This document shows positions 1 through 41,996 of a stretch of 41,996 nt of DNA, in pieces. A model generated the notes under the pieces. The model ran no database searches, was not told the DNA's origin, and worked only from the letters and a program-made list of their open reading frames with translations. Positions within the stretch are counted from its first letter, which is position 1. Each line of letters starts with the position of its first letter. The stretch spans positions 1-41,996 of the forward strand of contig CAJXQX010000029.1 in assembly GCA_913058185.1 (NCBI GenBank). Reading direction: 5' to 3'. The position numbers were made by a program, and so were the translations under genes. Origin of the DNA: an uncultured Verrucomicrobiota bacterium. GTDB taxonomy: Bacteria > Verrucomicrobiota > Verrucomicrobiia > Opitutales > Opitutaceae.

Positions 1-46
1 AGATCAGCCTCGGTCTCGTGGGCTCGGAGATGTGTATAAGAGACAG
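1..46 (+). other. Illumina Nextera adapter contamination at contig end
   Basis: This is not genomic sequence. Bases 13-46 match the Nextera read-2 transposase adapter exactly, ending in the 19-base mosaic end (28-46, AGATGTGTATAAGAGACAG). Bases 5-12 (CAGCCTCG) match the i7 index known as N710, and bases 1-4 (AGAT) fit the end of the P7 primer. The order P7 end, index, transposon end is that of a sequencing library molecule. Genomic sequence therefore starts at base 47. The match is from memory of the adapter sequences and is exact over its length. Confidence 0.97.
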
Positions 47-865
47 CTCCATCTCCATCGCCTCAAACCTTTTCTTCGCTTCGCGATAAATCGGAAGTAG
101 CTCAGGCGCGATTTGCTTCAATCTCGCGATGCGATTATCCGGCGACGGGTGGGTGGATAGAAATTCTGGTGGTTGGCCTTCGTCTCCGCTGGCGGCTTTC
201 ATCTTCTGCCAGAAAGTCACGGCTGCTCTGGGATCGTATCCGGCTCCGGCCGCAAATTTTAAACCGATCACATCCGCTTCGGATTCGTGTAAACGGGAGA
301 ATGGCAGCATGACACCGACCGTGGTTCCCACCCCCAGCGCCCCTCGAACAATCGCTCGGTTCTTATGATCTACATCTTGCGACTTCATGTAGACCTCAGC
401 TCCGGCGGTGGTCAGGCCCGCGACCATTTGTTGGCTCATGCGTTCCGCGGAATGGCGCGAGGACAAGTGAGCAATCTCATGTCCCATCACCGCTGCGAGT
501 TCGTCATCGGATTCAGCGAGAGCTAATAACCCCGTATACACGCCGACTTTCCCGCCGGGTAAGGCAAACGCGTTCAGATCATCAGAATCGAATACCACGA
601 ATTCCCATTTCGCATCTGGTAGGCTGCGGCCGACTGACGCAGCAATCCGGCGTCCCACCGTTTCAACGCGATCGATAGCCATCACGTTGGTGGAGATTTT
701 CTCCTCATTCTTAATTTGTTTGAAAGCAGCCAGTCCCATTTGAACCTCGTCCTTGGAGCTCACCATAATCAGCTGACTTCGCCCGGTCTCAGGAACGGTC
801 GTGCAACCGACAAACGCCAACATCAAGCCGGTGAGTATTAGTGCGATTGAGCTTCTTTTGTTCAT
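47..865 (-). CDS. M48-family metalloprotease, lipoprotein, 3' end missing
   Basis: This is a zinc metalloprotease of the M48 family (the Oma1/LoiP/BepA-like bacterial group), which in Gram-negatives usually works on envelope quality control. The reading frame starts at ATG 865 and stays open for 273 codons to base 47, where the adapter interrupts it, so the C-terminus is absent. The N-terminus is a lipoprotein signal with the lipobox AFVGC (Cys21), so the enzyme is probably anchored in a membrane facing the periplasm. The zinc site is visible as HEIAH at residues 129-133, with the third ligand expected in HESEAD near residue 185. A glycine-rich LPGGKVGVYTGLL segment precedes the motif, as is usual in the family. 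It lies 50 bases downstream of purH on the same strand. The substrate cannot be told from sequence. Confidence 0.9.
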
Positions 866-915
866 GGTAACGAATGTTACGGGATACGGTGCTTTCGGCA
901 ATCTCTGGAATCGAA

Positions 916-2463
916 TTAGTGCCTAAAATGGCGAATGCCGGTGAGGACCATGGCCATGCCCCGCTCGTCCGCGGCAGCGATGACTTCTTCGTCTCGAATT
1001 GAACCACCGGGTTGGATGGCACAGGTCGCTCCGGCGTCTGCAGCCGCGATCAATCCGTCAGCAAACGGGAATAACGCTTCACTGGCTACGATTGACCCTC
1101 CGAGTTCTAGTTTAGCCTCCCCTGCCTTCCATACAGCGATGCGGGAACTATCTACTCGGGCCATTTGACCGGCCCCGACGCCGAGGGTGCGTTCGCCGTC
1201 GCAATACACGATGGCGTTAGATTTGACGTGTTTGCAGATTTTCCAACCAAAGACCATGGCCGCCCATTCCGCCTCGGTCGGTTGTCGTTTTGTGACCACC
1301 TTGAAGTCGGCAACCTTGCCCAGGGTGCGGTCGCGATCCTGCAATAGCACGCCACCGATCACGGAACGCACTTCCTGCAGCGAATCCGCGCCCAAGCCTT
1401 CTTTGGCGATCATCAAGCGCAGATTCTTCTTCTTCCCGAGAATCGCTAGGGCCTCGTCGCTGAAGCGCGGGGCAATAATCACCTCGGTGAATATTCCTTT
1501 GATCGTCTCAGCCAATGCCGGTCCGAGGGTTTGATTCACAATAATGATCCCGCCAAACGGAGCTTGCCGATCCGTTGCAAAAGCGTCCTCCCACGCCTCT
1601 TCCAAGGTGTCGGCACTGGCTACTCCACAGGGATTCGTGTGTTTGAGAATTGCTACCGTTGGTCGCTCGAATTCGCCGATCAGGTAAGTCGCCGAAGTGA
1701 TATCCAGAATATTGTTATAGCTGAGCGCCTTACCTTGGAGCTGCTCGAAGTGGTCGTGGAAGGTGCCGTAGAGTGCCGCCTTCTGATGTGGGTTCTCGCC
1801 GTAACGCAGATCCTGTGCCTTCGATAGATCCATCATGAAGTCATTGGGGAAACCGCCCAAAGCATCGAGATCTGGCTCTATGGCATCTTCTTCAAGGTAA
1901 GCGGCAATCGCGGCATCGTAGGAGGCCGTGCGTTGAAACACCTTCAGCGCCAGTTGACGTCGCAAGTCCATCATGGCGGTAGAATCGCCCAGCGTTTCCA
2001 AGATGACCCCATAATCGGCCGGATCGCAGACCACGGCGACAGATTCGTGATTCTTGGCGGCGCTACGCAACATGGAGGGCCCTCCAATATCAATATTCTC
2101 GATGGCCAGCTCTCGTGTGACGTCAGGCCGAGCCACTGTTTCTTCAAACGGGTAGAGATTCACCACCACCAGATCGATCATCGCGATGTCATTGGCCTGG
2201 GCTGCGGCCATGTGGTCGGGTTTGTCGCGCCGGCAGAGTAATCCTCCGTGGATTTTGGGATGTAGGGTCTTTACGCGTCCTTCCATCATCTCGGGAAATC
2301 CGGTGTGCTCGCTCACCTCGGTGACGGGCAGTCCAGCCTCGGCCAGCATTTTCGCCGTGCCGCCGGTCGAAAGCAGACCGTAGCCGTGCACATTTACGAG
2401 GATTGTGGCAAACTCCACCAAACCGCTTTTATCACTGACTGAGAGCAGGGCCAATTTATCCAT
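916..2463 (-). CDS. purH: Bifunctional AICAR formyltransferase / IMP cyclohydrolase
   Basis: PurH performs the last two steps of purine synthesis: formylation of AICAR with 10-formyl-tetrahydrofolate, then ring closure to IMP, in the cytoplasm. From ATG 2463 the product is 515 residues, normal for the family. The N-terminal cyclohydrolase domain shows [17 protein letters not shown] and [15 protein letters not shown]. The transformylase domain shows RYGENPHQ, the catalytic KHTNPCG (Lys and His near residues 272-273), FGGIIIVN and KHVKSNAIV. An upstream in-frame ATG at 2535 would add 24 residues. I prefer 2463 because [14 protein letters not shown] matches where PurH proteins normally begin. 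Neither start has a clear Shine-Dalgarno sequence. The gene is divergent from the ApaG-like gene. Confidence 0.97.
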
Positions 2464-2585
2464 GGAACTCGCTTTTTGCAGCCCCGGAAAAGCACTGGCA
2501 AGATTGGATTCTTTTTTGACGCATTTGGAGGCCATTTATCGATCAATCCATTTGCGTCTCAAGGTGGGACTGAATCTGGTAAAAT

Positions 2586-2975
2586 GTGCCTGCTTCAATC
2601 GAACTTCCCGGCCTGGAGGCCCGTTTGGACCGCCTGGTCTATCATCACGGCGGCTCAAACCTGCCGGTGGACAAGCCGCATGCGTTCGTATATTTCATCA
2701 CGATAGAAAATGGTTCAGCTCAACGCGTCCAGTTGATGGGACGCAAATGGGTCGTGGAACTGGCGGACGGCGAGCGTCAGGTGATCGAAGGTGACAAGAT
2801 CGTCGGCGAAAGTCCGCAGCTAGAGCCGGGTGAGTCGTTTTCCTACAATAGCTTCCATGTTACTGGCTCCGATTCTCGCGTGATCGGTAGTTTTCATGGC
2901 ACCGACGAGACCGGCTCTCGCGTGCATGTGCTCCTGCCACCGTTCGATATGATCATCCCGGCCGACTCAGACTGA
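2586..2975 (+). CDS. apaG: ApaG domain protein (DUF525)
   Basis: A 129-residue protein made of a single ApaG/DUF525 beta-sandwich domain. Family features visible are YFITIENGS, VQLMGRKWVVE, the glycine-containing loop VIEGDKIVGESP, and LEPGESFSYNS. ApaG was named for an effect on Ap4A and magnesium/cobalt phenotypes in enterobacteria; its biochemical role is not settled, and the same fold occurs in F-box proteins and in a PrimPol-interacting protein of eukaryotes. The start is a GTG at 2586; no in-frame ATG lies before the domain. An AAGGTGG stretch about 20 bases upstream is rather far for a ribosome site. The gene is divergent from purH and 65 bases ahead of the beta-CASP nuclease. Confidence 0.88.
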   Translation: MPASIELPGLEARLDRLVYHHGGSNLPVDKPHAFVYFITIENGSAQRVQLMGRKWVVELADGERQVIEGDKIVGESPQLEPGESFSYNSFHVTGSDSRVIGSFHGTDETGSRVHVLLPPFDMIIPADSD

Positions 2976-3040
2976 TCCCATTAGACTGAAACTTGGTCTT
3001 GCTCCCGAACGGCGCATGTTGCTCGCTGATCCTTTACCTG

Positions 3041-4405
3041 ATGAAGTTGCTTGATCTTAACCGCGCTGGCGGTATTGGTGCTAACGCACTATTCGTTCAA
3101 ATTGGTGGAGTTAACCTGCTTATAGACAGTGGCTTGCATCCTAAAATGATTGGTCGTGACGCTGTGCCCGACTTCAAAAACATCCGAAATGAGCGCGTCG
3201 ACCTTATCGTAATCACGCACTGCCATCTCGATCATATCGGCAGTTTGCCGGTCGCGATGCGGGAATTCCCCAACGCTCCGGTTATCATGAGCACGTCGAG
3301 TCGCCTCATTATTGAGCGGATGTTGCACAATTCATCCAACGTCATGACGCGGCAAAAGGCAGAGCGCGATCTACCGGAGTATCCGTTGTTCACCCACGAC
3401 GAGATCGATCGCTGCGGGAAGCGCATGATTGGCCTGAACTACGGCATGCCCAAAAAGTTCTCCGGAATTCGAGCTTCTGACGAGATTGAGATCATACTGC
3501 ATCCCGCCGGACACGTGGCTGGTGCCGCTGCCTTGGAAGTGCGGCACAAACATCGGGGTATCTTTTTCACCGGCGACGTGCTTTTCGACGATCTTCGCAC
3601 CCTCCCCGGCGCTCACTTCCCCATGGGCGAATTCGATACCATCGTCACTGAGACCACCCGTGGCCTCACGGAGCGCCCCGCCGGGAAAGAACGTGTTCAT
3701 GAAGTCGACCGACTCATTCGCTCCATCAACGATACCATCAAGAGCGGCGGTTCATTCCTCCTCCCCATCTTCGCGCTGGGACGGATGCAGGAAATCCTGA
3801 CAATCCTCTACGATGCCCGCCGATTCGGCCAACTGGTGGACTGTCCGATTATCGCTTCAGGTCTGGGGCTCGATCTGTGTAACTATTTTGACGAAATCCG
3901 GCGTAAGACCCAGCACGTCCGATTCAACCGTTCGATCCTCAAACAACTCGGACTCAAATCCCTGCCCCGTAAATTGACTCCGGGAAAAGACCCCCAACGG
4001 AATGCACTGTATTTGGTAAGCTCAGGCATGTTGGTCGAAAACACCCCGAGCTACACCCTCGCCTCAGGCCTTCTAGGCCATAGCCACAACACCCTCGGTT
4101 TTGTCGGTTACTGCGACCCATCCACCCCGGGTGGTAAACTGATGGAGATCAAACAGGGCGAAGACTTCATCTTTGAAGCCATTCATGTGCGCACCAAATT
4201 GAAAGCCCGGATCGATCGATTCGAGCTCAGTGGCCATGCTGAACGTGAAGAGCTCTTGGAGTTTGCGCTGCAGGCAAAGCCTCGGGCCATTGTGCTCACG
4301 CATGGTGATCCGGAAGCGCGGAAATGGTTTGAGCAGGAAATCAACGCCCGCGCGGAGGGCACCAAGGTGGTCGACCCCGTTCCGGGCGAGACTTACCTGG
4401 TATAG
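3041..4405 (+). CDS. Metallo-beta-lactamase / beta-CASP / RMMBL family nuclease
   Basis: A 454-residue member of the beta-CASP branch of metallo-beta-lactamase-fold hydrolases, related to archaeal CPSF-like and bacterial 'RNA specificity' enzymes that cut RNA. The zinc motif HCHLDH is at residues 60-65. GHVAGAAALEV and FFTGDVLF follow, then the beta-CASP region with GGSFLLPIFALGRMQE. A C-terminal RMMBL part carries ELSGHAEREEL and VLTHGDPEARKWFEQ. The order of parts matches full-length enzymes, so it should be catalytically intact. A TTG at 2993 would add 16 residues; I chose ATG 3041 because MKLLDLNRAGG begins the fold directly. It could process or degrade RNA, but the substrate is unknown. 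Downstream is a long repeat-rich gap. Confidence 0.85.
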   Translation: MKLLDLNRAGGIGANALFVQIGGVNLLIDSGLHPKMIGRDAVPDFKNIRNERVDLIVITHCHLDHIGSLPVAMREFPNAPVIMSTSSRLIIERMLHNSSNVMTRQKAERDLPEYPLFTHDEIDRCGKRMIGLNYGMPKKFSGIRASDEIEIILHPAGHVAGAAALEVRHKHRGIFFTGDVLFDDLRTLPGAHFPMGEFDTIVTETTRGLTERPAGKERVHEVDRLIRSINDTIKSGGSFLLPIFALGRMQEILTILYDARRFGQLVDCPIIASGLGLDLCNYFDEIRRKTQHVRFNRSILKQLGLKSLPRKLTPGKDPQRNALYLVSSGMLVENTPSYTLASGLLGHSHNTLGFVGYCDPSTPGGKLMEIKQGEDFIFEAIHVRTKLKARIDRFELSGHAEREELLEFALQAKPRAIVLTHGDPEARKWFEQEINARAEGTKVVDPVPGETYLV

Positions 4406-4958
4406 ACTCGGTGGCGCTGTCGGGCATAAAGGGCCAGATGACAGATGATGCGGAACAGTCTGAGTGACAGGTGATGCAGAACGGTGGGCACCGTCGAGGC
4501 TGGGAAAGTATGCGCAGCCTTGTAGATGAGATTGAGCTAGCCTGGCCTGTGAGGTAGGGCGTGCTTGCCGAGCGCGCCGTTCCATCTATCCCACCGCAAC
4601 CGGCGGTTTCGGCGAAACCGCGCTACCATAAACCGACGCGCCGAACGCCCCCTGTCGCGGTGAGTTTCCGTGCTGCCGGAGGGCGAATCGGCCTGCGGCA
4701 ACAGACCGCTCGCTGACATTCAGTCAGCCTAAAAGTGTTCTGCATGTCCTGTCATCTGGCCCATAAAGCCCGACCCACCTGGTCCGCCATGTGGGATGTT
4801 TTGTCGGTAAGGCGGTTTCGCCGACGGCGTCCCGTTCTGCGGGACGGAGATGGCGTAGCAAACCGCCGGTTCTATGCACTAGAACCATTCCGACTCAGAC
4901 ATTCCACCGACGGCGCGCTCGACGAGCACGCCCTACCGGCTCGATCCACCGAGCCCAC
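4406..4958. repeat. Repeat-filled intergenic region with nested palindromes
   Basis: No gene is visible in this 553-base gap; it is a mosaic of inverted repeats. A 26-base arm at 4419-4444 is repeated inverted at 4749-4774, differing only in the central ATAAA/TTTAT, which is itself the loop of a smaller GTCGGGC...GCCCGAC palindrome. A 28-base unit at 4553-4580 reappears inverted at 4910-4937 with 26 of 28 bases matching. The unit at 4601-4627 contains GGCGGTTT / GAAACCGC arms. A longer hairpin has arms 4811-4818 and 4860-4867 with a nested GTCCCG/CGGGAC stem. Related units occur at 8044-8112 and 20675-20748. It may act as a transcription terminator between the flanking convergent genes, and it looks like a REP-type or MITE-like family. 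Confidence 0.85.
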
Positions 4959-5864
4959 CTACCATCGAAGCTTCTGCACATCCGCGGGCGAATCGATGGG
5001 AACGCTCAATGATTCCGGAGCGAAGAGCTGGGGGGGAAAGTCCAGGTCTAGCGCCGCACCGGTGACTTTGAACCTAACCTTATCGCGCGTCTTCTCATCC
5101 CGCACATCGATCGATTTAATGATCCACTGCTTCCCTAATTTCTTCAGGTCCATAACCGTCAGCTTTCGCGAAGGCTCTTCCGCTTTACCCAATATCACCG
5201 CCTGCATGAGCGCGTGAAAACTTGCGTCGAGATGTAATCGCACTCCGGCGATGTGGGGATGGACGGCGGCGAATGACTCGGGTGGATACATCAAAAATGC
5301 GTGCACGGCCCTCCCCCTCACTTCGGTCGTTCCTTCGTAAATATAATCGGCCCAGTAGACGAATGGCATCTGCAGCTCAAACATCGTTAGTCCGGTGCCT
5401 CCGATCGAATCCATGATGGTGGCATCATCGAATTCGATGACTCCCGCACCGGCTTCTCCGATAACGTAGCGCCACGAACGTGGGTTCCGACCGTTTTGAG
5501 CCAACACCCTTTCGGAGTTAGCGTCATCGAGGGTGCCTAGATCGGCGCGAAACGTCGGTCCGAATTCATTCCGTGATCCCCACATCTTTCCTGGTAGGAC
5601 GGAGCGAGCACCGCGACGGGGCAGCACCTCAAGGTCGAATTCAAAGAAATAGTCTCCCGGCAAACCGATGCTGCGGGCATTTGCCAGGATCTCACGACCC
5701 CGTTCGGGATCGGGCGGTGAATTGGAAAGATAGCGGGGCCGTAGCCGGTTGGATTTATGCTGAGCGGTCAGCACGGTTTGACTCAGGAGCACAGTCGCAC
5801 AAAAAAAGCAGACCGCGCGAGCGACCTGCTTTGGGAAAATATGCGGGAAGCGCTTCATGCGCAT
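4959..5864 (-). CDS. Exported LolA-like outer-membrane lipoprotein-sorting family protein
   Basis: About 301 residues, beginning with a basic N-terminus and a hydrophobic signal sequence (AVCFFCATVLLSQTVLTAQ) that predicts export to the periplasm. The rest resembles the 'outer membrane lipoprotein-sorting protein' family with a LolA-like fold: a substrate-independent beta-sheet body containing MFELQMPFVYWADYIYEG, SFHALMQAVILG, LTVMDLKKLGKQWIIKSIDV and a C-terminal RFKVTGAALDLDFP. In true LolA these proteins ferry lipoproteins, but many family members have no known cargo. The start is ambiguous: ATG 5864 or 5858 both fit. An ATG at 5915 would give a long overlap with secG and no sensible signal peptide, so I reject it. 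It follows secG closely and is probably co-transcribed with it. Confidence 0.68.
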   Translation of the reverse strand: MRMKRFPHIFPKQVARAVCFFCATVLLSQTVLTAQHKSNRLRPRYLSNSPPDPERGREILANARSIGLPGDYFFEFDLEVLPRRGARSVLPGKMWGSRNEFGPTFRADLGTLDDANSERVLAQNGRNPRSWRYVIGEAGAGVIEFDDATIMDSIGGTGLTMFELQMPFVYWADYIYEGTTEVRGRAVHAFLMYPPESFAAVHPHIAGVRLHLDASFHALMQAVILGKAEEPSRKLTVMDLKKLGKQWIIKSIDVRDEKTRDKVRFKVTGAALDLDFPPQLFAPESLSVPIDSPADVQKLRW

Positions 5865-5877
5865 CCAGACTCGCGAA

Positions 5878-6282
5878 TCACGAGTTGGGTTCCGTCTCGA
5901 CTGCCGCTGGGGCATCGAGTGGGGGCGCGATCACGGATGGAGCAGGCTCCGTCGAGAATGCGCCCTGAGTGGCAGGTGCGATGCCCGCAGGTGCCGCGAT
6001 ATCAGGGAGGGCTGAACCCGCCTCCGCTACAGCGTTGTTGCGAACGTAGATGTTACCCAGATAGAGAAACAAACTGAGCACGAAGAACGCGACGGCTGAA
6101 TTGATGGTCGCCTTAGTCAGCACATTGCCGGTGTCAGCTCCGAACGTGGCTTCGGTGGCTCCGCCGCCGAGGGCAGCGCCCATGCCGCCATCGTTTTTGG
6201 CCTTCTGCATCAAGACGAGCAGCACCAAAAATAGTGATACAAGGATTAGGACGAACGTGAAAATCGTGATGAGGAGATCCAT
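5878..6282 (-). CDS. secG: Preprotein translocase subunit SecG
   Basis: SecG is the small inner-membrane partner of SecYE that assists SecA-driven protein export. The 134-residue product has two transmembrane helices (about residues 3-25 and 55-75). Between them is the family signature, with [21 protein letters not shown] and [13 protein letters not shown]. The start at ATG 6282 is chosen because the first helix follows immediately; an ATG at 6303 would add seven residues. After the second helix there is an unusual 50-residue tail rich in Ala and Pro (for example [10 protein letters not shown]), longer than in E. coli SecG. It is divergent from the sulfatase and upstream of the LolA-like gene. 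Confidence 0.93.
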
Positions 6283-6404
6283 GGAAGCGGTTAGAAGTGC
6301 CAAGCGGCACGGCGCTTGTCAATGCCGCGAAACCCTCTTCTGATCAGAGGCGCTCTTTCCTTGATTACTCCTCACTACTACTCTTACCCAACTTTTTATA
6401 CTCC

Positions 6405-8012
6405 ATGAACTACCAGCGTTTAACTCGTCTCTGTATTGCTTGCTGCGGACTCTTGCTGGAATCGATTTCGGCCCAGACATCTTCCGCCAAAGCCGACTCA
6501 CGACCAAACATCATCGTTATTATGAGCGATGATCATGCCTATCAGGCGATTAGTGCCTACGGACATGGGCTCAATGAAACCCCTCATATCGATCGTTTAG
6601 CGCAGGAAGGTGCGCTGTTTACCCGCGCTTCGGTGACAAACTCCATTTGCGCGCCCAGCCGCGCCGTGATGCTCACGGGCAAGCACAGTTTCCGGAACGG
6701 TAAGGTCGATAATATCCAAGCGTTTGATTGGGATCAGGAGAACTTCGCCAAAATACTCCAAGGGGTGGGCTACAACACGGCCCTGATTGGTAAGATTCAC
6801 CTCAATGGTCTCCCGCAGGGCTTCGACTACTCGAATGTCCTTCCTGGCCAAGGCCAATACTACAACCCGGACTTCATCGTAAACGGTGAGACTCAACAGT
6901 TTCCCGGCTACGTGACGACACTGACAACGGAGTTTGCTTTAGACTGGCTGCGGGATGGGCGAGACGAAGAGAAACCGTTCTTGCTGCTCTATCACCAAAA
7001 GGCGCCCCATCGAGCGTGGTTGCCGGAGGAAAAGTATTTCGATCTGTTTGCCGACCGTTCTTTCGAACTCCCGGAGAATTTCTTCGACGACTACGAAGGC
7101 CGGCCCGCTGCAGCCAATCATGAGATGGGCGTCTGGCGGGATCTCGATCTCGTCTACGATTTGAAGATGCTAGACAAGGCGGGTGATTTTCAGACGAAGT
7201 ATCGTAAGGCTTTCGAAGGCCAAGGGCACTACGGTCGGATGGACGAAAAACAGAAGGCAGTTTGGGATGCCCACTACGACCCCATCATTGCCTCATTTAA
7301 GGCCAACCCTCCGGAAGGCCGAGAATTGGCGCAGTGGAAGTTCGACCGCTACATGCAGGACTATTTAAGCTGTGTTCAGTCGGTCGATGATGGCGTCGGA
7401 GACCTCCTCGACTACCTCGACGACAGCGGACTGAGCGAAAATACCATTGTAGTCTACACCTCTGATCAGGGTTTTTACCTGGGAGAGCATGGCTGGTTCG
7501 ACAAGCGGTTCATGTATGAGGAATCATTTCGCACACCGCTGCTGGTTCGCTATCCCGCCGAGATTCCCGCCGGTCATCGATCAGACGCCTTGGTCCAGAA
7601 CTTGGACCTAGCTTCGACCTTTCTCGACTACGCTGGCGTCGAGGCTCCCGGCGACATGCAGGGTGAGACCTTCCGCAACGTCGCCCGAGGCAACGATTCA
7701 ACGTTTCGTGATTTCGCCTACTACACCTACTACGAATATCCCGCAGAACACCGTGTGATGCGGCACTACGGCGTGCGCACAGATCGCTACAAACTTATCC
7801 ATTTTTACCACGATCAGGACTATTGGGAGCTCTACGATCTGGAGATCGATCCGACGGAAATGAACAACGTTTACGACGATCCAGATTATACTGAAACGCA
7901 GACCGCGTTGCACGTAAAGTTGGCCGACGTTAGAGCGCACTACGGCGATAATGATGCCCAAGACCAAGAGCATCTCGATCGTTACCTAAAATTCCGCGAA
8001 AGCCGGAGATAA
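6405..8012 (+). CDS. Secreted sulfatase (formylglycine-dependent, family S1)
   Basis: A 535-residue sulfatase of the alkaline-phosphatase superfamily, expected to remove sulfate esters from polysaccharides or other organics outside the cytoplasm. It begins with a signal peptide (MNYQRLTRLCIACCGLLLES). The metal-binding start NIIVIMSDDHAYQ is followed by the sulfatase signature CAPSR at residues 82-86, in which Cys82 would be converted to formylglycine. Later motifs include LIGKIHLNG, YTSDQGFYLGEHGWFDKR (metal Asp and His), and a C-terminal DUF4976-like part with YELYDLEIDPTEMNNVYDD-type ending. The start at ATG 6405 places the signal peptide at the N-terminus; an upstream GTG/ATG frame would bury it. 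No maturase (formylglycine-generating enzyme) lies in the window. The substrate is not predictable. Confidence 0.92.
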   Translation: MNYQRLTRLCIACCGLLLESISAQTSSAKADSRPNIIVIMSDDHAYQAISAYGHGLNETPHIDRLAQEGALFTRASVTNSICAPSRAVMLTGKHSFRNGKVDNIQAFDWDQENFAKILQGVGYNTALIGKIHLNGLPQGFDYSNVLPGQGQYYNPDFIVNGETQQFPGYVTTLTTEFALDWLRDGRDEEKPFLLLYHQKAPHRAWLPEEKYFDLFADRSFELPENFFDDYEGRPAAANHEMGVWRDLDLVYDLKMLDKAGDFQTKYRKAFEGQGHYGRMDEKQKAVWDAHYDPIIASFKANPPEGRELAQWKFDRYMQDYLSCVQSVDDGVGDLLDYLDDSGLSENTIVVYTSDQGFYLGEHGWFDKRFMYEESFRTPLLVRYPAEIPAGHRSDALVQNLDLASTFLDYAGVEAPGDMQGETFRNVARGNDSTFRDFAYYTYYEYPAEHRVMRHYGVRTDRYKLIHFYHDQDYWELYDLEIDPTEMNNVYDDPDYTETQTALHVKLADVRAHYGDNDAQDQEHLDRYLKFRESRR

Positions 8013-8043
8013 GCTGAAGCACTTTTCGTGAGAACCTCAATCC

Positions 8044-8112
8044 GTCGGGCGTAAAACCCGACCCACAAAAAATTGATACGTCACGCTGGGTGGGTCGGGC
8101 TTTATGCCCGAC
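8044..8112. repeat. Inverted repeat between convergent genes
   Basis: Two 23-base arms, 8044-8066 and 8090-8112, are inverted copies with only two mismatches. Each arm itself contains the palindrome GTCGGG...CCCGAC with a TTTA/TAAA centre. It lies between the stops of the sulfatase (8012) and parB (8213), so it could terminate both transcripts. It shares its core with the long arms at 4419-4444 and 4749-4774. The remainder of the 8013-8212 gap shows nothing else I recognise. Confidence 0.85.
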
Positions 8113-8212
8113 AGCGAATCCACCAGGCGGACCGTAGCCACTCGATCGTCTCGAACCCGACAGCGCCTGTCCCCCTCCCGGGACGGACGACATCCGTGCC
8201 GTCCCCCGATAA

Positions 8213-9169
8213 TCAGGCCTCTATTCCGAGGACTTCCAGAATGCGTTGAAGGTCGTCGTTGCTGACATATGGAATCACGATTTGTCCCTTTTCCCCGGAG
8301 TGCTTGAGGGAGACGCGAGCGCCGAGGTGGGTGGTGAGCTTTTTTTCAATTCCCGCGATGGCAGCTCCGGCGGGGGTGTGACGACTCTTGGAGCCCTTCT
8401 TTCCTGACCCACCAGCTTTCTTAGTCTGAACCAATTTTTCGGTCCCTCGAACACTGAGACCCTCTTCAATCACCCGACGGGCGAGAATGGCGCGCTCCTC
8501 CGGCGATTCGATACCGAGCAGCACCTTGGCGCTCCCCACACTGAGAATGCCCTTGGTAACGTAGGCCTGCAACTCGCCGTCGAGTGAGAGTAACCGGAGC
8601 GTATTTGCGACTGAGGCTCGACTCTTCCCTACCCGATCCGCCGCTTGCTCCTGGGTGAGATCAAAGTCGCGGATCAAGCTAGCGAAACCATAGGCTTCTT
8701 CGATCGCATTGAGACCCTCGCGTTGGAGATTCTCGATGAGCCCTAGTGCGGCTGCAGATGCGTTGCTGGCATCCACCACACGGGCGGGGATCGTCTTGAT
8801 TTTGAGAGTTTGAAAAGCACGCCAGCGTCGTTCACCGGCGATGAGTTCAAAACCTTTGGCGAGACGGCGCACCACGATTGGCTGGAGCAAGCCTTCTGAT
8901 TTAATGCTCTCGGCCAGTTCTTCGAGTTGCACGGCCTCGATCTCACGGCGGGCCTGATACGGACTAGGCTCAACTTTGTTGACCGCTATTTCCTCGAAAC
9001 CAGGAGCGCTGGTTGGCGCAGTTTTCGAGGGTGGTTTTCCTCCGGCGCCACTAGGAAGCGTGCCCGCTTTTTTGGCGGCAGCGCTGGTGGGTGGTTTTTT
9101 TGAAGCAGATGAAGCAGCGGCGATTAAACCGCCGAGACCGCGACCGAGACGTGATTTTGATGCAGCCAT
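8213..9169 (-). CDS. parB: ParB/Spo0J family chromosome partitioning protein
   Basis: A 318-residue ParB, which binds parS sites, spreads along DNA as a CTP-dependent clamp and directs chromosome segregation together with ParA. The N-terminus has the ParA-stimulating style motif KSRLGRGLGGLI. A flexible Ala/Lys/Pro-rich linker of about 50 residues follows. Next is the ParB/Srx CTPase domain: PYQARRE, SIKSEGLLQPIVVR and the box GERRWRAF. The helix-turn-helix is seen as LTQEQAADRVGKSRASVANTLRLL, and a dimerisation end as QRILEVLG. No parA is next to it; instead it follows a LysM protein by two bases and ends the der-fmt run. I saw no clear 16-base parS copy in the neighbouring intergenic sequence. 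Confidence 0.93.
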   Translation of the reverse strand: MAASKSRLGRGLGGLIAAASSASKKPPTSAAAKKAGTLPSGAGGKPPSKTAPTSAPGFEEIAVNKVEPSPYQARREIEAVQLEELAESIKSEGLLQPIVVRRLAKGFELIAGERRWRAFQTLKIKTIPARVVDASNASAAALGLIENLQREGLNAIEEAYGFASLIRDFDLTQEQAADRVGKSRASVANTLRLLSLDGELQAYVTKGILSVGSAKVLLGIESPEERAILARRVIEEGLSVRGTEKLVQTKKAGGSGKKGSKSRHTPAGAAIAGIEKKLTTHLGARVSLKHSGEKGQIVIPYVSNDDLQRILEVLGIEA

Positions 9170-9171
9170 GA

Positions 9172-9747
9172 TTATTCGCCTCCGGGTATGAATAGGGTTT
9201 GGCCGATCTGAACCTTGGTCGCATCCGTAATCTGGTTCGCGTTCATGATGTCCTTCACCGACGAGTTGAAACGGGCCGCAACTCTCGAAATCGTATCACC
9301 ACTTTGCATGGTGTAAGTCACCCCGGTCTTTTCAAAATCGTCGTTGAAAGTTGGCGTGGTGATCGCTCGCGCTTGTGAAACGCCCTTTGCCACGGAAGCG
9401 ACGGATTCATTGGTGGCTTTGGCCAGCTGCTGAATGGCCTTGGCGGCTTTAGCCTGCGTCGTAGAATCACCTAAAGCGACGGCCTGATTCAACTCGGCGA
9501 CAGCTTCGTTGAGTTGGGCGACGGTGGCGTAGGTCCGGTCCATGCCCTCGGTGGAACGGAGTAAGGCTGCGTTCTCACGCTCGAGTTGCTCGACCCGCAA
9601 ATTGAGTGAGCCCACGCGCTGAACTAAGATCCGCACGTCCTCCCGCATGCCCGCCACCTGAGCGCCAAGATTTGATTGGTTGGTTTGTGCCCCTCCGTGA
9701 GTTGCAATCGTTAGCGCGATCAGCGCCATCAATCCAGAATACTTCAT
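9172..9747 (-). CDS. Exported LysM-domain protein with coiled coil
   Basis: A 191-residue exported protein. It has a signal peptide (MKYSGLMALIALTIATHGGAQ), a central coiled-coil region about residues 30-110 (for example REDVRILVQRVGSLNLRVEQ and the Ala-rich KAAKAIQQLAK), and one C-terminal LysM domain with YTMQSGDTISRVAARFNSS and IQVGQTLFIPGG-like ending. LysM domains bind N-acetylglucosamine polymers, so it probably sits on peptidoglycan. The start at ATG 9747 gives the signal peptide; an ATG at 9783 adds 12 residues and is less likely. It lies between fmt and parB with very short gaps. The role is unknown; no catalytic domain is present. Confidence 0.85.
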   Translation of the reverse strand: MKYSGLMALIALTIATHGGAQTNQSNLGAQVAGMREDVRILVQRVGSLNLRVEQLERENAALLRSTEGMDRTYATVAQLNEAVAELNQAVALGDSTTQAKAAKAIQQLAKATNESVASVAKGVSQARAITTPTFNDDFEKTGVTYTMQSGDTISRVAARFNSSVKDIMNANQITDATKVQIGQTLFIPGGE

Positions 9748-9804
9748 TGCCCCTAACTTGAAAAAAAGCGCCGAGGAAAACAAGGGGCTTGTGCGACGAA
9801 GTGA

Positions 9805-10809
9805 CTACTTTGCTTTCGTAATCAGTTCCGGCATGGCCTGGGAGGGAATCTCCGTGCCTCGCTCGACCGGAAAACCGCGCAGGAATTCGGCCGTAGGCAA
9901 CATGCGGCCTCCGGGCCGCTGCAAACGTAACATCCGGAGCAAACCACTCCCGGTGCCTACGATCAGAGCCTCATCATCGTGGCCCACCACGTGACCTGCC
10001 GCGCCTTCTCCCTCCGCCGTCTCAGCTAACGCAATGCGCACGATTTGTCCGTTAATTTGGACTCTGCAACCAGGCCAAGGGTGCAGGCCGTTGATGCGAT
10101 CCACGAGGATTTGAGCCGAAGCGGTGAAATCCAGGACACCATCGGACTTGGTGAGTTTTCGACAAAATGTGGCGGCGGCGTGCTCTTGTTCGGCAAACTC
10201 GAGCGTCTCATTCGCGAGGGCCGTAAGATTTCGCGCGACCAAAGGCGTGCAAGCTCCCGCCAGTTTCGCTTCGAGTTCCAAGGCGGTATCACGTGGGTCA
10301 ATCGAAACTCTTTCAATATCGGCGACCGGCCCGGCATCGAGTTCGCGCACGATTCGCATCAATGATATACCGGTTTCCGCGTCGCCGCTGAGCACGGCAC
10401 TTTGAATAGGTGATGCTCCGCGAAAGTGCGGCAAAATCGAAGCGTGCAAATTTAATGTGCCCAGCCGTGGGGTCTCGATGAAGGCGTCGCGGAGAATGTG
10501 ACCATAAGCCATGACCAATGAGACATCCGGCTCCATTGCGGCCATCTCCAGCCGAACTTCCTCGTTTAATTTCGCCGGCTGCTGCACGGGAATTTCGTGA
10601 TTAATCGCCCACGTTTTAATGGCGTTGGGCACCACCTTCTGGCCTCGGCCGACGGCGCGATCGGGCTGAGTGAAGACACTGATTACCTCAACCTGCTTTC
10701 GGCCATCCGCGCCGATCAACCATTCGAGTAATGGCAGCGCGATGGGGTCGGACCCCATGAAAACCAATCTGAGTCGCTCAGTCTTCAAGCGTTTCGATAT
10801 CGGATTCAT
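9805..10809 (-). CDS. fmt: Methionyl-tRNA formyltransferase
   Basis: Fmt formylates initiator methionyl-tRNA with 10-formyl-tetrahydrofolate. The product from ATG 10809 is 334 residues, slightly longer than the usual 310-320. Family marks are RLRLVFMGSDPIALPLLEWL at the start, VMAYGHILRD, the catalytic LNLHASILPHFRGASPIQ (Asn and His), and the conserved DAGPV with later AKLTKSDG-like C-terminal domain (CRKLTKSDGVLDF). The start overlaps the 3' end of der by 32 bases, which suggests translational coupling; ATG 10758 would remove the RLVFMG strand and is rejected. It sits in the run Lrp, aminotransferase, der, fmt, LysM, parB. Confidence 0.95.
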   Translation of the reverse strand: MNPISKRLKTERLRLVFMGSDPIALPLLEWLIGADGRKQVEVISVFTQPDRAVGRGQKVVPNAIKTWAINHEIPVQQPAKLNEEVRLEMAAMEPDVSLVMAYGHILRDAFIETPRLGTLNLHASILPHFRGASPIQSAVLSGDAETGISLMRIVRELDAGPVADIERVSIDPRDTALELEAKLAGACTPLVARNLTALANETLEFAEQEHAAATFCRKLTKSDGVLDFTASAQILVDRINGLHPWPGCRVQINGQIVRIALAETAEGEGAAGHVVGHDDEALIVGTGSGLLRMLRLQRPGGRMLPTAEFLRGFPVERGTEIPSQAMPELITKAK

Positions 10810-12253
10810 CACCCTCCTCCACCGCAGGACGCTTGGTTCGTAACGGGACACCTCTCCCGCGATCCTTGTGCTTTTCCTTGCCCACGAGGTGGAACATCAC
10901 CGGGCAACCCTCGAGTCCGAATTCGCGCACGATATTATTTTCGAGGTAGCGACGGTAGTTCTCCGGAAGCTTCTCTTCACGATTGCAGAAAATCCGAATC
11001 CGCAAGGGGCGATTTCCGGTCTGGGTTGCGTAGAAGATTTTGAAGCGACGGCCCCCAATAATGGGAGGCGGATTTCGTTCGGCAATTTTTGTGATCAGCG
11101 CATTCAAACGCGCCGTAGGAATCTTGGTATCTAACAGACGATTTATCTTCACCGCCGCATTTAGCATGCGATCAATTTCGAAGTTTCGCGTCGCCGATAC
11201 AAATATAACCGGCGAACCGGCCGTAAAGAAGAGGCGATCGAAAAGAGCCTTTTCATACTTCGTGCGGTAGTCGCGTTCGTTTTTGTAGATCTCCGTTTCA
11301 GGATCATCATCTTCGAAAGCTTTCAGCACGAGGTCCCACTTGTTCACCAAAACGATGATGGGCTTGTGCTCCTTGACCGCTTCACCCGCGATCGCCTTGT
11401 CCTGGGTGGTCACCCCATCATGCGCGTCGACCACCATGAAAATGATGTCGGCGCGTGGAATGGCGTCTATAGAACGCAAGCGGGAGAAGTATTCCACCGG
11501 CGATGCGAGCTTAGTCTGAGCCTTAATTCCTGCGGTATCGATTAACTTAAAACTGACATGTTTTCCGTGCCGCGTTTTGAAACGAAACGGCAGCTCTACC
11601 GCGTCACGGGTGGTCCCGGGGGTGGCACTGACAATCAATCGTTCGTTTTTAAGCAGGCGATTACCGAGAGATGATTTACCGACATTGGGGCGTCCAATGA
11701 AACAGACACAAAGCGGATCATCTGCGGTTTTAAGGTCTTCTTCCGCGAAAGGAGCCGGACCGAGCCGCTTAATGATTTCCTCCCGCAACTCCCCTTCTCC
11801 GCGGCCGTGTTCAGCCGACACCCGGGCCGGTTCGCCGAGTCCAAGACGATAGACCTCAGCGAGGTCGACCTTTTCGTCATCGAAATCGGCTTTATTGACC
11901 ACGAGCAGCACGTCTTTTTTTGAACGACGCAACATCTGCGCGATCCGCGTATCCAGTGAATTGATACCCTCAATTCCGTCGAGGATGAACAGGATAAGAT
12001 CGGCCGCCGCGATGGCGAAATCCACCTGCTTTTCGGATGCCTCAATGAGTTCGGCCGTGCTTTCGCCACCGACCAAACCTAGTCCTCCCGTATCCATTAG
12101 GGTGAAGGCCCCAGGGTCCACTTCGGCGGAAACGACATCGCGCGTGATGCCGGGCTGATCGTGCACGATCGAAACGCGCCTTTTGACCAAACGGTTAAAA
12201 AGACGGCTCTTACCCACATTGGGACGACCGACAATGGCAACGGAACGAGGCAT
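10778..12253 (-). CDS. der: Ribosome-associated GTPase Der (EngA)
   Basis: Der is an essential double GTPase needed for maturation of the 50S ribosomal subunit. The 491-residue product has two G domains in tandem: the first with GRPNVGKSRLFNRLV at residue 8, DTGG and NKAD; the second with GRPNVGKSSLGNRLL near residue 190, DTAG and NKWD. A KH-like C-terminal domain (IKIFYATQTGNRPLRIRIF-type stretch, then PENYRRYLENNIVREFG) completes it. After this comes a short charged tail (KRPAVEEGDESDIETLED). The start at 12253 lies two bases after the aminotransferase stop, consistent with one transcript. Confidence 0.97.
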   Translation of the reverse strand: MPRSVAIVGRPNVGKSRLFNRLVKRRVSIVHDQPGITRDVVSAEVDPGAFTLMDTGGLGLVGGESTAELIEASEKQVDFAIAAADLILFILDGIEGINSLDTRIAQMLRRSKKDVLLVVNKADFDDEKVDLAEVYRLGLGEPARVSAEHGRGEGELREEIIKRLGPAPFAEEDLKTADDPLCVCFIGRPNVGKSSLGNRLLKNERLIVSATPGTTRDAVELPFRFKTRHGKHVSFKLIDTAGIKAQTKLASPVEYFSRLRSIDAIPRADIIFMVVDAHDGVTTQDKAIAGEAVKEHKPIIVLVNKWDLVLKAFEDDDPETEIYKNERDYRTKYEKALFDRLFFTAGSPVIFVSATRNFEIDRMLNAAVKINRLLDTKIPTARLNALITKIAERNPPPIIGGRRFKIFYATQTGNRPLRIRIFCNREEKLPENYRRYLENNIVREFGLEGCPVMFHLVGKEKHKDRGRGVPLRTKRPAVEEGDESDIETLED

Positions 12254-12255
12254 AA

Positions 12256-13437
12256 TTAAGATTTCTTTTTAGAGATGAACCGCTCCATGCGATCACAGGC
12301 CGTAATCAGGTCTTCGTATCCTGTAGCAAAACAGGCACGGAAGTGTCCCTGGCCACCAGGGCCAAAAGCGGTCCCCGGCACGACGGCCACTTTTTCGGCA
12401 TCAAGGAGTCCGACGGCAAACTCGCCTTCGGTCATGCCAACGTTTTTCACACTGGGAAATGCGTAGAAGGATCCACGCGGAGAATGACACGTGAGACCCA
12501 TTTCATTGAACCGACGCACCACGAGATCGCGGCGGCGGTGATATTGATCACGCATGTGCGCAACGGCATCGGCGCCATTCCGCAACGCTTCCACGGCGGC
12601 ATCTTGAGCAATGATTGAAGCGCACATCATGGAATACTGATGCACTTTCATCATCGCGTCGATGAGTTCTACCGGACCGCAAGCGTAGCCGATGCGCCAG
12701 CCGGTCATGGCAAATGCCTTGGAGAACCCATGCAAAAAGATCGTGCGATCCGCCATTCCGGGGAAGGTGGCGATGCTGGTGTGCTCGCCGTCGAAAGTGA
12801 GTTCGGAGTAGATCTCGTCACTCAATACCAGGAGGTCTTTCTCTCGCGCAAAATTGGCAATTTGGGCCAATTGCTCACGCGAACAGGTTCCACCGGTCGG
12901 ATTGCAGGGAAGATTGAGAATCAGGATCTTGGTTCCGGGCTGCCAAGCGGCCTCAAGCGCCTCGGCCGTGAGCGCGAAGTTGTCTTTGGCGTAAGTTGGC
13001 ACGGGGACGGGCTCACCGTGGGCCAGTTCGATGCTCGGATGGTATGAAACGTAGCAAGGTTGATGATACATCACCTTGTCACCGGGATTGAGGAAGGCCC
13101 GGAACGCCAAATCGAGTGCTTCGGAAACACCCACCGTTACGATCACCTGGTCTTCAGGGCGATAATCGACGCTGAAATTCTTGCTGACATAGCGGGAAAT
13201 CTCCTGCCGCAGTTCGAGTAAGCCGAGGTTGGAGGTGTAGTAGGTCCGGCCTTTTTCGAGGCCATAAATCGCGGCTTCCCGGATATGCCACGGTGTGGCG
13301 AAGTCGGGTTCACCGACACCTAAGGAAATGACATTCTGGCCTTCCATCTTGGCCACGAGTTCGAAAAAGTCGCGGATGCCGCTTTTGGGTAACGAAGCAA
13401 CGTGGCTCGCTACCCATTGGGAAGGATTAGTTTGCAT
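12256..13437 (-). CDS. Class I/II pyridoxal-phosphate aminotransferase
   Basis: A 393-residue fold-type I PLP enzyme of the aspartate aminotransferase family. Clear marks are ISLGVGEPDFATP at the N-terminus, YTSNLGLLELRQEISRY, LNLPCNPTGG (Asn contacting PLP), SDEIYSELTFDGEH, and the Schiff-base lysine in HGFSKAFAMTGWRIGY (Lys240), with a C-terminal PGTAFGPGGQGHFRACFA (substrate carboxylate Arg). Closest in look to the AraT/PatA-like group of aromatic or broad-specificity aminotransferases, but the substrate cannot be assigned. It lies 12 bases downstream of an Lrp/AsnC regulator gene and two bases upstream of der; regulation by the neighbouring Lrp protein is plausible but inferred. Confidence 0.9.
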   Translation of the reverse strand: MQTNPSQWVASHVASLPKSGIRDFFELVAKMEGQNVISLGVGEPDFATPWHIREAAIYGLEKGRTYYTSNLGLLELRQEISRYVSKNFSVDYRPEDQVIVTVGVSEALDLAFRAFLNPGDKVMYHQPCYVSYHPSIELAHGEPVPVPTYAKDNFALTAEALEAAWQPGTKILILNLPCNPTGGTCSREQLAQIANFAREKDLLVLSDEIYSELTFDGEHTSIATFPGMADRTIFLHGFSKAFAMTGWRIGYACGPVELIDAMMKVHQYSMMCASIIAQDAAVEALRNGADAVAHMRDQYHRRRDLVVRRFNEMGLTCHSPRGSFYAFPSVKNVGMTEGEFAVGLLDAEKVAVVPGTAFGPGGQGHFRACFATGYEDLITACDRMERFISKKKS

Positions 13438-13449
13438 GATCGTGGAAAG

Positions 13450-13938
13450 TTACGGCGCGACTTGGAGTCGGCTTTCTGACGAGTCCTTACGATTCAGCAT
13501 GAACCCCTGGTCCTTGTAGTATCGCAGCAAAAAATGAGTGGCGGTAGAAAGGACGCCTTCGATCGTCGAAAGTCTCTCCGAGACGAATCCAGCGACCTTT
13601 TGGAGGGATTTACCGCGGACGATGACCAACAGATCATAGCCTCCCGACACGAGCATACAGGTGTGCACCTCATCGAATCGGCTGATTCGCTCCGCCAACC
13701 GATCGAAACCACCGTCACGTTCGGGTGTGATACGCACTTCGATAATCGCTTCGACCGCTGCTTCTGCTGCTGCCTCTTGGGAGAGATCGAGCACAGGACG
13801 CCAGCCGAGGAAGATTTTATCTTTTTTCAGCTGCTCCAAGTGCTGTTCAACATCGGACTCCGAAAGACCCGCAACGTGCGCCATATGCGCAGTTGTGAGG
13901 CTACCGCCTTCGAGTAACAGCTTAAGAACAGGGTTCAT
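13450..13938 (-). CDS. Lrp/AsnC family transcriptional regulator
   Basis: A 162-residue feast/famine-type regulator. The N-terminal winged helix-turn-helix reads GGSLTTAHMAHVAGLSESDV then EQHLEQLKKDKIFLGWRPVL; the C-terminal part is the RAM ligand-binding fold (EAIIEVRITPERDGGFDRLA, FDEVHTCMLVSGGYDLLVIV, LSTIEGVLSTATHFLLRYYK). Such proteins usually sense amino acids as octamers and control amino-acid genes. It is the first gene of the minus-strand run that continues with an aminotransferase, so control of that gene and self-control are likely. The 353-base region upstream is where an operator would be expected. Confidence 0.9.
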   Translation of the reverse strand: MNPVLKLLLEGGSLTTAHMAHVAGLSESDVEQHLEQLKKDKIFLGWRPVLDLSQEAAAEAAVEAIIEVRITPERDGGFDRLAERISRFDEVHTCMLVSGGYDLLVIVRGKSLQKVAGFVSERLSTIEGVLSTATHFLLRYYKDQGFMLNRKDSSESRLQVAP

Positions 13939-14291
13939 AGTTGGACACTTTCACAGTCCCCACCCCGACAAATCGACTAAAATCTTTGAAGGACCGTTCC
14001 AAACCACCCCGCGGACAAACCCTTTTAACAACCAACAGGTGTGCCACTTCACCGCATTTTTGCCACGAATGGACCCGAATTAGTCGTGACGCACCCCGAC
14101 CTCGCGTCGCCTAGCCAAAGCAGCAATCCCATTCTAAGAGTTCGTATTTAAGGTGGTTTCTTCGCGGAGCGGTAGCGAAGTCCTCCGTGTCCAATCGTGG
14201 TTGAAACACCCTGCGTGGCTTCAAATAGTCTGTTGTCTCCAAAAAAAAGCTGTCCGGTGGCAGGCAGCCCCGTTCAAATCATCCCTTACGC
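13939..14291. other. Divergent intergenic region, Lrp operon / ffh
   Basis: No gene is visible. The region separates the Lrp-led minus-strand operon from ffh, so it should hold both promoters; I cannot place -35/-10 boxes with confidence. A hairpin with arms CTTCGC (14160-14165) and GCGAAG (14175-14180) is present, and an A8 run (about 14241-14248) precedes a GCTG...CAGC inverted pair. I looked for an SRP RNA gene here because ffh follows, and did not find its conserved core. Confidence 0.5.
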
Positions 14292-15689
14292 ATGTTCGAG
14301 TCACTCAGCGATAAACTCTCCTCCACCCTCCGCAACCTGCGCGGCGTGGGCAAACTGTCCGAAGAAAACATGGCGGATGCGCTCAAAGAGGTGCGCACCT
14401 CCTTGTTAGCTGCTGACGTGCACTTCAAGGTCGCCCGCCAATTCGTCGATCGCATCCGCGAAAAAGTCGTCGGCGAGGATGTGCTGAAAGGCGTCACGCC
14501 CGGTCAGCAGATCATCAAAATCATTTCGGACGAGCTGGAGTCCTTACTCGGCGAAGGCGAAACCCAGCTCAATCCCAAGAAACCACTCAAAGTATTGATG
14601 GTGGGTTTGCATGGGTCGGGTAAAACCACGTCCACCGCCAAGCTGGCTACCCTCCTCAAGAAAAAGGACTACGCCAACCCGCACGTTGTTGCCTGTGATA
14701 TTTATCGTCCGGCAGCAATCGATCAGCTCGAGATTTTAGCCCAAGCCAACGGCCTCGGCTTCACCTGTGACCGTGACTCCAAGAACGTTCCCGCTATCGG
14801 CCGCCAAGGCCTCGCCGCCGGAAAGTCAGCTGCCGCCGACCTGATCATATTCGATACCGCCGGTCGTCTACAGATCGATGAGGACCTCATTGAAGAGGTG
14901 AAGAAACTGCGCGACGTCGTGCAGCCTGATGAAGTGTTCCTCGTGGCGGACGGTGCCTTGGGCCAAGAGGCGGTCAATGTGGCCAAGGCGTTCCACGAAG
15001 CGCTCAACCTGACCGGACTGATCCTGACGAAGATGGATGGTGATGCCCGTGGCGGCGCGGCCCTTTCGATCAAGACCATCACCGGAGTCCCGATTAAGTT
15101 CATCGGTCTCGGTGAGAAGGTTGAAGATTTTGAACCGTTCCATCCTGATCGCCTCGCGTCGCGGATTCTCGGTATGGGCGACGTGGTTTCTCTGGTCGAG
15201 AAAGCGCAGGAGAATGTTGATCAAGGCGAAGCTGAACGCATGGCCGAGAAATTGGCCAAAGGAGACTTCAATCTCGAGGACTTCATGTCCCAGATGCAGC
15301 AGGTCAAAAAGATGGGCAGCGTATCCAGTCTGGCCTCGATGTTGCCCGGCATGAACAACGTCAAACTCGACGATAATGCCGACAAAGGCATGGCTCGCAA
15401 CGAAGCGATCCTGCAATCGATGACCAAACAAGAACGACAAAAGCCGATGATATTGAATGGCAGCCGTCGTATGCGCATTGCCAAAGGCTCCGGCGTTAAA
15501 GTGGTCGAAGTGAATCAATTACTGAAACAGTTCCAGCAGATGCAGAAGATGATGAAGATGATGAAGGGCTCCAAGGGCCGAAAGATGATGAAGAAGATGC
15601 AAGCCATGGGCGGCCCTGGTGGAGGTATGCCAGGCGGCGGAATGCCCATGGGCGGCGGCGGAGGCATGCCCAGTCTCGGTAAATGGTAA
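14292..15689 (+). CDS. ffh: Signal recognition particle protein Ffh (SRP54)
   Basis: Ffh binds signal sequences of nascent membrane proteins and, with SRP RNA and FtsY, delivers ribosomes to the membrane. The 465-residue product has the N domain ([20 protein letters not shown]), the GTPase G domain ([38 protein letters not shown]) and a methionine-rich M domain ([14 protein letters not shown], then the [13 protein letters not shown]-binding helix). The C-terminus ends in an unusually Met/Lys- then Gly/Met-rich tail ([10 protein letters not shown], then [16 protein letters not shown]). No ribosomal protein S16 or rimM follows, unlike the common order. A possible short hairpin terminator lies just downstream. 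Confidence 0.97.
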
Positions 15690-16026
15690 ATGGAGCTTCT
15701 TAACTGAACGGCTTCCCGTTCTTCCGTCAGATTAATCGGCTAGCCGCAGGTTGCGGTGTCCGGTTGTCACGGGAACTAACAAAGCTGAGCTCACGTTTCC
15801 GCCACTAGTCCCTCTTCTTTTTCTATATCGGATTGAAAAGCTGACCATAAATCGACCGTGAAACGATTCGTTCGGTCGTAATCCGACAGGGATACTAGGA
15901 ATTGTTACGCAAGGATGATATATTGGGTTCACACGTTTAATTCGATTGTGTTAATAAATATTAACCCTAGCAGTCCTTTGGCCTCCAATTTAACAACAGA
16001 GTTTTGATCTGTCCTGAATAGTCGTA
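15690..16026. other. Intergenic region with nested hairpin and inverted repeat
   Basis: No gene is visible between ffh and the multicopper oxidase. Besides the tentative ffh terminator there are two structures. First, nested complementary arms: TCGGATT (15828-15834) with AATCCGA (15880-15886), CGACCG (15853-15858) with CGGTCG (15873-15878), and AACGA/TCGTT (15862-15866, 15868-15872). Second, GTTAATA (15950-15956) with TATTAAC (15959-15965), an operator-like AT-rich inverted repeat about 60 bases ahead of the oxidase start. Either could regulate the oxidase gene; neither matches a riboswitch class I can name. Confidence 0.5.
15706..15721 (+). terminator. Possible ffh terminator hairpin
   Basis: GAACGG (15706-15711) and CCGTTC (15716-15721) form a six-base stem with a CTTC loop, 17 bases after the ffh stop. 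The following bases are only weakly T-rich, so this is a tentative intrinsic terminator. Confidence 0.4.
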
Positions 16027-18273
16027 TTGATGAAGAAGCTCTTATCTCAGAACCTGATCTTGTGGATCACGCTGATCCTTTCACCCGTGGCGGTTAGCCC
16101 ATTGGAGGCCCAGAATCCTCTATTGGTTCCTCCCGCGCTGACTGGACCGACCTTCAACCTTACGATGGAGCGTGGGACGATGGATTTCGGCTTTGGTGGT
16201 CTCACGCCTACTGCCGGCTACAACGGTTCTTTTCTCGGTCCCACTTTGATCATGGAACGCGATGAGGATGTTGTGCTCAACGTCACCAACGAACTCGGGG
16301 AAATCACCACCACTCACTGGCATGGGATGCACGTTTCCTCTGAAAATGACGGCGGCCCGCACACCAAGATCAATCCCGGAGAGACCTGGTCTCCGGCGTT
16401 CACGGTGATGGATGGAGGGGCGACCATGTGGTATCACCCCCATTTGCACATGTTGACCAATCGGCATATCACCTTGGGGCTGGCGGGTATGATTCTGGTG
16501 CGGGACGAGATTGAAACTTCCGCGAATTTACCCCGAACCTACGGCGTAGATGAATTTCCGCTGTTTCTGATGGATCGATTGGTGGGAATTGAGAACCAGT
16601 TTATCGTCGCTGGTCTCGGCGAGACGTTGTTGGTAAACGGCACGCCGGACGCTTACCTGGAAGTCCCCGCTCAAATGGTGCGATTCCGAGTTGTCAACGC
16701 TTCGGCAGAACGGGGTTATTATTTCGGTTTAGCGGATGGTAAATCGTTCCAACTCATCGGCACGGATGGGGGGCTGCAGGAAGCGCCTCTGAGCATGGGG
16801 CGAATGTTGGTAACACCTGGTGAGCGACTCGACGTCGTCGTGGATTTGGGAGGAATGGAGGGAATGACTTTGGATGTGATGGCGTTCAATTCGGAGCTCA
16901 CGGGTATCGATATCCCAGGGTCTCCCAACGGACCGGGAGGAGGCAATGTGCTCGACGGGTTGGATCTGCGCCTCGTGCAACTACGAGTCGGCGCGCCGAC
17001 GGCCGAACCGGTCATGGAATTAGCGAACACGCTGCAAGCCGTGGCTCGACTGACCGAGGCGCAAGCGACCCGCACGCGCCGAATCGTGATGACGGGGTCT
17101 CCGCCGGCACCTTTCTTTTTGGATGATCAGCCGTTTGATCACGAAGTGATCAATCAGAGGGTTGATTTGAACGCGGTTGAGATTTGGGAGATCGAAAATG
17201 ATACGAGCTACGCCCACCCCTTTCATATCCATGATGTGCAGTTTTTCATCCTAGATATCGACGGGGAACCTCCCCCTCCGGAATTTTCTGGTCGAAAAGA
17301 CACCATCCTGGTGCGACGACGATCGACGGTGCGCTTCATCGCGATTTTTGATGACCATTCGAGTTCGGCCGTTCCCTACATGTATCATTGCCATGTATTT
17401 ACGCACGAAGATGAGGGCATGATGGCCCAGTTTATAGTTCAAGGTAACCAGCGGGCACCGGTAATCTTTGAGGGGCCGGCCCGGGTGGTAAACCTGTCAA
17501 CTCGCGCGCAGGTCGGTGGCAGTGCAGGCTCCCCCATCGCCGGTTTCGTGATCGAAGGTGCGGGTGCCAAAAAAATGGTGGTGCGCGCGGTAGGACCGAC
17601 CTTGAGATCATATGGAGTGACCACGGGATTGTCTGATCCTGATTTGTTTTTATCGCACTCGAATCAGCGGATAGCAGCCAACGATCGTTGGGGGCAGAAT
17701 CACGATGATCTATTTGAGGCCTTGGGCGCATTCGCTTTGGATACGCAAAGTGAAGATGCCGCCTTGGTGGGTTCTTTGGGCCCGGGCATTTACACCATGC
17801 CCGTTGGTGACGGTGGCGAATCTGGCGTAGTTCTACTGGAAATCTATGATGCCGTGGGAGGCGCTGAAGGTCCCGAATTGACCAATGCCAGCACCTTGGC
17901 GGAAGCCGGATCCGGAGACGCTACGTTGATTTCGGGTGTGGTGGTCGGTGGAGAAGGCACGGTTAAGCTATTGATTCGAGCTATTGGACCAACGTTGGCA
18001 TCTGACTATAATGTGCCCGGCGCACTGGCAGATGTGTCGATCAAGATCATCCGCGAGAATACCCAGATTGCCGCCAATAACAATTGGGGCACGTCCTCAA
18101 ACGTTGCAGAAATCGAACAGGCTGCTGCCACCGTGGGGGCATTTGCTATCTCTCGCACGAGTCTTGATGCGGCCGTGCTGATCGAACTTGCCCCAGGACC
18201 TTATTCCATCATTTCGGAGGCAATTGGTGGAACGCCCGGCAAAGTGCTGATGGAAATCTATCGGGTTCCTTAA
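16027..18273 (+). CDS. Secreted multicopper oxidase with two C-terminal 'RAVGPTL' domains
   Basis: A 748-residue exported enzyme. A signal peptide (to about residue 29) is followed by cupredoxin domains carrying all four copper motifs: HWHGMH (97-102), HPHLH (137-141), HPFHIH (397-402) and HCHVFTHEDEGMM (454-466), with Cys455, His460 and Met465 as expected type-1 copper ligands. Such enzymes oxidise metals or phenols and reduce oxygen to water; CotA/CueO-like relatives are known, but the substrate here is not evident. After residue 475 come two copies of a roughly 125-residue beta domain: AGFVIEGAGAKKMVVRAVGP with IAANDRWG, and SGVVVGGEGTVKLLIRAIGP with IAANNNWG, each ending in LLEIYD or LMEIYR. 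This repeat is typical of large exported proteins of Verrucomicrobiota, function unknown. Confidence 0.92.
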   Translation: MMKKLLSQNLILWITLILSPVAVSPLEAQNPLLVPPALTGPTFNLTMERGTMDFGFGGLTPTAGYNGSFLGPTLIMERDEDVVLNVTNELGEITTTHWHGMHVSSENDGGPHTKINPGETWSPAFTVMDGGATMWYHPHLHMLTNRHITLGLAGMILVRDEIETSANLPRTYGVDEFPLFLMDRLVGIENQFIVAGLGETLLVNGTPDAYLEVPAQMVRFRVVNASAERGYYFGLADGKSFQLIGTDGGLQEAPLSMGRMLVTPGERLDVVVDLGGMEGMTLDVMAFNSELTGIDIPGSPNGPGGGNVLDGLDLRLVQLRVGAPTAEPVMELANTLQAVARLTEAQATRTRRIVMTGSPPAPFFLDDQPFDHEVINQRVDLNAVEIWEIENDTSYAHPFHIHDVQFFILDIDGEPPPPEFSGRKDTILVRRRSTVRFIAIFDDHSSSAVPYMYHCHVFTHEDEGMMAQFIVQGNQRAPVIFEGPARVVNLSTRAQVGGSAGSPIAGFVIEGAGAKKMVVRAVGPTLRSYGVTTGLSDPDLFLSHSNQRIAANDRWGQNHDDLFEALGAFALDTQSEDAALVGSLGPGIYTMPVGDGGESGVVLLEIYDAVGGAEGPELTNASTLAEAGSGDATLISGVVVGGEGTVKLLIRAIGPTLASDYNVPGALADVSIKIIRENTQIAANNNWGTSSNVAEIEQAAATVGAFAISRTSLDAAVLIELAPGPYSIISEAIGGTPGKVLMEIYRVP

Positions 18274-18718
18274 TTTCGAAATGACACCAGACCCAGCCAG
18301 TCCGCCCTCATCGCCGATCTAGAGATCGTCCTTGGGGCGACCGAAGAGCAACTTGCTGGTGTCATCGTCGAGCTCTCCGATGTCTGACCGCATTTGAGAC
18401 AGCTCTGGCTGACTGCTTTGGCCCTGATTTCGAACGTATTGGTGACAACCCACCGATGAAAAATTTCTGCCCTTGGTAACCGCGTTTAATGCCCTCAATT
18501 GAGGCCAACAGAAAGCGCTCTTCGGAAACTCACCTATCCCGGCAAAGGCAGAAAGATTCAGAAATCTGCCAAGAGTGAAAAGAAGGCCAAGAGCGAGAAA
18601 AAGGGCTCCACCGCAAAATCTCCCCAGTAAACGCAGCACTGCGCAAAGATACCTTGACGCGAAAATTTGGTCGGCAATCCGACTGGACTTTTGTGTTATA
18701 ACATCCGTTATACCTTTT
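18274..18718. other. Intergenic region with possible gene remnants
   Basis: No intact gene is convincing in this 445-base stretch. On the plus strand two short open stretches look coding-like: one ending at a TGA near 18385 (reading ADLEIVLGATEEQLAGVIVE), and one ending at a TAA near 18630 with a lysine-rich end (GRKIQKSAKSEKKAKSEKKG). They are in different frames with stops between. They may be remains of an eroded gene next to the toxin-antitoxin pair, or chance. A 138-residue minus-strand frame (18319-18735) has low-complexity hydrophobic content and overlaps the antitoxin start, so I do not call it. Confidence 0.35.
18695..18714 (+). promoter_or_regulatory. Putative autoregulatory operator of the AbrB/Doc module
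   Basis: The octamer GTTATAAC (18695-18702) is a perfect palindrome, and its near copy GTTATACC (18707-18714) starts 12 bases later, about one helical turn. They end five bases before the antitoxin ATG. Repeats at this place are typical of operators bound by AbrB/MazE-type antitoxins. They also overlap the best -10-like sequence (TTATAC), with TGGACT 18 bases upstream as a possible -35, which would put transcription start almost at the ATG. Confidence 0.45.
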
Positions 18719-18949
18719 ATGTCGCAGCACACCAAAATTCGAAAAATCGGAAACTCCCTCGGTGTTATTCTGCCAAAGGAAACCTTGGCCGAAATGAACG
18801 TCGAGGAAGGTCAGGCTCTGTATATAACCAAAGCGGATGACGGCAGTCTCCGATTGGCGCCGAGCGACGAAGACTTCGAAAAATCCATGAAGGTGTTCGA
18901 AGGCCTTAATCGTCGGTATCGCAACGCCCTGAACGAACTCGCCAAGTGA
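18719..18949 (+). CDS. AbrB/MazE-type antitoxin
   Basis: A 76-residue DNA-binding antitoxin. The swapped-hairpin AbrB/SpoVT domain is seen as TKIRKIGNSLGVILPKETLA followed by MNVEEGQALYITKADDGSLR; the charged C-terminal tail (residues 48-76, with SMKVFEGLNRRYRNALNELA) would bind and neutralise the toxin. The start is ATG 18719; a frame open from 18575 has no domain ahead of this methionine. Its stop overlaps the toxin start by four bases (GTGA), so the two are translationally coupled. Operator-like GTTATA repeats lie directly upstream. Confidence 0.88.
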   Translation: MSQHTKIRKIGNSLGVILPKETLAEMNVEEGQALYITKADDGSLRLAPSDEDFEKSMKVFEGLNRRYRNALNELAK

Positions 18950-19335
18950 AAACGCTCTATTGGTTCAATCGTCGCGAAGCGATCGCGGCGCACGAACTCA
19001 TGCTCGCTTGCTATGGCGGCGGTTCGGGTGTGCGTGATGATTCAATGTTGGAGTCCGCGTTGGCCAAACCAAAGCAACTGTCCCATTACGGTAGCCCAAG
19101 TCTCTGCGAACTCGCGGCGTCTTATGCCGTGGGGATTGTGAAAAACCATCCCTTCGTGGATGGAAATAAAAGAACTGGGTTCATGTTGGGCGTCGCGTTT
19201 CTAGAACGTAACGGTTGGCAGTTTTCTGGCGACGAGGCTGAGGCCGTGTTGAATACTTTGGCTCTGGCCGCGGGTGAACTCGATGAGGCCGGATTCGCCG
19301 CTTGGCTTGAGGCCAATTCTGCTCCTGCTTCCTAA
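18946..19335 (+). CDS. doc: Doc-type toxin (Fic/DOC fold)
   Basis: A 129-residue Fic-fold protein of the death-on-curing family. The active motif HPFVDGNKRTG is at residues 68-78, with His68, Asp72, Asn74, Lys75 and Arg76 as in phage P1 Doc, which phosphorylates EF-Tu and stops translation. The length and the absence of an inhibitory helix within the protein fit Doc rather than AMP-transferring Fic. The partner here is an AbrB-type antitoxin rather than Phd; that pairing is frequent in bacterial genomes. The start is GTG 18946 in overlap with the antitoxin stop. The whole pair is intact and presumably active. Confidence 0.88.
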   Translation: MKTLYWFNRREAIAAHELMLACYGGGSGVRDDSMLESALAKPKQLSHYGSPSLCELAASYAVGIVKNHPFVDGNKRTGFMLGVAFLERNGWQFSGDEAEAVLNTLALAAGELDEAGFAAWLEANSAPAS

Positions 19336-19344
19336 GCACCCTTC

Positions 19345-20649
19345 ATGGCCGGTTCTTCTTACAAACCTTCTTTGGCTACGGCCGTAATCATTGCCAATAT
19401 GATCGGGACGGGAGTCTTCACGTCTCTCGGTTATCAACTGCTCGATATCAAATCGGGCTTTGTGCTGATCATGCTCTGGGTTGTCGGAGGCATCACCGCG
19501 TTGTGCGGTGCCCTCACCTACGCCGAACTCGGTGCCGCCCTGCCTCGGTCGGGTGGAGAGTATAACTTCCTAACCCGTATCTATCACCCGTTGGTTGGGT
19601 TTATCTCGGGGTGGATTTCTGCGACCATTGGTTTTGCGGCTCCGGTGGCGCTCGCTGCCATTACGTTTGGAAGCTATCTCGGTGCCGCTTTCCCCTCGTT
19701 TGATAAAACGTGGCTGGCCATCGGTTTGATCATCGCGGTCACGGCAGCTCACGTCGGAGGCCGTCAGCGCAGCAGTAATTTCCAAAGTGTTTTCACGGCG
19801 GCCAAAATCAGCCTCATCGTCGCGTTCTGTCTACTTTGCGGGTTCATGGTCGATGAAGTTCAACCGATAAGTTTTCTGCCCCAGTCTGGTGACGGGGCCT
19901 TAATGATCAGCAGCGCCTTTGCCGTTTCGTTGATTTACGTCAATTACGCCTACACCGGCTGGAACTCGGTCACCTACCTGATCAACGAAGTGGATGATGC
20001 CCAAAGAAACTTACCGAAAATCCTGATCACGAGCACGGTGACTGTGCTGATCCTCTACGTGGCCCTGAATTTCACTTTCCTGTTAGTCGCTCCCATGGAG
20101 GCAATGGAAGGCCGCGTTGAAGTGGGCTATATCGCGGCCCAACATGTGTTCGGCGAAACCGGTGCTTCCGCCATTAGTTTTGTTTTGTCGCTGCTACTGA
20201 TATCCACCGTCAGTGCCATGACCATTGCCGGACCCCGCGTGCTTCAAGTGATTGGTGAGGACTATTCCGTTTTTGGGCGGTTGGCGCGTAAGAATGCCGA
20301 TGGCATTCCGTCACTCGCGATTTTGGTGCAGTCCACCATCGCGATAATTTTCGTCCTCACTTCATCGTTCGAAAGCATTCTGCTTTTTTCGGGATTTATC
20401 TTGGGGCTCAATACGGTCTTCGCCGTAGGCGGAATCTTTATTCTGCGTTGGCGGCAACCTGACTTAGTGCGTCCGTATCGCACGTGGCTTTATCCTCTGC
20501 CCCCCTTGATTTATCTGGGCCTGATGTTCTGGACCTTGTTCTACATCACCAAATCCCAGCCCAAAGAAGCCATCATCGCTATCGCCATTATCATTGGTGG
20601 AACCGTGGCCTACTGCTTGGCCCGAAAGTTCGACCGTAAAGCACGGTAG
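19345..20649 (+). CDS. APC-superfamily amino-acid permease
   Basis: A 434-residue integral membrane transporter with about 12 hydrophobic helices. The first carries the glycine-rich substrate motif IIANMIGTGVFTSLG of amino acid-polyamine-organocation permeases, followed by GGITALCGALTYAELGAALP, RSGGEYNFLTRIYHPLVGFI and a consensus-like PYRTWLYPLPPLIYLGLMFW near the end. It should move amino acids or related compounds across the inner membrane with protons or by exchange. The ATG lies nine bases after the toxin stop, which may put it on the same transcript by read-through, though a functional link is unlikely. Specificity is not predictable. Confidence 0.88.
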   Translation: MAGSSYKPSLATAVIIANMIGTGVFTSLGYQLLDIKSGFVLIMLWVVGGITALCGALTYAELGAALPRSGGEYNFLTRIYHPLVGFISGWISATIGFAAPVALAAITFGSYLGAAFPSFDKTWLAIGLIIAVTAAHVGGRQRSSNFQSVFTAAKISLIVAFCLLCGFMVDEVQPISFLPQSGDGALMISSAFAVSLIYVNYAYTGWNSVTYLINEVDDAQRNLPKILITSTVTVLILYVALNFTFLLVAPMEAMEGRVEVGYIAAQHVFGETGASAISFVLSLLLISTVSAMTIAGPRVLQVIGEDYSVFGRLARKNADGIPSLAILVQSTIAIIFVLTSSFESILLFSGFILGLNTVFAVGGIFILRWRQPDLVRPYRTWLYPLPPLIYLGLMFWTLFYITKSQPKEAIIAIAIIIGGTVAYCLARKFDRKAR

Positions 20650-20674
20650 AATGAGGGGACATCTAAAGTTTGAA

Positions 20675-20748
20675 ACGGCGAGCACGGCCCTACCTTCATG
20701 GCCCAAGTAACCCGAATTGTTGGGTGGGCGGTTTCGCCAAAACCGCCG
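20675..20748. repeat. Palindromic repeat units between permease and amidohydrolase
   Basis: The hairpin GGCGGTTT-CGCCA-AAACCGCC (20727-20747) lies between the two convergent genes, and with its flanks matches the unit at 4601-4627 in inverted orientation at 23 of 27 bases. A neighbouring 20-base stretch at 20675-20694 is a shortened relative of the 28-base unit at 4910-4937. These are the same two repeat types found together in the 4.4-4.96 kb gap. A role as a bidirectional terminator is plausible. The rest of the 20650-20856 gap shows nothing else. Confidence 0.78.
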
Positions 20749-20856
20749 TTTCATTGATTCCGCTGCGGCTTTGCCAATGAACGTTTTTGGCCGGCAACCT
20801 TGGCTTCGAGCGGGGCCATAGGCCGGTGCACCCAGGCACCGAGTAATGATGCAATC

Positions 20857-21951
20857 CTAGCGGCCGGAAATCGGCTTCGGGTTAACGCCGGGAATCAAAC
20901 GCATCGCGTTTTTGTAATACACCTTTTGCAGCACCTCATCGGAGAGATCCAAACCGTAGAGTCGCCAAAAAGCATGGCGTTTACGGTAGTAAGGGAAATA
21001 CTCGTCGGCGGTCTCCAGCACGCGGAAATAAGTGTAATACTCCTCCGGAGCCCAGGTGTCTTTACCCATCAAAATTCGGTCCTGATATTTATCAAAGAAG
21101 GCCCGAGCATGACGCGGTTGCCGGCCCGGGTCATAGATAATGGCGCCCATTTCAACCACGGTGTTCGGTAGTGCATCGAGATAACCACCCAGTCGGTCCA
21201 GGTCATTCGCCATCCACATAAAGTGAGCGATAATAAAAGTGGTATTAGGATGCCGCTGGTAGACATTAACCTGCTCTTTAATGAGCTGATCAAAACTGGG
21301 CTCACCCGTGCGTATGCGACGGGGTTTTTGTTTCAGCTCCAACCAACGTTCGTTGTTCCCGTCGTGTGGTAGCCAGAACTGTGCGGGATCACCAACGTGA
21401 ATCAAAACCGGCACGCCAAGCTCTCCCGCTTTGGCCCAGAGCGGATCCAACCGCGAATCGTCCACCCGCACGCGGCCGAGCGGATCGAAGACATACATAC
21501 CGAGGCTTTTGAAAATCTTCAGGCCCTGGGCCCCTGCCTTCACATCCGCCTCGAATTGAGCGGCGGTTTTCTCCGCGTAGCCGGGGTCGTTGATGCCATC
21601 ATAAGATGGATTGGCGAAAACGGCAAAACGGTCCGGATGTCGGGCTTTCGATTTGGCCAGAATATGCTTCAGCCTATCGCCACTGCCACCGGAAAGGTTC
21701 ACCATCACCGCCATGTTGAGTTTGTCCATTTCGGCCACCACGGCGTCGACACTTTGATTGGTCATCCGGCTGCCACCCGATTGGTGGTTGTGGACATCCA
21801 CAAACGGGAACCGAGCGCTGGTTACCGGGTTTTCCGGCACCACAAGTGTGGACTCGGGTTCATACTCTTCGAAACCCATTTCCTGGGCGCTGACCACACC
21901 GGCCGATGCTAACAATAAAACGGAGGCGCTGAACGCGATGCGATTGTTCAT
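20857..21951 (-). CDS. Exported amidohydrolase-family (amidohydrolase_2) enzyme
   Basis: A 364-residue TIM-barrel metal hydrolase with an N-terminal signal peptide (NNRIAFSASVLLLASAGVVS, then AQ), so it acts outside the cytoplasm. Metal ligands expected for the family are visible: FPFVDVHNHQ (HxH), VPVLIHVGDP, TTFIIAHFMWM and MGKDTWAPEEYY (Asp). This group includes decarboxylases and lactonases such as ACMSD-like enzymes; the reaction cannot be named from sequence. The start is ATG 21951; a frame from 22023 would place the signal peptide inside. It follows yqeY by 31 bases on the same strand. Confidence 0.86.
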   Translation of the reverse strand: MNNRIAFSASVLLLASAGVVSAQEMGFEEYEPESTLVVPENPVTSARFPFVDVHNHQSGGSRMTNQSVDAVVAEMDKLNMAVMVNLSGGSGDRLKHILAKSKARHPDRFAVFANPSYDGINDPGYAEKTAAQFEADVKAGAQGLKIFKSLGMYVFDPLGRVRVDDSRLDPLWAKAGELGVPVLIHVGDPAQFWLPHDGNNERWLELKQKPRRIRTGEPSFDQLIKEQVNVYQRHPNTTFIIAHFMWMANDLDRLGGYLDALPNTVVEMGAIIYDPGRQPRHARAFFDKYQDRILMGKDTWAPEEYYTYFRVLETADEYFPYYRKRHAFWRLYGLDLSDEVLQKVYYKNAMRLIPGVNPKPISGR

Positions 21952-21982
21952 AATGAGGAAACCAGGGTTTAATGATGCCAGC

Positions 21983-22432
21983 TCAGACGAGCTTGGATTG
22001 GATGATTTCACTCGCGGCTCCAAAATCGATCAGGCCGGCCTCAGGATGAGATTTAAGCAGGCCCATGACCTTGCCCATCTCTCGCTTGGTTTGAGCACCG
22101 GATTTTGCCAACGCATCGACGACGATCGCTTCCAATTTGTCGCCGGTAATTTGCGCGGGTAAATATGCCTCGAGCCATACGATCTCCTTGTCGTTGTTGT
22201 CGACGAGATCTTGTCGGCCAGCTTTAGCGAACTCCACATTCGCATCAGTCATGTTTTTCACTGCCTTGCGCATCGTCGAGATGACCAAGGCATCATCAAT
22301 GGCAGCTTCGGTATCCATTGATGCCCGCTGAATGCCGGCATCCGCGGTGCGCAGCCCAGTGGCTTTCTCGCTTTCGCGGGCCTTCAAGGCGGTAATAATG
22401 TCTGCTCGGAGTTGATTGTAGAGAGATGACAT
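21983..22432 (-). CDS. yqeY: GatB/YqeY domain protein
   Basis: A 149-residue protein of the YqeY family, which resembles the C-terminal tRNA-binding tail of GatB (the amidotransferase that makes Gln-tRNA and Asn-tRNA). Visible family features are LYNQLRADIITALKARESEK, VISTMRKAVKNM, WLEAYLPAQIT and GKVMGLLKSHPEAGLIDFGA. A stand-alone role is not known. The start at ATG 22432 matches family length; the frame continues to 22519 but the extra residues look non-coding. It is divergent from the exported protein gene at 22496 with 63 bases between. Confidence 0.92.
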   Translation of the reverse strand: MSSLYNQLRADIITALKARESEKATGLRTADAGIQRASMDTEAAIDDALVISTMRKAVKNMTDANVEFAKAGRQDLVDNNDKEIVWLEAYLPAQITGDKLEAIVVDALAKSGAQTKREMGKVMGLLKSHPEAGLIDFGAASEIIQSKLV

Positions 22433-22495
22433 AACTAAAATAAGAACAGGAGTTGAGCAAAGCGCGACGTGTAACTTGAATGAGACGCACAAAGA

Positions 22496-23290
22496 ATGCC
22501 CTCTTCCTCCAAGATCCACTATTTATCCGCCACCCTACTGGCTTTCCTGTCGCTCGCGGGCCAAGTAATCGCGGCCGAGTCAGCTCAGTTGGCTGACCCT
22601 ACGCCGCTGCAAGACGCGATCGAGACCTACAGCGACGCCGAACGGCACTGGGCTTACGAACAGACGGTAACTGAGTATAATCGTAAAGGTCAGCCCCGGG
22701 ACGTGCTCATTACCCAAGTGGACCCATCTCTACCCTGGGACCAACGAGACGTGTTGATTGCCACTGTCAAGGGGCCAGCCACCGAACGCGAAAAACGTCG
22801 CTATCAAAAGGATCGTGAAAAGGACCGGCGCAAGCGCGAACGTGGGCTCGAAGACCGTCAGCGGCTGCGCGACCGCATGGACTTCCCGATGAGCCGGATC
22901 GTATCTGAAACCACCGAAACACGCACCTATGCCGTGCCTTTATTGCCGGACTCGAAATCGGGATTTCCGATGGAGAAAATTAAAATGAAAGCGTGGATCC
23001 ACCCTGAGTCTGGAGAGCTACAAGGCATCGAGGCTAAACTCCAAGAGGCGGTGCGCCTGAAAGCAGTCGCGAAGGTCAAGAACCTGCACCTCAAAATCGC
23101 CTTCACCAGACCACTGCCAGAAAAAGACGCGGTCGCACTCACCCATTTGCGTGGAACGGCTGCCGCTTCGGTTTTATTTTTCCCGGTTGGCGGCGAAGTC
23201 CTGGTCGAGCGGAAAAGTCACCGCTGGGTGACGCCTTACGACGATCGATTCAATGTGGAGCTCGGCACTCCGACCGCCGTCGGATTCTAA
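22496..23290 (+). CDS. Exported protein of unknown function with Arg/Lys-rich segment
   Basis: I do not recognise this 264-residue protein. It has a clear signal peptide (SATLLAFLSLAGQVIAAES). A region follows that looks like a helix-strand mixture (residues 35-95, including YEQTVTEYNRKGQ and VDPSLPWDQRDVLIATVKG). An extremely basic helix-forming segment comes next (residues 97-128, mostly Arg, Lys, Glu, Asp). The rest is a beta-rich C-terminal half with MKAWIHPESGELQGIEAKLQ and LHLKIAFTRPLPEKDAVAL. The beta half resembles, in general style only, periplasmic lipoprotein-carrier-like folds. It ends seven bases before menB's stop (convergent). Composition is like its neighbours, so transfer is not indicated. 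Likely periplasmic. Confidence 0.8.
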   Translation: MPSSSKIHYLSATLLAFLSLAGQVIAAESAQLADPTPLQDAIETYSDAERHWAYEQTVTEYNRKGQPRDVLITQVDPSLPWDQRDVLIATVKGPATEREKRRYQKDREKDRRKRERGLEDRQRLRDRMDFPMSRIVSETTETRTYAVPLLPDSKSGFPMEKIKMKAWIHPESGELQGIEAKLQEAVRLKAVAKVKNLHLKIAFTRPLPEKDAVALTHLRGTAAASVLFFPVGGEVLVERKSHRWVTPYDDRFNVELGTPTAVGF

Positions 23291-23297
23291 CGCATCC

Positions 23298-24134
23298 CTA
23301 CGGCAGCCAGGGGAATCGGCGGGCGTCGGGTTTACGTTTCTCCCGTTGCGCGGAGTGAAACTCCTTCGCTTCATCACTCATGTAGTATAGTAAAGTCGCG
23401 TTGCCCGCTAGTTCCTGTAATCCGGCTTGGCCATCGACATCAGCATTGAAGGCAGCCTTGAGGCAACGGATGGCCAACGGACTGTGACCGAGAATTTCCT
23501 GGGCCCATTTCACGCCTTCCGACTCAAGTTCCGCAATCGGAACCACGGTATTCACCAGGCCCATCTCGAGTGCCTCAGTGGAATTATACTGGCGGCAAAG
23601 ATACCAGATCTCGCGGGCCTTCTTTTGGCCCACGATTCGAGCCAAATAGCTCGCACCAAAGCCACCGTCAAAACTCCCCATGGCCGGACCGACCTGACCG
23701 CAGATTGCATTGTCCGCGGCAATGGAAAGATCGCAGACCAAGTGTAACACATGGCCTCCGCCGATGGCATAACCCGCGATCAACGCGATCACGACCTTGG
23801 GCATCGAACGAATCAATTTCTGCACATCCAAAATATTCAGCCGAGGGATGCCGTCCGCGCCCACGTAACCCGCGGGGCCTCGAACACTTTGGTCACCGCC
23901 CGCACAGAACGCGTATTTCCCGTCGGTATGCGGACCAGCGCCCGTGAGAAGCACCACGCCGATAGTGGTATCGTCGCGAGCGTCAGCTAGTGCCTCGTAA
24001 AGTTCGAAAACCGTCTCAGGCCGAAACGCATTTCGTTTCTCTGGCCGATTGAGAGTGATCTTAGCGATCCCATCGGTCTTCTGATAAATGATGTCTTCGT
24101 AGGGTTTAACGATCTGCCAATCGGGTAGGCTCAT
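23298..24134 (-). CDS. menB: 1,4-dihydroxy-2-naphthoyl-CoA synthase
   Basis: MenB is a crotonase-fold enzyme that closes the naphthoate ring from o-succinylbenzoyl-CoA in menaquinone synthesis. The 278-residue product shows [17 protein letters not shown], the loop [10 protein letters not shown], the oxyanion-hole segment [20 protein letters not shown], and [20 protein letters not shown], typical of MenB rather than other enoyl-CoA hydratases. The C-terminus [21 protein letters not shown] is also MenB-like. I start at ATG 24134 (MSLPDWQ); the frame extends to 24239 but with no homologous residues. It is separated from menD by a gene on the opposite strand, so it has its own promoter. Confidence 0.95.
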
Positions 24135-24227
24135 GGCGGAATAGTTGGGTGCCCATTGCTGAACAGTCAACTGAGCGCATCGGCTTTCCTTCTCGTCACA
24201 ATTGTTCGGAAATGATCCCGTCATCGT

Positions 24228-25127
24228 ATGCGCTCCCACCGTCCCCAGCTCGCCACCCTACTCCTTTCCTTTGCTCTCCTAGCTACCCCGAATGCCCAGG
24301 CCGCCGAACCGGTGCTCCAATGGGAAACCTCCGGGTTTATGGCTCCCGAATCGGTGGCTTACGATGCGCAACGTGACTGCTACTACGTTTCCAACCTAGG
24401 CACGCGGGGAGAAGACCGTACGCCGAATGACGGATTCATCAGCAAAGTGGATCGATCGGGGAAAATTATAGAACTCAAGTGGGCAACCGGCTTGGAAGAC
24501 CCCAAGGGATTGGCGGTCGCCAACGGTCGGCTCTATGTCGGTGATACTCCCGCCATGTGGGAGGTTGATTTGGAGTCGGGGAAAGTGCTCAACCGCTATG
24601 CACCCGCTGACGGCCAGAATGGCGGCTTTAACGACTGCACTGTCGACCCCGACGGAAACGTCTACGTTTACAGCAGCCGATTGAGCACGGTCTACCGGCT
24701 GCACGCGGGACGATTTGAAGCGTGGCGTGAAATTGATACATCGGTGACCGGTGGACTCAATGGCCTTCGCGCTGAAACCGATCGACTCTTGCTGGGCGGA
24801 TGGACCATTCGCGACTCCAACGGTGAGGAACAACTTGGACACCTATCAGTCATCCGTTTCGTCGATAAGTCGCTTTCGCGCATCGGCGATTCACCCGTGG
24901 CCCATATTGACGGAATCGAACCCGATGGTGCGGGTGGTTACATCGTAACCGACTGGCCAACGGGGGATGTCAAACACGTCACCGCCGATGGTGCCGTCAC
25001 CACAATCATGCTGCTGGCAAAGGGCACCGCTGATCTCGAATACTTGATTGAGGACAGACTCATGGTGATCCCCTCTATGCTCGAAGATACCGTAAGAGCC
25101 TTCGTATGGTCCCCGGCAGCTAACTAG
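24228..25127 (+). CDS. Exported SMP-30/gluconolactonase-like beta-propeller
   Basis: A 299-residue secreted protein with a signal peptide ([17 protein letters not shown]) and a series of propeller blades: [78 protein letters not shown]. The pattern is that of SMP-30/gluconolactonase/NHL-like six-bladed propellers, some of which are calcium-dependent lactonases. No fixed catalytic motif is evident, so it could simply bind a ligand. It lies inside the men region on the other strand: its stop (25125-25127) overlaps menD's stop (25120-25122), and its start is 93 bases from menB's. Confidence 0.75.
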
Positions 25128-26841
25128 CTCGAGCCAAACTCCGGAGCAATTTCTTGCGGGTAGCTGCGTCTTTTTTTCGATCAGTCTTATACTCAAAGAC
25201 ACGTAACACCATCGATGGAGCACTTATCTTTTCGGCTAAACCCGTTAGGTCTGCTAGGATGATATGATCAACGCCGTGCGCGTGGCAAAGGTCGCCGAAA
25301 TCCACCGTGGGGGGCGTGCCGAAATATCGCTCAAATGGTGGTTCGAACTTCGCGACCGGGAGATGTTCAAAAATCCCGCCACCCGAATTATTGATCAAGA
25401 GAACGGTTAAACTACCTTTAAATTCGCGGGCCACGAGCAGACCATTTGAATCATGTAAGAATGCGAGATCACCGGTGAGTAAAAACACGGGCCTCTCAGA
25501 CTCATGAGCGACGCCGAGTGCGGTGGATAATGTTCCGTCGATCCCGTTGGCGCCCCGACTGGAGTATATCCTAAGTCCGCGATCAGTCTTTGGCCAAAAA
25601 CACTCTACATCGCGCACCGGCATGCTGCTGGCCACGACCAGGTCTGCGTTGTCCGGGATGACGCCAGCCAACGCGTAGGTGAGACTCCCCTCAAAACCAA
25701 CAGCGACGCTAGTTTGCATCCATCCATTCATGTTTTTCGTAACTTGAGCATCAGCTTCTAGCCAAGAATTCGCAAAGCTCCCGAGATTCGAAGTATGGCC
25801 ATCAATCTGCAGCGCCATGGGCGAGGCGGTGATTTCTCGAGTGCGACCGTGGACCGCATCGCGACTCCCTTCCCGTTCGGACACCATGACCATTTCGGCC
25901 TGAGAACTTTCCAGCCAATTGCGGAGCGCTTTACTGGTCGGCCAACTCTCCAACGCGACGACATAACGTGGATTCAAGTCACGAGCGAGAGCTTCATTTC
26001 GTAGGATGATATCGTAACCCGCGATCACGTTGGATGAAACCGCCGCTCCCTGCCGCAGGGGTGAAAGCGCATCGGCTAGGATCGGCCATCCGGTGGTCGC
26101 CGACAACGACAATATATGGGCGACGTAGGCAGCGGGATCGGCCGGCATGGCTGGACCGGCAATAATTAATCCGCGTTGCGTCGTGATTCGTTGAACGAAA
26201 CGAACTGCTCCAGTCTGAATTTCCGGCAGGTCGGGAATCGCGAAGAAACCTTCATCGAGCTGCTCCGAGAACTTCTTCGCGGCACCCTCGTCGGCCACCG
26301 GTGGTAGTGGGTCACGGAATGGCGTATTGAGATGAACTGGACCATTCGTGTTCGCCCGCGTCCACGCCTGTCGTGTCGTTTGACGCAGGTAAGCGAAGAG
26401 TTTCCCGTCAAGTTCTGGCACCGCCATCTCGTGATACCAGTTGGCATACTTCCCAAATAAACGGTGCTGATCGATGGTCTGACCCGAAGCACAGTCCCTC
26501 AATTCAGGGGGACGGTCAGCCGTGATTACAATCAGCGGCACGCCGGTTTCATGCGCCTCGATTAAAGCCGGCAGATAATGAGCCCCGGCACTGCCACTGG
26601 TGCAAAGAAGCACGACTGGTCGATGGGTGCGACGGGCGATTCCCAGGGCAAAGAAAGCGGCTGACCTTTCGTCGACCACGGGCGTTGTATTAACCGCGAC
26701 GGCTGCGGCCAAGGCGAGCGTTAGCGGCGTGGACCGTGAACCCGGTGAGATCACCGCATGCTGCAATCCCTCACGAACCAACGTTTCGACAAATACAGAA
26801 GCCCACAGGCTGTTGAGATTACGGGTATCCAGATTGCTCAT
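25120..26841 (-). CDS. menD: 2-succinyl-5-enolpyruvyl-6-hydroxy-3-cyclohexene-1-carboxylate synthase
   Basis: MenD is a thiamine-diphosphate enzyme that condenses 2-oxoglutarate with isochorismate, the first committed step of the classical menaquinone pathway. The 573-residue product has the MenD signature VISPGSRSTPLTLALAAAV, with VVDERSAAFFALGIARRT, TSGSAGAHYLPALIEA, ITADRPPELRDCASGQTIDQ, and the ThDP-binding end LTGDLAFLHDSNGLL then NNSGGGIFEHLPV. It starts two bases after the menF stop, so they form one transcript. The long-chain form of menD is expected to work as a tetramer in the cytoplasm. Confidence 0.97.
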   Translation of the reverse strand: MSNLDTRNLNSLWASVFVETLVREGLQHAVISPGSRSTPLTLALAAAVAVNTTPVVDERSAAFFALGIARRTHRPVVLLCTSGSAGAHYLPALIEAHETGVPLIVITADRPPELRDCASGQTIDQHRLFGKYANWYHEMAVPELDGKLFAYLRQTTRQAWTRANTNGPVHLNTPFRDPLPPVADEGAAKKFSEQLDEGFFAIPDLPEIQTGAVRFVQRITTQRGLIIAGPAMPADPAAYVAHILSLSATTGWPILADALSPLRQGAAVSSNVIAGYDIILRNEALARDLNPRYVVALESWPTSKALRNWLESSQAEMVMVSEREGSRDAVHGRTREITASPMALQIDGHTSNLGSFANSWLEADAQVTKNMNGWMQTSVAVGFEGSLTYALAGVIPDNADLVVASSMPVRDVECFWPKTDRGLRIYSSRGANGIDGTLSTALGVAHESERPVFLLTGDLAFLHDSNGLLVAREFKGSLTVLLINNSGGGIFEHLPVAKFEPPFERYFGTPPTVDFGDLCHAHGVDHIILADLTGLAEKISAPSMVLRVFEYKTDRKKDAATRKKLLRSLARAS

Positions 26842-26843
26842 GG

Positions 26844-28262
26844 TTAGGGTAATAAGCCTTCCAACAATGCGCGAAATTTCAAATCGGTTTCGTCGAACTC
26901 TTTTTCCGGAGTTGAGCCAGCCACAATACCAGCTCCAGCGTAGACTCGGGCTCGATTTTCTCGAACCAAAGCGGATCGGATTCCGACCATAAACTCTCCG
27001 CCGCTACGTGCGTTTATCCAACCGATCGCTCCGGCATACAGTCCTCTCGAAAATCCTTCGAGTTCGCCAATCGATGCCACCGCGCTCTCGCGGGGAGATC
27101 CTCCGACCGCCGGGGTGGGATGTAGCGCGGTCAATGCGTCCAGAAGATTAACCTCCGCTGGGAGGGTTGCTCGAACCGGGGTATGCAGGTGCTGAAGATT
27201 CGCCAGCTTCCGCATCCCTGGATTCTCCGGAAACTCGGGGTTTAATCCTAGCTCGCGGAGGTGGCTCAACACGGAATCCAACACGAGTTGATGTTCGTGG
27301 CGGTCCTTGGTGCTCGATTGCAATTCTGCTGCCATCGCCGCATCGGCCGCCGCGCCTCGGCCTCGACTGATGGTCCCGGCTAGAACGTCTGCTTCCAAGA
27401 CCCCTTGGCTCACCCGCACCAGGCGCTCCGGACTCGCTCCGATAAAGCTATCGCCTGATCCGTTCGCGATCGAGAAAGAGAAACAATCGGGGAATTTCTC
27501 CCGCAATCCGGCCAATGCCTCCAAGGGGTGTAACGGTGCGTCGGCCGTGAGGTCGATAGCTCGAGCCAAAACGATTTTGGCAAAATCACCGCGATCGATT
27601 GCCTCAACGGCGGTGGCCACGCTCGCCCTGAAATCGTTATCTTCGTTTTGGGAAAACCGCGAAGGGATCTCTCGGGTCGGTGCCGGATCACCCGAACCGT
27701 ATCCAAACCCGGTAAAACGCGCATGAGCACGGAGTATCCGTTCGGCGAGATCAGTTAGATTCGACTGTTGATCGATCACAAAATTGGCCACGGCGGTGGT
27801 CACGGCTCCAGCGCGGGCCACCTGCCAGCGCGGGACAAAAGCGGTCAGCGCCGGAAAGGGTTCTTCGGGCGACATGGTCTCCTCAAACGTGGCGGCGACA
27901 AATACGTGAGGTCCGCCAAACGGAGCCCTCACTTCTCCCACTGCGATGGAATGGGCAAACGTAGTGTCGGCAAACTCCTGCAATCGAGCGAAGCGATCTT
28001 TCCCGTCAAACTTCAACTCGAGAGCAACTTCCGCGCCTGCTATCGCGGTCCCATCCGCGGGATGTTCAGCGTAAAAATGCGGGTGACCGGGTTCATAAAT
28101 AGCCTCAAGCACCGCCAATGGATCCAGGGCATCGACCGTGATGGTGATACTCACCAGTTGGGCGTGTTTTTTCGCTACGGCTACCGACTGACACCGCAAC
28201 AGAAACGCCCGCAATGCTGAGGGAGAAGCGTTTTCAATGGGGTTTATCGGCAGGACTTTCAT
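26844..28262 (-). CDS. menF: Isochorismate synthase
   Basis: MenF converts chorismate to isochorismate, feeding MenD. The 472-residue product belongs to the chorismate-binding enzyme family: the C-terminal half shows FIGASPERLVRV, LAGTISRGRG, HPTPAVGGSPRE, LYAGAIGWIN and the ending VYAGAGIVAGSTPEKEFDET, which match isochorismate synthases rather than anthranilate synthase. The start could be ATG 28262 or 28277 (five extra residues). No entC-linked siderophore genes are present; the neighbour is menD, so the product is for menaquinone. It is 48 bases downstream of metG's stop on the same strand. Confidence 0.93.
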   Translation of the reverse strand: MKVLPINPIENASPSALRAFLLRCQSVAVAKKHAQLVSITITVDALDPLAVLEAIYEPGHPHFYAEHPADGTAIAGAEVALELKFDGKDRFARLQEFADTTFAHSIAVGEVRAPFGGPHVFVAATFEETMSPEEPFPALTAFVPRWQVARAGAVTTAVANFVIDQQSNLTDLAERILRAHARFTGFGYGSGDPAPTREIPSRFSQNEDNDFRASVATAVEAIDRGDFAKIVLARAIDLTADAPLHPLEALAGLREKFPDCFSFSIANGSGDSFIGASPERLVRVSQGVLEADVLAGTISRGRGAAADAAMAAELQSSTKDRHEHQLVLDSVLSHLRELGLNPEFPENPGMRKLANLQHLHTPVRATLPAEVNLLDALTALHPTPAVGGSPRESAVASIGELEGFSRGLYAGAIGWINARSGGEFMVGIRSALVRENRARVYAGAGIVAGSTPEKEFDETDLKFRALLEGLLP

Positions 28263-28310
28263 AACGGGCAGCCCCACATCATCGTGGTTCCGGTGTCGGA
28301 CGCGAGCCGC

Positions 28311-29837
28311 TCAGCTCTTTTTCTCGGGCCGGGGGAACAGGATGCAAGTCTTCTCGACGGCGTTACCCGTGAGACGGTTGTCCCATACCAGTTCGTCCTT
28401 CCAGACCGGACCCGCCTCGTAAGAGAGAACCCCACGAATCTTCGCGACCGAACTCGGGGTCACGGCGAGGAATAAGCTGGAACCCAACCGGAGCGCTTCG
28501 GCCATCGTGGCGAGCGCGGTGCGGAGGAGTGCTTGATCAGCTGGATCCTCGGATTTGCCCAATTTCCAGGGCTCGCGTTGTTGGATGTAGGTATTGGTCG
28601 CGGTGATGAATGACATCGCCCGCTCCAAGCCCACGTTGAATTGGAATTGCTCGAAGAGCGGAATGGACTCGTCGCGGGCCTTCGTCCAGGCGGCCTGCAA
28701 GATCGCCTCGGGTTCACCTAATTCGGCCGGAGCCGGCACGATGGAGTCGGCGAACCGAGTCGTCATATTGAGCGTGCGGTTCACGAGGTTACCAAGATTG
28801 TTGGCGAGCTCGCTATTGTAGCGCACCAGAAACTGTTCCATCGAGAAGTCGCTGTCCTGCCCCACGCTCATCTCACGGATCAAAAAGTAGCGCAACGCAT
28901 CGACTCCGAACTGATCAACAAACTGAGCAGGTTCGACGAAGTTTCCCGTGCTCTTGGACATCTTTGCCCCGTTGATCGACCACCAGCCGTGGGCCAAAAT
29001 AGACTGAGGCAACGCGAGCCCACAGGCCTGCAGAATGATCGGCCAATAAACGGCGTGCGGCGGCACCAGGATGTCTTTGCCAATGACATGGAAAGAGGCG
29101 GGCCACATATCAGGTTGATCAGCTACCGCCGAGTAATAGTTGGTCAACGCATCAAACCAAACGTAAGTCACGAAATCGGGATCAAACGGCAACGGGATAC
29201 CCCATTCGAGCCGTTCCTTGGGCCGAGATATACAAAGATCGTTGAGCGGTTCGGCCAAGAATTCGAGAACCTGCTTGGCCCGATAACGCGGGATGATGAA
29301 TTCCGGGTGGGTTTTGATGTGTTCGATCAGCCATTCTTGGTAGCCCGCCAGTTTGAAGAAATAGTTGGATTCGGTGATCTGGGTGACCTCTCCGTAAATC
29401 TCGGGCCAACTGCCATCCTCGTTACGATCTTTGTCCTGTAAGAACTGCTCTTGGCGCGTGGAGTAGTAACCTTCGTATTCAGCTTTATAGATCTCACCTT
29501 TATCAAACAGCTGCAGCAGCAGCGCACAGACCACCTTCTTGTGGCGTGTTTCGGTGGTGCGAATGAAGTCGTCGTTGGAGATTTCCAGCTTCTCACACAT
29601 TGCCTTAAATTCGGGTGCAATACCGTCTACATAGTCCTGTGGTTCTATGCCCTGAGCCCGGGCACTCTGCTGGATCTTTTGACCGTGTTCGTCGGTTCCA
29701 GTGAGGAAATAAACCTTCTCTCCCATCATCCGGCGAAAACGGGCAATGACGTCCGTCAGCACTTTTTCGTAGGCGTGGCCCAAGTGTGGCGAACCGTTCA
29801 CGTAGTCGATCGCGGTGGTGATATAAAAGGTCTTCAT
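28311..29837 (-). CDS. metG: Methionyl-tRNA synthetase
   Basis: A 508-residue class I synthetase that charges methionine to tRNA. The nucleotide-binding motif HLGHAYEKVLTDVIARFRRM (HIGH equivalent) lies near residue 18, and KMSKSTGNFVEP at 292-296 and on closes the active site; the anticodon domain then follows. The zinc-knuckle region lacks the usual cysteines: it reads EGYYSTRQEQFLQDKD where many family members have CxxC pairs. A C-terminal EMAP-like tRNA-binding extension is absent. Both features are known variants, so the enzyme is likely active. It starts at ATG 29837 and its stop lies 48 bases before menF. Confidence 0.95.
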   Translation of the reverse strand: MKTFYITTAIDYVNGSPHLGHAYEKVLTDVIARFRRMMGEKVYFLTGTDEHGQKIQQSARAQGIEPQDYVDGIAPEFKAMCEKLEISNDDFIRTTETRHKKVVCALLLQLFDKGEIYKAEYEGYYSTRQEQFLQDKDRNEDGSWPEIYGEVTQITESNYFFKLAGYQEWLIEHIKTHPEFIIPRYRAKQVLEFLAEPLNDLCISRPKERLEWGIPLPFDPDFVTYVWFDALTNYYSAVADQPDMWPASFHVIGKDILVPPHAVYWPIILQACGLALPQSILAHGWWSINGAKMSKSTGNFVEPAQFVDQFGVDALRYFLIREMSVGQDSDFSMEQFLVRYNSELANNLGNLVNRTLNMTTRFADSIVPAPAELGEPEAILQAAWTKARDESIPLFEQFQFNVGLERAMSFITATNTYIQQREPWKLGKSEDPADQALLRTALATMAEALRLGSSLFLAVTPSSVAKIRGVLSYEAGPVWKDELVWDNRLTGNAVEKTCILFPRPEKKS

Positions 29838-29924
29838 GGGTTTAGCGTGATACCGAAAGCCACCCTCGCCTGCTTGTCGAAGGTTTTGACGTCTTTGCCG
29901 CGGCGGTCATCAATAGGATTTCAG

Positions 29925-30624
29925 ATGACCCCGATCATTCGGCTATTGTCCTTCATCCTCGTGTTCTTGCTGGCGCTTATATTGGCCGCCACGGCCACGC
30001 GTTTTTTCAGTCGGGCAAACCACTACGACTGCCCGCACCGAATCGTTCGAGCCCGGCGAATCGAGTTCGGCTCGGAGCAATTGGGGCGTCTTTTCATTAC
30101 TCGATCGAAGTGTCCTAGCCCTCAGCGTCTCGGCCCTGATTGTCGCAATCGTGCTGGTATTCCTACTGGGAGGTCGAGCGCGCCGTCCCAGTGGAACGCG
30201 AGCGCCGTTCAGCTCGCGAGAACGAGAACGCAGGAGTCTCGATCTTCTGGCCACCACGTCCGCTCGCGCCCAATAAGAGATCGATCGCGAGCGAGATGAG
30301 CGAGGAAAGGCTCAAGCTGATGCTCAACAAAGACTGCAATTACTGAATCGAGCACTCGAAGAGAAGATCCGATTTGGTCGCGATTTACACGATGGCGTCA
30401 TTCAATCCCTCTATGCCACGGGACTCACCCTCGAGTCGGCCAAGCTCCAAGTTTCGACCAAACCAGCGGCTGCGGTGAATCAGTTGGAGCAGAGTATTTC
30501 GCTGATAAATCGGATTATCACTGATATCCGTGGTTATATTTCCGATTTATCTCCCCGTTCGGTTCGACGCGATTCACTCGCCACCACGTCACCAAATTGG
30601 CCCAAGCCAAGGCGCGGTGGCTGA
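29925..30624 (+). pseudogene. Decayed sensor histidine kinase (HisKA_3 type)
   Basis: Remains of a membrane sensor kinase. Residues after ATG 29925 form a signal anchor (TPIIRLLSFILVFLLALILA). In the next frame, reached by one extra T in a T6 run at 30002-30007, there is a periplasmic stretch, a second membrane helix (VLALSVSALIVAIVLVFLLG), an in-frame TAA at 30274-30276, a coiled coil, and the phospho-acceptor region FGRDLHDGVIQSLYATGLTL with His of the H-box. It then reads INRIITDIRGYISDLSPRS and ends at TGA 30622. The ATP-binding catalytic domain is missing. So: one frameshift, one stop and a 3' deletion. Bases 30518-30624 also encode the C-terminus of rdgB on the other strand. Confidence 0.82.
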
Positions 30625-31180
30625 GTAGTCGTTTTGTATCAGCAGGCAACACGCCGAAAGTCTCATTGGAACCGTTCGGAATAAACAACGGATCATACCC
30701 GAAGCCGCCGCTTCCTTGAGGTTGATGGGCGAGAACCCCATGGCACTCACCTCTGAATGCGTGCTCATCCTCATCGCTACATTGCAGATGGAGCACGCAT
30801 ACGTAATAAGCTGAACGTTTCGCCAGCGGAACGTCCGTCATCTCAGTGACTAGCTTGGCTAGGTTCAGGTCATCATCCGCTTGAGGTCCCGCAAAGTATG
30901 CGGATTCAACGCCCGGGGCACCATCCAAAGCATCCACGCAAATTCCACTATCGTCGGAAACAATCCAGGCTCCGTCGGGAACAAGAGACTTAAGTGCTAA
31001 CGCCTTTTTCCTAGCATTACCTTCAAATGTTCCGGTGTCTTCCACCACCTCGGGCATGCCACCTAAGGTTGCCGCCGAATGAAACTTCATCGGCAATTCG
31101 GCTTCATCGGCAAGCTCCTGAAGCTCACGCACTTTGTGGGAATTTCCCGAAGCAAGGTAAAGGGACTGCGGTTGAATCAT
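30518..31180 (-). CDS. rdgB: XTP/dITP pyrophosphatase (RdgB/HAM1)
   Basis: RdgB clears non-canonical purine triphosphates such as dITP and XTP before they enter DNA. The 220-residue product has YLASGNSHKVRELQE, EDTGTFEGNARKKALALKS, VSDDSGICVDALDGAPGVES, GSGGFGYDPLFIPNG and KRLLSHRALAW, all in order. Family proteins end near this last motif. Here about 20 extra residues (NRVEPNGEINRKYNHGYQ) follow, and they are antisense to the histidine-kinase remnant, so the original stop was probably lost in a deletion. The start overlaps the ribD stop by four bases (ATGA), so translation is coupled with ribD. Confidence 0.94.
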   Translation of the reverse strand: MIQPQSLYLASGNSHKVRELQELADEAELPMKFHSAATLGGMPEVVEDTGTFEGNARKKALALKSLVPDGAWIVSDDSGICVDALDGAPGVESAYFAGPQADDDLNLAKLVTEMTDVPLAKRSAYYVCVLHLQCSDEDEHAFRGECHGVLAHQPQGSGGFGYDPLFIPNGSNETFGVLPADTKRLLSHRALAWANLVTWWRVNRVEPNGEINRKYNHGYQ

Positions 31181-32337
31181 GTTCGGGAAAAAATGGTTTC
31201 GTCCACCTGCACTCGATCAGGATACTGCACGTGTCCTCTCATCAGCTGATCGTCACCGAATGATTCATGTTTCACCTCAGACAACTGAACCGCATCGGCT
31301 AACTTTTCTGTTCTTAATCCGGTGAATCCATTTTTCCCCTTTTCATCCGCGAACAAAATCGGAGCCCGGTAGTTGAAAAGATAATCGAGCTCTCGAGAAC
31401 GCAGCAAATTACCGATCAACCGCGCGCCACCCTCCACGTAAACTCCACTGATTTTATGTTCAGCACATTTCTGCCTAAAATCAGCAAATGCCACCCGCTG
31501 CGTATCGGAGGGAATCACCCATACGGTAATACCGAGTTCTCGCAATTTTCGCACGTAACCCAAGCCACCATGCGGTGTGGTAACCACAATGGTTTTGTCC
31601 CGAAACTCGTCCGTGTAGACGTTCGGCATGTTCCGGTCTACGACGGTCCGTAGTAATCCATCGAAAACGAATCGGATCGGACACCATTCCTCCGCCCCTT
31701 CCATTCTGGCGGTGAGTCTCGGGTTGTCGTCCAAGACGGTCATGGCACCAACTGCGATTGCGGGGAAAAGGCGTCGCCAGCGATGAACGTCTTCTCGTGA
31801 TTTTTCGTTAGTGATCCATTTCGATTCGCCGGAACGGGTCGCGATTTGTCCGTCGATGGTCACGGCCGTTTTTCCGGCAATCAGAGGCTGCCCGGTGGCG
31901 ATCCAGTGATTGAAGATCAAATTTAGATCGAGGCACTCCGATTCCAAGATTCCCGTAGAAACCGATATTCCAGCCGCTTCCAGAATCGGGATAGCTGCCC
32001 CGGCGTGATCCGGATTCGGGTCTAATGCTCCAATCACCACATTTTTAATTTTGGCTGCAATGATCGCCTCGCAGCATGAGCCGGTGCGGCCAGCGGTTGA
32101 GCACGGCTCAAGTGTTACGTAGAGTGTGGCATTGCGAGCTGTCTTCCGGCCAAGATCAGTAAGGGCTTCGCGTTCAGCGTGGGGGCCACCATCACTGCGA
32201 TGCCATCCCTCAGCCACGATCTTACCACGCTCGACGATAACCGCTCCGACTAAGGGATTGGGGGCGGTCTCGCCCCACCCTTGCTTCGCGAGCTCGATGG
32301 CCCGTTCCATAAATTTGTGAGCTTCAGGCTGGGACAT
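31177..32337 (-). CDS. ribD: Bifunctional riboflavin deaminase/reductase RibD
   Basis: RibD carries out the second and third steps of riboflavin synthesis: deamination of the pyrimidine, then NADPH-dependent side-chain reduction. The 386-residue product has the N-terminal deaminase with PNPLVGAVIV, GGPHAEREAL (zinc His and Glu) and LEPCSTAGRTGSC (zinc Cys), then the reductase with GKTAVTIDGQIATRSGESKW, DDNPRLTARM and VYVEGGARLIGNLL. The start at ATG 32337 is MSQPEAHKFMERA; the longer frame to 32463 has no homologous residues. It overlaps the metallo-hydrolase stop by 14 bases and rdgB by four, giving one transcript of three genes. Confidence 0.94.
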   Translation of the reverse strand: MSQPEAHKFMERAIELAKQGWGETAPNPLVGAVIVERGKIVAEGWHRSDGGPHAEREALTDLGRKTARNATLYVTLEPCSTAGRTGSCCEAIIAAKIKNVVIGALDPNPDHAGAAIPILEAAGISVSTGILESECLDLNLIFNHWIATGQPLIAGKTAVTIDGQIATRSGESKWITNEKSREDVHRWRRLFPAIAVGAMTVLDDNPRLTARMEGAEEWCPIRFVFDGLLRTVVDRNMPNVYTDEFRDKTIVVTTPHGGLGYVRKLRELGITVWVIPSDTQRVAFADFRQKCAEHKISGVYVEGGARLIGNLLRSRELDYLFNYRAPILFADEKGKNGFTGLRTEKLADAVQLSEVKHESFGDDQLMRGHVQYPDRVQVDETIFSRT

Positions 32338-32959
32338 GGGGATTGCTTTCTTTTTCGGTGGCCACGGTGGTCGTGGGCCCGTGCCCGGGATAAAGTTTCG
32401 TTTGACAAGGAAGACTGTAAATCTGACTACGGATGGCGGTCTCGAGCTGGGTAAACGAGCCACCTGGTAAATCAGTGCGCCCGATACTGCCGGCGAAAAT
32501 TACATCTCCAACGAATGCGATTTCCGCTTCGCCGAATACAAACATGACATTCCCTGGGCAGTGGCCCGGCACGTGTCTGACTGCGACACTCTGCCCCAGA
32601 GCCTCAAGACTGTCTCCGGCCGAAATCCAGCGGTCTACCGCGATTCCTTCGAGCCCCAGTTTCTCCCCCATAAAGTCGTCCATAACCTCAGGGGTCTCGA
32701 TCAAGATTTGGTCGGCCCGATGCGCCAGAACGTTGGCTCCCGTTTGCCGCACCACCTCAGCACCTCCCTGAGTGTGATCCCAATGACCATGCGTGATCCA
32801 GAGCTCAGTCAGGGCGAGACCTCCTGCTTTCAGGATCGGTTCGATCTTGGGCCAAATATCACCAGGAGCATCGATCAGGATCGCTTCTTTCCGGGCAGAG
32901 TCGGTTAGCAGATAGGCGTTGGTCTGAATCAGACCCGAGGGAATCGTTTGCACGTTCAT
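32324..32959 (-). CDS. Metallo-beta-lactamase-fold hydrolase (glyoxalase II-like)
   Basis: A 211-residue member of the MBL-fold hydrolases, closest in appearance to the YcbL/glyoxalase II-like group that splits thioesters such as S-lactoylglutathione. The zinc motif is THGHWDH (residues 56-62, with His57, His59, Asp61 and His62), followed by HVPGHCPGNVMFVFGE, FVGDVIFAGSIGRTDLPGGS and TKLYPGHGPTTTV, the complete ligand set. The start is ATG 32959 (MNVQTIPSGLIQTNAYL); an upstream ATG at 33052 would add 31 residues with no counterpart in the fold. It leads the ribD-rdgB transcript and is divergent from leuB. Confidence 0.85.
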   Translation of the reverse strand: MNVQTIPSGLIQTNAYLLTDSARKEAILIDAPGDIWPKIEPILKAGGLALTELWITHGHWDHTQGGAEVVRQTGANVLAHRADQILIETPEVMDDFMGEKLGLEGIAVDRWISAGDSLEALGQSVAVRHVPGHCPGNVMFVFGEAEIAFVGDVIFAGSIGRTDLPGGSFTQLETAIRSQIYSLPCQTKLYPGHGPTTTVATEKESNPHVPA

Positions 32960-33067
32960 TCGCAGCGAAGAGATCGGAAAATGGACCCAGTCTGCAACGA
33001 TCAATTCACTCTTTGCATTGGCGGCTTGCCTAGAACGGTCTGCGCCACTCACGATTTCTAGTTAATC

Positions 33068-34171
33068 ATGTCGACACTCAAGTTTGCCGTTCTTCCAGGA
33101 GACTACATTGGCCCCGAGGTTATGACCGAGGCGCTCCGCGTTTTGGAGACCGCTGCGGCTGGCGCAGGCCTTTCGCTGCAATATGCCACCGCCGACGTCG
33201 GCGGAGCTGGCATCGATAATCACGGGAAGGCTCTGCCAGACAGCACTCTAGAAGTGTGCCAGAACGCGGATGCCATTTTGTTTGGATCTGTCGGAGGACC
33301 AAAATGGGAAACGCTCCCCCCTAAGGAACAGCCCGAACGCGCTGCCCTGCTCCCTCTGCGCAAGGCATTTAGCCTATTTGCGAATATTCGCCCGGGATTA
33401 CTTTACTCGGAACTGACCGACGCTTCTCCCCTCAAACTTGAACGAATTCCTGAAGGAATTGATATCGTTTGTATTCGGGAATTGACCGGGGGCATTTACT
33501 TCGGCCAACCCAAATCCACCGTGCAATTGGAGAATGGAGAATTTCAGGCGATTGATACGATGGTTTACCAAACCAGCGAAATTGAGCGGATCGCTGAAGT
33601 TGCAGCCGTAACCGCCAAGGCTCGCGATGGTCGGGTGTGCTCCGTGGACAAGGCCAATGTGCTCGAGACATCCGTATTGTGGCGCAAGACCGTCATCGAA
33701 TACTTCGCCAAGAACCATCCGGACCTCGAGTTATCTCACATGTATGTGGACAATGCCGCCATGCAGTTGGCTCGTGATCCCAACCAGTTCGACGTGCTTT
33801 TCACCGAGAATATGTTCGGTGATATTTTGTCGGATGAGATGGCCGTCATTTGCGGTTCTCTGGGGATGATGAGCAGTGCCTCCCTCGGCACCCAACAGAA
33901 CTCCCATGATCTGCCATTTGGGTTATTTGAGCCCGCAGGAGGCACTGCACCCGATATCGCGGGCAAAGGGGTCGCCAATCCCTGCGCTCAAATCCTCTCG
34001 GGAGCGATGATGCTTCGCTACAGTTTCGGGCAGCTGCAACTCGCTAGTGAAATCGAAAATGCCGTGCGGAAGACCGTAACCATTGACGGCCTTCGCACCG
34101 GCGATATCGCCTTTGGCTGTGAGCCGGTCGGCACCGTTGCGATGGCTGATGCCATTATCGCTAATCTCTGA
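33068..34171 (+). CDS. leuB: 3-isopropylmalate dehydrogenase
   Basis: LeuB oxidises and decarboxylates 3-isopropylmalate in leucine synthesis, using NAD and a divalent metal. The 367-residue product shows FAVLPGDYIGPEVMTEALRV, AILFGSVGGPKW, IRELTGGIYFGQPK, LSHMYVDNAAMQLARDPNQF, and GGTAPDIAGKGVANPCAQIL, as in the family. Neither leuC, leuD nor leuA is next to it; it stands alone, divergent from the metallo-hydrolase and 105 bases ahead of alaS. The separated placement is the only unusual point. Confidence 0.97.
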   Translation: MSTLKFAVLPGDYIGPEVMTEALRVLETAAAGAGLSLQYATADVGGAGIDNHGKALPDSTLEVCQNADAILFGSVGGPKWETLPPKEQPERAALLPLRKAFSLFANIRPGLLYSELTDASPLKLERIPEGIDIVCIRELTGGIYFGQPKSTVQLENGEFQAIDTMVYQTSEIERIAEVAAVTAKARDGRVCSVDKANVLETSVLWRKTVIEYFAKNHPDLELSHMYVDNAAMQLARDPNQFDVLFTENMFGDILSDEMAVICGSLGMMSSASLGTQQNSHDLPFGLFEPAGGTAPDIAGKGVANPCAQILSGAMMLRYSFGQLQLASEIENAVRKTVTIDGLRTGDIAFGCEPVGTVAMADAIIANL

Positions 34172-34276
34172 ATTTAGTAATACCGAAATGCACGGACATC
34201 TCCCCACCACCCCAGCGCAGGTTATACCTTACTGTGTTTGGGTGATTCGGCTATTTCGTGATAACATTCTCATCTT

Positions 34277-36997
34277 ATGACCAGCGCTGAAATTCGTCAG
34301 TCGTTCCTCGATTTTTTCGCCTCGAAACAGCACACCATCGTGCCGTCGGCCTCCTTGATGCCTGATTCTCCCGGATTGTTGTTCACCAACGCCGGCATGA
34401 ATCAGTTCGTGCCGATTTTCCTCGGCGAACAAGCTCCCGCCGTCACCAGTTGGGCCGGAGCCATTCCTGCCGTTGATACCCGTGCGGCCGATACCCAGAA
34501 ATGTATTCGAGCTGGCGGCAAACACAACGACCTCGAGGACGTCGGCTACGACACCTACCACCACACGCTCTTCGAGATGCTGGGGAATTGGTCGTTCGGC
34601 GATTACTTCAAGGAGGAGTCGATCACTTGGGGCTGGGAACTTTTGACCAAGGTATGGGGCATTCCGGCCAAGCGTCTCTTCGCGACCGTTTATTCGCCTG
34701 ATCAAGCCGCCGGAGATCCCTCCGAATTCGACACTGAGGCCCACGCCATCTGGAAGGCCATCTTCGAAGCCGAAGGGCTCGATCCCGCCGTGCACATCCT
34801 CAACGGCAATAAGAAGGACAATTTTTGGATGATGGGCGAAACGGGCCCCTGTGGTCCATGTTCTGAGCTTCACTTCAATCTCCGCCTTTCCGACGACGAA
34901 GCCGAAGGTCGTTCCCGCGTTAACGCGGACGACCCTCGCTGCATCGAGATCTGGAATCACGTTTTCATCCAATTTAACGCCAATGCGGACGGCACATTTT
35001 CTCCTCTTGCCGCCAAACACGTCGACACCGGCATGGGCTTCGAGCGCGTCGCGGGGATTCACGCCTGCACCCATGGGTTCACCGACTTCACCGCTGAACC
35101 GTCCAACTACGCTGCCGACGTATTTGCCCCACTCTTTGCTAAAGTCACCGAACTCTCGGGTAAAAGCTATGCATCGACGGTTCCCACAAAGCGCGAAGGT
35201 CTGACCGAGCAGGAGAATACCGACATCGCGTTTCGCGTATTGGCTGACCATGCCCGAACTATCAGTTGCGCGATCGCCGACAATATCATGCCCGGCAATG
35301 AGGGCCGTAACTACGTCATCCGTCGCATTCTCCGACGAGGTATACTCTACGGAAAAAAACTCGGACTCGAAACCGGCTTCTTCACTCAACTCGTCCCTGC
35401 CGTGGTCGAGTCCCTCGGCCCCGTCTTTCCCGAACTCGTCGAAAAGCAGACCCTCATCAGCAAGGTCATCAAGGGCGAAGAAGAGAGCTTTGGCCGGACG
35501 CTGGATCGGGGACTGGCAGAATTCAATCAAGCGCTCACCGACAGCCGGGTAAACGATGCGAAGGAATTAGGCGGTAACATAGCTTTTAAGCTCTACGATA
35601 CTTTCGGCTTCCCACTCGACATGACCCAGCTGCTTGCCACGGAGCGTGGCCTCACCGTCGATGTGGATGGCTTCAAAACCTTCATGGAGCAACAACGTGA
35701 TCGTGCGCGTGCGGCCCAGAAGAAAGAAGTCATCGTCGCTACGACCAAAGATGATGATCAGGTCGATCATGTCGCCACGAATTTTACGGGCTACGACCTC
35801 GTAAACCTCACGGAATACGAAACTGAGTTGGTCGATGTTGTCGCGGCTAAGGATGCGACCTATCTTGTTTTCGAATCTTCCCCTTTCTACGCCGAGATGG
35901 GTGGGCAAGCGGGGGATGCGGGCATCGCTATCATCGGCGAATCAACCGTTTCTATCGTCGACACGATCAAAGACAAAGCCGGTCGTTTCCTGCATAAGAT
36001 TGGTGGCAAGGTCGACGTCGAGGCGGGTGCACCCGCGACTCTGAGTGTCGACCTCACTCGCCGCCGTGCGATTTCCCGTCACCACAGTGCAACGCATCTG
36101 ATCCATGGGGCATTGCGCGAGGTATTGGGCACCCATGTGCACCAAGCCGGGACGCATAAGACACCAGAGCGTCTGCGCTTTGACTTCGCCCATTTTGAGG
36201 CCATGACGCCTGAGCAAATTTCGGAAGTAGAGCAGATCGTTAATGCGCAGGTTATCGACAACGCCATCGTTAAAAACTACGAGACCGAGTTTGATAATAA
36301 ACCGGAAGGCACTCTGGCCTTCTTCGGCGAAAAATACGGTCGCATCGTGCGGGTCGTTGATATTGGTGGCTACAGCGTTGAACTCTGCGGCGGCACTCAT
36401 GTGCAAACTGCAGGTGAAATTGGCCTGATCAAGATTGTCAGTGAATCTGCTATTGCCGCTGGCACCCGTCGGATCGAGGCGGTGGCTGGCGCCGCGGCAT
36501 ACACTTTTGTTACCGAACACGAAGCCGTGCTACGTGCCGTCAGTGGCAAACTCAACGCCGGTCCCCTAGACGTAAACACGAAGCTCGACGCTCTGCTCGC
36601 TCAAAAGGCCGCAATTGACCTCAAGCTGAAGGCGTTCGAGCAAAAGGCTGCCGCTAACCAAGCGGAGGATCTGATCGCTAACGCCGTGGAACGTGATGGC
36701 CTGCGTTGGATTTCGAGTAAAGTTGTGGCGGCCAATCCCAACGCCCTACGGGCCTTGGGGTCGCAAATTATCGGTCAACTTGAAGATGGTGTGGTCATCC
36801 TCGGTGCGGCTTTCGGCGAGAAAGTATCGGTCGTCGCATTCTGTAGCCCGGCGGCCATCGCGGCGGGACATCAGGCGGGTAAGTTAGTCTCAGAACGTTC
36901 GATCGCCCTTGGCGGTAAAGGTGGAGGTAAGCCCGACTTCGCTATGGGGGGCGGCCGCGATTCCAGCAAACTCGATGATGTGTTAACTTTGGGTTAG
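34277..36997 (+). CDS. alaS: Alanyl-tRNA synthetase
   Basis: A full-length 906-residue class II synthetase. The catalytic core shows FFASKQHTIVPSASL, TNAGMNQFVPIFLGE, RAADTQKCIRAGGKHNDLED, and GETGPCGPCSELHF. The editing domain has HHSATHLIHGALREVLGTHV and the zinc site CGGTHVQTAGEIG. The C-terminal DHHA1 part ends in GKGGGKPDFAMGGGRD. Nothing is missing. A long open frame on the opposite strand inside the gene (34229-35530) is only a codon-bias shadow. A TTGGGT/GATAAC pair at 34238-34265, spaced by 16, could be its promoter, but that is weak. Confidence 0.98.
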   Translation: MTSAEIRQSFLDFFASKQHTIVPSASLMPDSPGLLFTNAGMNQFVPIFLGEQAPAVTSWAGAIPAVDTRAADTQKCIRAGGKHNDLEDVGYDTYHHTLFEMLGNWSFGDYFKEESITWGWELLTKVWGIPAKRLFATVYSPDQAAGDPSEFDTEAHAIWKAIFEAEGLDPAVHILNGNKKDNFWMMGETGPCGPCSELHFNLRLSDDEAEGRSRVNADDPRCIEIWNHVFIQFNANADGTFSPLAAKHVDTGMGFERVAGIHACTHGFTDFTAEPSNYAADVFAPLFAKVTELSGKSYASTVPTKREGLTEQENTDIAFRVLADHARTISCAIADNIMPGNEGRNYVIRRILRRGILYGKKLGLETGFFTQLVPAVVESLGPVFPELVEKQTLISKVIKGEEESFGRTLDRGLAEFNQALTDSRVNDAKELGGNIAFKLYDTFGFPLDMTQLLATERGLTVDVDGFKTFMEQQRDRARAAQKKEVIVATTKDDDQVDHVATNFTGYDLVNLTEYETELVDVVAAKDATYLVFESSPFYAEMGGQAGDAGIAIIGESTVSIVDTIKDKAGRFLHKIGGKVDVEAGAPATLSVDLTRRRAISRHHSATHLIHGALREVLGTHVHQAGTHKTPERLRFDFAHFEAMTPEQISEVEQIVNAQVIDNAIVKNYETEFDNKPEGTLAFFGEKYGRIVRVVDIGGYSVELCGGTHVQTAGEIGLIKIVSESAIAAGTRRIEAVAGAAAYTFVTEHEAVLRAVSGKLNAGPLDVNTKLDALLAQKAAIDLKLKAFEQKAAANQAEDLIANAVERDGLRWISSKVVAANPNALRALGSQIIGQLEDGVVILGAAFGEKVSVVAFCSPAAIAAGHQAGKLVSERSIALGGKGGGKPDFAMGGGRDSSKLDDVLTLG

Positions 36998-37051
36998 TGC
37001 TAGGCCCGCTTCATTCGTTAAGATCCCTACCGAACCCTGCTATCTGACGCT

Positions 37052-38143
37052 GTGCCTGAATCGGATTCATTCAAAGAGTGGTTCAACGCGGATCGCTACC
37101 ATTCGATTGCAAACGCTTTGGCCAAGGCTTGCCGGACGTTTGATAAAAAAATGTTTCTCCAGATGACCCTGAATGGTCTGAAGAAACGTGAGCTCATGAC
37201 GCGATTGCGGCAGACCTCAATCGCCGCAGCGGCGAGCGTGCCGGGAGACTATCCGCAGCAACTCAAAGTGATTCGTAAAATCGCCGGCCCCGAAGCCAAC
37301 GGGATGATCGGAGATTGGTATTCTGATTTCGTCGGCCAGTTTGGAGTGAATTATCCAGAATTGTCCCTGCCGGCATTAAGCTATTTTACCCAATTCGGCT
37401 CCGCAGAATTCGCGATCCGGGAGTTTTTGATTCGATCCCCCAAGCAAACTCTCAAAGTAATGCTGCAATGGTCGAAGGACGATGATGAACACGTGCGCCG
37501 CCTGGCCAGCGAAGGTTCCCGCCCCCGATTACCTTGGGGCAAGCGATTGGGTCTCCTAGTGATCGATCCCAAGCCAACCCGCCGAATCCTGGAGAATCTT
37601 CGCAACGACGAGTCGCTCTACGTGCGCAAGTCTGTAGCCAATCACTTGAACGACATTGCGAAAGACCATCCCGACTATGTCATGGATCTCGTTGAGAGCT
37701 GGGACCAGGGGCAGCCCCATGTCTCGTGGATTACGCGGCATGGGTTGCGCACGTTGATAAAGAAAGCGCACCCCCGAACCTTGAAGTTTCTCGGAGTGGG
37801 TGACCCTCCAAAACTTGCCCAACTCGACTTCGCTGTTTCACCCGGGCGAATCAAATTGGGCGAACGGATTGAACTTCGTCTATCAATAACCTCGGCGAGT
37901 CGAACCCCGCAAACCCTACTCATCGATTACGTGATTCATTACGTGAAAGCCAATGGCTCCACGAGTGCCAAGGTCTTCAAGTGGAAACAAATCATGCTAG
38001 CCGCCGGCAGCTCCCTTTCGTTGCTTAAAAGACAAACAATTAGGGGTTTCAGCACGCGAAAGCACTACCCCGGTCTCCATCCGGTCGAAATTCAAATCAA
38101 TGGCCGCAGATTGACCGCTGACGCATTTCAGCTTCGTCTCTAA
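37052..38143 (+). CDS. AlkC/AlkD-like DNA alkylation repair protein
   Basis: A 363-residue protein made of HEAT-like alpha repeats, like the AlkC branch of the AlkD superfamily of DNA glycosylases, which remove 3-methylpurines. The AlkC-like stretch HVRRLASEGSRPRLPWGKRL is conserved, and RNDESLYVRKSVANHLNDIA is the usual neighbouring motif. A beta-rich C-terminal region follows after about residue 260 (FAVSPGRIKLGERIELRLS, VIHYVKANG), a known extra domain in some AlkC proteins. The start is GTG 37052, with no ATG ahead of the first helix. It lies 54 bases behind alaS and is probably co-transcribed with it. Confidence 0.83.
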   Translation: MPESDSFKEWFNADRYHSIANALAKACRTFDKKMFLQMTLNGLKKRELMTRLRQTSIAAAASVPGDYPQQLKVIRKIAGPEANGMIGDWYSDFVGQFGVNYPELSLPALSYFTQFGSAEFAIREFLIRSPKQTLKVMLQWSKDDDEHVRRLASEGSRPRLPWGKRLGLLVIDPKPTRRILENLRNDESLYVRKSVANHLNDIAKDHPDYVMDLVESWDQGQPHVSWITRHGLRTLIKKAHPRTLKFLGVGDPPKLAQLDFAVSPGRIKLGERIELRLSITSASRTPQTLLIDYVIHYVKANGSTSAKVFKWKQIMLAAGSSLSLLKRQTIRGFSTRKHYPGLHPVEIQINGRRLTADAFQLRL

Positions 38144-38209
38144 TTAGATTCCTTTCACTCTCCTCGGGTTGACGCTTACGCGCCAGACTTCCGACTCTGA
38201 TTCTCCGAT

Positions 38210-38662
38210 ATGATCTCATACGCCACTCCCAACTTGGCTGCCCACCCACCCCGCAGTCCTCGGATGCGATTGGGTGGATTTGTGCACCTCCCCCGCCTTT
38301 TGGATAAAACGCGTGCCTCGATTGTGAAACAATTGGGGGACTACTCTTTCCCGTGCGCCCTTGATCAACGTGTTTTGAGTTTCATGGGCATTGAAGCCGA
38401 GGAGTTTATCTCGGCGGTGCGCAGCGGAAAGTCTGACTCCGAAATGCTGGAATGGATCTTGGGTCGTCTCACTCCGGCACGACGCCCCCACGAGATCGTA
38501 GCATGGTCCGATTGGTTAGAAAACGTCGCTCCCGGAGATGCGCAACGACACGAGAATTTTGCGAATGAAATTCGTCGATTGGCCCCAGCTCGCAATGACA
38601 TCGTCACGACCTTTGATCGATTGGAATTGGATGACTATGTGTCATTCGGCGGGCGCGGGTAA
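38210..38662 (+). CDS. DUF5069 domain protein
   Basis: A 150-residue protein of the DUF5069 family. Its opening HPPRSPRMRLGGFVHLPRLL then DKTRA is characteristic, and the C-terminal half is helical with a charged end (LELDDYVSFGGRG). Function is unknown; the family is common in Verrucomicrobiota and related groups. It lies 66 bases behind the AlkC-like gene and 18 bases before ispH, so it is likely part of the same transcript. No catalytic residues can be named. Confidence 0.82.
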   Translation: MISYATPNLAAHPPRSPRMRLGGFVHLPRLLDKTRASIVKQLGDYSFPCALDQRVLSFMGIEAEEFISAVRSGKSDSEMLEWILGRLTPARRPHEIVAWSDWLENVAPGDAQRHENFANEIRRLAPARNDIVTTFDRLELDDYVSFGGRG

Positions 38663-38680
38663 TCAGAATTTCGTAATTCG

Positions 38681-40408
38681 ATGAATTCAGGGCCAACTCA
38701 AACCGTCATTCTGGCGTTCAACCGTAATAATCAATTGGCTGTGCGCCGATTGGGTTCGCAAGCTGGCCTCGCTTTCTTGGGAGCCGATTCTGCGATGGCA
38801 TTAAGTCGACTCGAAGAATCATTTCCCGGATCTCCGGAACCACGGCCACTAATGGAAACAAAATGTGCTGCCGGAAATTTCACCGTATCCGCTGTTCAAG
38901 TATCATCCGAAACCCGGGATCGGGAAATTCGCTTTGAATCGATTGAGAGTCTCGACAGCGCGACATTCCGCTCTTCGCCCGTGCTGACGGCCATTACGTC
39001 GGATTTAGAACAACATCTGGTCCGGATTCCGTATCTTCACTTAGGCGAAAACGATTTCATCTATAAGTTCCGACCAGGGAAGGAGCGAAACCCCGCGATC
39101 TATGCGAATGATCACGTTTCGAGCGCACTTTACCAATCCAAGCTTTGTGCCGCAATTAAAGCGCTCGCTCGCCAACACGAACGCACCGCCACCGCTCCAG
39201 TTTCTCTGAATTTTGGTGCAATTGAGTATATTATACCCAGTCACTTCGGGTTTTGTCTCGGGGTAAAGAACGCGATCGAACGCGCCTATGAAACGCTAGC
39301 GGCCAATCCGGATCGACGGGTATTCATGCTCTCGGAGCTCATTCACAATCCCTTCGTGAACGAAGATCTTTGGCGGCGTGGATTACGTTATTTGCAATCA
39401 GATAAAGGCGTCCCCCACACGACCCAGGGGGCTGCCGGCACAGGAGATCCCACCGAAGAACTCATTTGGGACACCCTCACACCCGCAGATATCGTAATCA
39501 TACCGGCCTTTGGTGCCACCAACGAAGACAAAGCTCGTTTGGTGCGCAAGGGCCTCGAGGTCTACGCCCACGATGCCACTTGCATGCTCGTCGAGAAAGT
39601 CTGGAAAGCTGCCCGGAGTTACGGCCGGGAAGGTTATACCGTGATAATCCACGGCAAGGCTGAGCATGAAGAAACCAAGGCCACGTATTCAAACACGCGT
39701 CGTTATGCTCCAGCGGTGATCGTGAGGAATCTCGAGGAAGGGAAAAAGCTGGCCGCGATCATCACGAGCCAAAATCCCGTCGAGCGGCAGCGTTTTTATA
39801 CTGAATTCGAGGGTAAACACACACCAGGTTTTGATGTGGATCGCGATTTGCAGCGCGTGGCGGTGGTCAACCAAACCACGCTGCTCATGAATGAGACCCT
39901 ATCCATAACCGAGAGTCTGCGCGCGGCGTTCACAGCGCGCTACGGTTCGGAAGATATTTCCCGAGTCGGCGGAGGTGGTCGACGAGACACCCTTTGTTAC
40001 GCCACTCAAGTCAATCAAGATGCGCTCGGCCGCGCCCTCACCGAACCTCTTGATGCGGCCTTCGTCATCGGAGGAAAGAACTCCTCCAACACGTATCAGC
40101 TCTACCGACTTTGCGCTGAAAAATTAGATGAAAAAGCGTTCTTCGTGCAGAGTGAACAAAACATCCTCTCCCGAGATTTGAGCGAGCATTTCGTATTTCC
40201 AGCTCAGGACCCTGGGAAAGGCGGCGAGGTCATTGAACGGCCACTCTGGCCTCGTGATAAATCCATCAAGCGCGTGCTGCTCACCGGAGGTGCCTCATGT
40301 CCCGACGGCCTTATTCAGGCTTTGATTACCCGCCTGAACAGCTTGGAGCCAGAAACCGAATTACGCAGTATCGATGAAGTCCTCGGCGATCTTGAAGCAA
40401 CCGATTGA
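38681..40408 (+). CDS. ispH: HMB-PP reductase IspH, long form with N-terminal extension
   Basis: IspH is the last enzyme of the non-mevalonate isoprenoid pathway, a [4Fe-4S] protein that reduces HMBPP to IPP and DMAPP. The core begins at FGFCLGVKNAIERAYET with Cys192 and carries DATCMLVEKVW (Cys301) and TLCYATQVNQDALGRAL (Cys439), the three cluster cysteines. HGKAEHEET, GGKNSSNTYQLYRL and TGGASCPDG (Cys540) match the longer plant/cyanobacterial form. The product is 575 residues because of about 185 residues ahead of the core, with no recognised domain (for example RNNQLAVRRLGSQAGLAF). No start codon close to the core is obvious. It closes the alaS run. Confidence 0.9.
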   Translation: MNSGPTQTVILAFNRNNQLAVRRLGSQAGLAFLGADSAMALSRLEESFPGSPEPRPLMETKCAAGNFTVSAVQVSSETRDREIRFESIESLDSATFRSSPVLTAITSDLEQHLVRIPYLHLGENDFIYKFRPGKERNPAIYANDHVSSALYQSKLCAAIKALARQHERTATAPVSLNFGAIEYIIPSHFGFCLGVKNAIERAYETLAANPDRRVFMLSELIHNPFVNEDLWRRGLRYLQSDKGVPHTTQGAAGTGDPTEELIWDTLTPADIVIIPAFGATNEDKARLVRKGLEVYAHDATCMLVEKVWKAARSYGREGYTVIIHGKAEHEETKATYSNTRRYAPAVIVRNLEEGKKLAAIITSQNPVERQRFYTEFEGKHTPGFDVDRDLQRVAVVNQTTLLMNETLSITESLRAAFTARYGSEDISRVGGGGRRDTLCYATQVNQDALGRALTEPLDAAFVIGGKNSSNTYQLYRLCAEKLDEKAFFVQSEQNILSRDLSEHFVFPAQDPGKGGEVIERPLWPRDKSIKRVLLTGGASCPDGLIQALITRLNSLEPETELRSIDEVLGDLEATD

Positions 40409-40431
40409 CCTGGTTTCAAGCCACGCCGCTA

Positions 40432-41718
40432 TCAGAAGCGGTGAATGATACCAAACCGAACAACGGTTGCGTCGCCCAAAAGAACTGAAGCAGTTCGACC
40501 GGCAAGGGCTTGGGAATAATCGTCGATCGATTCGAACGTTGCACCAATGAAGAATCCTGTGCGCTGAGTAAACCAAAGCTCAATCATCGCTTCGGCGTAG
40601 AAACCGGCGATGAGATCCGACATGTTCTGAGTCTCCCTTATGCCAATGGTCGCAAAGGTATTATAACCATCGAGGTCAAGGATCTCCGAAACCGTGAAGT
40701 CACTACCAACGTAGGCTCCCAAGAATCCAGCGCCGGCGGTTACCGCGAGTCTTTCAGAGAAATGATGCCGAATTTCGGGCCCGATGCGAATCGAGTAGTA
40801 AGCTCCATCAATCGCCCATTCCCCTTGAATATTTGCTCCATTGGGGATCGTCGTGATGCGACGGTCAGGCGTGACCTGCTGAAGGGGAACCGTGGTCTCT
40901 GTCCCGTTCGTGTTCACCACATTACCAATACTATCGAAGAGAACATCGAAGTCGGGGGCGATGTAAGACGCGGCAGGGGCCGTCCCAAATACGTTATAGA
41001 CATCGGTCAAAGTGATCAGATTTGCCGTAATCCGATCGGCGGTCCGTGCTTTGAAATCCGTAATTCCGACACTAGCCGATAACGAAACCTCAGTCTTGCG
41101 GCCGAATTTCAATATCCGACGGGAAACGGCCAACTCCATCCCAATCCCACTGCCATCAGCATCCTTCGAAAAACTGGTCCCGTTTGATTCCGTCGAGAAC
41201 GTGTTGAAGGCCATCTGACCGTTTACGAGCTGCGAATCATTAATATAGGCCCAATCGCGAGACTGACCTGGGGTGTAGGAAAGAAAATTACCGATCACAT
41301 CGCCATCGTCATTGGTGACCTCATAGCGACCACCGGGCGTCGATGTCTGGTTCCCATCGGCATCGGCTTCATCAGTCCGCACGATGTCCAGACCTACTCC
41401 ACCATCATCATATTGGCGGATGACTATGTCCGTTTGATCCGCACCAGGAACATTGCGAATGCTCGTAATACCACCAAGCCCGCCGAAGGACACTGACGAT
41501 TCGGTTTTGCTGTAACGCACGTTGGCATGCAGAACCCAAGGATTGGCATCCCGGTAATCGACTTGGCGCAGTTGGGGAGGCAATCTGAACCCCTGGGCCT
41601 CGGCCTTAGCCTTAGCCACAGGATCTGGTTCCTCAGGAACTTGTTGCGCCGATAGCGGAGCGATAACCAATACGCTCAGGCTGAGCGCTAAAATACGGGA
41701 AGAATAGAAAGATAACAT
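40432..41718 (-). CDS. Outer-membrane beta-barrel-like exported protein
   Basis: I do not recognise the family. The 428-residue product has a signal peptide (LALSLSVLVIAPLSAQQ), a polar region, and a C-terminal half of alternating hydrophobic strands such as YYSIRIGPEIRHHFSERLAV, FYAEAMIELWFTQRTGFFIG and ATVVRFGIIHRF. It ends in Phe, the usual C-terminal residue of outer-membrane barrels recognised by the BAM machinery. No TonB box or OmpA peptidoglycan domain is present. It is convergent with ispH with 23 bases between, and has the small charged ORF upstream on the same strand. Confidence 0.78.
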   Translation of the reverse strand: MLSFYSSRILALSLSVLVIAPLSAQQVPEEPDPVAKAKAEAQGFRLPPQLRQVDYRDANPWVLHANVRYSKTESSVSFGGLGGITSIRNVPGADQTDIVIRQYDDGGVGLDIVRTDEADADGNQTSTPGGRYEVTNDDGDVIGNFLSYTPGQSRDWAYINDSQLVNGQMAFNTFSTESNGTSFSKDADGSGIGMELAVSRRILKFGRKTEVSLSASVGITDFKARTADRITANLITLTDVYNVFGTAPAASYIAPDFDVLFDSIGNVVNTNGTETTVPLQQVTPDRRITTIPNGANIQGEWAIDGAYYSIRIGPEIRHHFSERLAVTAGAGFLGAYVGSDFTVSEILDLDGYNTFATIGIRETQNMSDLIAGFYAEAMIELWFTQRTGFFIGATFESIDDYSQALAGRTASVLLGDATVVRFGIIHRF

Positions 41719-41835
41719 GGACGAAGTCGTTTCAGACGCGAACTAATAGATAAAGTTGCGGGGAAAATGCCCAAGGCCAGCCCTTTCTGGCGGAATTTTC
41801 TCTGGCATGGTCAAAAAAGGCCAAAAAATAGGAAT

Positions 41836-41967
41836 TTACTCTGAAAACTCATCGAAGTTTTTGGCTTTCTCTTTCTCATCCGCAAGCTGGGCCGCGAGCT
41901 CCGGGTCGTTTTCGGCTTCTTTTTCCCTCAACTTCCGTTCCTGATCGGGCCTGAGAAAAATGGACAC
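41836..41967 (-). CDS. Small charged ORF, 43 residues
   Basis: A short frame from GTG 41967 to TAA 41836, with an in-frame stop just upstream of the start. The product is very rich in Glu, Lys, Asp and Arg (it begins SIFLRPDQERKLREKEAEND) and has no membrane segment, so it would be a helical or disordered cytoplasmic peptide. Its composition is coding-like, and nothing else occupies the stretch. It lies 117 bases upstream of the outer-membrane protein gene on the same strand. It matches no family I know and could be a chance frame, but the absence of rare codons makes it worth keeping. Confidence 0.45.
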   Translation of the reverse strand: MSIFLRPDQERKLREKEAENDPELAAQLADEKEKAKNFDEFSE

Positions 41968-41996
41968 GGGAGTCTCTTAGAAAGAGAAACCCAAAG

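Follow-up and report, generated by a model that had tools for sequence, protein, structure and literature searches.

Gene Organization and Translation Start

The window, that is, the whole stretch of 41,996 nucleotides that was analysed, carries near its end an ispH gene with an unusually built N-terminal region. The features considered here are the following:

38210..38662, + strand: DUF5069 gene, ending 18 bases 5' of the ispH start
38681..40408, + strand: ispH (HMBPP reductase) gene, 575 aa plus stop, with a 187-residue N-terminal extension
38681..39025, + strand: residues 1-115, putative pseudo-Nudix domain, assigned from AlphaFold2 models, VIA-align, Foldseek, and hhalign with controls; no Nudix box
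38789..38821, + strand: residues 37-47, predicted helix that takes the position of the Nudix helix and lacks the catalytic Glu residues of the Nudix box
39026..39091, + strand: residues 116-137, conserved linker with the motif IPYLxLGENDFIYKFRxxxxRN; lowest model confidence
39092..39241, + strand: residues 138-187, NCD-like segment with Y151 and C156
39242..40405, + strand: residues 188-575, catalytic core of IspH with motif cysteines 192, 301, and 439

The ispH frame opens with ATG, and the window's genome assembly has no IspH match besides the encoded protein. Membership of the IspH family was found with both PF02401 (205.5 bits, cut-off 24.5) and TIGR00216 (194.6 bits, cut-off 187.85), and the predicted full-length model matches the E. 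coli IspH fold with a Z of 26. C192, C301, C439, H222, H329, NQTT at T399, SSNT at S468, S539, and DATC were found, which we take to be the three cluster cysteines and the active-site motifs of the enzyme. The Pfam LYTB model covers just residues 187-552, and NF009911, the model of plant and cyanobacterial long IspHs, covers residues 149-558 with 341.7 bits, short of its cut-off of 440 bits.

Co-transcription of the DUF5069 gene with ispH is likely. The same order of the two genes recurs in relatives such as G001, G002, G005, G006, G007, and G014, not in G003, and five places in the window's own genome match the DUF5069 protein. Further 5', at 37052-38143, lies a protein with a match of DNA alkylation repair type (PF08713, E 2e-7), on the other side of which is a gene that presumably encodes alanyl-tRNA synthetase.

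An alternative to be considered first is a misannotated start or a frame artefact, with the true protein beginning near residue 150-190. No clear Shine-Dalgarno stretch could be read by eye before the ATG, which would suit such a late start. However, within the first 230 codons in-frame ATG, GTG, or TTG occurs at codons 1, 19, 21, 24, 33, 39, 58, 101, 216, and 226 and nowhere between 101 and 216, so that initiation near residue 150-190 is impossible. An in-frame stop lies six codons 5' of the ATG. Conservation in the window's family sets in at about residue 10 (LAF...N.LAVR), just past the ATG, and together with the dN/dS given below it rules out a chance reading frame and makes a late start scarcely credible. 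Nor is the extension absent from relatives within the family: residues 1-176 were matched in 35 of 57 genomes, the window's own included. Within the family, neither of the two conditions that would have refuted the sequence-only reading came true, and the 187-residue extension is real, is read from the first ATG of the frame, and is kept in relatives.

Anatomy and Conservation of the Extension

The extension is not one block, being composed of a pseudo-Nudix domain, a linker, and a segment resembling the N-terminal conserved domain (NCD) of long IspHs. The sequence-only reading had described a single N-terminal region of 185 residues without a known domain. Its length was nearly right, as 187 residues precede the core; the part peculiar to the lineage is only about residues 1-115. 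In plain long IspHs of the class (n = 30), 39-130 residues separate the first Met of the frame from FGFC, 71 at most in 28 of the 30, which leaves a lineage-specific part of about 115 residues rather than 185. The absence of a known domain was an error at the level of the fold, since residues 1-115 have a predicted Nudix fold and residues 138-187 correspond to the NCD segment. The regulatory or redox-partner-binding role suggested in that reading is one possible function among several.

Conservation was analysed with relatives from a scan of one genome per species, which gave 203 relatives; the best 80 of the 203, titled Opitutaceae or its genera, Opitutia/Opitutae, or Verrucomicrobi(i)a, were used. 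Among these 80 loci, L115 lacked the core, five ran off a contig end, and L088 was truncated. Alignment A2 combines the window with 62 of the 80, a further ten usable loci being omitted by choice; two of its rows (L081, L118) have no ATG and begin at the first codon of the frame. Alignment A3 combines the window with 66 of the 80. Selection was estimated from 63 proteins with pairs whose core dS was under 1.3. For residues 8-112, the mean pairwise identity was 0.577 and the median dN/dS 0.25 (746 pairs). The corresponding values were 0.772 and 0.125 (762 pairs) for residues 113-187, and 0.768 and 0.157 (776 pairs) for core residues 188-556. Judged by these codon substitutions, the extension is under purifying selection, and the pseudo-Nudix domain evolves faster than the core (identity 0.577 versus 0.768). 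All 67 near copies in the alignment share R22. When far copies were added (23 rows), F13 was the sole invariant residue before P117.

Residues 113-187 are strongly conserved and end in the segment that corresponds to the NCD of long IspHs. Its motif Y.S.LC (Y151, C156) was present in all 136 distinct extensions, a count that is biased for C156 because loci L061-L140 were fetched with a peptide pattern containing LY[QH]SxLC; among loci fetched without this pattern, C156 was found in 74 of 74. Y151 (Y.S.L) aligns with the Y[RQ]S of the plain long forms of the class, which have this motif in 30 of 30, and we take it to be the equivalent of the Tyr of the plant NCD. A conserved Tyr segment stands directly before the core, as in an NCD. 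The plain long forms carry the NCD Tyr in 30 of 30 and a Cys equivalent to C156 in none of 30. The C156 codon is located at window positions 39146-39148. The linker PYLxLGENDFIYKFR is the most conserved part of the extension yet the one modelled with least confidence, with pLDDT below 50 at residues 126-129, as if it would fold only with a partner.

Predicted Fold of Residues 1-115

With 63 aligned full-length proteins, AlphaFold2 gave a model with a mean pLDDT of 86.6, and of 88-96 in each ten-residue block of residues 11-110. The domain modelled in isolation from 67 rows had a mean pLDDT of 85.2 (79-94 per block) and the same strands and helices: strands 6-13, 19-24, and 27-30, helix 37-47, strands 55-62, 65-73, and 83-86, and helices 88-92 and 100-114. 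These predicted models were the input for VIA-align and Foldseek, and some matches whose titles omit "Nudix" were taken to be Nudix proteins.

For the isolated domain, the 50 VIA-align matches listed had Z values of 10.4-12.0 and were Nudix hydrolases, MutY/MUTYH, NrtR/AraR, Dcp2, and similar proteins; the exception by title was 3rh7, a "putative oxidoreductase", aligned through its residues 167-290. For the full-length model, the first eight rows were IspH (Z 22.4-26.3), and the other 42 matches listed were of Nudix type, spanning from residue 1-4 to residue 111-125. They include IDI, namely 3hyq (Z 11.2) and 1hzt (Z 10.8), both at 16% identity. Foldseek returned 76 matches with E <= 0.001, of which the 50 listed were all of Nudix type; DR0079 (2o5f) had the top query TM-score among those listed, 0.69 at 2.8 A. 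Residues 1-115 are thus predicted to adopt the alpha/beta/alpha fold of Nudix proteins.

Profile Comparison with Nudix Proteins

Family models did not recognize the window's copy. Residues 1-183 searched alone against Pfam and NCBIfam gave no family up to E = 1, as the sequence-only reading had anticipated for the front region, and the window's copy of the domain matched no Nudix model. Among six copies from other families searched with Pfam, one matched NUDIX, one AMP_N (E 0.28), and four nothing. For L186, NUDIX was the only Pfam family, at E 0.054 and under the curated cut-off. Three such copies gave no NCBIfam family. Copies from family f117 keep Nudix-like wording, VWDLPYAGAG in L187 and LGLPDVSGVRGEPSAEAL in L186. 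Pfam searches with 23 and 67 copies yielded scattered single-member matches (best E 0.021 and 0.008), which were taken as chance. A weak PDB match of profile A1 to OR280 (E 0.0067) was likewise set down to chance because profile A3 found nothing among PDB sequences.

Profiles were also compared with hhalign, whose E-values refer to a single comparison. The query comprised 133 distinct extensions of 100-125 residues, drawn from loci up to L200 and matching the linker pattern, copies with odd linkers being left out. The Nudix sequences were taken from the window's genome and its relatives and selected by motif patterns, which admitted 30 rows out of 36 loci, 22 of 25, and 27 of 30 (14 of 19 for DUF5069). 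Against 30 Nudix sequences (29 distinct), the extensions reached 85.1% and a score of 39.0 over 105 columns spanning the whole domain. The controls stayed far lower: 18.7 at most in 100 column shuffles, 8.7 and 10.8 with reversed profiles, 16.2 (9 columns) with the unrelated DUF5069, and 12.3 with the IspH core. Against pooled Nudix rows, the scores were 31.4 (53.1%) and 28.3 (31.7%). A second query, made up of 26 extensions from outside the window's family (f1) and six remote f1 copies (32 far extensions in all), scored 33.0 against all Nudix rows, compared with 12.6 at most in 60 shuffles. Independently of the structural models, these values show a relation of the extension to Nudix proteins at the profile level.

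As to the subgroup, 28 rows of IDI/YfcD type, names assigned here from motifs, gave 86.9% and a score of 40.0 with the 133 extensions, and 94.9% and 49.6 with the 32 far extensions. The 24 YfcD-like rows alone gave 64.2% and 33.3, and the three IDI-1-like rows alone, which are nearly alike (Neff 1.4), 1.9% and 18.3. Against two other Nudix subfamilies, the 133 extensions scored just 15.0 and 12.7 and the far copies 15.5 and 16.6, with probabilities of 0.2-1.2% for both alignments. Both wide profiles therefore fail outside one subgroup, from which the sequence support comes. The four Nudix sets compared among themselves scored 179 for one pair, 50-63 for three, and 23-25 for two; since some of these sets also score low against each other, a failed comparison of this kind is not strong evidence. 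An affinity of the domain to the IDI/YfcD group is suggested by these profiles, and its identity as a degenerate Nudix-fold domain is judged very probable.

Absence of the Catalytic Site

The predicted Nudix fold raises the alternative that the extension is an active Nudix hydrolase with a divergent active site. However, the Nudix box GX5EX7REUXEEXGU and the RExxEE motif were each found in none of the 133 copies, and ExxEE in one of the 133; the strict Nudix box and RExxEE were also found in none of the 32 far copies. Because the box is missing from all 133 copies, Nudix hydrolysis by the extension appears very unlikely, and a hidden active site is most improbable. In several f11 copies only 94-98 residues precede the PYL motif, and the helix region is shrunk. 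The CGHP-type active-site motif of type 1 isopentenyl diphosphate isomerase (IDI-1) was not seen in the translation of residues 1-119. The window's genome has a separate IDI-1-like gene (CCGHP) and a YfcD-like gene; as the former is encoded apart from ispH, the idea that the domain replaces a missing IDI was rejected.

Distribution and Phylogeny

In the window's family, the whole protein was matched in 48 of 57 genomes (the window's own included), many by the core alone. Two well covered genomes of this family, G010 and G027, have no long fused IspH and just weak matches of the short kind, and a replacement of the long fused form may have taken place there. G018, G021, and G034 are also without the extension, their genomes being 67-84% complete. 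In G012 (L056, G012:C1:7102308-7104106), two reading frames share the ispH match, the break near query residue 250 in the core being either a sequencing slip or a real frame change.

Across the window's order, taken to be Opitutales, the long-IspH model was matched in 196 of 223 genomes, strongly (E <= 1e-60) in 54, and its cut-off of 440 bits was passed in none of the 223. The strong matches belong to families f1 (21), f11 (22), f117 (8), f3 (2), and f12 (1), and to no others. They have open frames of 536-1070 aa in 53 of 54 genomes (366 aa in the remaining one) and are single in 51 of 54, with two adjacent pieces in G156 and G373 and three in G488. In the remaining 142 genomes the match is weak, with E no better than 7e-28, and among the matches listed the open frames measure 287-419 aa. 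With the extension profile itself, matches were obtained in 23 of 188 genomes at the level of the class and in 30 of 288 at that of the phylum, all f1 or f11. In the phylum, the long model was matched at E <= 1e-60 in 118 of 387 genomes, comprising 44 Opitutales, 63 genomes of the same class outside the order (including L317-L346), and 11 of other classes; its cut-off was passed by 56 genomes of the phylum, none of them Opitutales. Long IspHs of NCD type are thus common in the class, whose members concerned here we take to be non-photosynthetic. The pseudo-Nudix domain was not found in the other sampled IspH lineages of the phylum, and among the sampled genomes the fused architecture occurs only in some Opitutales families.

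A quick tree of 62 cores placed the 32 chosen Opitutales proteins, none of them from f3, on one side of a branch and 30 plain long forms on the other (SH-aLRT 100). This branch is very long, so the two groups appear to lie deeply apart. The Opitutales fused form could have had one origin on the evidence of this tree.

Possible Roles of the Domain

It is reasonably probable that the protein as a whole is a working long-type IspH, fused N-terminally to a degenerate, non-hydrolytic Nudix-fold domain of IDI/YfcD type with a docking or stabilizing role. A Nudix-fold domain would have been joined once to an NCD-type IspH, would then have lost its catalytic box, and would have been retained as a docking or stabilizing module that acts on the NCD segment and the core by way of the conserved linker. 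Such a module could provide a dimer contact, keep the NCD segment in place over the iron-sulphur core, or offer a binding surface to an electron donor or pathway partner. Non-catalytic Nudix-fold domains act in this way in MutY and in NrtR-type regulators. Docking or stabilization stands at about an even chance of being the main role of the domain.

Two further explanations need to be weighed against docking or stabilization. The domain may be a relic on its way out, the linker and the NCD-like segment being what matters while residues 1-115 are tolerated. Its faster evolution and the shrunken f11 copies fit slow decay without function as well. Yet the median dN/dS of 0.25 indicates purifying selection, positions are conserved within the window's family, and open frames of at least 536 aa are kept in 53 of the 54 strong long-form matches of Opitutales, for which reasons a mere relic is considered unlikely. 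Alternatively, the pseudo-Nudix domain could be a ligand sensor, binding a diphosphate (IPP, DMAPP, HMBPP, or a nucleotide) and tuning IspH allosterically. The nearest profile group, Nudix proteins of IDI/YfcD type, speaks for it, given that IDI interconverts the two products of IspH; so do NrtR/AraR among the structural neighbours, in which the Nudix fold is used for ligand sensing, and the invariance of R22 in the near copies. Against this, R22 is not kept once the far copies are added, several f11 copies have lost the region of the Nudix helix, the fast evolution gives no hint of a preserved pocket, and the genome has its separate IDI-1-like gene. A sensor role is accordingly judged improbable. 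More doubtful again is its particular form in which the decayed IDI-type domain would be a built-in product sensor, with IPP or DMAPP as ligand and feedback on the final MEP enzyme; to our knowledge, product-sensor control of this kind is not known for IspH. Docking or stabilization is retained as the preferred reading.

Comparison with Known Systems

IspH, an iron-sulphur enzyme and drug target, catalyses the final step of the MEP pathway. Bacteria whose long IspH carries a dead Nudix-fold domain provide a natural setting for testing how N-terminal additions affect the stability, electron delivery, assembly, or feedback of IspH, and a formerly unexplained region now has a predicted fold and a boundary.

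With the NCD-bearing long IspHs of plants and cyanobacteria (NF009911, PRK13371), the window protein shares the core, with PAFGA in it, and the Y.S segment before FGFC; plain long forms of this kind occur within the window's class too. It differs from them in the linker motif, an insert between the NCD helix and the core, a conserved Cys, and the putative pseudo-Nudix domain, and in its score of 342 bits against the NF009911 cut-off of 440. An NCD in a class presumed to be non-photosynthetic sits uneasily with a role in oxygen protection tied to photosynthesis. Oxygen protection, or a requirement for activity, is what portions of PMC12605070 and PMC4746011 propose for the NCD, on which background is also given in portions of PMC12605070 and PMC9044040.

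IspH is found in multidomain proteins elsewhere, too. The survey of fusions in PMC4746011, as far as its main text goes, lists RPS1, UbiA, CMP kinase, helicase, fructose bisphosphatase, UDP/PNP phosphorylase, and the NCD form; the partners in IspH-RPS1, IspH-UbiA, and the other fusions differ from Nudix, a word with no occurrence in that main text. A search of titles and abstracts, mostly outside subscription journals, found no description of a pseudo-Nudix-IspH fusion. Long IspH and IspH fusions as such are already known, and this IspH domain architecture is one that was found nowhere described.

The resemblance to the IDI/YfcD type of the Nudix superfamily lies in the predicted fold and the profile similarity, whereas the window domain has no Nudix box and is fused to IspH. 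MutY/MUTYH, among the top structural matches (Z about 12), likewise carries a Nudix-fold domain in a non-catalytic role on an iron-sulphur enzyme; there, in contrast, the domain is C-terminal and concerned with DNA containing 8-oxoG.
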